Positions 1-64,000 of a DNA stretch of 64,000 nucleotides are shown here, piece after piece; position 1 is the stretch's first letter; the number at the start of each line of letters is the position of its first letter. The position numbers were made by a program, and so were the translations under genes. The stretch is from Eubacterium sp. (lineage in GTDB: Bacteria; Bacillota; Clostridia; Lachnospirales; Lachnospiraceae), in NCBI GenBank assembly GCA_017433295.1, contig JAFRHL010000034.1, positions 124,001 to 188,000 of the forward strand, read 5' to 3'. The notes under the pieces were generated by a model. That model did no database searches and was not told the DNA's origin. It worked only from the letters and a program-made list of their open reading frames with translations.

Positions 1-940
1 GATCTGCGGATTGCAGTCTCCCACAAGCGGGCGCATCATATTTGGTGACAGGGATGTCACAGACCTGCCTCCGGAGAAGAGAGGCGTGGGGCTGGTCTTC
101 CAGAATTATGCCCTGTATCCTCACCTGACCGTCCTGCAGAACATCATGTTTCCCCTTGAGAACCTGAAGGGAGACAAAAAACTGTCCAAAGAAGAGATGA
201 TCAGGAGGGCGAAGGAGGCGGCTGCCCTTGTACAGATCGACCAGCTCCTGGACAGAAGGCCCAGGGAATTGTCGGGAGGACAGCAGCAGAGGGTCGCCAT
301 AGCCAGGGCACTGGTCAAGGTACCGGATGTTCTGCTGCTGGATGAACCCCTGTCCAACCTGGATGCCAGGCTGCGGCTTCAGACCAGGGAGGAGATCCGT
401 CGGATCCAGCGGGAGACAGGCGTTACGACCGTCTTTGTCACCCATGACCAGGATGAGGCCATGTCTATCTCAGACATGATCGTGGTGATGGAGGCCGGGC
501 TGGTCCAGCAGATCGGAAAACCCCAGGAAGTCTATGATGATCCTGTCAATCTTTTTGTGGCCAGGTTCCTGGGAACGCCGCCCATCAATATCTTTGAGGG
601 TTCGGTCAGGAATGGCAGGCTCTGTATCGGCACCGATGCAGTGCTTGATGTCAGAGGTGTTCCAGACAGGGATGTCATCGTAGGCATCCGGCCGGAGGGC
701 TTCATCCTGGATGAGAAGGGACCATTTATCTGCCGCATGACGGCGGTGGAGGTTATGGGAAGGGATGTCAGTGTCGTGTCCTCCCATGATGCCTGCTTAA
801 GCGGGATCATCCGGTCCATCATACCTTCCGGATCTGATGTGAGGGCCTCCGATGAATATGTCTATTTTACACTGAAACATGATAAAGTCCATCTGTTTGA
901 TAAAGAAACAGAAGAACGGATACGATTTACTGTCAGTTAA
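1..940 (+). CDS. Sugar ABC transporter ATPase, MsmX/MalK/UgpC type (5' end cut)
   Basis: ATP-hydrolysing subunit of a carbohydrate (CUT1-type) importer, acting on the cytoplasmic face. The reading frame is open to the left edge (codons start at base 2), and the text before GLQSPTSGR matches the region after the Walker A loop, so the start and Walker A lie outside the window. Visible: Q-loop (FQNYALYPHL), ABC signature LSGGQQQR, Walker B VLLLDEP, D-loop SNLDA and H-loop VFVTHDQDEA, then a C-terminal regulatory TOBE-like region with the RPEGF motif. It is followed after 11 bases by two permeases and a binding protein, so it serves that importer; MsmX-type ATPases may also energise other sugar importers. 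Family certain, substrate unknown. Confidence 0.95.
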   Translation, partial: ICGLQSPTSGRIIFGDRDVTDLPPEKRGVGLVFQNYALYPHLTVLQNIMFPLENLKGDKKLSKEEMIRRAKEAAALVQIDQLLDRRPRELSGGQQQRVAIARALVKVPDVLLLDEPLSNLDARLRLQTREEIRRIQRETGVTTVFVTHDQDEAMSISDMIVVMEAGLVQQIGKPQEVYDDPVNLFVARFLGTPPINIFEGSVRNGRLCIGTDAVLDVRGVPDRDVIVGIRPEGFILDEKGPFICRMTAVEVMGRDVSVVSSHDACLSGIIRSIIPSGSDVRASDEYVYFTLKHDKVHLFDKETEERIRFTVS

Positions 941-951
941 AGGAGAAAGCT

Positions 952-1842
952 ATGGAACAAAAAAGCAGGAAGGGATGGCTGTATCTTCTGCCGGCGATGG
1001 TATTCCTGGGGCTCTTCATGGTGTATCCGCTGGTTGATGTCTTTATTTACGGATTTGAAGAACAGTTTAATTTTGCTTCCCAGTCCTACACGGGGATCGG
1101 CCTTTTTAATTTCTCTTATGTACTCCATGATCCCTATTTTATGTCGGCTGTGAAGAACACATTTATACTTGTGATCATTACTGTTCCCCTGTCCACGGGG
1201 ATCGCTCTTCTGATCAGTCTTGGCCTGACCTCCGTTCACAGGCTGAGAGACCTGTATCAGACAGTTTTCTTTCTTCCTTATGTGACCAATACCCTGGCCA
1301 TCGGCCTGGTGTTTATGATCATGTTCAAGAAGACGGCATACAGTGACGGAATGATCAACATGCTGCTGGGCATCTTCGGAATAAGCCCCATCGACTTTAT
1401 GGAAGGACCTTACTGGGCGAAGATGTTTGCCCTGTGTTTTTATACGGTCTGGATCGTCATGCCTTTTAAGATCCTGATCCTCACCAGTGCCTTGATGTCG
1501 GTCAATCAAGATTATTACAATGCGGCAAAGATAGATGGCACGGGAAAGTGGAGAACCTTCCGCAAGATCACCCTGCCCATGATTTCCCCCTCTGTTTTCT
1601 ACCTGGTCATCACCGGGTTTATCGGAGCCTTTAAGGCCTATTCGGATGCCGTGGCCCTCTTCGGGATCGATCTGAACGCGGCAGGGATGAATACCATCGT
1701 TGGTTATGTTTATGACATGCTTTACGGAAACAGCGGAGGTTATCCCTCCTATGCATCCGCGGCGGCCCTGATCCTGTTTGCCACTGTCATGACAATCACG
1801 GTGATCAATATGATCGTACGAAGAAAATACGTCTATATGTGA
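952..1842 (+). CDS. Sugar ABC transporter permease, MalF/UgpA type
   Basis: Membrane subunit of the carbohydrate importer. About 296 residues with six hydrophobic spans; the first directly follows a short basic N-terminus (KSRKGWLYLLPAMVF). The EAA loop that docks onto the ATPase is present (YYNAAKIDGTGKWRTFRKI.LP). Good SD (AAAGGAGAAAG) before ATG 952. It lies between the ATPase and the second permease in a tight operon. Substrate cannot be read from the sequence. Confidence 0.93.
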   Translation: MEQKSRKGWLYLLPAMVFLGLFMVYPLVDVFIYGFEEQFNFASQSYTGIGLFNFSYVLHDPYFMSAVKNTFILVIITVPLSTGIALLISLGLTSVHRLRDLYQTVFFLPYVTNTLAIGLVFMIMFKKTAYSDGMINMLLGIFGISPIDFMEGPYWAKMFALCFYTVWIVMPFKILILTSALMSVNQDYYNAAKIDGTGKWRTFRKITLPMISPSVFYLVITGFIGAFKAYSDAVALFGIDLNAAGMNTIVGYVYDMLYGNSGGYPSYASAAALILFATVMTITVINMIVRRKYVYM

Positions 1843-1852
1843 GGTGGATGAT

Positions 1853-2722
1853 ATGGCTGGAAGAAAAGATATCATACCTGTTAAAGATGGGAGGAATATA
1901 AAGGCAGGCAGGGTGGTCGCCTATATCCTCCTGACAGTGTGGGCGCTGATGGTCCTGTTTCCGTTCTACTGGATGGTCCTGACCTCGGTAAAGAGTTATG
2001 GCGCCTATAATGCCGAATTTGTGCCAAAGTTTTTCACCTTGTCCCCTACACTGGCCAATTACAGAGAGGTATTCAGAGCGGTTCCTCTTATAAGATACTT
2101 AGCAAACACAGTGATCTTCACTGTGCTTACCACGGCGGTAATGCTGGTCGTGACAGTGCTTTCCGCCTATGCCTTTGCCCGCATAGAATTCCGTGGAAGA
2201 GACACCATGTTTATGGTCTTCCTTGCGTTAATGATGATTCCCAACGAGCTGGTCATCATCACCAATTTTGTTACGATCACCAACTGGAATATGCGCAACA
2301 CTTTTATGGGGCTGATCCTTCCATCGATCACCTCGGTATTCTACATATATCTGCTCAGGGAGAATTTTGCGCAGATTCCCGATTCCCTCTATTATGCCGC
2401 CAAAGTGGACGGCACCTCTGATCTCAAATATCTGATCCGTGTGATGATCCCTATCTGCAGGCCGACCATCATAACGATCACCATCCTCAAGGTCATTGAA
2501 TGCTGGAACAGTTTCGTGTGGCCAAGGCTGATCACCGATGACAAGGAATATTTCCTCGTGTCAAACGGTATTCAGGAGATCCGGGAAAATGGTCTGGGAA
2601 GGGAGAATATCCCGGCCATGATGGCTGCGGTGGTGGTCATATCCATTCCGCTGATCATCCTTTTCCTGATTTTCCGCAAAAAAATTATGGAGGGCGTCTC
2701 CCGGGGAGGTACAAAAGGATGA
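1853..2722 (+). CDS. Sugar ABC transporter permease, MalG/UgpE type
   Basis: Second membrane subunit of the importer, expected to pair with the MalF-like protein. Six hydrophobic spans and an EAA loop (YYAAKVDGTSDLKYLIRVMIP). A GTG at 1844 is in frame, but GAGGTGG at 1841-1847 sits at the right distance for ATG 1853, so the ATG is preferred. Its stop overlaps the start of the next gene (ATGA at 2719-2722), which suggests translational coupling to the binding protein. Confidence 0.93.
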   Translation: MAGRKDIIPVKDGRNIKAGRVVAYILLTVWALMVLFPFYWMVLTSVKSYGAYNAEFVPKFFTLSPTLANYREVFRAVPLIRYLANTVIFTVLTTAVMLVVTVLSAYAFARIEFRGRDTMFMVFLALMMIPNELVIITNFVTITNWNMRNTFMGLILPSITSVFYIYLLRENFAQIPDSLYYAAKVDGTSDLKYLIRVMIPICRPTIITITILKVIECWNSFVWPRLITDDKEYFLVSNGIQEIRENGLGRENIPAMMAAVVVISIPLIILFLIFRKKIMEGVSRGGTKG

Positions 2723-4326
2723 AAAATGTATTCAGAGCACTCAGGATCTCCTTGTTTTGCGCGATCTTAGCCGTCTGTCTGGGCGGATGCCACGGGCAGA
2801 ATGCCATATCAGGGTTTGAGCCCCCTGAGAGCTTCGATGAAAGCAGAAATTATGAACTGACCTTCTGGGCCAAAAATGACACCAACAAAACCCAGGTAGC
2901 CATTTATCAGAAAGCCGTAGAGGATTTTCAGAAACTCTATCCCAATATAAAGGTGAACATTCGTCTCTACACGGATTACGGCAAGATATACAATGATGTG
3001 ATCACCAATATCTCTACCAATACGACACCCAATATATGTATCACTTATCCGGATCATATAGCCACCTATATGACCGGAGCCAATGTGGTAGTACCTCTGG
3101 ACGGCCTCATGGACCATGAACATTATGGATTGGGAGGAGACGGGCTTCATTTTGACGGGCCCGGGAAAGACGAAATGGTTCCGGAATTTCTGGAGGAGTG
3201 CTATCTCTCAGATGCCCATTACGCAGTTCCCTTTATGCGGTCCACAGAGGCCCTGTATATCAATAAGACCTTTGTGGAAAAGCTGGGATTTACAGTGCCG
3301 GATATGGTTACATGGGACTGGATCTGGGAAGTCTCAGAGGCAGCGGCGAAGAAGGAAGAGGACGGGACCTTTACAGTGAACGGACAGAAGGTCATGCTTC
3401 CTTTTATCTACAAGGCAACTGACAATATGATGATCCAGAAGCTGAAACAGCTGGATGCCGGTTATTCCACAGACCAGGGGGAGATCCTGATTTTTAATGA
3501 TGCTACAGAACAGATCCTCTATGAGGTGGCAGACCATGCAGCTACCGGCGCTTTTACAACCTTTAAGGTTTCCGGCTACCCGGCCAATTTCCTGAATGCC
3601 GGCCAGTGTGTGTTCGCAGTGGATTCCACTGCCGGCGCGACCTGGATGGGACCGGATGCCCCACTGTGTGACATACCGGCGGATAAGATCGCCCATTTTG
3701 AGATGGCCATCCGCCCGGTTCCCCAGTACGATACCAGCCATCCGAAAATGATCTCCCAGGGGCCGAGCGTCTGTATTTTCAACAAAAAGGATCCCCAGGA
3801 GGTTCTGGCTTCCTGGCTCTTTGTCCAGTACCTGCTCAGCAATGATGTCCAGGTCGCTTATGCAAAGACAGAAGGATATGTGCCCGTCACTGATAAGGCA
3901 CGACAGTCGGAGGATTATCAGAAGTATCTGTCTCTGGCCGGTTCTGACAACGGAGAACACTACCGGATCAAGATCGAAGCCGCGCAGCTTCTCATGGACA
4001 ATACGAAGAACACATTTGTCACGCCCGTATTTAACGGAAGCACGTCGCTGCGTGACGCGGCAGGATCCATGATCGAAACCTCCGTTAAGCTGGCCCGTAA
4101 CGGAAAGAAGCTGGACAAGGCCTACGTTAAGAAAATATATGACAATGTTACATCGCTGTATCATCTGGATTCCCTGCAGGCCACAGCCGGTACGGATCCC
4201 TCCTCGAAGGATCTGGGCCCCCTGCCTGTAACAGCAAAGCTCCTGATCGGGACACTGGTTTTTGTCTGGATCATTCTGGCGGCTTACGGAATCCGGGAGA
4301 TAAAGCATAAAAAAGAGACATTATAG
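2719..4326 (+). CDS. Extracellular solute-binding lipoprotein (family 1) with C-terminal membrane span
   Basis: Binding protein of the importer. The N-terminus is a lipoprotein signal (ILAVCLGGC, lipidated Cys near residue 24). The body follows the family-1 sugar-binding pattern (LTFWAKND, then ITYPDHIATYM and VPLDGLMDHE). Oddly, the extreme C-terminus carries a hydrophobic span of about 18-20 residues (around LLIGTLVFVWIILAAYGI) followed by a basic tail (REIKHKKETL), so it looks anchored at both ends. At 535 residues it is longer than most such proteins. It overlaps the upstream permease by four bases. Ligand unknown. Confidence 0.9.
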   Translation: MKNVFRALRISLFCAILAVCLGGCHGQNAISGFEPPESFDESRNYELTFWAKNDTNKTQVAIYQKAVEDFQKLYPNIKVNIRLYTDYGKIYNDVITNISTNTTPNICITYPDHIATYMTGANVVVPLDGLMDHEHYGLGGDGLHFDGPGKDEMVPEFLEECYLSDAHYAVPFMRSTEALYINKTFVEKLGFTVPDMVTWDWIWEVSEAAAKKEEDGTFTVNGQKVMLPFIYKATDNMMIQKLKQLDAGYSTDQGEILIFNDATEQILYEVADHAATGAFTTFKVSGYPANFLNAGQCVFAVDSTAGATWMGPDAPLCDIPADKIAHFEMAIRPVPQYDTSHPKMISQGPSVCIFNKKDPQEVLASWLFVQYLLSNDVQVAYAKTEGYVPVTDKARQSEDYQKYLSLAGSDNGEHYRIKIEAAQLLMDNTKNTFVTPVFNGSTSLRDAAGSMIETSVKLARNGKKLDKAYVKKIYDNVTSLYHLDSLQATAGTDPSSKDLGPLPVTAKLLIGTLVFVWIILAAYGIREIKHKKETL

Positions 4327-4351
4327 AATCTGTTAAAAAAGGAGGAGAGAC

Positions 4352-5131
4352 ATGAAAAAACTTGTGATGATTATGATGCTGGCAGCGGCAGTCTGCCTGG
4401 CAGGATGCGGAGGCAATGACTCCGAATCCAAAGCTCCGGCTTCCGGGGGACCCGACACGGAGAAATCCGAGGGGGTGATGACCCATGAGGAGTTCATGAA
4501 TGCTTTAGTGGGTGATGAGGTCGTTATAGAAGCCTATGTACAGGCTCACCAGGCATGGTGGGATGACAACGGCCAGGGGAAGGTCACCATTTATCTGCAG
4601 GATGCTGACGGCGGTTACTTTGCCTATGAAGTAAAGGCTGACAAAGAGGAGGCCGAAGCCCTTCAACCGGGCACCAAGGTCAAGGTGACCGGTGTCAAGA
4701 CGGAATGGAGCGGAGAAATCGAGATAGCAGAAGATGAAATGGGTAACGGTCCCACCGTTGAGACGGAAGAGGGCAGTTATATTGCAGAAGCCCTTGATGT
4801 GACAGACCTGCTGGGGACAGACGATCTGATCAGCCACCAGAATGAATTCGTCGCTTTTAAAGGGATGACCGTGGAAGCAAACGATGACGGGTCCGCCTTT
4901 TTATATAATTATGACGGCTCGGGCTCCCAGGGAGATGATCTTTACTTCAAGGCATCGGTGGGAGGCCAGACCTACACCTTTACCGTCGAGTCTTACCTGA
5001 CCGGGTCTGATACAGATGTATATAAAGCAGTGGAGGCATTAAAGGCCGGCGACGTGATTGATATGGAAGGCTTCCTCTACTGGTATGAAGGAGCCAATCC
5101 CCATATTACATCCGTTAAGACATCAGAGTAA
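4352..5131 (+). CDS. Hypothetical lipoprotein, possible OB-fold repeats
   Basis: About 259 residues. Lipobox CLAGC near residue 20 predicts export and lipid anchoring. The mature part is acidic and seems to hold two similar beta-rich halves, each with a pattern reminiscent of OB-fold modules: first VVIEAYVQAHQ...KVTIYLQDADGGYFAYEVK...GTKVKVTGV, then FVAFKGMTVE...AFLYNYDG...YTFTVESYL...GDVIDMEGFLYW. No catalytic motif was recognised. SD GGAGGAG precedes the ATG. It lies 25 bases after the sugar-binding gene and could be co-transcribed. Function unknown. Confidence 0.7.
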   Translation: MKKLVMIMMLAAAVCLAGCGGNDSESKAPASGGPDTEKSEGVMTHEEFMNALVGDEVVIEAYVQAHQAWWDDNGQGKVTIYLQDADGGYFAYEVKADKEEAEALQPGTKVKVTGVKTEWSGEIEIAEDEMGNGPTVETEEGSYIAEALDVTDLLGTDDLISHQNEFVAFKGMTVEANDDGSAFLYNYDGSGSQGDDLYFKASVGGQTYTFTVESYLTGSDTDVYKAVEALKAGDVIDMEGFLYWYEGANPHITSVKTSE

Positions 5132-5253
5132 AGAACATACAATAAACAGTACAAAAACCTTCCTATACCGATTCCAAGCTGGCTGCATCAAAAGTGTATT
5201 ATTATCAGATTAAGCTTTTCAGTAAGCAGTATGCCATCACTATCCCCTGATGG

Positions 5254-5282
5254 TTGCATTACAGGAAAAGATATGATACAAT
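5254..5282 (+). promoter_or_regulatory. Sigma-A promoter for the nitrogenase-like/hyp cluster
   Basis: TTGCAT (5254-5259), a 17-base spacer and TACAAT (5277-5282), with a TG one base before the -10 (extended -10). Transcription should begin near 5289, leaving a leader of about 190 bases before the first cluster gene. Read by eye. Confidence 0.7.
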
Positions 5283-5288
5283 CTGGGC

Positions 5289-5482
5289 TGTAGCAAGGGA
5301 AGCCTTTTCCCTGGATGAGAGATATTTAATTATAAACACATCGGCTCTGACCACAAGGATTACCAAGTGAGAATAGCTGTGAACAGATAGCATGCGGGAA
5401 GCAGTATAGTCATTTTATTAAGATGCTCCTTTGTCTCACAGTGTCCTTTCAGAGGAATGTGGGATAAAGGAGCTTTTTTATT
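5289..5482 (+). promoter_or_regulatory. Long structured leader of the cluster, probable attenuator or riboswitch
   Basis: The 351-base gap before the first NifH-like gene holds no credible gene. From the predicted transcript start it contains a hairpin AGGGAA/TTCCCT (5296-5301 with 5307-5312), then about 110 bases with several short potential stems, then the terminator-like hairpin listed separately. GTGAGA at 5367-5372 is an exact complement of TCTCAC (5434-5439) in the left arm of that hairpin, so an alternative antiterminator pairing is possible. I could not match the leader to a named riboswitch; the cobalamin, c-di-GMP and THF patterns I know do not fit. Confidence 0.5.
5425..5479 (+). 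terminator. Terminator hairpin that also masks the SD of the first cluster gene
   Basis: Uninterrupted 16-bp stem (5425-5440 with 5458-5473, two G-U pairs), an extra 4-bp stem in the loop (5444-5447 with 5453-5456), then six T (5474-5479). The right arm contains AAAGGAG (5466-5472), the only good SD for the ATG at 5483. The hairpin would therefore either end transcription or hide the ribosome site. Confidence 0.75.
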
Positions 5483-6238
5483 ATGCTTAAGATAGCGATT
5501 TACGGCAAAGGAGGCATCGGTAAGTCCACTGTGACCGGCAACCTGGCAGCTGCCTTTGCGAAACTTGGAAAAAGGGTGATACAGATCGGCTGCGATCCCA
5601 AGGCGGATTCCACCATCAACCTGCTGGGAGGGCATCCGCCGACAGCCGTTATGGATTACATGAGGGAACACGATGACGATCCCGACTCCATAGAAGATAT
5701 CTCCGGTATTGGTTATGGAGGGGTCCTCTGCATAGAGACGGGGGGACCGACTCCGGGACTGGGCTGTGCCGGAAGAGGGATCATAGCCACCTTTGCTCTC
5801 CTGGAGGACCTGGAGCTTTTTGAGAAATTTCAGCCGGATGTCGTTCTCTATGATGTACTGGGCGATGTGGTCTGCGGCGGCTTTGCGGCACCCATCAGGG
5901 AGGGCTATGCAAAGAAAGTCCTGATCGTTACATCCGGGGAGAAGATGGCTTTATATGCTGCCGGTAACATCAATAATGCAGTGAAGAATTTTGAGGACCG
6001 CAGCTATGCCAGGGTTTACGGGATCGTTCTTAATCACAGGAATGTTGAGAGGGAAAGGGAAAAGGTGGAGGCCTTTGCAGAGAAGGCAGGTCTTGATATC
6101 GTGGGTGAGATCGTACGCAGCGATGATATTATCTGGTGTGAAGATCATGGTCAGACCGTGGTGGAGGGCCGCCCCGATTCGGAAGCGGCGAAAGCATTTA
6201 TGGCTCTGGCCCGAAAACTGCTTTCTTCAGAGGAATGA
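5483..6238 (+). CDS. NifH/BchL/CfbC-like Fe protein 1
   Basis: Dimeric ATPase of the nitrogenase reductase family, expected to carry a [4Fe-4S] cluster between its two subunits and pass electrons to a D/K-like partner. Visible: P-loop GKGGIGKST near the N-terminus, GCDPKADST (switch I region), and the two cluster cysteines in GLGCAGRGI and DVVCGGF. At 251 residues it is shorter than NifH (about 290). First gene of the cluster; its stop region overlaps an alternative start of the D-like gene. A second copy lies at 13986. Partner and substrate are unknown; this is not by itself evidence of nitrogen fixation. Confidence 0.9.
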
Positions 6239-6270
6239 TTTTTATTGACCCGAAAGGAAAAAGACAAAGT

Positions 6271-7617
6271 ATGAAAGAGAGTCAGAATAAGACCGGCAGC
6301 CGGAACAGTTACTATATCTCAGCAAGAGACCTGGCAGAGCTTGGAAAGGACCGGATCCCGGAGGAACTGGTTTCGGGCAGGCATCTCATCTACAGTTCTC
6401 CGGCCACCCTTGCATTCAATTCTCCCGGGGCCCAGGGCTTTGGGGTTAAAAGAGCGGCCCTGGCCATTCCGGGTTCTGTCATGCTTCTGGTGGCGCCGGG
6501 CTGCTGCGGAAGAAATACAACCATTTTAAGTGAGATACCGGGTTATGAAAATCGTTTTTTCTATCTGCTGATGGATGAGACGGATATTGTCACCGGACGT
6601 CATTTAAAGAAGATACCGGAGGCTGTCTGTGAGGTTTATGACACCCTTAAAGAAAAACCCTCCGTGGTGATGATCTGTATAACCTGCGTGGATGCCCTCT
6701 TGGGGACGGATATGGAGAGAGTATGCCGGAAGGCATCGAATAAGGCAGGTATTCCCGTGCTGCCCTGTTATATGTATGCCCTTACCCGGGAGGGCCGCAA
6801 GCCTCCTATGGTACATGTACGCCAGTCCATTTATTCTCTTCTTGAGAAGAGGAAGCGCAGGAGAAGCAGTGTGAACATCCTTGGTTTTTTTGCTCCTCTG
6901 ATTTCTGACTGTGAGCTTTATGACCTGCTGGGCCGGGCCGGTGTAAAAAAGATCAGGGAGATCGCAGGCTGTCAGAGCTTTAATGAGTATATGGAAATGG
7001 CAGAAGCGAACTTTAATCTGGTTTTAAATCCTGAGGCCCGCTATGCCGCGGAGGACATCAGAAAAAGACTGGGGATCCCTTCGGTGGAACTGACAAGACT
7101 TTATCAGCTTGATAAGATCCGGAAACAGTACAGTCTTTTTGCGGCGGCCCTGGGGATAGAGATTGATGACAGCATGTATTATCAGGAAGCCCTGGAAGCG
7201 GTGGACTGTTTCAAAAAGAAATATCCGGAACTTACCTTTTCCATCGGAGAAGGATGTAATGCCAATGCCTTTGAGCTGTCGCTGGCTTTGCTGGGATATG
7301 GATTTTCCGTGGCGGAGATCTTTGCCGATCCCCAGCCGGGAGATTTTGTTTATATATCTAAAATTGCAGATGTGAGTCCTGGCACAAGGATCTATTCCAA
7401 CCTGGAACCCACCATGCTTTATTATGACTGCTCAGAGGTTCCTTCGGATATCACGGTGGGTAAGGATGCCGCCTACTATCATCCCGGCACGACTAATCTT
7501 ATGTGGTCGGATGATATCCAGCCCTTTGGATACAGGGGACTGATTCATTTCTTTAAAGAATGTGAAAAAGTATTAGAGACGGAAGTATGTTACCGGGAGG
7601 GAGACAAGTTATTATGA
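6271..7617 (+). CDS. Nitrogenase-like component 1 protein, NifD-like (copy 1)
   Basis: Catalytic-component-like subunit, assigned from position and from the NifD-like cysteine layout. Cysteines sit in APGCCGRN (about residues 78-79) and CITCVDALLGTD (136 and 139), matching the second and third P-cluster cysteines of NifD; the first is replaced by glycine in the NSPGAQG segment. The segment matching NifD Cys275 (LVLNPEARYAAEDI) has no cysteine, and no match to the cofactor histidine was found. It is about 448 residues, close to NifD in size. ATG 6235 overlaps the upstream stop, but its SD touches the start codon; ATG 6271 with AAGGAAAAAG is preferred. Family fairly sure, function unknown. Confidence 0.82.
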   Translation: MKESQNKTGSRNSYYISARDLAELGKDRIPEELVSGRHLIYSSPATLAFNSPGAQGFGVKRAALAIPGSVMLLVAPGCCGRNTTILSEIPGYENRFFYLLMDETDIVTGRHLKKIPEAVCEVYDTLKEKPSVVMICITCVDALLGTDMERVCRKASNKAGIPVLPCYMYALTREGRKPPMVHVRQSIYSLLEKRKRRRSSVNILGFFAPLISDCELYDLLGRAGVKKIREIAGCQSFNEYMEMAEANFNLVLNPEARYAAEDIRKRLGIPSVELTRLYQLDKIRKQYSLFAAALGIEIDDSMYYQEALEAVDCFKKKYPELTFSIGEGCNANAFELSLALLGYGFSVAEIFADPQPGDFVYISKIADVSPGTRIYSNLEPTMLYYDCSEVPSDITVGKDAAYYHPGTTNLMWSDDIQPFGYRGLIHFFKECEKVLETEVCYREGDKLL

Positions 7618-8777
7618 AAGGTCTTAGAAAGTATATCGCTCCCTTTGCCCCGGACCAGTCCGGAGCCGCAGCGGTTTTTTGCCAACTGGGAGCCATGGTG
7701 ATCATTCTGGATGCGGGGGGCTGTGCCGGCAACATCTGCGGTTTCGATGAGCCCAGATGGTTTGACAGCAGAAGTGCCATCTTCTCTGCCGGACTGAGAG
7801 ACATGGATGCCATTCTCGGCCGGGATGACCGGCTGGTGGAGAAAGTTGTAAAAGCGTGCCGCAGACTGTCCTGCCACTTTATTGTGGTGATAGGGACTCC
7901 GGTTCCCTCGGTAATCGCCACGGATTACCGGGCTCTTACCAGGATGCTGGAAAAAAAGACCGGCTTGCCGGTGATAACTATAGATACCAATGGCATGGAG
8001 CTTTATGATGAGGGGGCCAGGAAGGCATACACAGCAGTTTTTAAAAAGTTTTCCCCGAAAGAAGCAGAAGGCGTCCGGACAGGTATCCCGGTGGAGAATG
8101 ATCAGGCGGCAGCTTGTCCGGCGGGGACAGCCGGCATATTGGGTGCTACTCCGCTGGATGTGACACTGGCTTCCGGCAGTTTTGCGGGGAAGCGGACTGA
8201 CAAAGATGAAACTGAAAATGATTATGGGGACTGGCTGAAGGACTATTACCGGGGCAGAGGATACCGGACGGTGCTGCCCTACGGGATGGGGACCGGTCTT
8301 TTGGAGATAAAGGCTGCAGGCAGGGTGGATGAGAATATTGTGATTTCCCCTTCGGCCCTTGAGGCGGCCAGATATCTTCAGAAGGTTTTCGGCACCCCCT
8401 ATAGGACCGATTATCCTCTGGAAACTCTGCCGGGATGGGAGAACATTTTAAAGGAAATTCCCCATATGAGAGATAAGAAGATACTGATAGTTCATCAGCA
8501 GGTCCTGGCGGATACGCTCAGGAGACGTATTTTGGAGGAATTATCAGATGATGTCGGCAGGGACAGGGATATTACAGTGGCTTCCTGGTTTAACCTTGAT
8601 AAGGAGCTGGCAGCTCCCGGCGATGTCAGGCTCCGGGAAGAGGACCAGTGGATAGAACTGGTCCGGGACAATTCTTATGATTATATAATCGGGGACAGGC
8701 TCTTTCTTGCCGCGATAAAAGGTTTTGAAGGAGAGTGGATCGATCTTGACCATTTTGCTGTTTCCGGAAAACGATAA
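7614..8777 (+). CDS. Nitrogenase-like component 1 protein, NifK-like (copy 1)
   Basis: Partner of the preceding D-like subunit; the start overlaps its stop (ATGA) and the SD CGGGAGGGAG lies about 10 bases upstream, so ATG 7614 is favoured over 7587. About 387 residues, well short of NifK. An Asp (about 14, APDQSG) and a Cys (about 37, GGCAGN) fall where NifK has P-cluster cysteines; the third position is in GTPVPSV without Cys. The motif DEPRWFD after the cysteine is shared with copy 2. With the D subunit this could hold one [4Fe-4S] cluster, as in the dark-operative protochlorophyllide reductase, rather than a P-cluster (inference). Confidence 0.8.
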   Translation: MKGLRKYIAPFAPDQSGAAAVFCQLGAMVIILDAGGCAGNICGFDEPRWFDSRSAIFSAGLRDMDAILGRDDRLVEKVVKACRRLSCHFIVVIGTPVPSVIATDYRALTRMLEKKTGLPVITIDTNGMELYDEGARKAYTAVFKKFSPKEAEGVRTGIPVENDQAAACPAGTAGILGATPLDVTLASGSFAGKRTDKDETENDYGDWLKDYYRGRGYRTVLPYGMGTGLLEIKAAGRVDENIVISPSALEAARYLQKVFGTPYRTDYPLETLPGWENILKEIPHMRDKKILIVHQQVLADTLRRRILEELSDDVGRDRDITVASWFNLDKELAAPGDVRLREEDQWIELVRDNSYDYIIGDRLFLAAIKGFEGEWIDLDHFAVSGKR

Positions 8778-8797
8778 AAGTATTGCAGGATTAATCA

Positions 8798-11287
8798 ATG
8801 ACAGAACAATTATGGCGTATCAGAGTCTTCGGCATTGTTCAGGGAGTAGGATTCCGCCCTACAGTCAGCCGGCATGCGGATGCATGCCATATTCATGGTA
8901 ATGTCAGTAATGTGGGTCCCTATGTGGAGATTTGGGCAAAGGGCCTTGAGGAAGATCTGAGACATTTTATCGAAAAAATTGAATATGAACCGCCCAGGAG
9001 AGCGGCGATACTGAAGCTGACCGTGGAAGAAAAGGATCCGGGCAGGTTTTCCTTCTCTGATTTTTCCATCGTGGAAAGCGAGAAACGCCAGGGGGACATT
9101 TTTGTATCGCCGGACATAGCCATCTGTCCTGAATGCAAAAAGGAATTGTATGATCCGGCTGACCGCAGGTATCTGCATCCCTTTATCAACTGTACCTGCT
9201 GCGGACCCCGGCTTACCATTCTTGACGGTATGCCCTATGACCGGATAAGGACCAGCATGAAGGATTTTCCCATGTGCCCTGAATGTGAGTTTGAGTATAC
9301 CCATGCTTCCACCCGCCGCTATGATGCCCAGCCGGTCTGCTGTAATGACTGCGGTCCGGAAGTCTACCTGCTGGACAGGGAAGAGAGGGGACCGGAGGCC
9401 ATACGGGCTGCCAGGCAGATGATAAAGGATGGGGGCATTGTGGGTATCAAGGGAATTGGCGGATTTCATCTCTGCTGTGATGCAGCCAGTGAGCAGGCGG
9501 TATCCCTCCTGAGAAAACGCAAGAAGCGCCCGGTAAAACCCTTTGCGGTTATGATGAAGGATAAGGATGTTGTTCGCAGGGAATGCGATTTGTCTTTCTG
9601 TCCGCCGGACCTGATGGAGATCCTGGACGGGCACCAGAAGCCGATCCTGCTGCTTCCAAAGAGCGAGAGAGGGAGTCTGGCTGCTTCTGTGGCCCCCGGG
9701 AATCCCAGGGTAGGGGTGATGCTGCCCTATGCGCCCATTCATCTTTTGCTTTTTGATTATCAGGATGAGCTTAAGCTGCCGGATTGCCTGGTCATGACCA
9801 GTGCCAATACCTCAGGAGCACCCATTTGCAGGGACGACGAGGATGCCAGAAGGGAACTTTCGGGTCTGTGTGACCTGATCCTGTCCCATAACCGGCTGAT
9901 CCGGCTCAGGGCCGATGATACGGTAATGGATATTTTTGAAGGCAGGCCTTATATGATCCGCCGGTCCCGGGGATATGCTCCCCTGCCGGTAATGACCTCG
10001 GAGGAACTGACCGGGCAGGTGCTGGCCATCGGCGGTGAACTGAAGAATACCTTCTGTATAGGCAAAAACCAGTTATATTATCCCTCCCCCTATATCGGAG
10101 ATATGGAGGATGCCAGGACGGTCCGGGCTTTAAAGGAATCCGTAAAAAGGATGCAGGAATTGCTGGAGGCTTCCCCTTCCATTGTGGCCTGTGATCTGCA
10201 TCCCGGCTATAACACCACAGCGGTGGCCCGGGAGCTGGCAGGAGCCGGTGGAAGGGATGATCCGGGTGATCTGGAGGATCTGGGTAATCCGGATAAGCCG
10301 GGCCTGACCCTGTATCCCGTCCAGCACCATTATGCCCATATTCTTTCCTGTATGGCGGAGAATGACTATTCGGGACAGGTGATCGGGGTTTCCTTTGACG
10401 GGACCGGATACGGGACAGACGGCACCATCTGGGGAGGAGAATTCCTGCTGGCCGATTACGAAGGATTTAAAAGGCCGGGATCCATCCGGCCGTTTTTACA
10501 CGTGGGCGGGGATACCGCCTCCCGGCAGGGCTGGCGCATCGCAGTCTCGCTGATATACAGTCTCTATGGAAGGGAGAAGGGAAGCCGGATCATTGACCGG
10601 CTGAAGGTCTGCGACGGGAAAACCGCCGGAGTTCTTATGACCATGGCGGCCCGGCGGATCAATACGGTGAAATCAACCAGTGCAGGCCGGATCTTTGATG
10701 CTGTCAGTGCCATTTTGGGCATTTGCAGGGAGAACAGCTATGAAGGCGAGGCCTCCACATTCCTCCAGTTTGCTGCCGAGAGGTATGAAGCCCGGATGTC
10801 TGTTCTGGACAAGGGGAAAGATATTGTTGATTGTTTTTCTGTAAATATCCGGAAGGAATCTGGTTTATCCGGAGAACAAACCGGATTTGAGTGGATTGAC
10901 ACTGATTTACCAGGGGAAGGAGAAAGCTGCTTTCAGCTTAAAACGGATGACCTGGTGAAATATATTATCGAAAAGACACTGGAGGGTGCCGATGCGGAAG
11001 AGATGGCATATGAATTCCATAGTATGCTGGCATCGGCCATTGTTCAGGGCTGTATTTATTTAAGAAATCAGGCAAAACTGAATACCGTGGCCCTGAGCGG
11101 GGGTGTCTGGCAGAATCAGCTGCTGCTGAGGCTTACCACAGGGCTTCTTAAACAGGCAGGCTTTCAGGTCCTGACCCACCAGCTCATTCCGCCTAATGAT
11201 GGGGGAATCTGTCTGGGACAGGCCGCAGCGGCCATGCATTATATTAACCGAAAGAATTGTACTGCTGTTAACGGAACAGATAAATAA
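8798..11287 (+). CDS. hypF: Carbamoyltransferase HypF
   Basis: First enzyme of cyanide-ligand synthesis in [NiFe]-hydrogenase maturation: it transfers carbamoyl from carbamoyl phosphate to the C-terminal cysteine of HypE. Domains in order: acylphosphatase (VQGVGFRP, residues about 5-95), two zinc fingers with CxxC-x18-CxxC spacing (C110/113/132/135 and C160/163/182/185), YrdC-like nucleotide domain (about 200-385, KRPVKPFAVMMKD), and Kae1-like domain with HHYAH and SFDGTGYG...WGGEF. At 829 residues it is slightly long, partly from a Gly/Asp-rich stretch just before HHYAH. It lies between the first nitrogenase-like set and hypC. Confidence 0.97.
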   Translation: MTEQLWRIRVFGIVQGVGFRPTVSRHADACHIHGNVSNVGPYVEIWAKGLEEDLRHFIEKIEYEPPRRAAILKLTVEEKDPGRFSFSDFSIVESEKRQGDIFVSPDIAICPECKKELYDPADRRYLHPFINCTCCGPRLTILDGMPYDRIRTSMKDFPMCPECEFEYTHASTRRYDAQPVCCNDCGPEVYLLDREERGPEAIRAARQMIKDGGIVGIKGIGGFHLCCDAASEQAVSLLRKRKKRPVKPFAVMMKDKDVVRRECDLSFCPPDLMEILDGHQKPILLLPKSERGSLAASVAPGNPRVGVMLPYAPIHLLLFDYQDELKLPDCLVMTSANTSGAPICRDDEDARRELSGLCDLILSHNRLIRLRADDTVMDIFEGRPYMIRRSRGYAPLPVMTSEELTGQVLAIGGELKNTFCIGKNQLYYPSPYIGDMEDARTVRALKESVKRMQELLEASPSIVACDLHPGYNTTAVARELAGAGGRDDPGDLEDLGNPDKPGLTLYPVQHHYAHILSCMAENDYSGQVIGVSFDGTGYGTDGTIWGGEFLLADYEGFKRPGSIRPFLHVGGDTASRQGWRIAVSLIYSLYGREKGSRIIDRLKVCDGKTAGVLMTMAARRINTVKSTSAGRIFDAVSAILGICRENSYEGEASTFLQFAAERYEARMSVLDKGKDIVDCFSVNIRKESGLSGEQTGFEWIDTDLPGEGESCFQLKTDDLVKYIIEKTLEGADAEEMAYEFHSMLASAIVQGCIYLRNQAKLNTVALSGGVWQNQLLLRLTTGLLKQAGFQVLTHQLIPPNDGGICLGQAAAAMHYINRKNCTAVNGTDK

Positions 11288-11328
11288 GAGAAAATGCTGA
11301 TCATATCAGCCAGAAAGGAATGAGAAAG

Positions 11329-11529
11329 ATGTGTGTTGGACTTCCGGCAAAAATTATGACCATGAAAGACGGTGCTGCCATTGTGGACGCGTCCGGCGCC
11401 AGAAGGGAGATCTCCACGGAGCTTCTTACAGATCTGGAGCCGGGAGACTATGTGATGGTCCATGCGGGGATCGCCATCGCAAAGATCACGGATGAGGAAG
11501 AGGATGATTTTCTGGAGGATCTTTTATGA
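11329..11529 (+). CDS. hypC: Hydrogenase maturation chaperone HypC
   Basis: Small chaperone that carries the Fe(CN)2CO unit with HypD. The family needs Cys directly after the initiator Met; starting at ATG 11329 gives MCVGLPAK, and AGAAAGGA (11312-11319) is correctly spaced for it, whereas ATG 11320 touches the SD. 66 residues with an acidic C-terminus, slightly short for the family. The stop overlaps hypD (ATGA). The usual partner is a hydrogenase large subunit precursor, and none is seen here. Confidence 0.95.
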   Translation: MCVGLPAKIMTMKDGAAIVDASGARREISTELLTDLEPGDYVMVHAGIAIAKITDEEEDDFLEDLL

Positions 11530-12578
11530 GTAAAGGGAACAGTAAACTGGATGCCGCAAAAAGAATAATACAGGAATATGACGGCCCCCCTGTGAGGATC
11601 ATGGAAGTGTGCGGTACCCATACCCACGAGATCTTCCGACTGGGTGTCCGGAAACTGCTGCCGGATAAAGTACACCTGATCTCAGGACCCGGCTGTCCGG
11701 TCTGTGTGACACCGGTGGATTATATCGATGAAGCAATATGGCTGGCCCTTACGGAAAAGGTGACCATCTGCACCTTCGGAGACCTGGTGAGGGTTCCCGG
11801 AACAAAAGACAGCCTGGCAGGGGCCAGGGCCAGGGGCGCAAAGATCCATGTGGTATACTCACCGGCAGATGCACTGAAGTATGCCGCTGATCATCCCCTT
11901 GAGGAGGTGGTATTTCTGTCGGTGGGCTTTGAGACCACCACACCGGCGGTCTGTCTCACCATGAAGGACGCCCAAAATGAGAATATATACAACTACAGTG
12001 TGCTGACGGCCAATAAAACCATGCCGAAAGCCTATGAAGCCATGAAGGACAGCACAGATGTTTATATTTATCCGGGACATGTGAATGCCATCATGGGGAC
12101 CGGGATCTGCCGCAGGCTCCTTTTAGAGGGTGTCAGCGGAGTCGTTACAGGTTTTGGCCCGGGAGACATCCTTAGAGCCTTTGCCGTGATACTGAAAAAG
12201 TTCCCGGAAGGGAAACCCTTCTTTGTGAATGCCTACCCCAGAGTGGTCAGCGATGAGGGAAGTGCTGCAGCTCAGGAACTGATGCGGGAGTGGATGGAAC
12301 CCTGTGATGCGGAATGGAGAGGGATCGGTGTCATGAAGGACTCCGGCCTCAGGATCAGAGAATGCTTCAGTCAGTTTGATGCCCGGATCAGATACCATAT
12401 TCCTGCCATGAAAGGCCGGTCTAATCCGGCCTGCCGGTGCGGGGAAGTCCTGCAGGGAAAATGTAAACCGACGGACTGTAAGGTTTTCGGAAAGGCCTGT
12501 ACGCCCCTGCATCCCGTGGGAGCCTGCATGGTTTCCGGGGAAGGAGCCTGTTCAGCCTTTTATCAGTATGGAACCTGA
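11526..12578 (+). CDS. hypD: Fe(CN)2CO assembly protein HypD
   Basis: Scaffold iron-sulfur protein on which Fe(CN)2CO is built with HypC and HypE. 350 residues, normal length. Visible: MEVCGTHTHEIFR, GPGCPVCVTP, FETTTPAV, the YPGHVNAIMG segment, and the C-terminal cysteine-rich [4Fe-4S] region (CRCGEVLQGKCKPTDC followed by ACTPLHPVGACMVS). All hallmark cysteines appear present. Coupled to hypC by a four-base overlap. Confidence 0.97.
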   Translation: MSKGNSKLDAAKRIIQEYDGPPVRIMEVCGTHTHEIFRLGVRKLLPDKVHLISGPGCPVCVTPVDYIDEAIWLALTEKVTICTFGDLVRVPGTKDSLAGARARGAKIHVVYSPADALKYAADHPLEEVVFLSVGFETTTPAVCLTMKDAQNENIYNYSVLTANKTMPKAYEAMKDSTDVYIYPGHVNAIMGTGICRRLLLEGVSGVVTGFGPGDILRAFAVILKKFPEGKPFFVNAYPRVVSDEGSAAAQELMREWMEPCDAEWRGIGVMKDSGLRIRECFSQFDARIRYHIPAMKGRSNPACRCGEVLQGKCKPTDCKVFGKACTPLHPVGACMVSGEGACSAFYQYGT

Positions 12579-12645
12579 TGTTCCGGCTGCAACCGACTGG
12601 ACAAGTCAGTCAGATATAAACTTCAGTTTATAGAGGAGAAAACAT

Positions 12646-13650
12646 ATGGACAAGAATGTAACACTGGCCCACGGAGCCGGTGGAAAACAGACATCCTGGC
12701 TTATCGACCAGGTATTTAAGAAATATTTCGCAAATCCTCAGTTTACCAGCGACGATGCAGCGGTCCTTGAACTGGATAAGGGGAGGCTGGCATTTACAAC
12801 GGACGGCTTTATCGTCTCTCCGGCTGAGTTTCCGGGAGGCAATATCGGAAAGCTTTCTATCTGTGGAACGGTAAATGACCTGGCCTGTATGGGGGCCAAA
12901 CCCCTGTACCTTACCTGTGCCTTCGTGATCGAAGAGGGTTTCCCTTTGGACCGGCTTGAAAAGATTGCCGCTTCCATGGCAGACACTGCAGCCGAGGCAG
13001 GAGTAAGTATTGTTGCGGGGGATACCAAGGTGGCAGGCAAAGGCCAGGTGGACGGAGTATTTATTACCACCACAGGGATCGGAAGGATCCGGGAGGGGGT
13101 AAGGACCTCCGGCGCTGCCGCGAAACCGGGAGACCAGGTCATCGTAAGCGGTGATATCGGAAGACATGGATGTACGATCCTTCTGGAAAGGGAGGATTTT
13201 GGAATAGACGCAAAGGTAAGCAGCGATTGCGCGCCCCTGTGGCAGGCCGTTTCGGATATTCTCTCAGTAACGGAGGATGTCCATGTGATCCGGGATGCCA
13301 CCAGGGGAGGTGTCGGCACTGTTCTGTATGAAATAGCCGGGCAAAGCAATGTTGGGATAAAACTGGACTCGGAGGCTGTTCCGGTGCAGGATGAAGTGAA
13401 GGGAGTCTGCGGTATGCTGGGCCTGGAGCCCCTGTATCTGGCCTGTGAAGGACGGCTGGTGATTGTGGTGCCAAAGGAGCATGCCCGGGCTGTGCTGGAT
13501 GTCCTCCACCGGGGGAAATATACAGAAAACGCGGCGGTGATCGGTGAGATCACGGAAGATATGCCGGGCAGGGTGATCATGACAACGGAGATCGGGGCAG
13601 AGACCCTGCTGCCGGAACCGAGGGGGGAACTGCTGCCCAGGATATGCTGA
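12646..13650 (+). CDS. hypE: Hydrogenase maturation protein HypE
   Basis: ATP-dependent dehydratase that turns the carbamoyl group on its own C-terminal cysteine into thiocyanate and donates cyanide to HypC-HypD. 334 residues of the PurM-like fold: AHGAGGK near the start, TDGFIVSP, GTVNDLACMGA, GDTKV, DATRGGVGT. The protein ends in PRIC, the essential C-terminal cysteine, so it should be functional. SD GAGGAGAAAA before ATG. A 67-base gap after hypD shows no clear terminator, so it is probably in the same operon. Confidence 0.97.
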   Translation: MDKNVTLAHGAGGKQTSWLIDQVFKKYFANPQFTSDDAAVLELDKGRLAFTTDGFIVSPAEFPGGNIGKLSICGTVNDLACMGAKPLYLTCAFVIEEGFPLDRLEKIAASMADTAAEAGVSIVAGDTKVAGKGQVDGVFITTTGIGRIREGVRTSGAAAKPGDQVIVSGDIGRHGCTILLEREDFGIDAKVSSDCAPLWQAVSDILSVTEDVHVIRDATRGGVGTVLYEIAGQSNVGIKLDSEAVPVQDEVKGVCGMLGLEPLYLACEGRLVIVVPKEHARAVLDVLHRGKYTENAAVIGEITEDMPGRVIMTTEIGAETLLPEPRGELLPRIC

Positions 13651-13696
13651 CAAACAGGAAATGAGTTAGAAAGAGAATTATAAGGAGCAAAAGAGA

Positions 13697-13942
13697 ATGG
13701 ATACCAGAGTAGCCATTTTATCGGTGATCGTTGAAAATACTGACAGTACCGAGGAATTAAACAGTATCATTCACGAGTATTCCCGTTTTGTTGTGGGCCG
13801 GATGGGGATCCCCTACCATAAACGCAATATTAATATCATCAGTCTGGTGGTGGATGCTCCCCAGAATGAGATCAGTTCTCTTTCGGGAAGGATCGGAAGG
13901 CTTGCGGGAGTGACGGCAAAGGCAGCCTATGCGAAACTGTGA
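13697..13942 (+). CDS. TM1266-type ACT-like domain protein (putative hydrogenase-system regulator family)
   Basis: 81 residues. The pattern RVAILSVIVEN...LNSIIHEYSRFVVGRMGIPY....INIISLVVDAP..EISSLSGRIGRLAGVTAKAAY resembles the TM1266 family, a small NikR/ACT-like fold usually encoded beside [FeFe]-hydrogenase genes and named a putative iron-only hydrogenase system regulator. It has no DNA-binding helix of its own. Placed between hypE and the second NifH-like gene, it may sense a metal or small molecule for the cluster (inference). Confidence 0.78.
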   Translation: MDTRVAILSVIVENTDSTEELNSIIHEYSRFVVGRMGIPYHKRNINIISLVVDAPQNEISSLSGRIGRLAGVTAKAAYAKL

Positions 13943-13985
13943 TGAAAAGACTGCCGGAACAGGATAAGGGGGACGCGGGAATAAT

Positions 13986-14759
13986 ATGTTAAAAATAGCG
14001 GTATACGGAAAGGGTGGTATCGGAAAGTCCACAACCATTGCAAATGTCGCTGCCGTACTGGCCATGAAGGGCTATACCGTGATGCAGATCGGCTGTGATC
14101 CAAAAGCAGACTCCACGGTGCTTCTGCGTCATCGTGAGCCGGTGACAACGGTGCTGGACCTGATACGGGAAAGAAAAAATGATTTTGAACTTGAAGATAT
14201 GGTAAAGAAGGGCTTTGCCGGAGTGCTTTGTGTAGAAGCGGGGGGACCTGCCCCCGGAATGGGCTGTGCCGGCAGGGGGATCATCGCGGCCCTGGAGAAG
14301 CTTCAGGAAAAAGGTGCCTATGATTTTTACCGGCCGGATATCATTTTATATGATGTTCTGGGGGATGTGGTCTGCGGCGGTTTTTCCATGCCCATGAGGA
14401 AAGGATACGCAGATAAAGTTTTTATTGTAACCTCCGGGGAGAATATGTCCATCCATGCCGCAGCCAACATTGCCATGGCCGTGGAGAATTTTAAAAACCG
14501 GGGATACGCTTCCCTGGGCGGTCTGATATTAAACAGAAGAAATGTGAAAAGAGAAGAGGAGAAGGTACAGGAGCTGGCGGATGATTTTCATACGGGGATC
14601 GTCTCCGCTTTAAGCCGCAGCCCCCTGGTGGAGGATGCCGAGGAAATGGGCCAGTGTGTCATGGAAGCTTTTCCTGACAGTGAAATGGCAGAGGAATACC
14701 GGATCCTTGCCGCGGAGATCCTTAAAGTCTGCAAAAAGGAAGCGGACGATGGAGCCTGA
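13986..14759 (+). CDS. NifH/BchL/CfbC-like Fe protein 2
   Basis: Second nitrogenase-reductase-like ATPase, 257 residues. Same hallmarks as copy 1: [18 protein letters not shown], and cluster cysteines in GMGCAGRGI and DVVCGGF; it is clearly a paralogue, with near-identical N-terminal motifs. Differences concentrate after residue 50 and at the C-terminus (it ends KKEADDGA), so the two probably dock on different D/K partners. The D-like gene begins 30 bases after its stop. Confidence 0.9.
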   Translation: MLKIAVYGKGGIGKSTTIANVAAVLAMKGYTVMQIGCDPKADSTVLLRHREPVTTVLDLIRERKNDFELEDMVKKGFAGVLCVEAGGPAPGMGCAGRGIIAALEKLQEKGAYDFYRPDIILYDVLGDVVCGGFSMPMRKGYADKVFIVTSGENMSIHAAANIAMAVENFKNRGYASLGGLILNRRNVKREEEKVQELADDFHTGIVSALSRSPLVEDAEEMGQCVMEAFPDSEMAEEYRILAAEILKVCKKEADDGA

Positions 14760-14789
14760 TAGACAGGACTACAGAAAGGTACTGAAATT

Positions 14790-16178
14790 TTGCTGAAAAT
14801 GATTCACGGCAGGCAGGAAGAACGGCTGCCTGCCGATAAGGAAATGATATATATAAAGGATGCTGCCTGGCCGGTTCCTTTTAAAGCAGGACTGGAATAC
14901 AACAGCCCCTGCCATGGCCCCTGGAATATCGTCCATATCGGGATGGCAGTTCCCGGCTCCCACCAGATCTATGTCTGCGGCGCCAACTGCAACCGGGGCG
15001 TGGTGCTTACAGCTGCGGAGATGAAGGCCTCCCACAGATACTCCACCCTGGCCCTTTTTGAAGAAGACCTGACAGGCGCGGATATGGAGAGTCTGGTCAT
15101 CGACGGGGTGACGGAAATTATTGAGAAGCTTCCGGAAAAACCGCCCCTGGTCTTTGTGTTTACGGTCTGCGTCCACCGGTTTATGGGGCTGGATCTTTCT
15201 TATATCTACAGTGTCCTGCGGGAACGCTTTTCTGACATTATCTTTGTGGAAAGCGCCATGGAACCCATATCCCAGAAGGGTGGGCTGACTCCGGAGCAGA
15301 GGCTTCGGGATGGAATGCATTCCTTTCTCACAGCCCGGAGGAGCGGCCGTGGAGACCAGAACCAAAATTGTAATGAACCGGGAAAGAAACAGATCAGCAT
15401 TATCGGCGGTGACTTTCCCATTGAGGAAGGCAGCGAGATAAAGCTGATGATGCGTGAAGCCGGCATCCTTATCAGGGAAAGCTCCTCCTGCCAAAGCTTT
15501 GAAGAATACCTGTCCATGGGTGACAGCAGCCTTTTTCTCTGCTGTTATCCGACGGCAGTCTATGGGGTGGAGAAGCTTGCGAAAAGACTGGGAAAGCCCT
15601 GGCTTTATCTGCCGGACAGCTTTTCTTATGATGAGATCCGTCAGCAGATAAAGCGGCTGGAAGGTCAGCTGCAAAGCCTTACAGGAAAGAAATGCACCGT
15701 GGATCACGAGACCCTGGTACTGGAATGTGAACAGGCTTTAGAGGAGACCCGAAATCTGATCGGTGAGACCGGGATTGCCATAGACGCTTCGGCTGTACCC
15801 AGATATCTGGGCCTGGCCAGACTCCTCCTGACCCATGGCTTCCATGTGATCAGATTATACGGCGATGTCTTTTCCCCGGAAGAAAAAGAGGACTACCACT
15901 GGCTGATCCGGCACGCTCCTGATCTGACCATCTGTCCCACCATACATCCGGGTATGAGAGTATTCCCCAGAGGGCAGGAGGAGAAGGTCCTGGCCATCGG
16001 CCAGAAAGCAGCCTATTTTCACCAGACTCCTTATTTTGTAAATATCGTTCAGGGGGCAGGCCTGCATGGCTATGACGGCATAAAAAAGCTGGCAAAGATG
16101 ATGCGGGAAGCTTTCCTGGCAAAGAAGGACACCAGAGACCTGGTGGGCCGGAAAGGATTGGGGTGTGAGACATACTGA
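14790..16178 (+). CDS. Nitrogenase-like component 1 protein, NifD-like (copy 2)
   Basis: Paralogue of the gene at 6271, 462 residues. TTG 14790 has AGAAAGGT at good spacing; ATG 14799 is the alternative. Cysteines: C41 (NSPCHG), C63 and C67 (VCGANC), C127 (TVCVHRFMGLD). C41, C67 and C127 match the three P-cluster cysteines of NifD, with the first two 26 residues apart as in NifD. C251-C252 (LCCYPTAVYG) aligns with the HCYRS segment of NifD, so the cofactor cysteine (NifD Cys275) appears kept, but the position of NifD His442 (near NIVQGAGLHGYDG) is not His. It may hold a cluster or cofactor unlike FeMo-co. Confidence 0.82.
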   Translation: MLKMIHGRQEERLPADKEMIYIKDAAWPVPFKAGLEYNSPCHGPWNIVHIGMAVPGSHQIYVCGANCNRGVVLTAAEMKASHRYSTLALFEEDLTGADMESLVIDGVTEIIEKLPEKPPLVFVFTVCVHRFMGLDLSYIYSVLRERFSDIIFVESAMEPISQKGGLTPEQRLRDGMHSFLTARRSGRGDQNQNCNEPGKKQISIIGGDFPIEEGSEIKLMMREAGILIRESSSCQSFEEYLSMGDSSLFLCCYPTAVYGVEKLAKRLGKPWLYLPDSFSYDEIRQQIKRLEGQLQSLTGKKCTVDHETLVLECEQALEETRNLIGETGIAIDASAVPRYLGLARLLLTHGFHVIRLYGDVFSPEEKEDYHWLIRHAPDLTICPTIHPGMRVFPRGQEEKVLAIGQKAAYFHQTPYFVNIVQGAGLHGYDGIKKLAKMMREAFLAKKDTRDLVGRKGLGCETY

Positions 16179-17464
16179 TGAAAAATACTTCTGTGATCCT
16201 ATCAACATATACGGCAGATGTTTCCGGAGTATGCTCTGCTCTGTATGAACTGGGGGGCATGGTGGTGATCCATGATCCCTCCGGCTGCAATTCCACCTAC
16301 AATACCCATGATGAGCCCAGATGGTACGACCAGGACAGCCTGATCTTTATTTCAGGGCTTTCTGAGATCGATGCCATTATGGGAAGTGATGATAAACTGA
16401 TTGATGATATCACCAGGGCCGCAGCCCGGCTTAAGCCCCGCTTTATCGCCCTGGTCCGTACCCCTGTCCCCTTAATGACAGGGGTGGATTTTGAGGGAAT
16501 CCGGGATATACTGGCAGAAGAAACCGGACTTCCCGTCTACTATTTTCCCACCAGCGGAATGCGTTCCTATATTCAGGGAGTCAATATGGCCCTGGCTGCC
16601 GTGGCCCGGCATATGGTGGCTGCTCCCGGGCAGAGACCGCAGGAAAATGGTCAGAATACGGATAAAATGAAAAAAACGGATAAAAACAGAAGAGTAAACC
16701 TTTTAGGGGTGACCCCCCTGGATTTTTCGGTGAACACGACTCTTTCCTCAATAAAAAAGCTTTTGTCGGCCCATAGATTTGAGACCCTGGCCTGCCTGGC
16801 CATGGGAAGCAGTCCGGAGGAGATCTCCCGGGCCGGGGAGGCGGATGTCAATCTGGTGGTTTCCTCGGCCGGGTTTGACGCAGCCTGTATTTTAAACCAA
16901 AGGTTCGGGACCCCTTACGTTGTGGGTCTTCCCGTGGGAGGTTTTGCTGATTATCTGATGGAGCTTCTGGAGGAGAGCATTATAGATAGAAATAACCGGA
17001 TAGGGTGGCGGAGCAGAAATACCGGTCATGAGAAGCGGAATGCCACAGACTACGGGAACAATGTTATCAGCACAAGACCTGAGATCGATGGCCCGGAGAT
17101 TTCTTATTCTGGGAAAAGAATCTGCCTCATTGGGGAGGCCGTGGCTGTCCGGTCCCTCCGGGAGGCCCTGCGGCTGGACCGGGCACTGGAAACCAAAGCC
17201 GTCTGCTGTCTGGAGACACCCGCCCCTCTCATGGATGAAGAAACAGTTTTTCTTGGCAGTGAAGAGGAAGTGCAGGAGGAGCTTGCCACGGCAGATGTGG
17301 TTGCGGCAGACCCCATGTACAGACCCGTCTGCCCGGAAGGGGTACAGTTTATTGATTTCCCCCATGAAGCATTTTCGGGCCGGATCTACAGAAATATCAT
17401 TCCGGATTTGACGAAAGCAGGGGATATCATATATAATGACCTGAGTAAGAAAGAAAAAATGTAA
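16178..17464 (+). CDS. Nitrogenase-like component 1 protein, NifK-like (copy 2)
   Basis: Paralogue of the gene at 7614, 428 residues; its ATG shares one base with the stop of the D-like gene. Conserved with copy 1 at the same positions: Asp14 (TADVSG), Cys37 (PSGCNS) and DEPRWYD, then SGL.EIDAIMG.DDKL. A Lys/Asn-rich linker around residue 155-172 and another polar insertion near 275-305 separate the domains. The pairing with the preceding D-like subunit is inferred from the overlap. Substrate unknown. Confidence 0.8.
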   Translation: MKNTSVILSTYTADVSGVCSALYELGGMVVIHDPSGCNSTYNTHDEPRWYDQDSLIFISGLSEIDAIMGSDDKLIDDITRAAARLKPRFIALVRTPVPLMTGVDFEGIRDILAEETGLPVYYFPTSGMRSYIQGVNMALAAVARHMVAAPGQRPQENGQNTDKMKKTDKNRRVNLLGVTPLDFSVNTTLSSIKKLLSAHRFETLACLAMGSSPEEISRAGEADVNLVVSSAGFDAACILNQRFGTPYVVGLPVGGFADYLMELLEESIIDRNNRIGWRSRNTGHEKRNATDYGNNVISTRPEIDGPEISYSGKRICLIGEAVAVRSLREALRLDRALETKAVCCLETPAPLMDEETVFLGSEEEVQEELATADVVAADPMYRPVCPEGVQFIDFPHEAFSGRIYRNIIPDLTKAGDIIYNDLSKKEKM

Positions 17465-17490
17465 AAAGATGGTAAAAAAGGAGCGGTGAT

Positions 17491-18372
17491 ATGGAAGACC
17501 TGCAAACCGGACTGGATCTGAATAAAGGACTGGATCTGCAAACCGGACGGTGTCTGGAAATAGAAAAAAGTATCCGCAGCAGAAGGTTTCACAAAAAGCT
17601 CTTTTCACGATTTGCAAAGGCCATCAATACCTATGATCTTCTGAAAGAGAATGATAAGGTGGCCGTCTGCATATCCGGGGGAAAGGATTCCATGCTGATG
17701 GCCAAGCTTTTCCAGGAAATCAGGCGCCATAATAAGTTTCATTTTGATCTGGTTTTTCTGGTGATGGATCCGGGTTACAGTGAGGCCAACCGCCGGATGA
17801 TAGAGCACAATGCAGAGATCCTGGGAATACCCGTCACTATTTTTGAATCAGACATCTTTGAATCGGTCACCCATGTGGATAAGTCACCCTGTTATCTTTG
17901 TGCCAGGATGAGAAGAGGCTATCTTTACAGTCATGCGAAAGCCCTGGGAGCCAATAAGATCGCCCTGGGCCACCATTATGATGATGTGATCGAGACCATC
18001 CTGATGGGAATGCTTTACGGAGCCCAGGTCCAGACCATGATGCCCAAACTCCACAGCACCAATTTTCCCGGGATGGAGCTGATCCGGCCCATGTACCTGA
18101 TCAGGGAAGAGGATATCATCAACTGGGCAGAGGCCAATGATCTGCATTTCCTCCGGTGCGCCTGCCGCTTTACTGAATCATGCTCCGCTTACCGGCCGGA
18201 TGGCAGTTCAGCCTCAAAGCGGATGGAGATCAAGAAACTGATCGCAGATCTGAAAGAAGTGAATCCCTTTGTGGAGGGAAACATTTTCAAGAGTGTGGAG
18301 AACGTGAATCTGAACACTGTTGTTGCTTATAAAAAAGATGGCATCAGACATCATTTTCTGGAAGATTATTAA
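17491..18372 (+). CDS. TtcA/TilS-family PP-loop ATPase (tRNA thiolation-like)
   Basis: Adenylating enzyme of the family that makes 2-thiocytidine in tRNA. PP-loop SGGKDSM, the CxxC pair in CYLCARMRRG, ALGHHYDD, and later cysteines in RCACRFTESC match TtcA-like proteins. 293 residues. AAAAAAGGAG gives a strong SD for ATG 17491. The first 20 codons contain a short repeat (LDLQTG twice). It starts 26 bases after the last nitrogenase-like gene, so it could be part of that transcript, but TtcA-like genes are also common housekeeping genes. tRNA modification is the simplest assignment. Confidence 0.85.
   Translation: MEDLQTGLDLNKGLDLQTGRCLEIEKSIRSRRFHKKLFSRFAKAINTYDLLKENDKVAVCISGGKDSMLMAKLFQEIRRHNKFHFDLVFLVMDPGYSEANRRMIEHNAEILGIPVTIFESDIFESVTHVDKSPCYLCARMRRGYLYSHAKALGANKIALGHHYDDVIETILMGMLYGAQVQTMMPKLHSTNFPGMELIRPMYLIREEDIINWAEANDLHFLRCACRFTESCSAYRPDGSSASKRMEIKKLIADLKEVNPFVEGNIFKSVENVNLNTVVAYKKDGIRHHFLEDY
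17500..17548 (+). repeat. Short direct repeat in the N-terminal coding region
   Basis: CTGCAAACCGGAC occurs at 17500-17512 and again at 17536-17548, with GGACTGGATCTG also doubled between them. It encodes the repeated LDLQTG segment of the PP-loop protein. Confidence 0.8.
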
Positions 18373-18410
18373 AAGATGGCATCAGGCATCATCTTCCGGA
18401 AGATCGTTAT
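18333..18410 (+). repeat. Imperfect tandem duplication of the end of the PP-loop gene
   Basis: About 38 bases at 18333-18370, which encode the last codons of the gene, are repeated immediately downstream at 18371-18410 with a handful of substitutions. The second copy lies outside the reading frame, between the stop and the galE SD. Confidence 0.8.
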
Positions 18411-18436
18411 AAAGGAATTATAAAGGAGATATACTT

Positions 18437-19450
18437 ATGAAGATTTTAGTGACAGGAGGAGCAGGCTATATCGGAAGCCATACCTGTGTGGAGCTTTTAA
18501 ACAGTAACTATGATGTTGTCGTTGTGGACAACCTGTACAATTCCTGCCGGGAGGCATTAAAGAGGGTTGAGAAAATTACGGGAAAAGATCTGACCTTCTA
18601 TGAAGGAGATCTGCTGGATAAGGACTTCTTAACTGATGTATTTGCCAGGGAAAAACCGGAAGCAGTAATTCACTTTGCGGGTTATAAGGCTGTGGGTGAA
18701 TCTGTCGAAAAACCGCTGGAATATTATCATAATAATATTACGGGAACGCTGATACTTTGTGATGTCATGAGAAAGTATGACTGTAAAAAGATCGTTTTCA
18801 GTTCATCAGCCACAGTATACGGCGACCCCGCTTTTGTACCGATTACAGAAGAGTGTCCGAAGGGGCTTATTACCAATCCCTATGGACAGACCAAGGGCAT
18901 GATCGAGCAGATCCTTACGGATATCCAGATCAGTGATCCTGAGTGGAGGGTGACCCTGCTGCGCTATTTTAATCCTATCGGAGCACACGGTTCAGGGCTG
19001 ATCGGAGAGGACCCGAAAGGGATTCCCAACAACCTGGTTCCCTATATAGCAAGAGTTGCGGTAGGCAAGCTTCCCGAACTGGGCGTATTTGGAAATGATT
19101 ACGATACCCCGGACGGCACCGGTGTCAGGGATTACATCCATGTGGTGGATCTGGCCGCCGGTCATGTGTGCGCCCTTAAGCATATGAAAGAAGGCGTTCA
19201 GATCTATAATCTCGGAACAGGCCGGGGCTACAGTGTACTTGATGTGGTAAAAGCCTACGGTAAAGCCTGCGGAAAAGAGATTCCCTATTCTATAAAACCC
19301 CGCAGGCCGGGAGATATCGCCACCTGTTATTCAGACCCCTCAAAAGCAGAGAGGGAGCTGGGCTGGAAAGCCAGGTACGGCATCGAGGAAATGTGCAGAG
19401 ACTCCTGGCACTGGCAGTCCGGCAATCCTGACGGATATCAGGCTTCCTGA
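18437..19450 (+). CDS. galE: UDP-glucose 4-epimerase
   Basis: Interconverts UDP-glucose and UDP-galactose in the cytoplasm. 337 residues, normal size. NAD-binding [10 protein letters not shown] at the N-terminus, [14 protein letters not shown] with the catalytic Ser/Thr, YGQTKG (Tyr-x3-Lys), and [15 protein letters not shown] all fit GalE. AAAGGAGATAT gives the SD. It is followed by a 250-base region with its own promoter, so it ends its unit. Confidence 0.96.
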
Positions 19451-19459
19451 TTTTTTACC

Positions 19460-19480
19460 GGAATCGCTTCAGGCGATTCC
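19460..19480. repeat. Inverted repeat after galE
   Basis: GGAATCGC (19460-19467) and GCGATTCC (19473-19480) form an 8-bp stem with a 5-base loop. There is no T tract after it on the plus strand, so it is not a standard terminator. Its core resembles the inverted repeat before def at 41752. Confidence 0.6.
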
Positions 19481-19519
19481 CCGATGATGACAGACCTGAC
19501 ATGGAATTTCTGTAAAAAC

Positions 19520-19548
19520 TTGCATTTGGATATGAACTTTGGTATACT
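19520..19548 (+). promoter_or_regulatory. Sigma-A promoter of the structured leader
   Basis: TTGCAT (19520-19525), a 17-base spacer, TATACT (19543-19548). Transcription should start near 19555, at the closing stem of the RNA below. Confidence 0.8.
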
Positions 19549-19549
19549 C

Positions 19550-19711
19550 AATCTCAGACGCAGGAATCTCGTGACGTAAGTCATGAGAGGAATGCGCAAG
19601 GTTAGCTTCTCTCTGACGTGGGGCGGGTGGTCCGGTGGACCACATAAGAGCCGACCGGAGCGGCAGCGGAGAACATACCCACATCTGAGATTGACCCCCA
19701 TACAGGTGGGG
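19550..19711 (+). ncRNA. Structured RNA or 5' leader of unknown class
   Basis: Nested stems: outer 19550-19558 with 19684-19692 (9 bp, the first bases may precede the transcript start); 9-bp hairpin with a GTAA tetraloop (19567-19575 with 19580-19588); 5-bp stem 19618-19622 with 19678-19682 enclosing a 7-bp hairpin (19627-19633 with 19637-19643) and a 4-bp hairpin (19650-19653 with 19661-19664); then CCCCA/TGGGG (19696-19700 with 19707-19711). It lies between a promoter and the LCP gene without an open frame. A multibranched fold like this fits a riboswitch-like leader or a stand-alone ncRNA. I could not assign it to a family. Confidence 0.6.
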
Positions 19712-19739
19712 AAAGTTCGATATGTTTAGGAGGGCCATG

Positions 19740-21317
19740 ATGGAGAAGCCAAGTATGATAAAACGATTTTTCTCATTCCTGCTCCGGCTGATTGTTGTAC
19801 TTATGCTTATGGTAATGATCGCGGTGGGATCTTTTGAGGGTGTGACCTACTATCTTTCGGGAAGTTTCTATGATTTGAGGAATGCCCTGAAGGGTGACGG
19901 CAAAAAGGCCGTGGTTCACATTACAAAGAATCCGCAGGAGGAGACAAAGATCGATGACAAGAATATGAAGAATACATTATTCTTTGTGGAGAGTAATGAC
20001 GGGCTCAGCAGATATACTTCTCTTGTCATGATGAATACCGAGACGAACGCCGTAGATTTGCTTTTGGTACCTTTGCATGTACAGGTAACAGTGGGAGGGA
20101 AGCTCCTTACCGAGATCCAGAAGAAGATTCCCGGCGCGGGAAGCACCCTTGAGCTGGATGATATTGCCAGGGTATATGGAGAAGATAAGTATCGCATCAT
20201 TTCTGATGTTTTTTCGCAGATATTTGCCCTTAATATATCCGGATACGATGTATTATCTCAAAAGCAGTTTGAAGACCTGCTGGACATCAACGGGTCTGTA
20301 TCATATCACTTTGCGGATCTTCTTTCCTACAGAGATGAACAGCAGCAATTACAGTATTTTCAGGCAGGAGACCAGCAGCTTAGCGGCAGTGAAGCCATGA
20401 TACTGATGTCCCATATGGATGGAACAGACAAGCAGGAGTCTGATCGTCTGGAGCGCGCCAATACATTTCTTGAATCCTGGCTGGACAAGCTGATCGGAGC
20501 AGGAAAGGGAACGGACCTGGTAGGTCAGGTTGAAAAGACAGCGGCTTCCAGTGAAGGCAGAGATTTTACCGAAGAGAAGAAGGTGTGGGGAGATCTTACT
20601 CCCAATGGTGTCACATTACGTATTCTTCAGGGGGCAGAGAGCAAGGGTGTATTCTCCATTGATTCCCAGAAGGCCAAGCTGCAGATCTCGACCCTGGTTA
20701 AGCAGAGTGCGGATTACAGAGCCAGCGATGAACAGGACAGCGTGGGATCTCTTGGGGACGATACTGAAACTGCCGCCAGCTCAAAGGATTATTATATTGA
20801 GCTTTACAATGCAGCATTCCGCCAGGGACTGGCTTCGGAATGGGAGAGCTATCTGGAGGAGGAAGGATACAATATCAGCCTGATTGCTTCTTACCAGGAT
20901 GAGGGCCCCCTTTCCACCACCAGGATCGTTGTCAGTCAGGAAGGAATCGGGCAGGATCTCCTTAAGTACTTCTCGGGAGCCGATATTGAGATCGGTGAGA
21001 TAGTTACCGGTGGAGATATTCAGGTGTTTATCGGCACAGATCATATTAATGTGGGCACTTCCGAGTCCTCTTCTGATACGGCTGATTTCTCAGACAGATC
21101 AGATTCTGATTCCGGAAAAACAGATTCCGCTAAAGCAAAAGACTCTGATTTCGACGAAAAGGATTCTGCCAAAGCAAAAGGCAGTGATTCCGGCAAGGAT
21201 GATGAGAAGGATGAGAATGATGAGAAGGGCAAGGACAAAGGAGATGAAAAGCAGACCGGAGATCAGAATTCGGGAAACAGCTCCGGGTACTATAATTTTG
21301 ACAAGGATTCTGAATGA
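19740..21317 (+). CDS. LCP (LytR-CpsA-Psr) family protein with LytR_C-like end and charged tail
   Basis: LCP proteins attach teichoic acid or polysaccharide to peptidoglycan at the outer face of the membrane. One N-terminal membrane span (FFSFLLRLIVVLMLMVMIAVG), an LCP-like domain (about residues 65-250: SLVMMNTETNAVDLLLVPLHVQV), then a LytR_C-like domain (about 370-450, ending VFIGTDH). The last 75 residues are Ser/Asp/Lys/Glu-rich with DSAKAK repeats. AGGAGG at 19728-19733 favours ATG 19740 over ATG 19722 or 19737. The usual arginine-rich LCP site is not obvious, so activity is uncertain. Confidence 0.7.
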   Translation: MEKPSMIKRFFSFLLRLIVVLMLMVMIAVGSFEGVTYYLSGSFYDLRNALKGDGKKAVVHITKNPQEETKIDDKNMKNTLFFVESNDGLSRYTSLVMMNTETNAVDLLLVPLHVQVTVGGKLLTEIQKKIPGAGSTLELDDIARVYGEDKYRIISDVFSQIFALNISGYDVLSQKQFEDLLDINGSVSYHFADLLSYRDEQQQLQYFQAGDQQLSGSEAMILMSHMDGTDKQESDRLERANTFLESWLDKLIGAGKGTDLVGQVEKTAASSEGRDFTEEKKVWGDLTPNGVTLRILQGAESKGVFSIDSQKAKLQISTLVKQSADYRASDEQDSVGSLGDDTETAASSKDYYIELYNAAFRQGLASEWESYLEEEGYNISLIASYQDEGPLSTTRIVVSQEGIGQDLLKYFSGADIEIGEIVTGGDIQVFIGTDHINVGTSESSSDTADFSDRSDSDSGKTDSAKAKDSDFDEKDSAKAKGSDSGKDDEKDENDEKGKDKGDEKQTGDQNSGNSSGYYNFDKDSE

Positions 21318-21363
21318 TTGACACCCGCTGACTTCGGATTTAAGTGTGGAGGGGGGGAAGCAT

Positions 21364-22137
21364 TTGAGAGAGCACAATCTCAACAAAGTGAATGTACTTG
21401 GTGTTAATGTATGTGATCTCCGGCCGGAAAAGGCAGTTGCATTATCTCTGGAAGCCATGCGTAATAATGAATTCGGCACTGTGTTTTTTCATTCGGCAGT
21501 GAGTTCTCTGTATTGCCAGGAGAAAGACCGGGCTATGGAGTTTGTTAATACACTTAAGCTTGTTCTTCCGGGGGACAGGCATATGGAGATGACTGTCCTG
21601 CAGGAGCCTCTTACCGGCGATAATGGACCGGGCACATTTATCCGTGATTACATGAGACGTCTCTTCGCCAGAATGCACAGGGAATACAGGGAGTTATTTA
21701 TCGTCTCCGAATCAGACGTCAGGATAGACCTTCTAAAGGAGTACCTGGCGGGAAGCTGCCCGAATATTACGGCAGCAGGCATGGTTTTCGAAAGGGAGAC
21801 AGAAGGAGCTGCTGACAAAGTTGTCAATGAGATCAATGCCCAAATACCGGATGTCCTTCTGCTGCTTCTGCCTGTTGAAGACCAGCTGATGTTCCTTGAG
21901 GGATATGAATCCATGATGAATGCCGGCCTGTGTATCTGTGTAGAGTCCCTGCAGTCATTTGTTACAGATATGGCAGTGAGGATTCCCTCCTGGGTCAGGC
22001 TGCTCCATCTGACCCGGCTCTATAGCTGGCTTCATAATGAGAAGAAGCTGCAAAAGATAATAGCCGGTTCCGTTTTCAAAAAAAGGGTAAATGAGGATAT
22101 TCTAGCAGAAAACGAGAATGATGAACAAAACAGGTAA
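21364..22137 (+). CDS. Degenerate WecG/TagA/CpsF (GT26)-like protein
   Basis: About 257 residues. The start VNVLGVNVCDLRPEKAV and the end IPSWVRLLHLTRLYSWLHNEKKL follow the GT26 glycosyltransferase layout (the end resembles RAPxW...LEWLYRL). Motifs usually conserved inside the family are altered: the TPNP-type segment is HSAVS, the ADG-type segment is LPGDRH, and the G.PkQE-type segment is LPVEDQ. It may be a non-catalytic or changed-specificity paralogue working with the preceding LCP protein. TTG 21364 follows a G-rich SD (21348-21357); GTG 21346 is inside the SD. Confidence 0.55.
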   Translation: MREHNLNKVNVLGVNVCDLRPEKAVALSLEAMRNNEFGTVFFHSAVSSLYCQEKDRAMEFVNTLKLVLPGDRHMEMTVLQEPLTGDNGPGTFIRDYMRRLFARMHREYRELFIVSESDVRIDLLKEYLAGSCPNITAAGMVFERETEGAADKVVNEINAQIPDVLLLLLPVEDQLMFLEGYESMMNAGLCICVESLQSFVTDMAVRIPSWVRLLHLTRLYSWLHNEKKLQKIIAGSVFKKRVNEDILAENENDEQNR

Positions 22138-22158
22138 CGATTTTTTGTGAACTTTTTT

Positions 22159-22199
22159 AAGAGGTTGTATGTTTTTACATATTTCCTCTTTTTTTTTTT
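22159..22199 (+). terminator. Rho-independent terminator
   Basis: AAGAGG (22159-22164) pairs with CCTCTT (22185-22190) and TATGT with ACATA inside, followed by about eleven T. It ends the LCP/WecG-like unit. Confidence 0.85.
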
Positions 22200-22231
22200 C
22201 ATTTTTTGTATTAGAATAACAAATAGGACTC

Positions 22232-22237
22232 TATAAT
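22232..22237 (+). promoter_or_regulatory. Promoter -10 element
   Basis: Consensus TATAAT about 45 bases before the CdaR-like gene; the matching -35 is weak (TTGTAT at 22206, spacing 20). The position between a terminator and a start codon supports it. Confidence 0.5.
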
Positions 22238-22281
22238 ATTAGGTGAGAATGATCACAGGAGGATAATTAGGAGAGAATATT

Positions 22282-23370
22282 ATGATTTCTAATCAGATTT
22301 TACAGGATACAATCGATGGCATTAAGGCCATAACCAGAATCGATCTTTGCGTGATGGATACAGATGGAAAGCCTCTTGCCTCTACCCTTGATGCAGTGGA
22401 AGAATACAGAGAGGCGGTACTGGTTTTTGCCCAGTCCCTGGCAGAGAGCCAGATGCTGCAGGGCTATCAGTTCTTTAAGGTATTTGATGAAAAGCAGCTG
22501 GAATATATCATTCTGGTCAAGGGAGAGACAGATGATGTCTATATGATCGGGAAGATGGCCGCATTCCAGATCCAGAACCTTCTGGTGGCCTATAAGGAAC
22601 GGTTTGATAAGGACAATTTCATAAAGAACCTTCTGCTTGACAACCTGCTGCTGGTGGACATTTATAACCGCGCCAAGAAGCTTCATATTGAGACGGATGT
22701 AAGACGGACAGTCTTTATCATTGAGACAATAGGTGACAAGGACAACAGCTCCTTTGAGACCGTAAGAAATATTTTCTCGTCCAAATCCAGAGATTTTATC
22801 ACTGCAGTGGATGAAAAAAACATTATCATCGTCAAGGAACTCAAGCAGGGAGAAAGCTACCCTGAGATGCAGAAGACAGCGGAAGTTATTATCGACATGC
22901 TTCATACGGAGGCCATGACAAAGGTGAAGGTGGCTTTCGGTAATATTGTGAGTGAGATCAAGGAGGTATCCAGGTCATATAAGGAGGCCAAGATGGCCAT
23001 GGATGTGGGCAAGATCTTTTATCCGGACAGCAACGTGATAGCCTATAACCAGCTGGGTATCGGGCGTCTCATCTATCAGCTGCCCCTGCCTTTATGTAAA
23101 ATGTTTATCAAGGAGATCTTCGAGAACCGGTCCCCGGATGAGTTTGATGAAGAGACCCTGATGACCATCAATAAGTTTTTTGAGAACAGTCTGAATGTTT
23201 CCGAGACCTCCCGGCAGCTTTACATTCACAGGAATACTCTGGTTTACCGTCTGGATAAACTGCAGAAAACCACTAATCTGGATCTGAGAGTATTTGAGGA
23301 TGCCATCACTTTCAAGATTGCCCTGATGGTAGTAAAATATATGGAATACATGGAAAGCATTGAGTATTAA
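22282..23370 (+). CDS. CdaR/PucR-type sugar-diacid regulator
   Basis: DNA-binding transcription regulator, 362 residues. The N-terminal part (about 1-130, starting SNQILQDTIDGIKAITRIDLCVMD) resembles the putative sugar-diacid recognition domain, the middle a GGDEF-like/CdaR region (VKVAFGNIVSEIKEVSRSYKEAKMAMDVG), and the last 60 residues the PucR-type helix-turn-helix (FFENSLNVSETSRQLYIHRNTLVYRL). AGGAGGATAATTAGGAGAG upstream. Adjacent to an S41 peptidase with no gap. Target genes unknown. Confidence 0.88.
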   Translation: MISNQILQDTIDGIKAITRIDLCVMDTDGKPLASTLDAVEEYREAVLVFAQSLAESQMLQGYQFFKVFDEKQLEYIILVKGETDDVYMIGKMAAFQIQNLLVAYKERFDKDNFIKNLLLDNLLLVDIYNRAKKLHIETDVRRTVFIIETIGDKDNSSFETVRNIFSSKSRDFITAVDEKNIIIVKELKQGESYPEMQKTAEVIIDMLHTEAMTKVKVAFGNIVSEIKEVSRSYKEAKMAMDVGKIFYPDSNVIAYNQLGIGRLIYQLPLPLCKMFIKEIFENRSPDEFDEETLMTINKFFENSLNVSETSRQLYIHRNTLVYRLDKLQKTTNLDLRVFEDAITFKIALMVVKYMEYMESIEY

Positions 23371-24576
23371 ATGATGGAAAAGAACAGAAACAGCAAAAAA
23401 AGAAGAATCGGTTTCATAGTCGGTATGTTCATATTGCTGATGCTGGCATTTACCGGAGGAAGATTGTCCGCCTCCATCAAAACCCCCCTGGAGGAGGGCT
23501 TTGATAATGATGCGATCCTTAGCAAGGTCAAGCGGCTGGAGGCCTATATTAACACCTTTTATCTCGACGATATCGATTCGGATAAGGTGACCGACGGTGT
23601 TTATCATGGTCTGGTCTCCGGTCTGGGAGACCCTTATTCAGAGTATTATACAAAGCAGGAATACCAGGATATGATGGACTCGGATGCCGGTGAGTACCGG
23701 GGAATCGGGATCATAGTTTATAAAGAAAGCCAGTCCGGTTATGTGGTCATAGAGTCTGTTATGAAAGACCAGCCTGCCTACAATGCCGGAATTCAGAACG
23801 GGGATATTATGATCTCGGTGGACGGAGTTAATACAACAGAGATGACCCTGTCAGAAACGGTCGCGAAGATCAAACGGGGAGAGGCGGATACTGTTAAGCT
23901 GACTATTTTAAGAAATAACCAGACCCTGGATGTGGAGGTTGATAAAAAGAACATCGTTGTGGAGTCGGTGGAATGGGAGATGAAGGAGAATAATATCGGT
24001 TATATCTCCGTGGCCCAGTTTATCGAGAATACAGATGAACATTTTATCACTGCAGTGGATGAGCTTGAAAAGCAGGGGATGAAGGGCCTGATCATTGATC
24101 TTCGTGATAACGGAGGCGGTCTGGTGGACACCTGTATCAATATGGTTTCCAGGATCATTCCCGAAAATGACCTCATCGTTTCCATAAAGGATAAGAATGA
24201 AAAGACAGAAGAGTATAAGTGCAAGGATGCAAGGACCCTGGATATGCCCATTGTAATTTTGGCCAATGAGAATACAGCCAGTGCGTCAGAGATCATGACA
24301 GGCTGTCTGAAAGACTATGGCCTGGTCACAGTCATCGGAGGAAAAACCTTCGGCAAGGGGATTGTGCAGAATGTGATGCCCCTTGGCGACGGTTCAGCCA
24401 TAAAGCTTACTGTGGCAGCCTACTATACTCCAAAGGGAACCAGCATCCACAAGCAGGGTATCGAGCCGGATATTGATATGGCCTATAAGCCGGAGGAATG
24501 GCTGAAGATCAGAAAGGGAGAGAAGAAGGATACCCAGATGGAGAAGGCCATTTCCGTCCTGAAGGAGAAACAATAG
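23371..24576 (+). CDS. S41 carboxy-terminal processing peptidase (CtpA/CtpB-like)
   Basis: Exported serine protease with PDZ domain, 401 residues. Signal anchor at the N-terminus (IGFIVGMFILLMLAFTGG), PDZ about 100-190 (YRGIGIIV...GIQNGDIMISVDGV), catalytic core with RDNGGG, the Ser in NTASASEI and the Lys in GGKTFGKGIVQ, both expected catalytic residues present. CtpB-type proteases cut sporulation and envelope proteins. The start follows the CdaR-like stop directly; ATG 23371 and 23374 are equally possible. Confidence 0.93.
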   Translation: MMEKNRNSKKRRIGFIVGMFILLMLAFTGGRLSASIKTPLEEGFDNDAILSKVKRLEAYINTFYLDDIDSDKVTDGVYHGLVSGLGDPYSEYYTKQEYQDMMDSDAGEYRGIGIIVYKESQSGYVVIESVMKDQPAYNAGIQNGDIMISVDGVNTTEMTLSETVAKIKRGEADTVKLTILRNNQTLDVEVDKKNIVVESVEWEMKENNIGYISVAQFIENTDEHFITAVDELEKQGMKGLIIDLRDNGGGLVDTCINMVSRIIPENDLIVSIKDKNEKTEEYKCKDARTLDMPIVILANENTASASEIMTGCLKDYGLVTVIGGKTFGKGIVQNVMPLGDGSAIKLTVAAYYTPKGTSIHKQGIEPDIDMAYKPEEWLKIRKGEKKDTQMEKAISVLKEKQ

Positions 24577-24604
24577 GGGATTATAAAACCCTTATATCCT
24601 ATAT

Positions 24605-24646
24605 CGCCGGGTTTTCATGATTAACACATGGAATCCCGGCGGTTTT
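24605..24646 (+). terminator. Terminator after the S41 peptidase gene
   Basis: CGCCGGG (24605-24611) pairs with CCCGGCG (24635-24641), followed by GTTTTC; the loop can form an extra TCATG/CATGGA stem. The T tract is short. Confidence 0.65.
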
Positions 24647-24649
24647 CAA

Positions 24650-24701
24650 AAAGTCAGACAGCATCGGCGCGCGAACCGAGGCAGCAAACGCAACCTGTCT
24701 G
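24650..24701 (-). terminator. Probable minus-strand terminator of the DUF5721-like gene
   Basis: CAGACAG and CTGTCTG (24655-24661 and 24695-24701) form the stem; read on the minus strand it is followed by ACTTTTTG. The 232-base gap between the convergent genes holds this and the plus-strand terminator; I see nothing else in it. Confidence 0.4.
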
Positions 24702-24808
24702 GCCCCATTGCCTGCAGAACCCCTCTATCCAGCAAGCCATCAGGATTCCATGTTTCATTTACATAAAAACCTGACAGTTAGGGGGGCTGTGATTGCAACA
24801 GCTCCTCT

Positions 24809-25285
24809 TTATGAAATACCTTTTGCGGATAAAAAGCTCCTCATATGGTCATCCACGCAGTGCTCCAGTCTCTTATCTGTGGAAAAGACCCGGCAGGAAA
24901 TGCCCGTGGTTATAAGGAGACTGCCGGATTCAAAGAGGATATTCAGATAGATCCCTTCTATATCTTCCGGTCCTATGGGACTGCCGCTTTCCTTTAAAAA
25001 CCATTCCACTGTCTTTTCGGGGAATGCCAGTATGATCTTCAGCCTTAAGGGCTGTCTTTTTCCCCTGATGATCTGGAATATGTAAGGCCTGGCTTCTTTC
25101 CAGAAGCAGTAAGCCCTTTCAGGTTTTTCATCGGAGTCATAAAAACCATGATTCAGGTGGCCGTCAAGATAATAGGTGATGCCCATACGGATGCCGGCCT
25201 CCACCAGATAAAAGCGGTCAAAGCAGTCACCTGAAAGCAGTTTGGACATGAAGTCTCTGATATCTGAAATCTGTGCGGATAACAT
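24809..25285 (-). CDS. DUF5721-like protein of unknown function
   Basis: 159 residues from the ATG at 25285, chosen because GAGGGGGAAACC precedes it on the minus strand; upstream in-frame starts lack an SD. It resembles short uncharacterised Lachnospiraceae proteins (ISDIRDFMSKLL...FDRFYLVEAGIRMGITYYLDGHLN). No signal peptide or membrane span. It is transcribed away from the M18 gene. No function proposed. Confidence 0.65.
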   Translation of the reverse strand: MLSAQISDIRDFMSKLLSGDCFDRFYLVEAGIRMGITYYLDGHLNHGFYDSDEKPERAYCFWKEARPYIFQIIRGKRQPLRLKIILAFPEKTVEWFLKESGSPIGPEDIEGIYLNILFESGSLLITTGISCRVFSTDKRLEHCVDDHMRSFLSAKGIS

Positions 25286-25325
25286 GGTTTCCCCCTCTGT
25301 TGTTTTATAAAGTGTCATATCAGTG

Positions 25326-25354
25326 TTGCTATATTCTTTAATGTAATATATAAT
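25326..25354 (+). promoter_or_regulatory. Sigma-A promoter of the M18 aminopeptidase gene
   Basis: TTGCTA (25326-25331), a 17-base spacer, TATAAT (25349-25354), about 55 bases before the start codon. Confidence 0.75.
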
Positions 25355-25409
25355 TATCATTTGGGAGTATTATAGCACAACAGAAGTTTTTTGAAAAGGA
25401 TGTAAAATT

Positions 25410-26684
25410 ATGGATACCCTATATCACTGCATACAAAAAGGTACTGCTCCGGACAGGGTCGTGGCATTTGCGAAAGACTACCTGAAAGGAGAAGGCTTTA
25501 CGGAACTGTTTTATGATGGACTCTTCTCACCGAAAGTAGAGGGAAAGTATTTTATCGCACCATTTCCTGACGTACTTTTTGCCTTTACCATGGGAAGAAA
25601 AAGAGCATATATGCAGAACCTGAGGATGGCCTTTGCCCATCTGGACCAGCCATGCTTCAAGCTCAAGGCCAATCCCGACTTTTCCAATATGGGCTGTTCC
25701 CAGCTGAATGTGGAAGTCTATGGAGGAATGATGGACCACACATGGTTTGACCGGCCCCTGGGGCTGGCGGGTACGGTGGCTTTGAAGGGTGAGGATATTC
25801 TTCATCCCCGGATGATGTCCTTTGACAGCAGGAGTCCGGTGGCCATTATCCCCGGCCTTGCCATTCATATGGACAGGAGTGCCAATGACGGCCATAAGAT
25901 CGACCGCCAGAAGGAGCTGATGCCGGTATGGGGACTGACGGGAAACAGCTGGTCGGGTCCGGCCTTTTCAGACTATCTTTCTCAGGAGTTAAATGTGGAT
26001 GAATCAGAGATCCTGGGCTGGGACCTGAGTCTTTATAATTACGACCAGCCTCAGCTGATCGGATTTGCGGGGGATCTTTTTTCAGCCCCCAGGCTTGATA
26101 ACCTGGCATCCGTCAGCGCCTTACTCACTTCTTTAGTGGAAGGAGAAAGGGAAAACGGCATCAACCTGATCGGGTTCTTTGATCATGAGGAAGTGGGGAG
26201 CCTGTCCAGGTCCGGCGCGGATTCCGAGCTGTTTACCAATGTATTAAAGAGCATCTTTACAGCGCTTGGCTGTTCTGATGAGATTTTCCGCGCCTCCGTG
26301 GCCTCCGGCCTGTATCTCTCAGTGGACGGCGCCCATGCTGCCCATCCTAACTATCCGGATAAATCTGACCCCACCACAAGGGCCATCATGGGTTGCGGCC
26401 CTGCCATAAAGGCCAGCAGCAGCTGGAAATATGCATCGGACTGCAGAATGCAGGCCATAATAAAGAGCCTGGCAGAAAAATACGAAATACCCCTGCAGAC
26501 CATTGCCAACAGGAATACCATCCGGAGCGGCTCTACACTGGGACCGATGATCGGGGCCCATCTTCCCATGTCCGGGTGCGATATCGGGGTTCCCATGTGG
26601 GCCATGCACTCTGCCAGGGAGACTATCGCGGTATCAGATTATCAGGCCCTGGTCCGCCTGGTAACATCATTCTTTAACGTATAA
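25410..26684 (+). CDS. M18 family aminopeptidase
   Basis: Zinc-dependent cytoplasmic peptidase that removes N-terminal residues (aspartyl or neutral types). 424 residues, typical. Family features: NPDFSNMGCSQLNVEVYGG, the metal-binding His in MMDHTWFDRPLGLAG, DNLASV with a metal Asp, FDHEEVGSLS with the catalytic Glu pair, DGAHAAHPNYPDK, and SGSTLGPM near the end. Own promoter. Substrate class cannot be read from sequence. Confidence 0.95.
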   Translation: MDTLYHCIQKGTAPDRVVAFAKDYLKGEGFTELFYDGLFSPKVEGKYFIAPFPDVLFAFTMGRKRAYMQNLRMAFAHLDQPCFKLKANPDFSNMGCSQLNVEVYGGMMDHTWFDRPLGLAGTVALKGEDILHPRMMSFDSRSPVAIIPGLAIHMDRSANDGHKIDRQKELMPVWGLTGNSWSGPAFSDYLSQELNVDESEILGWDLSLYNYDQPQLIGFAGDLFSAPRLDNLASVSALLTSLVEGERENGINLIGFFDHEEVGSLSRSGADSELFTNVLKSIFTALGCSDEIFRASVASGLYLSVDGAHAAHPNYPDKSDPTTRAIMGCGPAIKASSSWKYASDCRMQAIIKSLAEKYEIPLQTIANRNTIRSGSTLGPMIGAHLPMSGCDIGVPMWAMHSARETIAVSDYQALVRLVTSFFNV

Positions 26685-26758
26685 TTTTAAGATAGAAATA
26701 TTTTGTTCTAAGCTTTCCTTCCCGTTCATATACTTAATTAGTATTGGGAGGGATAATC

Positions 26759-28228
26759 ATGGAAAAACAGAATATATATCAGGACATATGTATCAGAACA
26801 GGCGGTGAGATATATCTTGGCGTGGTGGGACCCGTCAGGAGCGGTAAATCCACCTTCATCAAGCGTTTCATGGAAATGATGGTCCTGCCGGAAATGACAG
26901 ATGACAACGAAAGAAAACGGGCTCTGGATGAGCTTCCGCAGAGCGGAACCGGAAAAACCATCATGACCACTGAGCCCAAATTCATTCCAAAGGAGGCAGT
27001 GGAGCTTCCTCTTAATGATATGAAGGTCAAGGTCCGCCTCATTGACTGTGTCGGTTTTATGGTAAAAGGAGCCGGCGGGCATCTTGAAAACGGGCAGGAA
27101 CGCATGGTCAAAACTCCCTGGTTCGAATATGAGGTGCCTTTTACAAAAGCGGCCGAGTATGGAACGGCCAAGGTGATCCGGGATCACTCTACCATAGGCA
27201 TTGTCGTAACCACCGACGGATCCTTCGGAGATCTGCCGAGAGACGCATATACAGAAGCAGAGAAAAAAACGGTCAAGGAGCTTCAGGAGATCGGGAAGCC
27301 TTTTCTGGTGATCCTTAACAGTGAAAGGCCTTATTCCCGGGCTGCCCAGACCCTGGCCGGGGAGCTGGCGAAGGAATATCAGACAACGGTGCTGCCTTTA
27401 AACTGTGACCAGCTCCGGCAGGAGGATATTCTTTCGGTACTTAAGAACATTCTTCTGGAGTTTCCCCTTTCCTGTGTGGGCTTTTACCTGCCCAAGTGGG
27501 TGGAGACCCTGAAGGATGACCATTGGATGAAGAAGTCAATTCTTGATCTTATCAGGGAGTTTATGTCCGGAAGGAATAAAATGAAGGACCTTTACCAGCA
27601 GACATTTCCGTCCAATGAATACATAAGCTCCGGAAAGATCGAGAAATTACACATGGACACCGGGGAGGTGACGGTAAAGATCCAGATCCGGGATTCCTAT
27701 TATTATGATATTCTTTCTGATCTTACCGGCATTCCCATTCACAGTGAATACCACCTGATCAGGACCTTAAAGGACCTTTCCTCCAAAAAAACGGAATTTG
27801 AGGAGGTGGCCCAGGCCTTAAAGGATGCCAGAGAGAGGGGCTATGGTGTGATGAAGCCTGTTCTGTCAGAGATAGACCTGTCAGCCCCTGAAATCGTGAA
27901 ACACGGCAATAAATTCGGGGTAAAGATCAAGGCCGAGGCTCCCTCGATCCATCTGATCCGGGCCAACCTGACTACGGAGGTGGCGCCCATCGTGGGAACG
28001 CAGCTGCAGGCGGAGGACCTGATCACCTATATCAAAGAGCAGGCCGGGGAGGAGCCGGAGGAGATCTGGAAGGTCAATATTTTCGGAAAGACCCTGGAGC
28101 AGCTGGTGGATGACGGTATTTCCGGAAAGGTAACAAGGATCAACGAAGACAGCCAGGAGAAACTGCAAAACGCCATGGAAAAGATCGTAAACGAGAGCAG
28201 CGGAGGCCTGATCTGCATTATTATTTAG
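26759..28228 (+). CDS. spoIVA: Stage IV sporulation protein A
   Basis: ATP-hydrolysing morphogenetic protein that polymerises on the forespore and anchors the spore coat. About 489 residues, normal size. Walker A GPVRSGKSTFIKRF near the N-terminus, Walker B region RLIDCVGFMV, TKAAEYGTAKVIRDHSTIGIVVTTDGS, and a conserved C-terminus ending in a hydrophobic stretch (GGLICIII). GGGAGGG before ATG 26759. A mother-cell sigma-E promoter is expected, but I could not identify one by eye. It shows the organism is a spore former. Confidence 0.97.
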   Translation: MEKQNIYQDICIRTGGEIYLGVVGPVRSGKSTFIKRFMEMMVLPEMTDDNERKRALDELPQSGTGKTIMTTEPKFIPKEAVELPLNDMKVKVRLIDCVGFMVKGAGGHLENGQERMVKTPWFEYEVPFTKAAEYGTAKVIRDHSTIGIVVTTDGSFGDLPRDAYTEAEKKTVKELQEIGKPFLVILNSERPYSRAAQTLAGELAKEYQTTVLPLNCDQLRQEDILSVLKNILLEFPLSCVGFYLPKWVETLKDDHWMKKSILDLIREFMSGRNKMKDLYQQTFPSNEYISSGKIEKLHMDTGEVTVKIQIRDSYYYDILSDLTGIPIHSEYHLIRTLKDLSSKKTEFEEVAQALKDARERGYGVMKPVLSEIDLSAPEIVKHGNKFGVKIKAEAPSIHLIRANLTTEVAPIVGTQLQAEDLITYIKEQAGEEPEEIWKVNIFGKTLEQLVDDGISGKVTRINEDSQEKLQNAMEKIVNESSGGLICIII

Positions 28229-28284
28229 CAACCCTTTTTTACAGACGGCTTTTGGAGCTGCCATGATAACTTTGAGATTATATA

Positions 28285-28308
28285 CGGTTCCCCGGTTTGG
28301 GGACTTTT
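28285..28308 (+). terminator. Weak terminator after spoIVA
   Basis: TCCCC/GGGGA stem (28289-28293 with 28299-28303), loop GGTTT, then CTTTT. Short stem and short T run; the SD of the next gene follows at once. Confidence 0.35.
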
Positions 28309-28329
28309 AAGATAAAAGGAGATTCAGGC

Positions 28330-28806
28330 ATGAAAGTTACTATATATACAGATGGTTCGGCAAAAGGCAATCCCAATGGCCCCGGCGGCTATGGGACTGT
28401 CCTTTTGTATGTGGACACGAAGGGAGTGACCCATCGGAGAGAGTATTCCGGAGGTTATAAAAAGACCACCAATAACCGTATGGAGCTGATGGGGGCCATC
28501 GTGGGGTTAGAAGCCCTGCTGCGTCCCTGCCAGGTAGACCTCTATTCGGATTCCCAGTATCTGGTAAAGGCTTTTAATGATCACTGGATCGACAGCTGGC
28601 AGAGGAGGAACTGGAAGCGGGGAAAGAATGAACCGGTGAAAAACGCAGATCTCTGGCAGCGCCTTCTGGCAGCCTGCAGGCCTCATGAGGTTACCTTCCA
28701 CTGGATCAGGGGACATGCCGGCAATCCGGAGAATGAGAGGTGTGACCAGCTGGCAGTACAGGCAGCTCTGGGAGAGGACCTGCCGGAGGACCCGGGCGTA
28801 GAATAA
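28330..28806 (+). CDS. rnhA: Ribonuclease HI
   Basis: Cuts RNA in RNA-DNA hybrids. 158 residues from ATG 28330, which has AAAAGGAG. Active-site set visible: Asp in IYTDGSAKGNPNGPGGYG, Glu in NNRMELMGAI, Asp in LYSDSQYLVKAF, and Asp in NERCDQLA. Also the HWIRGHAGNPENE segment with the catalytic loop His. Close to E. coli RNase HI in layout. Confidence 0.95.
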   Translation: MKVTIYTDGSAKGNPNGPGGYGTVLLYVDTKGVTHRREYSGGYKKTTNNRMELMGAIVGLEALLRPCQVDLYSDSQYLVKAFNDHWIDSWQRRNWKRGKNEPVKNADLWQRLLAACRPHEVTFHWIRGHAGNPENERCDQLAVQAALGEDLPEDPGVE

Positions 28807-28867
28807 GTTTATATCTTTCAAAATACTTAAAATTTCAGTAATTTTTACAAATAACTATGAATTTTGT

Positions 28868-28895
28868 TTGTATTTTTAGGAAAATGTGTTATACT
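28868..28895 (+). promoter_or_regulatory. Promoter of the alarmone synthetase gene
   Basis: TTGTAT (28868-28873), 16-base spacer, TATACT (28890-28895). Transcription should start near 28902, just before the leader terminator. Confidence 0.65.
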
Positions 28896-28906
28896 CAGAA
28901 GGAGTT

Positions 28907-28955
28907 AAAGCTCCCCCTGAGTTATTTTTTCGACATTAGCCCAAGGAGCTTTTTT
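28907..28955 (+). terminator. Leader terminator before the alarmone synthetase gene
   Basis: AAAGCTCC (28907-28914) pairs with GGAGCTTT (28945-28952), followed by a T run to 28955. It lies between the promoter and the start codon, so it could act as an attenuator. GGAG at 28901-28904 could alternatively pair with CTCC at 28911-28914. Confidence 0.6.
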
Positions 28956-28974
28956 AATACTGGGAGGTGGTTAT

Positions 28975-29778
28975 TTGGAGATACAGTTGTGGAGAGAGCT
29001 TCTCGATCCTTACCAGATGGCTGTTGACGAACTGACTGTAAAGTTTGAACATATTATTTCGGAACACCGGAACAGAGGCCTGTACTCTCCCATCGAGGCT
29101 GTAGACGGAAGAGTAAAAAGCATTGACAGTATTCTGGATAAGATGCACCGGAAATCTGTTTCCATGGGTGAAATTGAACAGAAGATAGAGGATATAGCAG
29201 GTGTCCGTATTACCTGTCAGTTCGTGGAGGATATTGACCGGGTAGTGGATATCATCAAAAACCGGACAGATATGGTGGTTCTCCAGGAGAAGGATTACGT
29301 CAAGCACATGAAGGAGAGCGGATACCGTAGTTACCACATGATTATTCTTTATACGGTCAACACCATTGAAGGGCCCAAGGATATACATGCGGAGATCCAG
29401 ATCCGGACCATGGCCATGAATTTCTGGGCGACGATTGAGCATTCCCTTCAGTACAAGTATAAAGGGAATATTCCTGACTACATACAGAAGAAGCTGATAG
29501 ATGCTTCGGAAGCCATCATCGGGCTGGATCAGGCCATGTCTGATGTGAGAGACGAGATCATGGATGCCCAGAATACCCACAAGAAGAGGGAGAACCTGGT
29601 GAAGGACATCCTTAATAATATACAGAATCTTTATAAGGTGGCCAATAAGAGGGAAGTGGCCAAGATCCAGGATGAGTTTTACAAGGTTTATCTGATGGAT
29701 GATATGGGTAAGCTTGTGCACTTTTCCAGACAGCTGGATATCATCGCGGAAGGATTTCAGGCCCAAAGTATACAATAA
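28975..29778 (+). CDS. Small alarmone synthetase, RelA/SpoT synthetase domain
   Basis: Synthetase-only (p)ppGpp enzyme of the YjbM/YwaC family: transfers pyrophosphate from ATP to GDP/GTP in stress. 267 residues, no HD hydrolase or regulatory domain. Motifs: SPIEAVDGRVKSIDSI, DIAGVRITCQFVEDI, KESGYRSYHMII, HAEIQIRTMAMNFWATIEH. TTG start at 28975 with GGGAGGTGG. The C-terminal part is helical and charged. Preceded by a leader with a terminator, which suggests conditional expression. Confidence 0.93.
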   Translation: MEIQLWRELLDPYQMAVDELTVKFEHIISEHRNRGLYSPIEAVDGRVKSIDSILDKMHRKSVSMGEIEQKIEDIAGVRITCQFVEDIDRVVDIIKNRTDMVVLQEKDYVKHMKESGYRSYHMIILYTVNTIEGPKDIHAEIQIRTMAMNFWATIEHSLQYKYKGNIPDYIQKKLIDASEAIIGLDQAMSDVRDEIMDAQNTHKKRENLVKDILNNIQNLYKVANKREVAKIQDEFYKVYLMDDMGKLVHFSRQLDIIAEGFQAQSIQ

Positions 29779-29860
29779 ACCCCCCATGCCGGGTTATCCG
29801 GTGCCACAAGGCTATATCAGTGGGTTTATTGTCCCGGCGATGCCTGTGGATGGAGGAAGT

Positions 29861-31342
29861 ATGAATTTGCCGATGGATTATCAAAGAACAATGAAGGAGC
29901 TTTTGATGGAGGATTATGACAATTACATTAAAAGCTTTGAACATACTATCGGACAGTCATTCAGAGTAAATGAGCTGAAAACAGAGCCGGCGGAATTATT
30001 CCGCCGGCTTAATGATGTTTCTCTACGTCCGGTAGCCTGGTGTGGCAGCGGAGCGTATTATGATGGAGAGATGAGACTGTCCCTGCATCCCTTTTACCAT
30101 GCGGGCCTGTATTATCTGCAGGAGCCCTCTGCCATGGCTCCGGCCCAGTTTCTGCCGGTTATGCCCGGGGACAAGGTGCTGGATTTATGTGCCGCACCGG
30201 GAGGAAAGTCAACAGCCCTGGCTGCGAAGCTTAAGGGGGAAGGATTGCTGGTCTCCAATGATATCAGTATATCCAGGTGTAAAGCCCTGCTTAAAAATAT
30301 CCAGATGGCCGGAATTTCCAATGCCATCGTAACCTGTGAGTCTCCGGAGAGGCTGGCAGGACCTTTCGCCGGGTATTTTGACAAGATTCTGGTGGATGCG
30401 CCCTGTTCGGGGGAAGGAATGTTCAGGCGGGATCCGGCTATGGTAAAGAACTGGTCCTTGTCCGAAGTGGAACGTTATGCAAAGATGCAAAGAGAGATAC
30501 TTTCCCATGCGGCTGCCATGCTGAAGCCCGGAGGCTGTCTCATGTATTCCACCTGCACCTATTCTCCCCGGGAGAACGAGCAGACGGTTGATTTCCTGCT
30601 AAAAGAGGGTGATTATACCCTCCTGCCTTTGCCGGAATATGAAGGGGTGGACTGCGGACATCCGGAGTGGAGTCATTCGGGCAGCCCCTCCATAGGCAGC
30701 TGCCGGCGCTTCTGGAATCACAGGATCGAGGGGGAAGGTCAGTTTGCGGCCCTCTTTAAGAAAAAGGGATCTCCGGAGGGGCAGTCCTCCTATCCCGGAG
30801 CCCGGGAGAAAAAGACCGGTCACAAAACAGCATCCCTGCTCCGGAAGGAGAAGCCTGGAGCCTTTGGCAGCGGCGGGAAGGATCCCGGGGAATATGGTGC
30901 CTTTCTGAAGCACCTGATAAAAGGACAGGCAGGAGAGATCCTGGCTGAGGATCTGGTCAGTGACCTTATGGATCCGCCGCCGGGCAGGCTGATTCAAAGG
31001 GAGGAAAGATTGTTTTTAGTTCCCGAAAATGCCCCGGACCTGTCGGGACTCAGGGTAGTCAGCTCAGGTCTGCATATAGGAAACTGCAAAAAGAAGAGAT
31101 TTGAACCCGGACAGGCTCTGGCCATGGCACTAAGGGCAGAGCAATTTGAGAATGCCTTAAAGCTGTCCCTTCCGGATATACGGATAGAAAAGTATTTAAA
31201 ATGTGAGACCATAGAGGCAAAAGAGGAAGAGATAAAGGACGGCTGGTGCCTGGTCTGCGCCGGGGAGTTTCCCCTGGGCTGGGGAAAGGCCCGGAACGGA
31301 CGTATTAAGAATAAATACCCTGCGGGATGGAGAAAACAATAG
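29861..31342 (+). CDS. RsmF/YebU-type rRNA m5C methyltransferase
   Basis: SAM-dependent RNA cytosine C5 methylase, about 493 residues. SAM site DLCAAPGGKSTALA, DAPCSGEGMFRRDP with the catalytic Cys, STCTYSPRENE with the second Cys, then a linker and a C-terminal RNA-binding (PUA-like) region with GLHIGNCKKKRFEPGQALAMAL. An earlier in-frame TTG at 29699 overlaps the preceding gene; ATG 29861 with GGAGGA is preferred. A second methylase of the same superfamily (rsmB) is at 43284. Confidence 0.9.
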   Translation: MNLPMDYQRTMKELLMEDYDNYIKSFEHTIGQSFRVNELKTEPAELFRRLNDVSLRPVAWCGSGAYYDGEMRLSLHPFYHAGLYYLQEPSAMAPAQFLPVMPGDKVLDLCAAPGGKSTALAAKLKGEGLLVSNDISISRCKALLKNIQMAGISNAIVTCESPERLAGPFAGYFDKILVDAPCSGEGMFRRDPAMVKNWSLSEVERYAKMQREILSHAAAMLKPGGCLMYSTCTYSPRENEQTVDFLLKEGDYTLLPLPEYEGVDCGHPEWSHSGSPSIGSCRRFWNHRIEGEGQFAALFKKKGSPEGQSSYPGAREKKTGHKTASLLRKEKPGAFGSGGKDPGEYGAFLKHLIKGQAGEILAEDLVSDLMDPPPGRLIQREERLFLVPENAPDLSGLRVVSSGLHIGNCKKKRFEPGQALAMALRAEQFENALKLSLPDIRIEKYLKCETIEAKEEEIKDGWCLVCAGEFPLGWGKARNGRIKNKYPAGWRKQ

Positions 31343-31349
31343 CAGCAAC

Positions 31350-33320
31350 ATGATAAAAGAATCCAGATTTTTACCAATTAATAAAAAGGAAATGGAAGAA
31401 CGGGGCTGGGACCGGCCGGATTTTGTCTATGTATCCGGTGATGCCTATGTGGATCATCCCAGCTTCGGGATGGCAATTATTACAAGGCTTTTAGAGGACG
31501 CCGGTTATAAGGTGGCCGTGATAGCCCAGCCCGACTGGAAGGACGACAGCAGCATCCGCATTTTCGGACAGCCCCGGCTGGCCTTTCTGGTATCCGCAGG
31601 GAATATGGATTCCATGGTGAATCATTATACCTCTTTTAAAAAGAGGAGGCATCAGGATGCCTACACTCCGGGAGGAGGATTTTCAAAAAGGCCGGACCGG
31701 GCTGTCATTGTATACAGCAACCTGATCAGGAGGACTTATAAAACCGTCCCCATTCTGATAGGGGGAATTGAGGCCTCCCTCCGGAGGATGGCCCATTATG
31801 ATTACTGGAGCAATAAACTCCGCCGATCCATCCTTTTGGATTCCGGGGCAGACCTTCTCATGTACGGTATGGGGGAGCATTCTGTCCTGGAGATAGCAGA
31901 AGCCCTGGATGCGGGACTGCCCGTAAAGGAGATCAGCTACGTCCGGGGAACGGTTTTCCGCTGTCAGGACCTGTCAGAGCTTGGCGGGGACTATCAGGTC
32001 CTGCCTTCCTGGGAGGAGATCAATTCCTCCAAAGCTTCCTTTGCCAGAAGCTTCTACAGCCAGTACATGAACACCGATGCCATCACAGGCCGGCGGCTGG
32101 TGGAACCCTATAAGGAAAAGGAATATATCGTGCAGAATCCTCCGTCCCTTCCCCTTACCACCGAGGAGATGGATCACATTTATGTGCTTCCCTATATGCG
32201 GGAAAGCCATCCCTCCTACGATGCCCTGGGGGGAGTTCCGGCCATTGACGAAGTGAGATTTTCCCTGGTCAGCAACAGGGGATGTTTCGGAGGCTGCAGC
32301 TTCTGCGCCCTTACCTTTCACCAGGGCAGGAGACTTCAGGTCAGGAGCCATGAATCCATCCTCAGCGAGGCGAAGCTTCTGACAGGCCACCCCCTGTTTA
32401 AGGGCTATATCCATGATGTGGGAGGGCCGACGGCGGACTTTCGGCACCCCGCCTGTAAAAAACAGATTGAAAAAGGGGTCTGCGGCCACCGGCAATGCCT
32501 CTTTCCAAAACCCTGTCCCAATCTGGTCTGTGACCACAGCGATTACATCGCCCTTCTCAGAAAGTTAAGGAAGCTTCCGGGGGTAAAGAAGGTCTTTATC
32601 AGGTCGGGGATCCGCTTTGATTATATACTGGCCGATCATAATAAGGATTTCCTTAAGGAACTGTGCAGATACCATGTCAGCGGCCAGCTAAAAGTTGCCC
32701 CGGAGCATATCTGTGACAATGTCCTTAAGCTCATGGGAAAGCCGGGCAATACTATCTATGAGAGGTTTTCCGGAGAATACCGGAAAATGAATGACCGCCT
32801 TGGGAAAAAACAGTACCTTGTGCCCTATCTCATGTCTTCCCACCCCGGCTCCGGACTGAAGGAGGCAGTGGCCCTGGCGGAATATATCAGGGATCTGGGC
32901 TATATGCCGGAACAGGTTCAGGATTTTTATCCGACCCCGGCCACCATTTCCACTTGCATGTACTATACGGGGCTGGACCCCAGGACCATGGAGCCAGTGT
33001 ATGTGCCGGTATCCCTTCAGGAGAAGATGATGCAGAGGGCCCTGATCCAGTACCGGAATCCTGATAATTATCAGATAGTAAAGAAGGCTCTTCTTAAGGC
33101 GGGAAGACAGGACCTGATCGGCTATGGTAAGCATTGTCTGATCCGGCCCCGTCCGGGCGGGGAGAAAGCCCCGGGGAGACCCGGCGAAGAAAGGCCCCGG
33201 TATAAAAAAGACGGCGGCGGAACCCGGCAGCATGAGAGTCGGGGAAAAGGCAGAACAGGAAAGAGAAAACCCATAAAAAATATACATAAAAAACACAATA
33301 AAGGCAGGAGCAGTTTATGA
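31350..33320 (+). CDS. YgiQ family radical SAM protein
   Basis: 656 residues. An N-terminal UPF0313/YgiQ domain (DFVYVSGDAYVDHPSFGMAII, PILIGGIEASLRRMAHYDYW) precedes a radical SAM core with the [4Fe-4S] motif in NRGCFGGCSFCALTFHQGR, and DVGGPTADFR. The C-terminus is a long basic tail (RPGGEKAPG...KRKPIKNIHKKHNKG), suggesting nucleic acid contact. The reaction of this family is not established. It overlaps the next gene by four bases. Confidence 0.93.
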   Translation: MIKESRFLPINKKEMEERGWDRPDFVYVSGDAYVDHPSFGMAIITRLLEDAGYKVAVIAQPDWKDDSSIRIFGQPRLAFLVSAGNMDSMVNHYTSFKKRRHQDAYTPGGGFSKRPDRAVIVYSNLIRRTYKTVPILIGGIEASLRRMAHYDYWSNKLRRSILLDSGADLLMYGMGEHSVLEIAEALDAGLPVKEISYVRGTVFRCQDLSELGGDYQVLPSWEEINSSKASFARSFYSQYMNTDAITGRRLVEPYKEKEYIVQNPPSLPLTTEEMDHIYVLPYMRESHPSYDALGGVPAIDEVRFSLVSNRGCFGGCSFCALTFHQGRRLQVRSHESILSEAKLLTGHPLFKGYIHDVGGPTADFRHPACKKQIEKGVCGHRQCLFPKPCPNLVCDHSDYIALLRKLRKLPGVKKVFIRSGIRFDYILADHNKDFLKELCRYHVSGQLKVAPEHICDNVLKLMGKPGNTIYERFSGEYRKMNDRLGKKQYLVPYLMSSHPGSGLKEAVALAEYIRDLGYMPEQVQDFYPTPATISTCMYYTGLDPRTMEPVYVPVSLQEKMMQRALIQYRNPDNYQIVKKALLKAGRQDLIGYGKHCLIRPRPGGEKAPGRPGEERPRYKKDGGGTRQHESRGKGRTGKRKPIKNIHKKHNKGRSSL

Positions 33321-34069
33321 AAACAGGAATCATTACAGGTGCTTCCTCCGGCATGGGCAGGGAGTTTGTCAAACTCATTATGGAAGAGGCCCCGGCTTAT
33401 GATGAGATATGGCTTATTGCCAGAAGAAAAGAACGGCTGGAATACTGGACCCGGCTTTATGGTAAACAGAAATTCCGGATCCTTCCCCTGGACCTGACTT
33501 CTGCTTTGGACATGCAGGTGTTAGAAAAAGAGCTGAAAGAGCAGAAACCGGAGATTGAACTTCTGGTACACTGTGCCGGCTTCGGTATTATGGGGAAGAT
33601 CGGCGAGATTCCGGCAAAGGAGCAGTCAGAGATGGTGGATGTCAACTGCCGCAGCGTGGTGGACCTCACAGCCCTGGTGCTGCCTTATATGGAAAGAGGG
33701 GCCAGGATGATCTATCTGGCAAGCAGTGCCGCCTTCCTGCCCCAGCCGGGATTTGCGGTGTATGCTGCCTCCAAGGCATTTGTCTTAAGCTTTGTCCGGG
33801 CCCTTGGTGCAGAGCTTAAGTCCCGGAAGATCCATGTCACGGCGGTCTGCCCGGGAGCTGTCAGGACGGAATTTTTTAACCGGGCTGCTGCCCGAAAGTC
33901 TTTGCCCGCCTATAAAAAACTGGTTATGGCGGATCCGGAGAAGGTAGTAAAAAAAGCCTGGAAGGATTCACTGGCCGGGCGGCAGATATCTGTATACGGT
34001 AATATGATGAAGCTTTTTTACCTGGCGGCAAAGCTGCTGCCCCACAGCCTGTTTCTAAGATTTATGTAG
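33317..34069 (+). CDS. Short-chain dehydrogenase/reductase
   Basis: 250 residues. NAD(P)-binding TGASSGMGREF at the N-terminus, HCAGFG (NAG-like), ASSAAF with the catalytic Ser, and YAASKAF (Tyr-x3-Lys). The C-terminus has hydrophobic stretches (MMKLFYLAAKLLPHSLFLRFM), as in DltE/YqjQ-like SDRs. Substrate unknown. Start ATG 33317 overlaps the YgiQ stop. Confidence 0.9.
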   Translation: MKTGIITGASSGMGREFVKLIMEEAPAYDEIWLIARRKERLEYWTRLYGKQKFRILPLDLTSALDMQVLEKELKEQKPEIELLVHCAGFGIMGKIGEIPAKEQSEMVDVNCRSVVDLTALVLPYMERGARMIYLASSAAFLPQPGFAVYAASKAFVLSFVRALGAELKSRKIHVTAVCPGAVRTEFFNRAAARKSLPAYKKLVMADPEKVVKKAWKDSLAGRQISVYGNMMKLFYLAAKLLPHSLFLRFM

Positions 34070-34117
34070 ACAGGGGAGTAGCTTCTTTGATACGGGCAGC
34101 TTAAGGAGAGGAATATT

Positions 34118-35104
34118 ATGCGGGAACTGATTATAAGCGGCCAGGAGGAAGGACAGAGACTGGACCGCTATCTGGGCAGATATCTTCCGGGGGTTTCCCA
34201 GGGTTTTCTCCATAAGATGCTGCGCAAGAAAAATATAAAGTACAACGGGGCAAAGGCTTCCGGATCCGAAAAGCTCATGACCGGTGACAGGATTCAGATC
34301 TTTTTTTCAGAGGAGACCTTTGATGCCTTCGGGGCCGGTCCGGCAATGAATGGGTCAGAGCCTGATAAAAGACAGGACAGCCCTGAAAAGAAGAGCCCCT
34401 TAAGAAAGCAGGTCAGGGTTTTATTTGAAAACGAGGACATACTCATTCTCCATAAGCCGGCGGGCATGCTGACCCAGAAGGCGGCCCCCGGGGATGATTC
34501 CCTGAATGACTACCTGCTGGATTACTGGAAGGACAAGATCATGAGGGGCAGGGAGATGCCTGCCGCCTTCCGGCCTTCCGTGGCTAACCGGCTGGACCGG
34601 AATACCAGCGGGATCGTTCTCTGCGGTATCACGGTAAAGGGGCTTCAGATGTTGTCAGAGCTGTTAAAGAAGCGGCAGCTGGAGAAATACTATCTTTGTA
34701 TTGTAAAAGGGGAGATCCAGGGAAGCAGGAAGGTGTACGGTTTTCTGAAAAAGGATGAAAAAAGCAACCGGGTCATGCTGACGGATCAGAAGCAGCCGGG
34801 CAGCGCTTTTATTGAGACCTGGTACCGGGCCTTAAGCACCGGCCGGGATGCCAGTCTCCTTAAGGTCAGGCTGATCACCGGCAAGAGCCATCAGATCAGG
34901 GCCCATCTGGCCTCGGAGGGACATCCCATCTTAGGAGACCCTAAATACGGAGATCCGGAAAGGAACAGGGCTCTTTATAAGCTGGGGATCCGGCACCAGC
35001 TTCTCCACAGCAGTGAGCTGGTGATCCCGGGAGGTCCCCACATCCGGGATGACATTCCGGAGGATTTTGCCAGGGTCATGAAGGAATACCATCTTGAAAT
35101 ATAA
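34118..35104 (+). CDS. RluA-family RNA pseudouridine synthase
   Basis: 328 residues: S4 RNA-binding domain (EGQRLDRYLGRYLPG...KMLRKKNIKYNGAK), linker, then catalytic domain with VANRLDRNTSGIVLCG, the Asp being the nucleophile, and the GKSHQIRAHLASEGHPILGDPKYG motif. Resembles RluC/RluD-type enzymes that modify 23S rRNA. Site cannot be told from sequence. Confidence 0.93.
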   Translation: MRELIISGQEEGQRLDRYLGRYLPGVSQGFLHKMLRKKNIKYNGAKASGSEKLMTGDRIQIFFSEETFDAFGAGPAMNGSEPDKRQDSPEKKSPLRKQVRVLFENEDILILHKPAGMLTQKAAPGDDSLNDYLLDYWKDKIMRGREMPAAFRPSVANRLDRNTSGIVLCGITVKGLQMLSELLKKRQLEKYYLCIVKGEIQGSRKVYGFLKKDEKSNRVMLTDQKQPGSAFIETWYRALSTGRDASLLKVRLITGKSHQIRAHLASEGHPILGDPKYGDPERNRALYKLGIRHQLLHSSELVIPGGPHIRDDIPEDFARVMKEYHLEI

Positions 35105-35161
35105 TCATGAAATATATAATACATATCATAACATACGTTATCAGACGAGAGGAACAATGCT

Positions 35162-35695
35162 ATGGCCACATGGAATTCCAGGGGACTTCGGGGCTCCGTC
35201 CTGGAAGAGATGATCAATTACACAAATAAAAAATACCGGGAGAAAAATCTGGCTCTGATCCAGAAGGTACCTACCCCCATCACTCCGGTGCGCTTTGACA
35301 AGGAAAGCAGACACATCACCCTGGCTTACTTCGAGAAGAAAAGTACGGTGGATTATATCGGGGCCATCCAGGGAATACCGGTCTGCTTTGATGCCAAGGA
35401 GTGTTCCTGTGATACCTTTCCCCTGCAGAATCTCCATGAGCACCAGGTGGAATTTATGTCAGCCTTTGAGAAACAACAGGGGGTCAGTTTTCTTCTGATT
35501 TATTTTACCCATCGTCAGGAGTGCTACTACCTGAGATTTGCTGAGATGATGAACTACTGGAACCGGATGAAAGAAGGCGGACCCAGACATTTTAAGTATG
35601 AAGAGCTGGATCCCCGCTTTTTTGTCCCGGCCCGCAGCGGAGTGACTCTCCATTATCTCATCAGTATCCAGAAGGATCTTGAGGAGAGAGATTGA
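35162..35695 (+). CDS. recU: Holliday junction resolvase RecU
   Basis: Endonuclease that cuts four-way junctions in Gram-positive bacteria. Family signature: NSRGLRGSVLEEMINYTNKKY, STVDYIGAIQGIPVCFDAKE with the catalytic Asp/Glu-x-Lys set, and FPLQNLHEHQVEFM. 177 residues, slightly shorter than the Bacillus enzyme, lacking its N-terminal extension. The next promoter starts inside its last codons. Confidence 0.88.
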   Translation: MATWNSRGLRGSVLEEMINYTNKKYREKNLALIQKVPTPITPVRFDKESRHITLAYFEKKSTVDYIGAIQGIPVCFDAKECSCDTFPLQNLHEHQVEFMSAFEKQQGVSFLLIYFTHRQECYYLRFAEMMNYWNRMKEGGPRHFKYEELDPRFFVPARSGVTLHYLISIQKDLEERD

Positions 35696-35720
35696 CGTTT
35701 TGTGTTTTTTCAGATATAAT
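35692..35720 (+). promoter_or_regulatory. Strong sigma-A promoter of the yicC-remA-gmk-rpoZ unit
   Basis: TTGACG (35692-35697), a 17-base spacer, TATAAT (35715-35720). The -35 overlaps the recU stop codon. Confidence 0.85.
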
Positions 35721-35752
35721 GGAAAACTGAAATAATTTATGAGGTGAGTGAT

Positions 35753-36631
35753 TTGATAAAAAGTATGACCGGTTTTGGCCGCGGTGAATATGTATCGGAT
35801 GAATACAAGGTGACCGTTGAGGTCAAGGCTGTCAATCACAGATATTGCGATCTGAGCATTAAACTGCCCAGGAAGCTCAACAGCCTGGAGAGAAAGCTTC
35901 GAAGCTACATTAAGAAGGCTGTAAGCCGGGGGAAGCTGGACGTATATGTCAGTTTTGAGGAACTTAGCGAGCGCACGGTGGTGGTCAGTCTTTCCGAGGC
36001 TGTAAGCCGCCAGTATTATGACGCATGTATGAGACTGTCAGACATGCTGGATATACCGGATGACCTCACCGCCATGAGGCTGGCCCGCATGCCGGAGGTG
36101 CTGACTCTGACCGAGGAGGACCGGGACCTCATAGAGCTGGAACCCCATCTGATGGCTGCTCTGAAACAGGCCCTCGGCCAGTTTGCCGACAGCCGTATCA
36201 GTGAGGGCAGGCATCTTGAGGAGGATATTGCGGGTAAGCTTTCAGAGATGGAGGCAAACATTCTCACCATTGAGAAGAGGTACCCGCTGATGCTGGCCGA
36301 TTACAGAAAGAAGCTTCTTGATAAAGTGACCGAGCTTTTAGGAGAGAGCAGCATTGACGAGAACAGGATCGCCACAGAGGTGGTGATTTATGCTGATAAG
36401 ATCTGCGTGGACGAAGAGACCGTCAGGCTCCGCAGTCATATCAAGCATATGAAGGATGAGCTGGAGGCCGGCGGGACCATAGGGAGAAAGCTGGACTTTA
36501 TTGCCCAGGAGATGAACCGTGAGGCGAATACCATCCTGTCCAAGGCCAATGATATGGAGATATCCAACTGCGCCATTGATTTAAAAACAGAGATAGAAAA
36601 GATAAGGGAGCAGGTCCAGAATATTGAGTGA
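35753..36631 (+). CDS. yicC: YicC family endoribonuclease-like protein
   Basis: About 292 residues. TTG 35753 is favoured over GTG 35744 because GAGGTGAG then serves as SD and the protein begins MIKSMTGFGRGEY, as is usual for YicC. Conserved VEVKAVNHRYCDLSIKLPR and the C-terminal GRKLDFIAQEMNREANTILSKAND motif are present. YicC homologues are RNA-cutting enzymes. First gene of a conserved Firmicutes unit with remA, gmk and rpoZ. Confidence 0.95.
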   Translation: MIKSMTGFGRGEYVSDEYKVTVEVKAVNHRYCDLSIKLPRKLNSLERKLRSYIKKAVSRGKLDVYVSFEELSERTVVVSLSEAVSRQYYDACMRLSDMLDIPDDLTAMRLARMPEVLTLTEEDRDLIELEPHLMAALKQALGQFADSRISEGRHLEEDIAGKLSEMEANILTIEKRYPLMLADYRKKLLDKVTELLGESSIDENRIATEVVIYADKICVDEETVRLRSHIKHMKDELEAGGTIGRKLDFIAQEMNREANTILSKANDMEISNCAIDLKTEIEKIREQVQNIE

Positions 36632-36642
36632 GGACATAGAAG

Positions 36643-36903
36643 ATGCAGTTGATCAATATCGGCTTTAATAATATGGTGAATGGTGACGGGATCGTTTCCG
36701 TGGTGAGCACGGATGCCGCTCCCATCAAGAGGATGATACAGACTGCCAGGGATGAGGGCAAGGCAGTGGATGCCACCTGCGGACGCAGGACCAGGACGGT
36801 CCTGGTCATGGACAGCGGACATCTTGTACTATCCGCTTTGACAACAGAAACTATCGCTGCCCGCTGTCAGAATAATTGGGGAGAGGATAAAAAGCATGGA
36901 TAA
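36643..36903 (+). CDS. remA: RemA-like DUF370 protein
   Basis: 86 residues: INIGFNNMVNGDGIVSVVSTDAAPIKRMI and GKAVDATCGRRTRTVLVMDSGH match the DUF370/RemA family, DNA-binding regulators of matrix genes in Bacillus. Lies between yicC and gmk as in many Clostridia, and overlaps gmk by eight bases. RemA activity is inferred from family only. Confidence 0.88.
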   Translation: MQLINIGFNNMVNGDGIVSVVSTDAAPIKRMIQTARDEGKAVDATCGRRTRTVLVMDSGHLVLSALTTETIAARCQNNWGEDKKHG

Positions 36904-37522
36904 GAAAGGTAGACTGGTGGTGATCTCCGGTTTTTCCGGGGCAGGAAAAGGAACAGTTTCCCGGGCTCTGGTGGATAAATACGGCTACAGCCTGTCCATA
37001 TCCGCAACGACCAGGGATCCCAGAGAGGGAGAGCTTAACGGAAGGGAATACTTTTTTAAAACCGAGGCGGATTTTTTAAAACTGATCGATTATAATGGCT
37101 TTATTGAGTATGCCAGGTATGTGGACCATTATTACGGGACCCCCAGACAGTTCGTGGAAAGTGAACTGGCTGCCGGCCATGTGGTCATCCTTGAGATTGA
37201 GGTGCAGGGAGCCATGAAGGTCAAAGAGCAGTACCCGGACGCCATTTTACTCTTTATCACTGCCCCTTCTGTGGAAGTTCTTAAGAACCGGCTGGTGGGC
37301 AGAGGGACCGAGTCTCCCAGGATCGTTGAAAAACGGATGCGCCGGGCGGCAGAGGAAGCAGAAGACATTGATAAATATGAATATATTGTCTGTAATGAGG
37401 AAGGCCGGCTGGAGGAATGCATGGACACCATCCATTCCATAATAGAGAGTGAGGCCTGCCGGATTTCATGCCGGAGAGATTTTATCGAATCCCTGCGATG
37501 CGGACTGAAAGACTATATATAG
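36896..37522 (+). CDS. gmk: Guanylate kinase
   Basis: Phosphorylates GMP to GDP. 208 residues. P-loop SGFSGAGKGTVSRAL, TTRDPREGELNGREYFF, GTPRQFVE, ILEIEVQGAMKVK and the lid RGTESPRIVEKRMRRA are all present. The start overlaps remA. C-terminal residues beyond 190 look family-variable. Confidence 0.96.
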   Translation: MDKKGRLVVISGFSGAGKGTVSRALVDKYGYSLSISATTRDPREGELNGREYFFKTEADFLKLIDYNGFIEYARYVDHYYGTPRQFVESELAAGHVVILEIEVQGAMKVKEQYPDAILLFITAPSVEVLKNRLVGRGTESPRIVEKRMRRAAEEAEDIDKYEYIVCNEEGRLEECMDTIHSIIESEACRISCRRDFIESLRCGLKDYI

Positions 37523-37544
37523 ACTGACTGAAAGGAGCATGAGT

Positions 37545-37853
37545 ATGTTACATCCATCTTATACAGAGTTAATGGAGAAGATCAACAGCAAGGAGAACCG
37601 GGGAGAGATCCCTGCCATAAACAGCAGGTATTCCATCGTGATCGCAACCGCCAAAAGAGCCAGGGAGCTGATAGCGGGCAAAGATCCCATTGAGGATGTT
37701 GCGGACAAGGAGAAACCTCTGTCGGTGGCAGTCAGGGAACTCTATAATGGAGAGATCCATATTCTCTCTGAGGACGATCCCCGCTTTGATGACTCTCTGG
37801 ATTATGTGGGAGAGACCGGCGATGACGGGGAGGATGAGGAGGAAGCCTTTTAA
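37545..37853 (+). CDS. rpoZ: RNA polymerase omega subunit
   Basis: Small subunit that helps assemble RNA polymerase. 102 residues from ATG 37545, which has AAAGGAG at 7-base spacing; ATG 37539 is too close. INSRYSIVIATAKRARELIAG and KPLSVAVRELYNGEI match omega. The C-terminus is strongly acidic (GDDGEDEEEAF), longer than in many species. Confidence 0.92.
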   Translation: MLHPSYTELMEKINSKENRGEIPAINSRYSIVIATAKRARELIAGKDPIEDVADKEKPLSVAVRELYNGEIHILSEDDPRFDDSLDYVGETGDDGEDEEEAF

Positions 37854-37888
37854 AAGATACAGATCGTTTTGTATTTCACGAAAAGGGA

Positions 37889-37918
37889 GCAGACACTTTA
37901 TGATGTGCCTGCTTTTTT
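37889..37918 (+). terminator. Rho-independent terminator after rpoZ
   Basis: GCAG-A-CAC (37889-37896) pairs with GTG-C-CTGC (37905-37912), followed by six T. Confidence 0.8.
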
Positions 37919-37923
37919 GTTGC

Positions 37924-37952
37924 TTGACGTTCATGGAACAAAAGGTTAGAAT
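37924..37952 (+). promoter_or_regulatory. Sigma-A promoter of murE
   Basis: TTGACG (37924-37929), a 17-base spacer, TAGAAT (37947-37952), about 38 bases before the murE start. Confidence 0.8.
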
Positions 37953-37990
37953 GTAAAGATGATGAATATGACAGAAAGGAATGATCAGTA

Positions 37991-39451
37991 ATGAAATGTT
38001 CAAAATTACTGGAGCATTTGAAATATACCTGTTTACAGGGAGATGTTGATAAAGAGGTCACTGCGGTAATCAATGATTCCAGAAAGCTCTGCCCGGGCTG
38101 CCTGTTTTTATGTATCAGAGGGGCATCCTTTGACGGTCATACTTTTGCCCGGGATGCCTGCAGGGCCGGCGCCTCCGTGCTGGTTGTGGAAGAAAGGGTG
38201 GAGGTTCCCGGGGATGTCACAGTGATCCTGGTGGAGAATACCCGTTATGCCATGGCCCTGATCTCCGCGGCCTGGTTCGGGTATCCGGCAGGAGAGCTTA
38301 CAACAATTGCCGTTACCGGTACAAAGGGCAAGACAACTACTACCTATATGATACGGTCCCTCCTGGAGGCCGCCGGCCATAAGGTGGGAGTCATCGGCAC
38401 CATTGAGGTCGTGATAGGGGATCATCATATCCCTGTGAATAATACCACACCGGAGTCCTATGATATTCACAGGTATTTCCGGCAGATGGTGGAGGAAGGC
38501 TGCGATGTGGTGGTGATGGAAGCCTCTTCCCAGGGCTTCAAGCTTTTCAGGACCGCCGGTATTACTTTTGATTACGGGCTTTTTACCAATTTATCCCCCG
38601 ACCATATCGGGCCCAATGAGCATGCTGATTTTGAGGAATACCTGGCCTGTAAGGCAATGCTCTTTGACCAGTGCAGGCTGGGATATGCCAATATTGACGA
38701 TGCGTATTTTGAAAAGGTCACCGCGAAAGCAGCCTGTCCGGTAAAGACCTTCGGCCTTTCCCAAAAGGCAGACCTTATTGCCGGTCAGGTGACCCTGACC
38801 AGAGATACAGATTTCCTGGGAGTGGACTTCATGCTCTCCGGTGACCTGGAAGGAAAAGTCAGCTGCGGTATCCCGGGCACCTTTAATGTCCATAATGCCC
38901 TGGGGGCCATCAGCATTGTTTCTCATATGGGAGTGACCCTTGTACAGATCAATGATGTCCTGCGGCATTTTACCGTAAAGGGAAGGGTTCAGATCATTCC
39001 CACAGGACATGACTACACCCTTATTGTTGACTATGCCCACAACGCCGTAGCCCTGGAGAGTATTTTAAAGACCCTTCGGGCTTATCATCCCCACAGGCTG
39101 GTAAGTTTGTTTGGCTGCGGAGGAAACCGGTCCCGATTAAGGAGATTTGAAATGGGAGAGGTGTCCGGCCAGCTGGCTGACCTGACAGTGATCACCTCCG
39201 ATAATCCCAGATTTGAAGAGCCGGAGGCCATCATAGAAGATATCCTTACAGGTATTAAGAAAACAGACGGCAAGTACATTTCAGTTATTGACCGGAGAGA
39301 GGCCATCTCCTACGTGATGAATCACGCCGAGCCGGGAGATATTGTGGTCCTGGCAGGAAAAGGTCACGAGACCTACCAGGAAATCAAAGGGGAAAAATTC
39401 CATATGAGTGAAGAAGAGATCGTGGCGGATGTCCTTGAGGGAAAGTATTGA
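37991..39451 (+). CDS. murE: UDP-MurNAc-tripeptide synthetase
   Basis: Adds the third amino acid to the peptidoglycan precursor. 486 residues, Mur ligase layout: VTGTKGKTTTTYMI (ATP site), TTPESYDIHR, EASSQGFKL, DYAHNAVALESIL, and the DNPRFEEP motif near 400, which by family rule points to meso-diaminopimelate rather than lysine. Located away from the dcw cluster at 54178-64000. First gene of the murE-priA unit. Confidence 0.94.
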   Translation: MKCSKLLEHLKYTCLQGDVDKEVTAVINDSRKLCPGCLFLCIRGASFDGHTFARDACRAGASVLVVEERVEVPGDVTVILVENTRYAMALISAAWFGYPAGELTTIAVTGTKGKTTTTYMIRSLLEAAGHKVGVIGTIEVVIGDHHIPVNNTTPESYDIHRYFRQMVEEGCDVVVMEASSQGFKLFRTAGITFDYGLFTNLSPDHIGPNEHADFEEYLACKAMLFDQCRLGYANIDDAYFEKVTAKAACPVKTFGLSQKADLIAGQVTLTRDTDFLGVDFMLSGDLEGKVSCGIPGTFNVHNALGAISIVSHMGVTLVQINDVLRHFTVKGRVQIIPTGHDYTLIVDYAHNAVALESILKTLRAYHPHRLVSLFGCGGNRSRLRRFEMGEVSGQLADLTVITSDNPRFEEPEAIIEDILTGIKKTDGKYISVIDRREAISYVMNHAEPGDIVVLAGKGHETYQEIKGEKFHMSEEEIVADVLEGKY

Positions 39452-39473
39452 GACAGAAATATTAAATAAGGTG

Positions 39474-39493
39474 GCCGAGGCGCTTTCGATTGA
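39474..39493 (+). repeat. Half copy of the def-upstream repeat
   Basis: The 20 bases at 39474-39493 (GCCGAGGCG, one base, TTTCGATTGA) match those at 41759-41778 at 19 of 20 positions. Here the left arm of the palindrome is missing. Confidence 0.7.
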
Positions 39494-39495
39494 GT

Positions 39496-41739
39496 ATGAA
39501 AGAAAAATTTGCGGATATTATAATTGATATCTCCCATGAAGCCCTGGACAGGACTTTTGTTTACAGGATACCTGAAAAACTGCAGGAGACAGTGGGACCG
39601 GGCAGCCGGGTAAGTGTGCCCTTCGGTAAATATGACAGGAAAACAGAAGGGTATGTCATCGCCTTAAGGGATGAGCCGGGTTATGATCCGGAGAAAGTAA
39701 AGACAATCATAGAAATTGTTCCGGACAGTATCTCGGTGGAGTCCCAGCTGATCCAGGTGGCTGATCATATGAGAAAAACATACGGGTCCACAATGATACA
39801 GGCACTGAAGACGGTTGTTCCCGTAAAACGAATGGTCCGGCGTAAGAATAAAAGCCGGGTATGCCTGAAGTTGTCTGTCCCTGAGGCAGGAGAGCTGCTT
39901 GCCCGGTGGAAGAAAAAAGGATTTAAAGCCAGAGTCAGGCTCCTTGAAAGACTGATGGAAGAGGGCAGCCTTGATTCCGGGACAGCAGTTCGTGAGTGCG
40001 GTGTTCCTTTAAAAGATCTTAAAAAGCTTTCCGGACAGGGGATCCTGGACCTGGGCCCGGTCAAAGAGACGGCCCCGGCAGAAGGCACTTTCCAGAAGAC
40101 AGGCTGTGAGATCATTCTTAATCCTGACCAGCAGGAAATCGCAGACAGCTTCTGCAGGGATTATGATGCGGGACTTCGTAAGACCTATCTTCTTTTCGGA
40201 GTGACCGGCAGCGGGAAGACGGAGGTTTATCTGGCCCTGATCGGGAAGGTACTGGAAGAAGGAAAGCAGGCCATTGTCCTGATCCCCGAGATATCCCTGA
40301 CCTGGCAGACTGTCAGCAGGTTCTCCCGGAGGTTTGGAGATACCATAGCGGTGCTCCACTCCCGCATGTCCGCCGGAGAGCGGGCGGAGGAGGTGGAGAG
40401 AATACGGTCCGGCCGGGCCAGGGTGGTGATCGGCGCCCGGTCAGCCCTTTTCGCCCCGGTTTCCGGTCTTGGCATCATCATTATTGATGAAGAACATGAC
40501 AGTGCCTACAAGAGTGACTCCTCGCCCAAATACCATGCCGTAGAGACAGCCCTGTACCGGGCCTCCCTGGCGGGAGCAAGTCTTGTGCTGGGTTCTGCCA
40601 CTCCTTCTGTGGAGAGCTTTGCAAAGGCCAGAAGCGGAGAGTACGGCCTTTGGACTTTAAAAAAGAGGGCCGGGAGCGGAAGGCTTCCCGGGGTCCGGAT
40701 CGTGGATCTTAAAGAGGAGTTTGCCGCAGGAAACAGGACCGTCTTTTCCGGGATCCTTAAGGATCTGATCGCGGACCGGCTGGAAAAAAAAGAGCAGATC
40801 ATGCTGTTTCTGAACCGGAGGGGTTTTGCGGGCTTTGTGTCCTGCCGAAGCTGCGGGCATGTGGTAAAATGCCCCCACTGTGACGTCTCCCTGACTTATC
40901 ACAGAAACGGGAGCCTGCGATGTCACTACTGCGGCTATGAGATGAAGTATACCAGACTGTGTCCTGTATGCGGCCAGGCCCATGTGGCGGCCTTCGGTCT
41001 GGGAACGGAGAAGGTGGAAGCTGCCCTGGCGATGGAGTTTCCCAATGCCGTAATACTTAGGATGGATGCCGATACCACCAGAAAAAAGCATGCCCATGAG
41101 GAGATCTTAAGGAGCTTTGGGTCGGGCAGGGCCGATATTCTTCTGGGGACCCAGATGATCGTAAAGGGCCATGATTATGCCAATGTGACCCTGGTGGGGA
41201 TCCTGGCAGCAGACCTGTCCCTCCACAGCGCGGATTTTCGCGGCAGTGAGAAGACCTTCCAGCTGCTTTGTCAGGCAGCGGGCAGGGCAGGCCGGGGTGA
41301 CAGGGCCGGTGAGGTGGTGATCCAGACCTATCATCCGGATCACTATGCCATCACCACTGCGGCTGACCATTCCTATGAAGATTTTTATGAAGAGGAGTAT
41401 GCCTACCGCAGCCTGATGGGATACCCGCCCTGTGCCCATTTGCTGGTGATATTAATACTGAGCAGTGATGAAGAACAGGCTACCAGGGCCGCCAGGAGGA
41501 TATCCGGGATCATACTTAAGAGTCAGACTGAAAAAGATAAGGTTCCCGTCCTTTTAAATCCGGGAAAAGCCGCGGTGGGTAAAATCAAAGATGTCTACCG
41601 CCAGGTAGTTTACTTAAAGCATAAAGATCCGGAGATCCTTTGGGATATCCGGATGAGACTGGAACCGGTCCTGTTAAACCATCCCATGTTTGCCGGAATC
41701 ACGGTGCAATTTGACTTTGACCCCGTCAGCATTTATTAA
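39496..41739 (+). CDS. priA: Primosomal protein N' (replication restart helicase)
   Basis: ATP-dependent 3'-5' helicase that reloads the replisome at stalled forks. About 747 residues. N-terminal DNA-binding part, then GVTGSGKTEVYL (Walker A), DEEHDSAYK (DEAH-like box), the zinc-binding cysteines in CRSCGHVVKCPHC and CHYCGYEM...CPVCG, and GTQMIVKGHDY. ATG 39496 is the likelier start; a TTG two codons earlier is possible. SD is poor; an inverted-repeat-like element sits directly upstream. Confidence 0.96.
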   Translation: MKEKFADIIIDISHEALDRTFVYRIPEKLQETVGPGSRVSVPFGKYDRKTEGYVIALRDEPGYDPEKVKTIIEIVPDSISVESQLIQVADHMRKTYGSTMIQALKTVVPVKRMVRRKNKSRVCLKLSVPEAGELLARWKKKGFKARVRLLERLMEEGSLDSGTAVRECGVPLKDLKKLSGQGILDLGPVKETAPAEGTFQKTGCEIILNPDQQEIADSFCRDYDAGLRKTYLLFGVTGSGKTEVYLALIGKVLEEGKQAIVLIPEISLTWQTVSRFSRRFGDTIAVLHSRMSAGERAEEVERIRSGRARVVIGARSALFAPVSGLGIIIIDEEHDSAYKSDSSPKYHAVETALYRASLAGASLVLGSATPSVESFAKARSGEYGLWTLKKRAGSGRLPGVRIVDLKEEFAAGNRTVFSGILKDLIADRLEKKEQIMLFLNRRGFAGFVSCRSCGHVVKCPHCDVSLTYHRNGSLRCHYCGYEMKYTRLCPVCGQAHVAAFGLGTEKVEAALAMEFPNAVILRMDADTTRKKHAHEEILRSFGSGRADILLGTQMIVKGHDYANVTLVGILAADLSLHSADFRGSEKTFQLLCQAAGRAGRGDRAGEVVIQTYHPDHYAITTAADHSYEDFYEEEYAYRSLMGYPPCAHLLVILILSSDEEQATRAARRISGIILKSQTEKDKVPVLLNPGKAAVGKIKDVYRQVVYLKHKDPEILWDIRMRLEPVLLNHPMFAGITVQFDFDPVSIY

Positions 41740-41751
41740 GAGCAGTCAACA

Positions 41752-41773
41752 CGAAATCGCCGAGGCGATTTCG
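41752..41773. repeat. Perfect inverted repeat before def
   Basis: 10-bp arms (41752-41761 and 41764-41773) around a 2-base centre, based on AATCGCC/GGCGATT. No T tract follows. It lies between priA and def and resembles elements at 19460 and 39474. Confidence 0.8.
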
Positions 41774-41816
41774 ATTGATAGATATTTGCGGTTAACCATA
41801 CATTCAGGAGGAGAAT

Positions 41817-42302
41817 ATGGCAATTCGAAAAATAAGAGTAATTGGAGACCCGTGTCTGAATAAAGTCTGTAAACCTGTGGTGAAGATGACACAGAACATG
41901 AAGGACCTTATAGAGGATATGTTTGATACCATGTATGAGGCAAAGGGTGTCGGTCTCGCCGCCCCCCAGGTGGGTATCCTGCGCAGGATCTGCGTGGTGG
42001 ATGTGATGGATGGCGAGCCTGTGGTGCTCATCAATCCCGAGCTGGTGGAGACCTCCGGGGAGCAGACAGAGGATGAAGGCTGCCTGAGCGTTCCCGGCAA
42101 GGTGGCTGAGGTGACCAGACCGGATTATGTGCTGGTCAGGTCTCTGGATATGGATATGAACCCCGTAACCTACGAGGGTCAGGGACTGAGGGCCAGGGCC
42201 ATCCTTCATGAGATGGACCATCTGGAAGGAGTTCTGTATGGAGAACGCGCCAACGAGCCCTACAGGGACCTGGAGGATGAAGACCTGGAAGAGGAAGAAT
42301 GA
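41817..42302 (+). CDS. def: Peptide deformylase
   Basis: Removes the formyl group from new proteins. 161 residues. Three metal-site motifs in order: GVGLAAPQVG, EGCLSVPG with the metal Cys, and HEMDHLEGVLY with the two His and catalytic Glu. SD CAGGAGGAG. Acidic C-terminal tail (EDEDLEEEE). fmt follows after 6 bases. Confidence 0.97.
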   Translation: MAIRKIRVIGDPCLNKVCKPVVKMTQNMKDLIEDMFDTMYEAKGVGLAAPQVGILRRICVVDVMDGEPVVLINPELVETSGEQTEDEGCLSVPGKVAEVTRPDYVLVRSLDMDMNPVTYEGQGLRARAILHEMDHLEGVLYGERANEPYRDLEDEDLEEEE

Positions 42303-42308
42303 TCATAT

Positions 42309-43277
42309 ATGAGAGTAGTTTTTATGGGAACGCCGGACTTTTCCGTGCCGGCTCTGAATAAATTGATTAAGAAGCATGAGATCATTGCAGTTGTGACCCA
42401 GCCCGATAAGAGGAAGGGCAGGGGAAAGGCCATGGCATTTCCGCCGGTAAAGAAGGTGGCTCTTGAACATGGTATCAGGGTATATCAGCCCCCTAAGGTA
42501 AGAGATGAAGAATTTATCGGAATCCTTAAAGAGCTTGCGCCGGATGTTATCGTGGTGGTGGCCTTCGGTCAGATCCTGCCGGAGCAGATCCTGAACCTGC
42601 CCAGATACGGATGTATAAATATCCACGCCTCCCTCCTTCCCAGATACCGGGGGGCAGCCCCCATTCAATGGGCCGTGATCAATGGAGAAAAGGAGACCGG
42701 TGTCACCACCATGTTTATGGCAAAGGGTCTTGACACCGGTGATATGATAGATAAAGTGGTGGTTCCCCTTGACGAGAAGGAAACAGGAGAAAGCCTGCAT
42801 GACAAGCTGTCTGAGGCAGGCGGGGAACTGATCCTGAAGACCCTTGACAAGCTTGAGGCGGGAACCGCCGTAAGGATCCCCCAGAATGACAGCGAAAGTT
42901 CCTATGCGGGTATGCTCACAAAGGACCTGGGCAGGATCGACTGGAGCCGGAGCGCCCGGACCATAGAGAGGCTGATCAGAGGCCTGAATTCCTGGCCCAG
43001 TGCCTATACAGAACTTCAGGGAAAAACCATAAAGATATGGGATGCCGATGTGGTGGAGGAGCTCCCCCGGACAGGCGGGGACGGAACTGCGGCAGCAGAT
43101 CCGGAGAATGCCGGCCCCGGGACCATCCTTCTTGTGACAAGACAGAATTTCTATGTAAAGACCGGTGACCAGCTCCTGAAAGTAAATGAAGTACAGCTCC
43201 AGGGTAAGAAAAGGATGTCTGTACAGAGCTTTCTGCTGGGATATAAGCTTGTGGAAGGCATGGAGTTTACGAGGTGA
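42309..43277 (+). CDS. fmt: Methionyl-tRNA formyltransferase
   Basis: Adds formyl to initiator Met-tRNA. 322 residues. N-terminal formyltransferase domain with VFMGTPDFSVPAL, INIHASLLPRYRGAAPIQWAVINGEKETGVT including the catalytic N/H/D set, and C-terminal OB-like domain (LRIDW-type segment DLGRIDWSRSA, RGLNSWPSAYT). Pairs functionally with def. Confidence 0.97.
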   Translation: MRVVFMGTPDFSVPALNKLIKKHEIIAVVTQPDKRKGRGKAMAFPPVKKVALEHGIRVYQPPKVRDEEFIGILKELAPDVIVVVAFGQILPEQILNLPRYGCINIHASLLPRYRGAAPIQWAVINGEKETGVTTMFMAKGLDTGDMIDKVVVPLDEKETGESLHDKLSEAGGELILKTLDKLEAGTAVRIPQNDSESSYAGMLTKDLGRIDWSRSARTIERLIRGLNSWPSAYTELQGKTIKIWDADVVEELPRTGGDGTAAADPENAGPGTILLVTRQNFYVKTGDQLLKVNEVQLQGKKRMSVQSFLLGYKLVEGMEFTR

Positions 43278-43283
43278 AGGAGC

Positions 43284-44666
43284 ATGGCTGATAAAGTGAA
43301 CATCAGGGAAGCTGCCCTTGATACACTGGTGGATATGGAGCAGACCGGCAAGCTGTCCCATATAGCCACCGGGGAGACCCTGATGAGGCTGCAGTTTGCT
43401 CCGAAACAGGACAGGGCATTTTATACTTTGCTCTGTGAGGGAACTACAGAACAAAGGATCTATCTGGATTATGTGCTGGACCGGTTTTCCAGAACAAAGA
43501 TGAAAAAATGCAGGCCTCTGATCAGGAACCTGCTCAGGCTTTCTGCCTACCAGATCCTTTTTACAGGTGTCCGGGATGCCGCCGCCTGCAATGAGGCAGT
43601 AAAAATCGCAAGAAAAAGAGGCTTTGGCAGCCTGTCCGGTTTTGTAAATGGTGTGCTGCGCAGCCTGGTCAGAGAAAAAGCAAAGATCAAACTCCCCGAC
43701 CGGCAGAAGGATCATGAGCTGTACCTGTCAGTCAGGTATTCCATGCCGCTCTGGATCGTAAAAATGTTCTGCGGCCGGCTGGGACCCGAAGTCACGGAGA
43801 AGATGCTTGTCTCCTTTGCGGAAGCCAGACCGGTCACCATACGTACGAATCTATCAAAGATCAACCCGGAGAAATTGTCTGAGGAACTCAAGACCTCAGG
43901 CCTGGTGGTGGAAGAAGCCCCCTGGTTTTCCACAGCCTTTTATATTTCGGGTTATGATTATATCGGAAAGATACCGGCTTTTCGCAGGGGATGCTTTTCC
44001 ATACAGGATATCAGCTCCATGCTGCCGGTTTCGCTGGCAGATCTTTCCCCGGGGGATACCGTGGTGGATCTCTGTGCCGCGCCGGGTGGAAAAGCTTTCC
44101 ATGCGGCTGATATCGTAGGAGCCGGCGGACAGGTAATCGCAAGAGATCTGACAGAATATAAGACAGAATTAATTAAAGAAAATAATGACCGGATCGGTTA
44201 TCATCAGATAAAAACTGAAGTATGGGATGCCACAATACCGGATAAGAGGCTTTTCGGCAAGGCGGACCTGGTGCTGGCGGACCTGCCCTGCAGCGGTCTT
44301 GGCATCATGGGAAGAAAGAATGACATCAAGTATCATATCTCCCCCGGTCAGCTTGAGGAGCTGGCAGCCCTGCAAAGAAAGATCCTTGCCGCCTCATGGC
44401 GGTATGTAAAACCCGGTGGACAGCTGATCTATTCCACCTGTACCATAAATACCGGGGAGAACGAAGAAAACGTCCGCTGGATCCGGGAGAATACTCCCTT
44501 AAAGTCCGTATCAATAGAAGATAAGCTGCCCCCGGACCTGAAAGGCAGGACCGGACCGGAGGGATATCTGCAGATCCTGCCGGGTATTGATAAAGGAGAC
44601 GGCTTTTTCGCCGCGAAGTTTATACTGCCGGACGGGCAGGAAAACAAACCGGCATCAGGAAAGTGA
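43284..44666 (+). CDS. rsmB: 16S rRNA m5C967 methyltransferase RsmB
   Basis: 460 residues: N-terminal NusB-like RNA-binding domain (REAALDTLVDMEQTGKLSH...LRLSAYQILF), then methylase domain with VDLCAAPGGKAFHAAD, ADLPCSGLGIMGRKNDIK and STCTINTGENEENV carrying the two catalytic cysteines. Six bases after fmt, in the usual def-fmt-rsmB order. Confidence 0.95.
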   Translation: MADKVNIREAALDTLVDMEQTGKLSHIATGETLMRLQFAPKQDRAFYTLLCEGTTEQRIYLDYVLDRFSRTKMKKCRPLIRNLLRLSAYQILFTGVRDAAACNEAVKIARKRGFGSLSGFVNGVLRSLVREKAKIKLPDRQKDHELYLSVRYSMPLWIVKMFCGRLGPEVTEKMLVSFAEARPVTIRTNLSKINPEKLSEELKTSGLVVEEAPWFSTAFYISGYDYIGKIPAFRRGCFSIQDISSMLPVSLADLSPGDTVVDLCAAPGGKAFHAADIVGAGGQVIARDLTEYKTELIKENNDRIGYHQIKTEVWDATIPDKRLFGKADLVLADLPCSGLGIMGRKNDIKYHISPGQLEELAALQRKILAASWRYVKPGGQLIYSTCTINTGENEENVRWIRENTPLKSVSIEDKLPPDLKGRTGPEGYLQILPGIDKGDGFFAAKFILPDGQENKPASGK

Positions 44667-44691
44667 ACAGTTATCAGGAAAGTGAACAGAT

Positions 44692-45738
44692 ATGACACAG
44701 TGGACAGATTTACGGTCACTTGATAAAAATGAATTGACAGATATCATCCTCCAGATGGGGGAGAAGAAATACAGGGCAGGGCAGATCTACGGATGGCTGC
44801 ACAAAAAGCTGGTCTCCTCGCCCGATGAGATGACGAATGTTCCCGGGAGCCTCCTCTTAGCGCTGCTTAAAGACCATCCCTTCTATGATGTAAAGGAGAT
44901 CGAGAGGCATGTTTCCGGAATTGACGGGACGATGAAGTTCCTTTTTTCCCTCCATGACGGCAATGTGATAGAGAGCGTGCTGATGCCCTACAAACATGGT
45001 AATTCAGTGTGTATTTCTTCCCAGGCCGGCTGCCGGATGGGCTGCCGCTTCTGTGCCTCGACTCTGCTGGGACTTTCCAGGAATCTTTATCCCTCGGAGA
45101 TGCTGGGGCAGATCTATGCCATCCAGAAGGCCACCGGGGAGAGGGTTTCCCATGTGGTGGTCATGGGGACCGGGGAGCCCTTCGATAACTTTGAAGCCCT
45201 GTGCCGTATGATCGACATGCTCTGCCATCCGGAGGGCCTTAATATAAGTCGTCGGAATATCACCGTGTCAACCTGCGGCATTGTGCCGAAGATCTACGAG
45301 TTTGCCGACAGGAATCCCCAGGTGACTCTGGCCATTTCTCTTCATGCCCCGGACGATGAAGTCCGCCGGGAATTGCTGCCTGTTGCCAGGAAATATCCAC
45401 TGGATGAGCTGATGAAGGCGGCAGATTATTATGTGAAGAAGACCGGACGGAGGATCACCTTTGAATACAGCCTGGTAAGAGGGAATAACGACAGTCCGGC
45501 CCAGGCAAAAAAGCTTGCCCGGCTGGTGAAGGGCATGAACTGCCATATTAACCTGATACCGGTCAATCCCATCCGGGAGCGAGACTACCGGCAGTCGGAA
45601 AGCAGGTCAGTGTCAGAGTTTAAACATTTTCTTGAACAGGAAGGAATACAGGTTACCGTGCGCAGGGAGATGGGCAGAGACATCCAGGCTGCCTGCGGAC
45701 AGCTCAGGAAAAGCTATAAAGAAAGGAGTGGGAGCTGA
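44692..45738 (+). CDS. rlmN: Dual-specificity RNA methyltransferase RlmN
   Basis: Radical SAM enzyme making m2A in 23S rRNA and tRNA. 348 residues. CRMGCRFCAST carries the cluster cysteines; VVMGTGEPFDNF, LAISLHAPDDEVRRELLPVA, INLIPVNPI and the C-terminal Cys in DIQAACGQL (needed for the methyl-Cys mechanism) are visible. Confidence 0.96.
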   Translation: MTQWTDLRSLDKNELTDIILQMGEKKYRAGQIYGWLHKKLVSSPDEMTNVPGSLLLALLKDHPFYDVKEIERHVSGIDGTMKFLFSLHDGNVIESVLMPYKHGNSVCISSQAGCRMGCRFCASTLLGLSRNLYPSEMLGQIYAIQKATGERVSHVVVMGTGEPFDNFEALCRMIDMLCHPEGLNISRRNITVSTCGIVPKIYEFADRNPQVTLAISLHAPDDEVRRELLPVARKYPLDELMKAADYYVKKTGRRITFEYSLVRGNNDSPAQAKKLARLVKGMNCHINLIPVNPIRERDYRQSESRSVSEFKHFLEQEGIQVTVRREMGRDIQAACGQLRKSYKERSGS

Positions 45739-46499
45739 TGCAGTCTTTTGGCAAAACCGATATCGGTAAAAAAAGAAATATTAATCAGGACTATGTCTTT
45801 TTTTCCGATGATAAGATCGGCTGTTTTCCCAATCTTTATATAGTGGCTGACGGCATGGGAGGACACAGGGCAGGAGATAAGGCATCTTCATATGCTGTGA
45901 CCCGGTTTGTGGAGCTTTCAAAGAAGACAGAGAGGGACATTCCTTTTCTTACCATGGGAAAGCTGATACAGCAGGTGAATGAGGAAATATTCAGGATGTC
46001 CGGGACCCAGGCCCAGTATGAAGGGATGGGGACCACCTTTGTTGCCGCCACTGTCATCGGGGATATTGTTTACATTATGAATATCGGTGACAGCCGTCTT
46101 TATTACTATAACGGAGAGAGCCTCCGTCAGATGACCATGGACCATTCCCTGGTGGAAGAACTGGTCAGAGCCGGTGAACTGAGGAGAGAGGAGAGTCGTT
46201 ATCATCCCCAGAAAAATATAATCACCAGGGCCCTGGGAGTTGCAGAGACTGCCGAACCCGATTATTTTATGACCAATATATCGGAGGGACAAAAGCTCCT
46301 GCTTTGTTCAGACGGATTATCCAATATGGTGGAGGATGATAAACTGGCCGAGATCCTTTCTTCAGAGGATGAGCCCGAGGTCCTGGTAGACAGGTGTATT
46401 GATGAAGCCCTTTTCTATGGGGGGATTGATAACATTGCCGTGGTCATTGCCCGGTTTTCATCACCTGATTTGAGGATGGGAGGTGAAGGCTGTGATTGA
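45738..46499 (+). CDS. prpC: PP2C-type Ser/Thr phosphatase PrpC/Stp
   Basis: Removes phosphate from targets of the neighbouring kinase. 253 residues. Metal-site motifs: DIGKKRNINQDYVF, VADGMGGHRAGDKAS, GMGTTFVAATV, NIGDSRLYYY, LLCSDGLSNMVEDD and GGIDNIAVVI. The start overlaps the rlmN stop; it overlaps the in-frame upstream region of the kinase gene. Confidence 0.95.
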   Translation: MQSFGKTDIGKKRNINQDYVFFSDDKIGCFPNLYIVADGMGGHRAGDKASSYAVTRFVELSKKTERDIPFLTMGKLIQQVNEEIFRMSGTQAQYEGMGTTFVAATVIGDIVYIMNIGDSRLYYYNGESLRQMTMDHSLVEELVRAGELRREESRYHPQKNIITRALGVAETAEPDYFMTNISEGQKLLLCSDGLSNMVEDDKLAEILSSEDEPEVLVDRCIDEALFYGGIDNIAVVIARFSSPDLRMGGEGCD

Positions 46500-48552
46500 T
46501 TCTGGTTTGATCCTTGATGAACGATATGAACTGTTAGAACAGATCGGTACCGGCGGAATGGCCAATGTTTACAAGGCCAAATGCGTTGGCACGGATTATT
46601 ATGTGGCTGTAAAGATACTCAAAAGTGAATATAATGAGGATGAAGCCTTCGTCCGTAAGTTTATTGCCGAAGCCAGGTCCACCGAGGGACTGGAGCATCC
46701 GAATATTGTAAAAATATATGACGCGGGAAAAGATCAGGGCCTTTATTATATTGTAATGGAGCTGGCCCGGGGCATGACCCTGAAGAATTATATCAGGCGT
46801 TACGGAAGGCTGAGCGCCCGGGAGACAGTGGATTTTTCCATACAGATTGCCAGTGCCATCCAGGCGGCCCATGATCATGGCATAGTCCATCGGGATATTA
46901 AACCCCAGAATATCCTGGTATCCGACAGCGGAAAGATCAAGGTGACAGATTTTGGTATTGCCAAGGCGGCCACCAGTGATACGGTTTCCTCCAATGCCAT
47001 GGGTTCTGTAAGATATCTCTCCCCGGAACAGGCCAGAGGAGGTTATTCCGACAGCCGCAGCGATATCTATTCCCTGGGTATTACCATCTATGAGATGGCC
47101 ACAGGCAGGGTACCTTTTGACGGGGATAATTCCGTGGCTATTGCCCTTATGCATCTGAGGGCCAGGGTTACTCCGCCCAGGGAGTATTTCCCGGATATCC
47201 CGGTAAGCCTGGAAAATATTATACTAAAGTGTGTCAGAAAGCGTCCGGAAGAAAGATATCAGAGCGCCAGAGATCTGATCAGTGATTTAAACCGGGTCTT
47301 TGAGTCCCCCGATGGAAATTATGTCTATCTGGATTCCCTGGTGGACGACAGTCCCACCAAAGCCAGAGATAAGGAAGAGATAGAAGCGATAAAAAGATCG
47401 CTCTCCCGGAATACACCCGGAGCCGATGATGAGAAACAGATCATAATAACTGAGGACAATGAGGACCATGAGGATGATGAAGAGGTCACACCGGGCTTTG
47501 AAAAAATGATCCTGGTCATAGCGATCTTCTTAGGACTGGCATTTGCCGCATTTATGATATTTGTGGTGGGAAGATCTCTGCATCTTTTCCGGTTCCCCTC
47601 AGGGAATACCACCGAGGCTTCCACGGAAGCTTCTGACAGCAAGAGTACTGCCACCACCCAGAAAGAGACGGTGCAGGTTCCTGATTTCATGGGACTTACA
47701 AAGGAACAAGCCCTGGAAAGGGCCAAAAAGCATTCCCTGAATGTAAGCTTTGTCCATGATGAAGAGGATGTTGAGTATGACGAAAAGACCTGGATCGTGA
47801 CTGCCCAGGACCACAGCCGGGGGGAGGATGTAACCCAGGGAACTGTGATCACCCTTACCCTGGGGCCTGATGACAGTCTTCTGCCCCGGAGAGTAAAAGT
47901 GCCTGCCCTGGTAAACCTCACAGAAGGTGATGCGGTAGAGAAACTTGAGAAGGCAGATCTTAAAGCTTCTGTGATCTATGATACCAGTGATACAGTCCTC
48001 CAGGGCTATGTGATCAAGCAGAATCCCGAAGACGGCACAGAGGTTGACCGTGGATTTTCTGTTACAATCATAGTCAGCAAAGGCGTCGGCAAAGTTAAAG
48101 TCCCCTCCCTTTCAGGCGTGTCGAAAGATATGGCAGAAAAACTGCTTAATGATGTAGGCTTAAAGCTTGGTAATGTAAGCAGCGATTATGACGGGTCTGT
48201 CGGTGTGGGAGATGTGATCAGCCAGGATATTCCCTCCGGAAGTCTTGTGGAGAAGGGAACTAAGGTTTCCATCACCATTAGTCTGGGCGAGGAGGAAACC
48301 TATCATTATGAGGGTGTGATATCTGTCCCGACCTCTCCGCTGGCCCAGGGGGAAAGCGGAACCGTTGAGATTGTGGTTGAGCAGAATGGAAAAGAAGAGA
48401 CGATCTTCAGCCAGGAAAATGTTACAGAGGACGCATTTCCCATGAATATCGATTATATATCAGACAGTGGCGAAGAAGCCACGGCAGTGATCTATGTGAA
48501 TGATGAGGAATACAGCAGGGCTGAAATTGAGCTCAGTGCTGTGGCGGATTGA
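46492..48552 (+). CDS. prkC: PASTA-domain Ser/Thr kinase PrkC/PknB
   Basis: Membrane kinase sensing cell wall fragments. About 686 residues: kinase domain (ILDERYELLEQIGTGGMANVYKA, AVKIL, HRDIKPQNIL, DFGIAKA), acidic linker, one membrane span (MILVIAIFLGLAFAAFMIFVVG), then three PASTA repeats (VQVPDFMGLTKEQA, VKVPALVNLTEGDA, VKVPSLSGVSKDMA) and a C-terminal beta-rich region. GTG 46492 follows GGGAGGTG at good spacing; GTG 46483 overlaps the SD. Confidence 0.95.
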   Translation: MIDSGLILDERYELLEQIGTGGMANVYKAKCVGTDYYVAVKILKSEYNEDEAFVRKFIAEARSTEGLEHPNIVKIYDAGKDQGLYYIVMELARGMTLKNYIRRYGRLSARETVDFSIQIASAIQAAHDHGIVHRDIKPQNILVSDSGKIKVTDFGIAKAATSDTVSSNAMGSVRYLSPEQARGGYSDSRSDIYSLGITIYEMATGRVPFDGDNSVAIALMHLRARVTPPREYFPDIPVSLENIILKCVRKRPEERYQSARDLISDLNRVFESPDGNYVYLDSLVDDSPTKARDKEEIEAIKRSLSRNTPGADDEKQIIITEDNEDHEDDEEVTPGFEKMILVIAIFLGLAFAAFMIFVVGRSLHLFRFPSGNTTEASTEASDSKSTATTQKETVQVPDFMGLTKEQALERAKKHSLNVSFVHDEEDVEYDEKTWIVTAQDHSRGEDVTQGTVITLTLGPDDSLLPRRVKVPALVNLTEGDAVEKLEKADLKASVIYDTSDTVLQGYVIKQNPEDGTEVDRGFSVTIIVSKGVGKVKVPSLSGVSKDMAEKLLNDVGLKLGNVSSDYDGSVGVGDVISQDIPSGSLVEKGTKVSITISLGEEETYHYEGVISVPTSPLAQGESGTVEIVVEQNGKEETIFSQENVTEDAFPMNIDYISDSGEEATAVIYVNDEEYSRAEIELSAVAD

Positions 48553-48563
48553 GGAAAAAGGCA

Positions 48564-49442
48564 ATGACAGGAAAGATCATGAAGGGGATCGGAGGATTTT
48601 ATTACGTTTACGTTGAGGGCAGCGGCCTTTATGAATGCCGGGCCAGAGGTATATTCCGTAATAAAAGACAAAAGCCCAATGTGGGAGATCTGGTGGATAT
48701 CGATCCCATCTCCCGGGAGGAGAAAACCGGTAATCTGGTGAAGATCCATCCCAGAAAGAATCAGCTGGTCCGGCCCATGGCCGCCAATGTTGACCAGGCC
48801 CTGGTGATCTTTTCTGTTCATGAACCTGAACCGAATTTTAATCTGCTGGACAGGTTCCTGATCATGATGGAAAGACAGGATATTCCTGTGGTCATCTGCT
48901 TTAATAAGATCGACCTGGCAGACGATGAGGAGCTGCAAAGACTTAAGCGTGATTACAGAGGCTGCGGCTGTCATATGGTATTTATGTCAGCAGAAGAGGG
49001 AACAGGAACCGAAGAGGTAAAAGAACTTCTGGATGGTAAAACAAGCATTCTGGCCGGACCATCAGGGGTGGGAAAATCTTCTGCCCTGAACAGAATTGCC
49101 GGGGAGAACCAGATGCTCACCGGTGAGATCAGCAAAAAGATCCGGAGGGGGCGGCATACCACCAGACATTCCGAACTGATCTGGCTGTGGGAGAACACCT
49201 TCCTGATGGATACACCCGGATTCAGTTCCCTTTATCTGGAGGCCATGGAAAAGGAAGAACTGCGGTTTTGTTTTCCTGAGTTTGCCTCCTATGAGAACCG
49301 CTGTCGTTTTAATGGCTGCTGTCATGTCCATGAGCCGGACTGCCTGGTAAAGCAGGACGTGGAGTCCGGGATCATCAGCAGACTCCGATACGATGATTAC
49401 TGCCTCTTATACGAAGAACTGGGGCAGATGAGAAAATGGTAA
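48564..49442 (+). CDS. rsgA: Ribosome small subunit GTPase RsgA
   Basis: Circularly permuted GTPase for late 30S assembly. About 292 residues: OB domain (GGFYYVYVEGSGLYECRARG), G4 FNKIDL before G1 GPSGVGKSSALN, G3 DTPGFSSL, and C-terminal zinc site (CRFNGCCHVHEPDC). ATG 48564 has GAGGAAAA; the earlier TTG 48549 overlaps the kinase stop. Usual place after prkC. Confidence 0.95.
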   Translation: MTGKIMKGIGGFYYVYVEGSGLYECRARGIFRNKRQKPNVGDLVDIDPISREEKTGNLVKIHPRKNQLVRPMAANVDQALVIFSVHEPEPNFNLLDRFLIMMERQDIPVVICFNKIDLADDEELQRLKRDYRGCGCHMVFMSAEEGTGTEEVKELLDGKTSILAGPSGVGKSSALNRIAGENQMLTGEISKKIRRGRHTTRHSELIWLWENTFLMDTPGFSSLYLEAMEKEELRFCFPEFASYENRCRFNGCCHVHEPDCLVKQDVESGIISRLRYDDYCLLYEELGQMRKW

Positions 49443-50098
49443 AAGCAATGAAAGTTCTGATTATTACCGGGGGGACCATCCACCCCGGTTTTGTAAAATC
49501 CTATATTCAGGGAAAACATTTTGACAGGATCATAGTGGCCGATTCCGGTCTGGAGAAAGTAAAAGAATCCGCTCTGGTTCCCACGGATATCATAGGAGAC
49601 TTTGACAGTCTGAAGAATAAGGAGCTTCTTTTGGAATATAAGAAAAGAGGGGTTCCGGTGCAGACCTTCCCGGTAAAAAAGGATTACACAGATACCCATC
49701 TGGCCGTACTGTTTGCGGCGCGTCTTCATCCCTCCCGCATTACCATCCTGGGAGCCACCGGCACCCGCTATGATCACAGCCTTGCCAATATAGGTCTGCT
49801 GCAGTGGCTTTGTGATCAGGGGACCGGGTGCGTGATCGCAGATGAGCATAATGAAATTGAGATGCTCCGGGGTCCCGGAGAAAAATGTTATAAAAAGGAC
49901 AGCAGGCTGCCCTTTTTTTCACTGCTGGCCTGGGGAGGACAAGCCCGGGGAATCGACCTGTCCGGGTTTGCCTATCCTCTGGAAAACGGTATCCTGACCA
50001 CAGATATAAGCCGGGGAATCAGCAATGAGATCACGGGTGAAACCGCCAGAGTGAAGCTGAAGAGCGGTTACCTTCTTATCATCCGTTCCTGCGACTGA
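49436..50098 (+). CDS. thiN: Thiamine pyrophosphokinase
   Basis: Converts thiamine to thiamine pyrophosphate with ATP. 220 residues: ITGGTIHPGFV, VADSGLEKVKESALVPTDIIGDFDSL, FPVKKDYTDTHLAVLFA, ILGATGTRYDHSLANIGLL. ThiN commonly follows rpe/rsgA in Firmicutes. ATG 49436 or 49448 possible; both overlap or adjoin the rsgA end. Confidence 0.92.
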   Translation: MVKAMKVLIITGGTIHPGFVKSYIQGKHFDRIIVADSGLEKVKESALVPTDIIGDFDSLKNKELLLEYKKRGVPVQTFPVKKDYTDTHLAVLFAARLHPSRITILGATGTRYDHSLANIGLLQWLCDQGTGCVIADEHNEIEMLRGPGEKCYKKDSRLPFFSLLAWGGQARGIDLSGFAYPLENGILTTDISRGISNEITGETARVKLKSGYLLIIRSCD

Positions 50099-50159
50099 TT
50101 CCCCGACGAAGGCTTTATTTGGAAAGAATCACTTACGGCACTGCAAACTGTATATAAAA

Positions 50160-51257
50160 CTATACATTAAACTTAAAAAGCACCACATCTCCATCCTGCA
50201 TGACATATTCTTTACCCTCTGACCGCACCAGTCCTTTTTCTCTGGCGGCAGTCATGGTTCCGCTGGCGATCAGGTCATCATAGCTTATGACATCAGCCTT
50301 AATGAAGCCCCTCTCAAAATCCGAGTGGATCTTGCCGGCTGCCTGGGGTGCCTTTGTTCCTTTTTTGATGGTCCAGGCCTTTGATTCAATGGGGCCTGCC
50401 GTCAGATAGGAGATAAGTCCCAGCAGGCTGTAGCTGGCTTTGATCAGCTTTTCAAGTCCTGATTCCTTAAGTCCCAGATCTTCCAGGAACATGGCTTTTT
50501 CGTCGTCCTCCAGTTCGGCAATTTCCTGCTCGATCTGGGCGCATACCACAAATACACGGGCTCCGCATTCACCGGCAAAATCCCGGACAGCTTTTACATA
50601 TACGTTGGAGGCACCGTCGTCTGCCAGATCATCTTCCGAAACATTGGCAGCGAATATGACGGGTTTGGCTGTAAGAAGGTTGTACTCAGACAGAAGATTT
50701 TGCTGATCTTTATCTTCTGTAACGAAGGTTGCGGCCAGCTGCCCGTTTTCCAGGTGGGCCTTGATCTCCTGTAAAAGAGACAGCTCCAGGGCAGCCCCCT
50801 TATCATTTTTGGCAGCTCTGGTCTGCTTGGCTATACGGCGTTCCAGCACTTCAATATCCGCAAAGATAAGCTCTAAATTAATGGTCTCTATATCTCTTAA
50901 AGGATCAATACTCCCGTCCACATGTATTACATTACTGTCTTCAAAGCAGCGGACCACATGGACGATGGCATCCACCTCCCGGATATTGGCCAGGAACTGG
51001 TTGCCCAGACCTTCCCCTTTGGATGCTCCCTTAACCAGACCGGCAATATCCACAAACTCTATGGCGGCCGGGACGATTTTAGCGGAATCGTACATATCAG
51101 ACAGCACCTTAAGTCTGGGATCCGGAACGGCAACGATTCCGATATTAGGGTCTATGGTACAAAAAGGATAGTTGGCTGATTCTGCTCCAGCCTTTGTAAG
51201 TGAGTTAAATAATGTGCTTTTCCCGACGTTGGGAAGGCCGACGATGCCTAACTTCAT
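50160..51257 (-). CDS. ychF: Redox-regulated ATPase YchF
   Basis: Obg-family ATPase with relaxed specificity for ATP. 365 residues from the ATG at 51257, chosen because GGAGGAAATAAA precedes it and the protein begins [15 protein letters not shown]. Also [20 protein letters not shown], the NVSEDD-type segment and the TGS domain near the end ([21 protein letters not shown]). Convergent with thiN; the 61-base gap shows no clear terminator. Confidence 0.96.
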
Positions 51258-51270
51258 TTTATTTCCTCCA

Positions 51271-52170
51271 TTAACATTTCTGTGATTTTTTCGTGATATG
51301 TCCAAAAACCATGCCCAGGGTTCCGGCAATGATAAGGCCGATACATACCACCTGGGTGGCTGCGATCCCGGTATGCCCGATCTGAAGCTGGTCGGTCCGC
51401 AATGATTCTATCATAAAGCGGCCCAGACCGTAGCCGATAAAGTAGATGCAGACCAGTTCCCCATCAAACTTTTTATGCTTCCGGTAAAAGAAAATGATGA
51501 TCAGGATCATCAGATTCCACAAGCCTTCGTATAAAAATGTGGGGTGGACCTGGATATATAAAAGACTCTGTCCATTTACCGCAACTTTTACCAGATGGTC
51601 TAAAAGACCTGCACTGCGGATCTCTGAAAGACGGCCGGCTTCTTCAAAATAACCCAGCGGGATCTGCATGGCCAAAAGCCCGTCCGTATAGCCGCCAAAG
51701 GCCTCCCGGTTGAAAAAATTACCCCATCTGCCCAGGATCTGGCCGATGAGCATGCTCATGGTCACGGTATCAAGCATTAAAAGAGCACTCTGTTTTCTTT
51801 TCCGGCAAAAAATGATCAGAGTAATGATGCCGGCGGTGATCCCACCGATGATCCCCAGGCCCCCGTGCCTTAAGTTGATGATCTCACCGGGATTTACACT
51901 GTAATAATCCCAGGAAAAGATCACGTAATAGATACGGGCTCCTATGATGGCAGGAATAACCAGCCAGAGCAGAAAGTCCAGATAAAGCTCCGGATCCTGT
52001 CCGGTACGCCGGGCTTCCTGCCGGGCCACAAACAGTCCCGCCAGAAAACCACAGGCAATCACTATCCCGTAATACATGATCTCGAAACTGCCCAGACTGA
52101 TGGAATGTCCCACGTGGGAAAAAACGATTCCCAGATTGGGAAAACGTATATCGCTATAGTTCATGTCCAT
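51271..52170 (-). CDS. lgt: Prolipoprotein diacylglyceryl transferase
   Basis: Membrane enzyme that adds diacylglycerol to lipobox cysteines. 299 residues with about seven spans. Signature GQILGRWGNFFNREAFGG, R in GARIYYV, HPTFLYEGLWN, and GLGRFMIESLRTDQL. Would process the lipoproteins at 2719 and 4352. Located just upstream of ychF on the same strand, so probably one unit. A TATAAT-like box reads on the minus strand at 52214-52209 with a weak -35. Confidence 0.95.
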   Translation of the reverse strand: MDMNYSDIRFPNLGIVFSHVGHSISLGSFEIMYYGIVIACGFLAGLFVARQEARRTGQDPELYLDFLLWLVIPAIIGARIYYVIFSWDYYSVNPGEIINLRHGGLGIIGGITAGIITLIIFCRKRKQSALLMLDTVTMSMLIGQILGRWGNFFNREAFGGYTDGLLAMQIPLGYFEEAGRLSEIRSAGLLDHLVKVAVNGQSLLYIQVHPTFLYEGLWNLMILIIIFFYRKHKKFDGELVCIYFIGYGLGRFMIESLRTDQLQIGHTGIAATQVVCIGLIIAGTLGMVFGHITKKSQKC

Positions 52171-52331
52171 TACTCCCTTTACAGACCTGATTTTTGCTCT
52201 GAATTAGTATTATAATAGAAAAGCGTTCTAAAGTACACACTTTTTTAGCTCTTTTTCTTCCGTTTTTATCAGTTCAGCCATTTCTCCAGGTGAATATCTC
52301 CAAATGCATTTTCCGAGTCTTCGGAATAAAC

Positions 52332-52360
52332 TTGCTAAAAAGAATCAAGTATGCTATAAT
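52332..52360 (+). promoter_or_regulatory. Extended -10 promoter of the polymer exporter genes
   Basis: TTGCTA (52332-52337), a 17-base spacer ending TGC, TATAAT (52355-52360). A 6-bp inverted repeat TTCCGA/TCGGAA (52311-52326) lies directly upstream and could be an operator or the end of a divergent element. Confidence 0.75.
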
Positions 52361-52394
52361 TCATTAGATTTTCAGCAGAATTACCGGAGGGATT

Positions 52395-53177
52395 ATGAAA
52401 AGATTCTGGAAAGATTTAAAAAGTCATTATAAATATTCTATACAGTCCGCAAAATCATCTTTGAAATCTGAGATAGCGGACTCCTATCTGAACTGGATCT
52501 GGTGGGTGCTGGAGCCTTTCTGCTTCATGCTCATCTACGCATTTATTTTCGGCGTAGTCTTTAATGCCAGGGAGCCCAACTTTCCCCTGTTTATTTTCCT
52601 GGGCCTGACCATCTGGGATTTCTTTAACAGGTGTATTGTCCAGAGTGTAAAGATCATGCGTAATAATAAACCCATCGTGACCAAGGTGTATCTCCCCAAG
52701 TTCATCCTGCTGATAACCAGGATGTTCCTCAACGCATACAAGATGATGTTCTCCTGGGTCGTGATCCTGATCATGATCGTCTATTTCAGAGTTCACATTA
52801 CCTGGAGGATCATATATCTTATTCCGGAGATGAGCCTGCTTTTTATATTTACTTTTGCTCTGATGACACATCTGTTGCATTATGGTGTTTTCCTTAAGGA
52901 TCTTGAAAATGTTACAAACATTGTTCTGCGCATGATGTATTTCCTGACAGGAATCTTCTTTAATATTGAAAAGCGGCTCCCGCCCCAGTATGTACCTGTT
53001 CTGATGAAATGTAATCCCATGGCCATAGTCATTACCGGAATCCGGAAGTGCGTATTGTATGGTGAAAGTCCGAATATGACATGGGTCTGTATATGGACAT
53101 TTCTGAGCATAATTATTGCCATACTTGGGTTGAGAAAGATATATCGGAATGAGAACAGTTACGTTAAGACCATATAA
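52395..53177 (+). CDS. ABC-2 polysaccharide/teichoic acid export permease (Wzm/TagG-like)
   Basis: 260 residues with six membrane spans; WWVLEPFCFMLIYAFIFG and FLGLTIWDFFNRCIVQSVKIMRNNKPIVTKVYLPK are typical of TagG/Wzm permeases. Forms the channel for export of a lipid-linked glycopolymer across the membrane with the ATPase downstream. First gene after its own promoter. Polymer not known. Confidence 0.9.
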   Translation: MKRFWKDLKSHYKYSIQSAKSSLKSEIADSYLNWIWWVLEPFCFMLIYAFIFGVVFNAREPNFPLFIFLGLTIWDFFNRCIVQSVKIMRNNKPIVTKVYLPKFILLITRMFLNAYKMMFSWVVILIMIVYFRVHITWRIIYLIPEMSLLFIFTFALMTHLLHYGVFLKDLENVTNIVLRMMYFLTGIFFNIEKRLPPQYVPVLMKCNPMAIVITGIRKCVLYGESPNMTWVCIWTFLSIIIAILGLRKIYRNENSYVKTI

Positions 53178-53252
53178 TAAGATTGATCAGGGATGGTTTA
53201 TACTTTTTTAAGGCTGGAAGAAGCCTTGCTTTAAGCAGATGGGAGATTATAT

Positions 53253-54071
53253 ATGGATGATTTAGATATCATGGATGTAAATGATGACATGGGTTTTAAA
53301 GCCGGAAGCAGTCAGTCATCAGAAGAGGATATACCATTTTCCGACAGGCCCAGTGCCATCAGTGTGAGAAATGTCTGTATTGATTACAGAAGTCTGAAGT
53401 CGGGTTCTGTCAAGGAGAGTATGTTTAAACTGAAAAAGGTTAAACAGGAGATCTTCCGGGCTGTGAATAACGTGTCCTTTGAAGTTCCCGAGGGACAGAT
53501 CCTGGGCATCACGGGTAAAAACGGCAGCGGTAAATCTACCATGCTTAGGGCCATTGCCGGAATCTTTTCTGCCGATACGGGGGAGATCGATCTGCATGGA
53601 CACAGCATTTCCCTTCTTTCCATTGGAGTCGGGTTCGATAAGGAGCTGTCAGGCAGGGAGAATATCATCCTCTCGGGTATGCTTCTGGGCTTTGATAAGG
53701 CGGAGATCATCAGAAAGATGCCGGATATCATTGACTTCGCTGATATCGGTACTTTCATTGACATGCCGGTAAGAACCTATTCCAGCGGTATGTACTCCAA
53801 GCTGGCCTTTTCCATTACGGCCATCCTGGAGACAGAGATCATGCTGATCGATGAGGTTTTAAGTGTCGGCGACCAGAAGTTCCGGAAGAAGAGTTATAAT
53901 AAGATGAAGGAGCTGATCTCCAAGAGGGACCGCACAGTGGTTATAGTATCCCACAGTATGTCCACCCTGGAAGACCTTTGCGATCAGGTTATGTGGATGC
54001 ACGACGGTGAGATTATCATGCTCGACAAGCCGGAGACAGTCCTGCCGGTATACATGGATTTTATGAAATAA
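53253..54071 (+). CDS. ABC-2 exporter ATPase (Wzt/TagH-like)
   Basis: 272 residues. Walker A GKNGSGKSTML, Q-loop-region SIGVGFDKELSGRENI, signature YSSGMYSKLAF, Walker B IMLIDEVLSVGD, and VSHSMSTLEDLCDQVMW. It begins with a roughly 30-residue acidic stretch not usual in short TagH. The C-terminal polymer-binding domain of long Wzt proteins is absent. Confidence 0.92.
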   Translation: MDDLDIMDVNDDMGFKAGSSQSSEEDIPFSDRPSAISVRNVCIDYRSLKSGSVKESMFKLKKVKQEIFRAVNNVSFEVPEGQILGITGKNGSGKSTMLRAIAGIFSADTGEIDLHGHSISLLSIGVGFDKELSGRENIILSGMLLGFDKAEIIRKMPDIIDFADIGTFIDMPVRTYSSGMYSKLAFSITAILETEIMLIDEVLSVGDQKFRKKSYNKMKELISKRDRTVVIVSHSMSTLEDLCDQVMWMHDGEIIMLDKPETVLPVYMDFMK

Positions 54072-54130
54072 TAAGAATCTTTCCCATGCCGGGATTAATG
54101 ATTACATAATATTTACGATTTTCTTAAAAA

Positions 54131-54164
54131 GTCTTTATGATTTGCTTCATAAAGACTTTTTTTT
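54131..54164 (+). terminator. Rho-independent terminator after the exporter genes
   Basis: 10-bp stem GTCTTTATGA/TCATAAAGAC (54131-54140 with 54147-54156), 6-base loop, then eight T. The preceding AAAAA could extend the stem. Confidence 0.9.
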
Positions 54165-54177
54165 GTTTAATTTCCTA

Positions 54178-54206
54178 TTGCAAATAACTCTTTCCTGCGT
54201 TAGAAT
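54178..54206 (+). promoter_or_regulatory. Sigma-A promoter of the mraZ/dcw cluster
   Basis: TTGCAA (54178-54183), a 17-base spacer, TAGAAT (54201-54206). Confidence 0.8.
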
Positions 54207-54213
54207 ATAAAAC

Positions 54214-54260
54214 AAGTGGTTTGAAGTGGTGGAAAGTGACGTTTTTTGGGTGAAAAGTGG
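54214..54260 (+). promoter_or_regulatory. MraZ operator repeats
   Basis: AAGTGG at 54214 and 54224 and AAGTGA at 54234 are exactly 10 bases apart; another AAGTGG starts at 54255. MraZ proteins bind spaced GTGG-type repeats in their own promoter, and these follow the -10 box directly, so autorepression is likely. Confidence 0.7.
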
Positions 54261-54300
54261 AGCGTCCGGCGGTTTTTGATGCGGAGAGAAGGTGAAACTT

Positions 54301-54723
54301 ATGTTTCAGGGAGAATATCAGCATGGACTGGATACAAAGGGCAGACTGATTCTTCCTGTACGCATCAGGGAAGAGCTGGGCAGCCATTTTGTGATCACCA
54401 GAGGACTGGATGGCTGTCTTTATATTTTCACGCCGGAAGCATGGAAAGATTTTTCAGACCGTCTGAACAGGCTTCCCACCTCATCGGCCAAGGCCAGAAG
54501 ACTGAAGCGGTATTTTATCGGTTCTTCTCTGGACTGTGATACGGACAAGCAGGGGCGTTTTCTGATTCCGCCGGTCCTGCGGACCTTCGCGGGGATCGAT
54601 AAAGAAGTCACTGTATTGGGTGTATCAGATAAAATTGAGATATGGAGTACGGAAAAATACGAAGCATATCAGAATGAAGATATGGATTCTATTGAAGATA
54701 TCGCCGGAGAACTTGAATTTTAG
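54301..54723 (+). CDS. mraZ: Transcription regulator MraZ
   Basis: Ring-forming AbrB-type regulator of the division and wall cluster. 140 residues: [18 protein letters not shown] and the second half [18 protein letters not shown] carry the paired DXXGR-type motifs. ATG 54301 gives the family-typical start; GTG 54292 overlaps the SD region. Confidence 0.96.
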
Positions 54724-54734
54724 GGGAAATCACC

Positions 54735-55676
54735 ATGGATTTTGTGCACAGGTCCATAATGCTTAAGGAAACCATCGATTCATTAAAGATCATGCCCGAG
54801 GGTGTTTATGTGGATGGGACCCTGGGCGGAGGAGGCCATTCCCTGGAGATCGTCAGAAGACTTAAGGGAAAAGGCCGGCTCATAGGGATCGACCAGGATA
54901 CGGATGCCATTAAGGCGGCAGGCGGGAGGCTTGAGCCTTACAAGGAAAGGGTCACCCTGGTACACAGCAACTATTCCCGGATGAAAGAGATACTTTCTGA
55001 ACTGTCTGTTCCTTTCGTAAATGGAATCCTGCTTGACCTGGGTGTTTCCTCCTGGCAGCTGGATAATGCCGAACGGGGCTTTAGCTACAGAGAGGATGCT
55101 CCCCTGGACATGAGGATGGACCGGAGCCGGACCCGCACCGCCCGGGATATAGTAAATGATTACAGCGAGACAGAGCTATATCATATCATCAGGGATTACG
55201 GGGAAGACAGGTTCGCGAAAAACATAGCCCGCCATATTGTCATGGCCAGGAAGGAAAACCCGGTGGAGACAACGGGCCGGCTTTGCGAAATAATAAAAGC
55301 TGCTATTCCCGGAAAGTACAGGGCAAAAGGCGGACATCCGGCAAAAAGGACCTTTCAGGCCATACGAATTGAGCTGAACCAGGAACTGGAGGTTTTAAAA
55401 GGGCATCTTTCTGAGATGATCGATCTTTTAGATGATGGAGGCAGGTTGTGTGTCATTACATTTCATTCCCTGGAAGACCGGATCGTAAAGAATATTTTCC
55501 GGACCGCTGAGAACCCATGTATTTGCCCGCCGGATTTTCCGGTATGTACCTGCGGGCGGATATCAAAAGGCAGAGTGGTTACCAGAAAGCCCATCCTGCC
55601 GGGACCGGAAGAGCTATCAGAAAACAGCCGGGCAAAAAGCGCAAAACTAAGAGTATTTGAGAGAGTCCTAGAGTAA
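54735..55676 (+). CDS. rsmH: 16S rRNA m4C1402 methyltransferase RsmH
   Basis: 313 residues. [11 protein letters not shown] at the start, [66 protein letters not shown], and [10 protein letters not shown] are all family hallmarks. Usual place between mraZ and ftsL. Confidence 0.97.
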
Positions 55677-55704
55677 GAGTCAGCAGTAGTGGAGGGGTTA
55701 GTCA

Positions 55705-56238
55705 ATGTCATTGGGTAGTACATCAGATCGTTACAATTATATTTATGGTAATACGGTAAGGAAGCTGGAGATCCCTTCAGCACAGCCCGGGCCGGCAGCG
55801 GAGAGCAGGGGCACTGAAAGGGCAGGGATCTATCCGGCCGGACAGATTTATACCACCTCCTCTACCCGTTCGGACAGGCAGGCCCGCCGGCAGAGAAAAG
55901 CAGAGCGCGCTCTTGATTTTGACTGGAAGTATACGGTGATCCTGACAGTGGCGGCATTTATCTTTATGGCCAGCGCCATCTTTTATATAAAAGGCACCAT
56001 AACCCTTCATAATCTGAACGGGCAGATCACCGAGCTTAAGGAAGAAAAGACCAGGCTTTTAGGCAAGCAGACCGCATTGAAGTCAGAGATAGATAAAGCA
56101 ACAAATCTTGACGAGATACGGGACTATGCGGTAAAAAAGCTTAAGATGGTATATCCTTCCGGGGATCGGATCATTTACTTTAAAGATAATAATGATGATT
56201 ACATCAGACAATATGAAAGTGTTCATGCAGGCAGATAA
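55705..56238 (+). CDS. Cell division protein FtsL-like
   Basis: 177 residues with a basic cytoplasmic N-terminus of about 70 residues, one membrane span (YTVILTVAAFIFMASAIFYI), and a short extracellular coiled coil (LHNLNGQITELKEEKTRLLGKQTALKSEI) ending in a YAVKKLKMVYPS segment. Called FtsL/DivIC-type by topology and by position between rsmH and the PBPs. Confidence 0.8.
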   Translation: MSLGSTSDRYNYIYGNTVRKLEIPSAQPGPAAESRGTERAGIYPAGQIYTTSSTRSDRQARRQRKAERALDFDWKYTVILTVAAFIFMASAIFYIKGTITLHNLNGQITELKEEKTRLLGKQTALKSEIDKATNLDEIRDYAVKKLKMVYPSGDRIIYFKDNNDDYIRQYESVHAGR

Positions 56239-56252
56239 AGCAGGTGGGTAAT

Positions 56253-58442
56253 ATGTCTAAAAGAAGAAAAGCGATGAGACGCCTGACTGCAGAAATGAGA
56301 GGCAAACTGATTATCGTATTTGCGTTTATCTTTTGCCTCTTTTTGCTGTTGGTGGGAATGTTGATCTACTGGAATGTCAGAGATGGAAGTAAGTTCAGGA
56401 ATATCGTACTGGGCCAGCAGAACCATGCCAGTACCACCATCGCCTACGAGCGGGGGAAGATATATGACCGGGACGGCAATATCCTGGCTACCAATGAAAA
56501 AGTGTATACTCTCGTACTAGAGCCCAGGAATATCCTGAAAAACAGCACAAAACCAGAGGAGAGTCTGGAAGCAACAGTCAGTGCCCTGGTTAAGTATCTC
56601 GGACTTGATGAAAAGATACTCAGGCAGAAGATTCAGGAGAACCAGGACTCATATTATGTCGTATACAAAGAAGATGGTAAGGAAATAAATTACGAGCAGG
56701 TTGAAGCATTTAATACCTTCCATGATAAAAAAGACCTTTCCTATGATGCCTCCACACCTGAGACCGAGAAGGCAGAGATCCTTCAGGCAAGGCTTATAAC
56801 CGGTGTGATGTTTGAGGAGAGCTATCGCAGGATCTATCCTTACAACAGCCTGGCCTGCCGGGTCCTGGGATTTACGTCCTCCGGCAACCAGGGAAACTGG
56901 GGGATCGAACAGCAGTATAACAGTGAACTGAATGGTACCAATGGAAGATCCTATTATTATTTCAATGAGGAGCTGACCCAGGAACAGACAGTGAAAGAGG
57001 CTGTTGACGGCAATTCCGTGGTCAGCACCATTGACATGCAGATCCAGAAGGTCATAGAAGATAAACTGAAAAAATATGATGAGTCCATAGGCAGTAAAGG
57101 GACCAATATTCTGGTCATGAACCCTCAGACAGGAGAGATCCTGGGGATGGCAGGTTCCCACCCCTATGATCTTAACAAGCCCATGGAGGAAGAGAATCTC
57201 AAGATGCTTTTTTCCCAGGACCAGATCGAGCAGATGAAGGCCTACACGAAGGAAAAAGAAAAGGAGGAGGCCGAGAAAGCAGCCAGGGCGGAAGAGGCAT
57301 CCACCGGGGAGAAGGCCGGGGAAACAACCGAAGAAAAGAAAAGCGAAGAAGAGAAAGAAATAGAAGAGGGAACAGAGGAGAAGAAGGACTCAGAGGAAGA
57401 AAAAAAGAAGACCATCTATGATGGCTTTTATGAGCTGTGGAGAAATGCCATTATCAGTGATACCAATGAGCCCGGCTCCACATACAAGCCCTTTACGGTG
57501 GCCGCAGGTCTGGAAAATGGTACTTTGACGGGAAAGGAAGAATATTCCTGTGAAGGTTCCAAGGCTGTGGGAAGCAGAAGGATCGGCTGCTCCCATGTCC
57601 ACGGGAGTATTACATTAAAGGATGCCGTGGCGAAATCCTGCAATGTGGCCATGATGAACATTGCCTACAAAGAAGGGGCGGATAATTTCTATTATTATCA
57701 GAACCAGTTCGGGTTCGGAAGAAAAACGGGAATTGATCTCCCCGGAGAAGCAGATACGTCCAGCCTCATCTACAATGCTTCGAATTACAGTAATGATGTT
57801 ACTCTGTGCACCAATGCATTCGGGCAGAACTTTAACTGCTCCATGATACAGATGGCGGCGGGATTTGCCTCCCTGATCAATGGGGGCAATTATTACCGGC
57901 CCTGGGTGGTAAAACAGATACAATCCTCCAATGGAGACATTGTGGAGGATATGGATAAGGTCCTGGTCCGCAATACGATCTCAGAAGAGACCTCCAGGAC
58001 TTTAAGGGATTACCTCCACGAGACCGTATTGTCCGGAACGGGAGTAAAGGCTCAGATTCCGGGATACTCCATCGGGGGTAAAACAGGAACTGCCGAAAAG
58101 ATACCAAGAAATAAAGAAGATTATTATATTTCCTTTATCGGGTTTGCGCCGGTGGATAATCCTCAGGTTATGATCTATGTGACCATCGATGAACCCAATG
58201 TGGATACTCAGGCAAATGCGGGACTGGCCGTGGACCTCCAGAGACAGTGCATGGAAAAGATTTTACCTCTTTTAAATATTGAACCGGACCAGGAAATCAC
58301 AGAACAGGAACTGGAGGCCTATGAAGTTCATACAGGCCATGCCTGGAAGCAGGATAACGGCAGCCCGGAAGAAGAGGAAAAGAATGAGGAGAAGGATAAA
58401 GAGGATAAACAGAAGCCGGCAGAGGAAAAGAATAACAACTAA
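56253..58442 (+). CDS. Class B penicillin-binding protein (FtsI/PBP2-like) with a charged insertion
   Basis: Transpeptidase for septal peptidoglycan. About 729 residues: membrane anchor near the N-terminus, PBP dimerisation region (AYERGKIYDRDGNILA), and transpeptidase domain with STYK (about 408), SCN and KTGT. An approximately 60-residue Glu/Lys-rich stretch (about residues 330-388) is inserted just before WRN...EPGSTYK, and the C-terminus is also Glu/Lys-rich. No PASTA domain. Start ATG 56253 follows AGGTGGG. Confidence 0.9.
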   Translation: MSKRRKAMRRLTAEMRGKLIIVFAFIFCLFLLLVGMLIYWNVRDGSKFRNIVLGQQNHASTTIAYERGKIYDRDGNILATNEKVYTLVLEPRNILKNSTKPEESLEATVSALVKYLGLDEKILRQKIQENQDSYYVVYKEDGKEINYEQVEAFNTFHDKKDLSYDASTPETEKAEILQARLITGVMFEESYRRIYPYNSLACRVLGFTSSGNQGNWGIEQQYNSELNGTNGRSYYYFNEELTQEQTVKEAVDGNSVVSTIDMQIQKVIEDKLKKYDESIGSKGTNILVMNPQTGEILGMAGSHPYDLNKPMEEENLKMLFSQDQIEQMKAYTKEKEKEEAEKAARAEEASTGEKAGETTEEKKSEEEKEIEEGTEEKKDSEEEKKKTIYDGFYELWRNAIISDTNEPGSTYKPFTVAAGLENGTLTGKEEYSCEGSKAVGSRRIGCSHVHGSITLKDAVAKSCNVAMMNIAYKEGADNFYYYQNQFGFGRKTGIDLPGEADTSSLIYNASNYSNDVTLCTNAFGQNFNCSMIQMAAGFASLINGGNYYRPWVVKQIQSSNGDIVEDMDKVLVRNTISEETSRTLRDYLHETVLSGTGVKAQIPGYSIGGKTGTAEKIPRNKEDYYISFIGFAPVDNPQVMIYVTIDEPNVDTQANAGLAVDLQRQCMEKILPLLNIEPDQEITEQELEAYEVHTGHAWKQDNGSPEEEEKNEEKDKEDKQKPAEEKNNN

Positions 58443-58506
58443 AGTATAAATAACTATCCGGGGGCGTACATATATACTAAAGCTTTGAGGAAAGCAGCAG
58501 AAAACC

Positions 58507-60273
58507 ATGCCGGATATCTATGTGTTTCAAAAAAACAAATACAGACTTGTTTTTCTTGCTCTGACAGTATTGCTGATGATACTGGTGATAAGACTCTTCT
58601 ATTTTATGATCTTTGCTTCCCGCCAACTTTCGGATAAAGCCAGAGATGTTGAGCAGAGAGAAAGGACCATCAAGGCCGCCCGGGGGATCATTTATGACCG
58701 CAACGGTAAGGTTCTGGCCGATAACCGGCCGGTGTCCACCATTTCTGTGATCTATCATCAGGTGAAAGAACCTGAAAAGGTCATTAAGCTTCTTAGTAGT
58801 AAGCTGGGCCTTTCTGAGGGGGAGATCCGAAAAAAAGTTGAGAAAATTTCTTCCCGGGAAAAAATTAAAAGCAATGTGCCTAAGGAGACTGCTGATGCCA
58901 TTCGCCGGGCGGGGCTCTCCGGTATCAAGGTGGATGAGGACTATAAGAGGCATTATCCCCATGATGAACTGGCTTCCAAAGTACTGGGCTTTACCGGGGC
59001 AGACAACCAGGGGATCCTGGGACTGGAATCAGAATATGAAGATATTCTGCGGGGAAAAGACGGGAAAATACTGACTATGACAGATTTCATGGGAGTTGAG
59101 GTGGAGGATGCCGCGGAAGAACGGCAGGAGCCTGTTTCAGGCAAAAACCTCTGGCTGTCCCTGGACTACAATATCCAGTGCTATGCCCAGCAGGCCGCAT
59201 GGAAGGTCTTAAAAGAGAAAAATGCCAAGAGGGTCTCGGTGATCCTGATGAATCCCGCAAACGGGGAGATCTATGCCATGGTAAGCCTGCCTGAATATGA
59301 CCTCAACCAGCCCTTCAGGCTTCAGACTTCTGATCAGGAAGAAAAGGAAAGCTCGTCCGGAAAAGAAACTTCAGAAAAAGAAAACAGGCCTGCCGATCAT
59401 AACAAAATGAACGAAGAATTAAATAATATGTGGCGGAATCCTCTGATCAGTGATTCTTATGAACCCGGATCCACCTTTAAGATCGTGACTGCGACAGCAG
59501 CCCTTTCGGAAGGCAGGGTATCAGTTACCGATACCTTTTTCTGTCCGGGTTTTCGCATTGTGGAGGACCGGAAGATCCGCTGTCATAAAAGCGGCGGTCA
59601 CGGACGGGAGACCTTTAGGGAAGGGGTCATGAACTCCTGTAATCCCGTCTTTATGGATATCGGAGCCAGGGTGGGGGCTCAGGCCATGCTGAAATGGTAC
59701 AGAAATCTGGGACTTTATGAAAAAACAGGAGTAGATCTTCCGGGAGAAGCTTCCTCCATCATGCACAAGCTGAATGACATCGGGGCAGTAGAGCTGGCTA
59801 CCATGTCCTTCGGGCAGTCGATACAGATCACACCCCTTCAGCTTCTCCGGGCTGTCAGCGCAGTGGTAAACGGAGGAACCCTGGTCACCCCGCATTTTGC
59901 GGTAAAAACGGAAGACCCTGTAACGGGAAAGACAAAAACCTTTGCTTATCCGGAAAAAAGGGGCTGTGTGACAAAGGAAGTATCCCAGACCATGAAAGAG
60001 CTTCTGGAGGCCGTTGTTTCTGAAGGGACCGGGAAAAAGGGGGCGGTCGCAGGCTACCGCATCGGGGGTAAGACCGCCACCAGTGAAAAGCTTCCCAGAA
60101 GAAATAATAAATATATCTCATCTTTTCTGGGATTTGCTCCCGCTGATGATCCAAAGATCATGGGACTGATCCTGATAGATGAACCGGAAGGCGTTTACTA
60201 TGGAGGAACCGTGGCGGCTCCCGTTATGGCAGAAATTTTTGAAAATGTCCTTCCCTGTCTTGATAATCTTTAA
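58507..60273 (+). CDS. Second class B PBP (SpoVD/FtsI-like) with KTA motif
   Basis: 588 residues: membrane anchor (YRLVFLALTVLLMILVIRLFYFMIF), RTIKAARGIIYDRNGKVLADN, transpeptidase motifs STFK (about 321), SCN and KTAT (about 521) in place of the usual KTGT. No PASTA domain. Tandem FtsI-SpoVD pairs are common in spore-forming Clostridia, so one may serve the spore cortex; which is which is not certain. Confidence 0.88.
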   Translation: MPDIYVFQKNKYRLVFLALTVLLMILVIRLFYFMIFASRQLSDKARDVEQRERTIKAARGIIYDRNGKVLADNRPVSTISVIYHQVKEPEKVIKLLSSKLGLSEGEIRKKVEKISSREKIKSNVPKETADAIRRAGLSGIKVDEDYKRHYPHDELASKVLGFTGADNQGILGLESEYEDILRGKDGKILTMTDFMGVEVEDAAEERQEPVSGKNLWLSLDYNIQCYAQQAAWKVLKEKNAKRVSVILMNPANGEIYAMVSLPEYDLNQPFRLQTSDQEEKESSSGKETSEKENRPADHNKMNEELNNMWRNPLISDSYEPGSTFKIVTATAALSEGRVSVTDTFFCPGFRIVEDRKIRCHKSGGHGRETFREGVMNSCNPVFMDIGARVGAQAMLKWYRNLGLYEKTGVDLPGEASSIMHKLNDIGAVELATMSFGQSIQITPLQLLRAVSAVVNGGTLVTPHFAVKTEDPVTGKTKTFAYPEKRGCVTKEVSQTMKELLEAVVSEGTGKKGAVAGYRIGGKTATSEKLPRRNNKYISSFLGFAPADDPKIMGLILIDEPEGVYYGGTVAAPVMAEIFENVLPCLDNL

Positions 60274-60288
60274 AAAGAAGGTTATACT
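60260..60288 (+). promoter_or_regulatory. Sigma-A promoter before mraY
   Basis: TTGATA (60260-60265), a 17-base spacer, TATACT (60283-60288), starting inside the end of the second PBP gene. TTGAAC...TAACAT at 60304-60333 is a weaker alternative. Confidence 0.65.
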
Positions 60289-60358
60289 TATACGAAATGT
60301 TTGTTGAACATTGATTGAAAATATGTGTAACATACATTGGATAAATGGAGGATATGAC

Positions 60359-61312
60359 ATGAATCATTCAATTACAATACCGGCGCTGCTTTCTTTTTTT
60401 GTTACTCTGATTCTGGGGCCCGGCCTGATTCGTTTTTTGCACAGACTGAAATTCGGACAGTTTATCCGGGAAGAAGGTCCAAAGTCTCATCAGAAGAAGT
60501 CGGGAACCCCTACCATGGGCGGAATACTTTTCCTGGTGGGTATCCTGGCGGGAACAGTCCCCTTTATCAGGACATATCCGGCGGTCATCCCTGTTCTTTT
60601 TGTAACACTGGGTTTTGGTCTGATTGGTTTTCTGGATGATTATATCAAGGTTGTCATGAAAAGGAATCTGGGATTAACACCGGCTCAGAAAATGTTCGGC
60701 CAGTTTCTGGTTACAGGAATATTCGCATTTTACATGGTGAAATATTCCGGTCTGGGGACTGATCTGCTGATTCCCTTTTCGGGAGGGAAAATGCTCCATA
60801 TGGGAGTCTTTTATGTGCCGGTCCTGTTTTTTGTGGTCCTGGGGACGGTAAACGGCGCCAATTTTACGGATGGACTGGACGGCCTTGCATCCAGTGTGAC
60901 CACCCTCATTGCAGTATTTTTTACTGTGATCACCGTGGCGTCGGGAGCAGGGATCCAGCCTGTGACCAGTGCCGTAATGGGAGCCCTTCTGGGATTCTTG
61001 TGCTTTAATACACATCCTGCCAGGGTTTTTATGGGAGATACGGGATCCCTGGCTCTGGGAGGCTTTGTGGCTTCGGCTGCCTATATGCTTAAGATGCCGT
61101 TTTTCCTGCCCCTGGTTGCCTTCATCTATTTTGTGGAAGTATTATCTGTGATCATCCAGGTATCCTATTATAAAAGAACGAAAAAAAGGATCTTTAAGAT
61201 GGCTCCTGTCCATCACCATTTTGAATTATCCGGATGGCCGGAGACAAAGGTCGTTTCTATTTTTTCCATTGTCACAGCGGTTTTATGCCTGATCGGCATG
61301 CTGGCATGCTAA
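60359..61312 (+). CDS. mraY: Phospho-MurNAc-pentapeptide transferase
   Basis: Makes lipid I at the inner membrane face. About 317 residues with ten spans. EEGPKSHQKKSGTPTMGGILF, LGFLDD-type LIGFLDDYIKV, NGANFTDGLDGLA, FMGDTGSLALGGF and the APVHHHFELSGWPETKVV end are hallmark. GGAGG favours ATG 60359 over the upstream frame opening. Confidence 0.97.
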   Translation: MNHSITIPALLSFFVTLILGPGLIRFLHRLKFGQFIREEGPKSHQKKSGTPTMGGILFLVGILAGTVPFIRTYPAVIPVLFVTLGFGLIGFLDDYIKVVMKRNLGLTPAQKMFGQFLVTGIFAFYMVKYSGLGTDLLIPFSGGKMLHMGVFYVPVLFFVVLGTVNGANFTDGLDGLASSVTTLIAVFFTVITVASGAGIQPVTSAVMGALLGFLCFNTHPARVFMGDTGSLALGGFVASAAYMLKMPFFLPLVAFIYFVEVLSVIIQVSYYKRTKKRIFKMAPVHHHFELSGWPETKVVSIFSIVTAVLCLIGMLAC

Positions 61313-61333
61313 GCCGGCGGGGAGGATGACAGA

Positions 61334-62704
61334 ATGTTAAAGAATAAAAAAATACTCATTGCCGGCGCCGGAATCAGCGGCATCGGCGCAGCCGGTCTTC
61401 TGGGGAATGCCGGCTGTGATGCTGTAATCTATGATGGAAATCCGGACCTTGATAAGGAAGCTGTAAGGAACCGTCTTCCGGCCCGGATGGAGATATCCTT
61501 TGAGCTTGGAGAATTCAGACCCGAACTGGCCGATGACTATGATCTTCTGATCTTAAGTCCGGGAATATCGGTAAACGCTCCCATCGCTGCCGCCTTTAAA
61601 GAGCGGAACAAGCCTGTATGGGGTGAAATAGAACTGGCATATGTTTTTTCAAAGGGCAGGATAGCTGCCATCACGGGAACAAACGGTAAGACCACCACCA
61701 CAGCCCTGGTGGGAGAGATCTTTAAGTCATATTATCCGTCGGCTTTTGTGGTGGGCAATATCGGGATACCCTTTACTTCGGTTGCCCTTGATACTGAGCC
61801 GGAGAGTGTGATCGCGGCGGAGATCAGCAGCTTTCAGCTGGAGACCACTGTGGATTTTCACCCGGCTGTCTCAGCCGTCCTTAATGTGACCCCCGACCAC
61901 CTGGACCGGCATGGAAGCATGGAGGTTTACGCAGATACAAAACTGTCCATCGCAAAAAACCAGACCCGTGATGAGGTCATCCTCTTAAATTATGACGACC
62001 CCATTACCAGAGCCATGGCAGAAAGGACTCCTGCCCGGGCGGTGATGTTTTCCAGGAAAGAGGACCTGGCTGAAGGGATCCTCCTGAAGAATACTGACGG
62101 GAAACAGACTTTTACCATAAAGGAGAAGGGCAGGGAGCATCCTGTCTGTACCACAGAAGAGATCCGCCTTCTGGGCAGTCACAACCATGAAAATGTCCTG
62201 GCGGCCATCGGGATCGCCTGGTATATGGGAGTTCCCATTGGCTGCATCCGGAATGCAGTTATGGATTTTAAGGCGGTGGAGCACAGGATAGAGTATGTAG
62301 ACACGGTGGACGGCGTGGATTATTATAATGACTCCAAGGGAACCAATCCGGATGCTGCCATAAAAGGCATTCAGGCCATGGTAAAGCCCACTGTCCTTTT
62401 AGGAGGAGGCTACGACAAAAAATCCACCTATGATGAGTGGATAGAGGCCTTTGACGGGAAGGTTAAAAGCCTGATCCTTATGGGAGCCACCGCTAAGGCC
62501 ATCGGAGAGACAGCCATGGCCCATGGCTTTAACAATATTATATATGCCGGGAGTTTTGAAGAGGCCATGGAAGAAGCAAGAAAGGCCGCATCCCCCGGGG
62601 ACGCTGTTTTGCTTTCACCTGCCTGTGCCAGCTGGGGCATGTTTAAGAATTACGAGGTAAGAGGGCAGAGGTTTAAAGAAATCGTAGGAAGTTTTAAGGA
62701 GTGA
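61334..62704 (+). CDS. murD: UDP-MurNAc-L-Ala D-Glu ligase
   Basis: Adds D-glutamate to the wall precursor. 456 residues. GAGISGIGAAGLL, SPGISVNAP, AITGTNGKTTTTAL, VVGNIGIPF, EISSFQLE, NDSKGTNPDAAI and LSPACASWGMFKNYEVRG identify MurD. Between mraY and ftsW as usual. Confidence 0.97.
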   Translation: MLKNKKILIAGAGISGIGAAGLLGNAGCDAVIYDGNPDLDKEAVRNRLPARMEISFELGEFRPELADDYDLLILSPGISVNAPIAAAFKERNKPVWGEIELAYVFSKGRIAAITGTNGKTTTTALVGEIFKSYYPSAFVVGNIGIPFTSVALDTEPESVIAAEISSFQLETTVDFHPAVSAVLNVTPDHLDRHGSMEVYADTKLSIAKNQTRDEVILLNYDDPITRAMAERTPARAVMFSRKEDLAEGILLKNTDGKQTFTIKEKGREHPVCTTEEIRLLGSHNHENVLAAIGIAWYMGVPIGCIRNAVMDFKAVEHRIEYVDTVDGVDYYNDSKGTNPDAAIKGIQAMVKPTVLLGGGYDKKSTYDEWIEAFDGKVKSLILMGATAKAIGETAMAHGFNNIIYAGSFEEAMEEARKAASPGDAVLLSPACASWGMFKNYEVRGQRFKEIVGSFKE

Positions 62705-62711
62705 GAATGTA

Positions 62712-63875
62712 ATGGCAGACAGAACCAATACAGGCAGGCCCAGACGGCCGGGAAGCACAAATGTCCGGCCGAAAAACCGCAAAAAACGCATCAGGCATGC
62801 CCATTCCATGGATTATGCCATCCTGTTTCTTGTTTTTTTTCTGGTGGCCTTTGGTCTGGTCATGATCTACAGTACCAGCTCCTATAAAGGAGGGCTTTAT
62901 TATAACGATGCCGGTTACTGGCTCAAAAGACAGGCGCTTTTTGCAGGACTTGGGGCTGTGGCCATGGTACTCATTGCGAACTGGGATTACCACTTCTGGA
63001 ACAGCAGAGATATATTTTTCTACATATATTATGGCGGGACTGCCCTTTTACTGTTGTTTACCCTGGTATTCGCGGCGGTCAGCCATGGCTCGAAAAGATG
63101 GATCTCTGTGGGACCCGTCAGGTTCCAGCCTTCCGAGGCGGCCAAAGTGACCCTGATCCTGATCCTGGCCATATACATCAGTGACCATGTCCGGCAGATG
63201 CAGGATACCAGAGGCATTATGAGGGCATTTTTACTGGTGCTGCCTGTCATCGGTCTTGTGGGTATCGAGAACTTAAGTACCTGCATCATCCTGCTTGCCA
63301 TTACCGTGACCATGATCTTTGTTTCCAGCTCCCGTTATCTTCCCTTTGTAGCTCTGGGAGCTGTTGCCGTAGTGGGACTCGGCGGCCTTTTGCTGATGGC
63401 CAGCTACCGTCTGGAGAGGATTAAGACCTGGCTGCATCCCGAAACCAGCGAGAAGGGCATGCAGACCATGCAGGGACTTTATGCCATAGGGTCGGGAGGC
63501 CTGTTTGGCAAGGGGCTTGGACAGAGTATGCAGAAAATGGGTTTCCTGCCGGAGACCCATAATGACATGATCTTTTCTATCATATGCGAGGAACTGGGAT
63601 TATTTGGTGCAATCTGCGTTATTATCCTGTATTTTGTCCTCCTGTGGAGATTTCTGCGGGTGGCCATGAAAGCCTCCGATCTTTTCGGTTCCATGATAGT
63701 CATAGGTGCCATAGCCCATATAGGGTTCCAGGTTTTTGTAAACATCGGCGTGGTTACCAATACCATTCCCAATACCGGTGTTCCCCTTCCCTTTATCAGT
63801 TACGGAGGCACCTCCATGCTGTTTTTGCTGGTGGAAATGGGCCTTGTCCTCTCTGTTTCAAGATATACCAGGTAG
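62712..63875 (+). CDS. ftsW: SEDS-family peptidoglycan polymerase FtsW/SpoVE
   Basis: 387 residues with about ten membrane spans and a basic N-terminal tail. SEDS hallmarks: FGLVMIYSTSS, SHGSKRWISVGPVRFQPSEAAK, and NTIPNTGVPLPFISYGGTSM. By position it is the dcw cluster FtsW; the sporulation paralogue SpoVE cannot be excluded. Confidence 0.94.
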   Translation: MADRTNTGRPRRPGSTNVRPKNRKKRIRHAHSMDYAILFLVFFLVAFGLVMIYSTSSYKGGLYYNDAGYWLKRQALFAGLGAVAMVLIANWDYHFWNSRDIFFYIYYGGTALLLLFTLVFAAVSHGSKRWISVGPVRFQPSEAAKVTLILILAIYISDHVRQMQDTRGIMRAFLLVLPVIGLVGIENLSTCIILLAITVTMIFVSSSRYLPFVALGAVAVVGLGGLLLMASYRLERIKTWLHPETSEKGMQTMQGLYAIGSGGLFGKGLGQSMQKMGFLPETHNDMIFSIICEELGLFGAICVIILYFVLLWRFLRVAMKASDLFGSMIVIGAIAHIGFQVFVNIGVVTNTIPNTGVPLPFISYGGTSMLFLLVEMGLVLSVSRYTR

Positions 63876-63897
63876 ATAATAAGGAGCAGGTAATACA

Positions 63898-64000
63898 ATG
63901 GATAATTCATCGCTTACCCTGGTTCCGGTAATAAAAAAGAAAAAACCGGGCAGGATACTATTTCTGTTATTGATCCTTGCCGTCATAGGCGTGGGGATCT
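63898..64000 (+). CDS. Probable FtsQ/DivIB, N-terminal fragment (cut by right edge)
   Basis: Starts at ATG 63898 with AAGGAG upstream; 34 residues visible, a short basic cytoplasmic part (VIKKKKPGRI) and the start of a membrane span (LFLLLILAVIGVGI). The position after ftsW and this topology suggest FtsQ/DivIB. Confidence 0.6.
   Translation, partial: MDNSSLTLVPVIKKKKPGRILFLLLILAVIGVGI

Follow-up and report, generated by a model that had tools for sequence, protein, structure and literature searches.

A candidate HydG-independent route to the H-cluster in Clostridia, combining Hyp proteins and nitrogenase-like complexes

Why should genes for the maturation of [NiFe]-hydrogenases be found between two sets of nitrogenase-like genes? 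The question is raised by a cluster at positions 5483–17464 of a 64,000 nt stretch of Eubacterium sp. DNA, which we call the window. The cluster has eleven genes in the order H1-D1-K1-hypF-C-D-E-TM1266-H2-D2-K2, all of them on the + strand (Table 1). Adjacent genes overlap or stand at most 67 bases apart: the end-to-start spacings from H1 to K2 are -4, -31, 20, 42, -4, 67, 46, 43, 30 and -1 bases, counting the K1 reading frame from its opening at 7587. A previous sequence-only reading correctly described these genes as co-directional and tightly packed, but counted nine of them; both its own list and the sequence give eleven.

Table 1. Genes of the cluster, with their positions in the window and the basis of each assignment.
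Gene	Description	Position	Strand	Basis
H1	NifH-like Fe protein, ATP-driven reductase component	5483..6238	+	PF00142 (Fer4_NifH) 285 bits
D1	NifD/NifE-like subunit, Hyp-linked nitrogenase-like complex	6235..7617	+	PF00148 (Oxidored_nitro) 99.9 bits
K1	NifK/NifN-like partner of D1	7614..8777	+	PF00148 62.1 bits; preferred start 7614, ORF opens 7587
HypF	Carbamoyltransferase	8798..11287	+	TIGR00143 703.6 bits (cut-off 466); five Pfam HypF-type domains
HypC	Chaperone, 66 aa, starts MCVGLP, Cys2 present	11329..11529	+	Read from sequence
HypD	Scaffold protein, [4Fe-4S] cysteines	11526..12578	+	TIGR00075 383.7 bits (cut-off 193)
HypE	C-terminal PRIC (ends ...GELLPRIC)	12646..13650	+	TIGR02124 430.6 bits (cut-off 252)
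TM1266	Small TM1266-family protein, putative regulator of iron-only hydrogenase system	13697..13942	+	TIGR03959 109.6 bits (cut-off 60.8)
H2	Second NifH-like Fe protein	13986..14759	+	PF00142 295.8 bits
D2	NifD/NifE-like subunit, second complex	14790..16178	+	PF00148 41.8 bits
K2	NifK/NifN-like partner of D2	16178..17464	+	PF00148 106.9 bits

A chance neighbourhood was rejected, since the arrangement recurs across many genomes. Twenty hyp-bearing loci contain homologues which are 40–82% identical to the window proteins, in a run with the same or an altered order, and this rules out chance or an assembly effect. A TtcA-like gene (17491–18372) is located downstream of K2. It adjoins K2 in only one (L006) of 80 loci, and we have excluded it from the cluster.

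The nitrogenase-like proteins do not fit in the families we have compared. The nearest solved relative of H1 is NifH (1cp2), and profile comparison places D1, K1 and K2 nearest, among solved proteins, to NifE and nitrogenase alpha chains. Nevertheless, all the scores lie far below the cut-offs. A true nitrogenase is rejected in this way (nifH, 297 and 315 bits against 394; nifD, 31 bits for D1 against 654), and so is NifEN (nifE, 69 bits for D1, 42 for K1 and 61 for K2 against 505). The same result is found for CfbCD (CfbC, 300 and 311 bits for H1 and H2 against 402) and for DPOR (BchL, 201 and 187 bits for H1 and H2 against 345), and D2 matches no NCBIfam model in a profile search. The two sets are related to each other: D1 and D2 align over nearly their full length (E 1e-42), as do K1 and K2 (E 1e-67). 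In score and in this mutual similarity they differ from NifEN; they resemble it in having NifE among the solved relatives and in the scaffold-like role which we propose here.

A few cysteines are conserved in the first half of these proteins. Cys90, 91, 148, 151 and 164 are invariant in D1 (n = 14), Cys46 and Cys51 in K1 (n = 17), Cys63, 67 and 127 in D2 (n = 30) and Cys37 in K2 (n = 22), the window being included in all four alignments; K1 and K2 also share an invariant DEPRW motif. In nitrogenase, the conserved cofactor-binding cysteine is NifD Cys275. No cysteine is invariant past 164 in D1 or past 127 in D2, where Cys234 and Cys459 are nearly so. DPOR/BchLNB and CfbCD, which are nitrogenase-like reductases with Fe-S clusters only, appear similar in this respect, with a few conserved first-half cysteines and no invariant later one, and they also combine a NifH-like reductase with a D/K pair. 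On the other hand, they are other families by cut-off, and the neighbours found here correspond to H-cluster and Hyp maturation, not to tetrapyrrole synthesis.

HypF, HypD and HypE score above the equivalog cut-offs of NCBIfam, as TM1266 does for its own model (Table 1). The HypC counterpart at the same position in a related locus (L090) is assigned to PF01455. HypD Cys29, 57, 60, 303, 305, 318, 325, 334 and 342 are kept in all 25 D1-linked and all 12 NiFe-linked rows, the PRIC end of HypE in 29/29 rows and Cys2 of HypC in 25/25 (a few duplicate rows are included). Judging from these residues, the active sites of D1-linked HypC, HypD and HypE appear to be intact; HypF was judged by its domains. 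As in HypABCDEF maturation of [NiFe]-hydrogenases, the expected product would be Fe(CN)2CO. The differences from that system are that neither hypA nor hypB is present within 5483–17464, that our genome has no detected [NiFe] target and that D1-linked HypD forms a separate group. In fact, a supported branch (98/99) separates it from [NiFe]-linked HypD, and it has extra cysteines at 82, 143, 195 and 260 in 20–24 of 25 rows.

The genome which contains the window is 91% complete. It codes for three [FeFe]-hydrogenase large subunits, HydE (575 bits) and HydF (551 bits), which together with the TM1266-family gene recall HydEFG maturation. HydG, which cleaves tyrosine, is considered to supply the H-cluster with its CO and CN ligands (title of PMC3105041). 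No HydG over the cut-off of 312 bits was found in this genome, the only match (93.6 bits) being HydE itself; two nitrogenase-like complexes and HypCDEF are found in its place. A simple motif search detected both H-cluster motifs in one of the hydrogenases (L087), one motif in the second (L088) and none in the third (L089), which we count against the interpretation proposed below. A search of this 91% complete genome gave no [NiFe] large subunit, so the ordinary case, in which hypCDEF serve a [NiFe]-hydrogenase and lie beside nitrogenase-like genes by chance, is refuted here unless such a subunit is coded in the missing 9%. The sequence-only reading had named a [NiFe]-hydrogenase fully accounting for hypCDEF as a finding that would refute its idea; the absence of such an enzyme from our results and the separate HypD group both agree with a Hyp set which forms one unit with the first H-D-K set.

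The distribution of D2 is very uneven. In an even class sample of 263 genomes, including our own, D2 (called above 500 bits) is found in 11 genomes, and all of them are HydF+ HydG-. Within this sample, to which the HydF count refers, D2 is present in 11 of 14 HydF+ HydG- genomes and in none of 164 HydF+ HydG+ genomes (Fisher p 3.5e-15). The 11 genomes belong to 7 genera and 6 families, and 10 of them are 97–100% complete, so we reject the idea that HydG was missed in incomplete genomes. A striking case is genus g56, which holds both states: five of its seven HydF-bearing genomes have D2 and D1 and no HydG, the other two have HydG and no D2. In a wider set of 64 genomes (14 from the class sample and 50 reached through loci), HydG passes the cut-off in 4. 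HydE is found in 61/61 genome rows with H2D2K2, and the [FeFe] large subunit in 58/61. These comparisons of gene content strongly support the replacement of hydG by H2D2K2 in genomes which keep HydE, HydF and [FeFe]-hydrogenase; in the architecture of the window, H1D1K1 and a dedicated HypFCDE set join H2D2K2.

Some genomes do not follow this rule, and we count them against our interpretation. HydG occurs together with the module in 4 of the 50 genomes reached through K2 loci. The [FeFe] large subunit was not seen in three of the 61 rows (G276, G282, G291). Three of the 14 HydF+ HydG- genomes (G140, G240, G243) lack D2, so a further maturation route or decay must exist. These last three would also suit the idea that the cluster makes the cofactor of an unrelated enzyme, while HydG-free genomes mature their [FeFe]-hydrogenases otherwise, e.g., with HydE and HydF as the only maturases and free CO and cyanide in trace amounts, a possibility discussed in PMC9431212. 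The association of D2 with the absence of hydG and the synteny with hyd genes speak against it; the same paper quotes about 1% activation in vitro when HydE and HydF act by themselves, which seems too low to live on. We consider this explanation very unlikely.

Two architectures surround H2-D2-K2. Among 80 loci, hyp genes are found beside it in 20 and a FecBCD-type importer in 44; no locus has both. HypD is present in 28 of 29 genome rows of the H1D1K1-Hyp type, compared to one of 32 of the importer type, and this single row has its own H1-D1-K1-HypFCDE set elsewhere in the genome (L121). H1, D1 or K1 is in view at 18 loci: hyp genes are visible at 17 of them, and at the other one (L072) the contig ends. 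The sequence-only reading expected that its idea would fail if homologous clusters regularly lacked hyp genes. This is what happens with the second H-D-K set, which often has the importer and no hyp genes; the first set and the Hyp genes behave as a unit.

Both architectures have H2D2K2 as their sole common part, which suggests that this complex alone might substitute for HydG, making or remodelling the CO/CN ligands from another source of carbon and nitrogen, with HypFCDE-H1D1K1 and the FecBCD importer as alternative accessory feeds (supplying, e.g., iron or something that yields cyanide) rather than as the origin of both ligands. Three importer-type genomes (G061, G126, G195) have neither HypD nor D1, yet they have HydE, HydF and [FeFe]-hydrogenase. 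In general, 31 of the 32 importer-type rows are without any HypD, which we count against the interpretation proposed below. However, Hyp and D1K1 stay together, and the importer replaces them as a block; two ways to one compound fit this better than an optional helper. No nitrogenase-like protein which binds Fe-S clusters only is known to produce CO or CN de novo. We regard an independent action of H2D2K2 as unlikely.

Gene order also connects these sets with hydrogenase maturation. For example, genome G138 (L090) has the run [FeFe]-hydrogenase-H1-D1-K1-HypF-C-D-E-TM1266-D2-K2-HydF-HydE in about 15 kb, and the stretch from H1 to HydF has the same gene order in four more g56 genomes. The run includes hydE together with hydF at two loci and an [FeFe]-hydrogenase gene at one. 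Among the 80 loci, many of them short, the visible surroundings of the module include HydE in 28 and HydF in 15. The sequence-only reading was right to link Hyp with the H-D-K sets, but in its view the iron unit ended up in the D/K complexes, which is probably not the case. If it were, both would be end enzymes which hold a Hyp-derived cofactor and carry out some reduction, and the nearby hyd genes would merely be co-regulated. In favour of this, small molecules or tetrapyrroles are the usual substrates of nitrogenase-like complexes. A related H-D-K-FecBCD set is also found in HydG+ genomes without adjoining hyd genes (L124, L125): such a pair of H-D-K and importer is not bound to HydG loss, which we count against our own interpretation. 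Nevertheless, end enzymes explain neither the replacement of hydG (D2 in 11/14 compared to 0/164 genomes) nor the run with hydE, hydF and a hydrogenase gene, and we find this role improbable. The likely destination of the Hyp-made iron unit is the H-cluster.

The presence of [NiFe]-hydrogenases in other genomes gives a mixed picture. The co-occurrence of these D/K families with hypCDEF in species without [NiFe]-hydrogenase, proposed by the sequence-only reading, holds in the class sample, where none of the 8 H1D1K1-Hyp genomes, including our own, has a [NiFe] large subunit match. Among the 21 locus-derived genomes of the H1D1K1-Hyp type it holds only in part: 8 have a [NiFe]-type match, which counts against our interpretation, and four of these (C. 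ljungdahlii, C. drakei, C. carboxidivorans and C. muellerianum) have a full-length large subunit. C. ljungdahlii has a single HypD, that of the H1D1K1-Hyp cluster, which may therefore serve both purposes. These four genomes are what the ordinary [NiFe] case has in its favour; the absence of matches in the class sample, the dedicated HypD group and the recurrence of the run in three class-sample families (f1, f37, f39) and in named clostridia make it practically negligible as a general explanation.

We conclude that HypCDEF and the two nitrogenase-like complexes probably replace HydG as the source of Fe, CO and CN for the H-cluster. The cluster looks like an undescribed route of anaerobic bacteria to a hydrogenase iron centre, assembled from components of two other cofactor pathways for metals. 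By analogy with the maturation of [NiFe]-hydrogenases, carbamoyl phosphate would be the starting material from which HypE and HypF form cyanide, and HypCD would assemble Fe(CN)2CO. D1K1, powered by ATP through H1, would take this iron unit and reduce or remodel it, for example from Fe(II) to an iron of low valence whose CO and CN ligands would suit one half of the H-cluster. D2K2, driven by H2 (in g56, by the only Fe protein of the cluster), would follow with a further reduction or assembly step and may yield the product which normally comes from HydG, of the Fe(CO)2CN type. HydE and HydF would then complete the [2Fe] unit and hand it over. We have tentatively placed D1K1 before D2K2 because D2K2 is common to both architectures, while Hyp and D1K1 are swapped for the importer. 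This exchange also suggests a more speculative possibility, which we regard as rather doubtful: an Fe-CO/CN precursor of the H-cluster might be diffusible, made in some anaerobes by HypCDEF and an ATP-driven nitrogenase-like complex and imported in others by a FecBCD-type system, the second complex feeding HydE/HydF.

According to excerpts of PMC9431212, eight acetogens of the genus Clostridium have HydE and HydF, HydG being identified in three of them, and HypCDEF is present in five acetogens in which HypA and HypB were undetected. They also assign a HydG, the radical-SAM protein CLAU_RS03260, to C. autoethanogenum and cite the purification of its [FeFe]-hydrogenase, which is thus no proof of HydG-free maturation. 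In this gas fermenter, HypEDCF corresponds to CAETHG_0368-0371 (PMC4022347). Among the matches listed in our literature search, no title or abstract connects genes of the nitrogenase-like type with the loss of HydG or with Hyp, and an earlier description elsewhere is possible. Two of the listed papers, PMC9431491 and PMC8003979, contain both kinds of terms. The available parts of PMC9004356, with transposon data for C. autoethanogenum, do not name the cluster genes, and those of PMC10418091, PMC4895105 and PMC8597730 contain nothing which bears on a link between nitrogenase-like genes, Hyp and HydG.

If our interpretation is correct, proteins of [NiFe] maturation and reductases of the nitrogenase-like type would provide a second route to CO and CN, a new pathway of organometallic chemistry which joins three metallocofactor systems so far treated separately. 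It would offer an answer to the puzzle, stated in PMC9431212, of acetogens which have [FeFe]-hydrogenase, hydE and hydF and no identifiable hydG. It may also supply a role for part of the abundant "Cluster IV" group of NifH-like genes in the human gut, which account for 444 of 524 gene and transcript clones and whose function is called largely unknown (PMC4995403). If the precursor were indeed made by some species and imported by others, gut and rumen communities would share or scavenge building blocks of the H-cluster, as is the case for vitamin B12. In any case, the organisms of gut, rumen and gas fermentation depend on this cofactor for their turnover of hydrogen.

Eleven genes follow one another in the same direction in the window: H1, D1 and K1 (a first NifH/NifD/NifK-like set), hypF, hypC, hypD, hypE, a gene of the TM1266 small-protein family, and H2, D2 and K2 (a second set). 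Neighbours overlap or are separated by at most 67 bases. This association of H-D-K and hyp genes, already noticed in the sequence-only reading, is confirmed by the coordinates and by profile searches. HypF, HypD and HypE score above their curated cut-offs, H1 and H2 are NifH-like, and D1, K1, D2 and K2 are members of the nitrogenase component 1 family. All these H, D and K proteins are below the cut-off of every NCBIfam nitrogenase, NifEN, protochlorophyllide, chlorophyllide and F430 model they match. A gene of the TtcA-like tRNA thiolation family (197 bits, cut-off 272) lies 26 bases 3' of K2; among the best 80 of 344 K2 loci, such a gene adjoins K2 in L006 only. On the other side, an ORF that looks lipoprotein-like by eye is found between an ABC-transporter-like run and H1.

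Positions of the features discussed in the text
Feature	Sequence	Position
ORF, lipoprotein-like by eye	window	4352-5131
Eleven-gene run, H1 to K2	window	5483-17464
D1-linked HypD	window	11526-12578
TtcA-like gene	window	17491-18372
Importer ATPase with TM1266-like domain	L085	5802-6881
Related H-D-K-FecB-FecD-FecE set, no hydrogenase maturation genes nearby	L124	5533-11731
Related H-D-K-FecB-FecD-FecE set, no hydrogenase maturation genes nearby	L125	8274-14537
Related H-D-K-FecB-FecD-FecE set, no hydrogenase maturation genes nearby	L126	8368-14553
Related H-D-K-FecB-FecD-FecE set, part only, no hydrogenase maturation genes nearby	L127	367-4164

The genome which contains the window (2.9 Mb, 91.3% complete) gave no match for a [NiFe]-hydrogenase large subunit. 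It has three [FeFe]-hydrogenase large subunits, HydE (575 bits) and HydF (551 bits). HydG, the usual supplier of Fe-CO-CN for the H-cluster, is not found over the cut-off in this genome: The only profile match (93.6 bits, cut-off 312) is the HydE gene. In a simple motif search of the three hydrogenases, the TSCCP and MACPGGC-type H-cluster motifs are both present in one (L087), one of them in another (L088) and none in the third (L089).

We have searched 263 evenly drawn genomes of Clostridia, this one included, with a requested completeness of at least 90%, and detected D2 (over 500 bits) in 11, HydG over the cut-off in 171 and HydF over the cut-off in 178. All 11 D2 genomes, which are spread over seven genera and six families, have HydF and lack HydG. 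D2 is found in none of the 164 genomes that have HydF and HydG together, and in 11 of the 14 with HydF and no HydG over the cut-off (Fisher p 3.5e-15, overstated because the genomes are related). Seven genomes with HydF belong to a single genus, g56: Five of them (G050, G119, G138, G173, G252) have D1 and D2 and no HydG; the other two (G074, G207) have HydG, within about 4 kb of HydE and HydF, and no D2. There are three exceptions, G140 (L105), G240 (L106) and G243 (L104), with HydF and neither D2 nor HydG over the cut-off. All three have [FeFe]-hydrogenase; G240 also lacks HydE.

A K2 scan of genome contigs yielded 344 confirmed relatives; we kept the best 80. The neighbours of H2-D2-K2 in these loci are hyp genes in 20 cases, an ABC importer of the FecD/FecE type in 44, both in none, and neither in view in 16: At K2 loci, hyp genes and importer are mutually exclusive. 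HydE is in view in 28 of the 80 loci and HydF in 15. Hyp is linked to D1K1, as H1, D1 or K1 also appears in 17 of the 20 hyp-containing loci; the remaining three (L006, L009, L012) start with hypE, at a contig end. In example loci HydE, HydF and TM1266 score above curated cut-offs, the importer ATPase matches Pfam ABC_tran, its binding protein matches Peripla_BP_2, and its permease is similar to BtuC and FecC but scores below the cut-off of either. BLAST finds a TM1266-like domain at the C-terminus of the ATPase in 35 of the 44 importer loci, and Pfam confirms it at one of them, L085 (PF21699, 63 bits). This fusion points to TM1266 as a possible sensor or gate of the imported compound.

Locus L090 (G138) is the most telling: There, a pyridine-nucleotide oxidoreductase, [FeFe]-hydrogenase, H1, D1, K1, HypF, HypC, HypD, HypE, TM1266, D2, K2, HydF and HydE are all read in one direction. 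The run from H1 to HydF is also found in G173, G119, G252 and G050. A longer ORF on the opposite strand was kept in place of HypC and HypD in L092 (G119) and of TM1266 in L093 (G252), so these genes are unlabelled there; a separate genome search confirmed HypD in G119. The g56 clusters (L090, L091, L092, L093, L094) contain no H2 gene within the cluster region, so a single NifH-like Fe protein may serve both D/K complexes. Another genome, G180, has TM1266-HydF-HydE-H2D2K2-H1D1K1-Hyp in one run (L096).

A wider table has 64 rows, 14 of them class genomes and 50 taken from the 80 loci; 21 of the latter show hyp genes or H1D1K1, and 29 are of the importer type. Over all rows, the H1D1K1-Hyp type counts 29 and the importer type 32; the other three are G140, G240 and G243, and G280 repeats G180. 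HydG is over the cut-off in only four rows, C. drakei (L031), Intestinibacter bartlettii (L055) and the genomes of L068 and L074: one of the 29 and three of the 32. HydE is found in all rows of both types, and the [FeFe] large subunit in 27/29 and 31/32, respectively. HydG is replaced, while HydE, [FeFe]-hydrogenase and, in the class sample, HydF are retained. HypD is present in 28/29 H1D1K1-Hyp rows and in a single importer row, G288, which has its own H1-D1-K1-HypFCDE set (L121) away from H2D2K2. A [NiFe] large subunit is matched in eight H1D1K1-Hyp rows (four full-length, four over the first ~70 positions only) and in no importer row. The six class genomes with HypD and no D1 all have a [NiFe]-type match, full-length in three. 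Every HypD found in 80 genomes thus occurs together with a [NiFe]-type hydrogenase, D1K1 or both.

The D1-linked Hyp proteins form a set of their own. In a HypD tree of 38 rows (36 different), a supported branch (98/99) separates 26 D1-linked from 12 NiFe-linked copies, and a second HypD gene is present in six H1D1K1-Hyp genomes. Judging from the sequences, the checked catalytic residues are intact: The C-terminal PRIC of HypE is found in 29/29 D1-linked rows, the window included, the N-terminal MC of HypC in 25/25 and the nine core HypD cysteines in 25/25, each count including one or two duplicate genomes. D1-linked HypD also has extra cysteines at 82, 143, 195 and 260, in 20-24 of 25 rows and in 0/12 NiFe-linked copies. 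C. ljungdahlii has a [NiFe] large subunit, its single HypD is that of the H1D1K1-Hyp cluster, and the 8 kb that surround its [NiFe] genes (L122) contain no match to HypC, D, E or F, which suggests that these proteins still make genuine Fe(CN)2CO.

In profile comparisons, the two nitrogenase-like complexes are more clearly related to each other (D1 and D2, profile E 1e-42, 24% identity; K1 and K2, E 1e-67, 30% identity) than to any nitrogenase-family protein of known structure. Among solved proteins, D/K come closest to NifE, nitrogenase alpha chains and BchB, and H1 to NifH. A Cys...DEPRW motif is present in K1, in K2 and in four of the five more distant relatives, and reads DEPRF in the fifth (L127). 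Invariant cysteines in the alignments (D1 90, 91, 148, 151, 164; K1 46, 51; D2 63, 67, 127; K2 37) may hold an Fe-S cluster at the interface between D and K, by analogy with what we take to be the ligand positions in NifEN and DPOR. In the K tree, K1 and K2 are separate clades (100/100 each). Within K2, importer and Hyp types are mixed: 4-5 changes are required on the tree, 1-2 of them by supported branches. Both of the deepest K2 rows are of the importer type, the second weakly supported (83/42). Related H-D-K-FecB-FecD-FecE sets with no hyd genes in the fetched stretch are found in G063, G117 and G125, and partially in G231; only H-D-K is seen in G131. Of these five genomes only G125 lacks HydG and HydF; the other four have both. 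From the tree and these related sets, H-D-K with an importer looks like the older form, and Hyp with D1K1 a later, home-made supply.

In its available text, PMC9431212 lists eight Clostridium acetogens with HydE and HydF, only three of them with HydG, for which its authors have no straightforward explanation, and five acetogens with HypCDEF and no HypA or HypB; the word nitrogenase occurs there once, within a reference title. An atypical radical-SAM protein is proposed there as a possible HydG; in C. ljungdahlii, at an E value of 1e-15 or lower, our HydG-profile search matches its HydE only. HydG in C. drakei is found both there and in our genome search. The same text assigns HydG to C. autoethanogenum, source of a purified [FeFe]-hydrogenase, so we do not count that enzyme for HydG-free maturation. 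PMC4995403, in the text available, places 444 of 524 nifH clones from the human gut, gene and transcript clones alike, in Cluster IV, of largely unknown function; gut clones of this cluster resemble Ruminococcus, Coprococcus and Eubacterium. Among the matches listed in our literature search, no title or abstract describes nitrogenase-like genes linked to HydG loss or to Hyp.

HypEF obtains cyanide from carbamoyl phosphate, and HypCD assembles Fe(CN)2CO, which it transfers with ATP, according to the available text of PMC11565642; the normal product of HydG is an Fe(CO)2CN unit (PMC9431212, text available). The two nitrogenase-like complexes would carry out ATP-driven reductions turning the Hyp product into a substrate for HydE/HydF. 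The sequence-only reading rightly joined Hyp to the H-D-K proteins, but it had the iron unit used by, or built into a cofactor of, the D/K complexes: The most likely destination is the H-cluster instead. That the module functionally replaces HydG is very probable; the fuller statement, that HypCDEF and two nitrogenase-like complexes replace it as the Fe-CO-CN source for the H-cluster, is likely. The eleven-gene system departs from each of the HydEFG, [NiFe]-Hyp and nitrogenase families in a tested defining feature, and we have therefore classed it as a system of a new kind for cofactor assembly, which works like the step of HydG.
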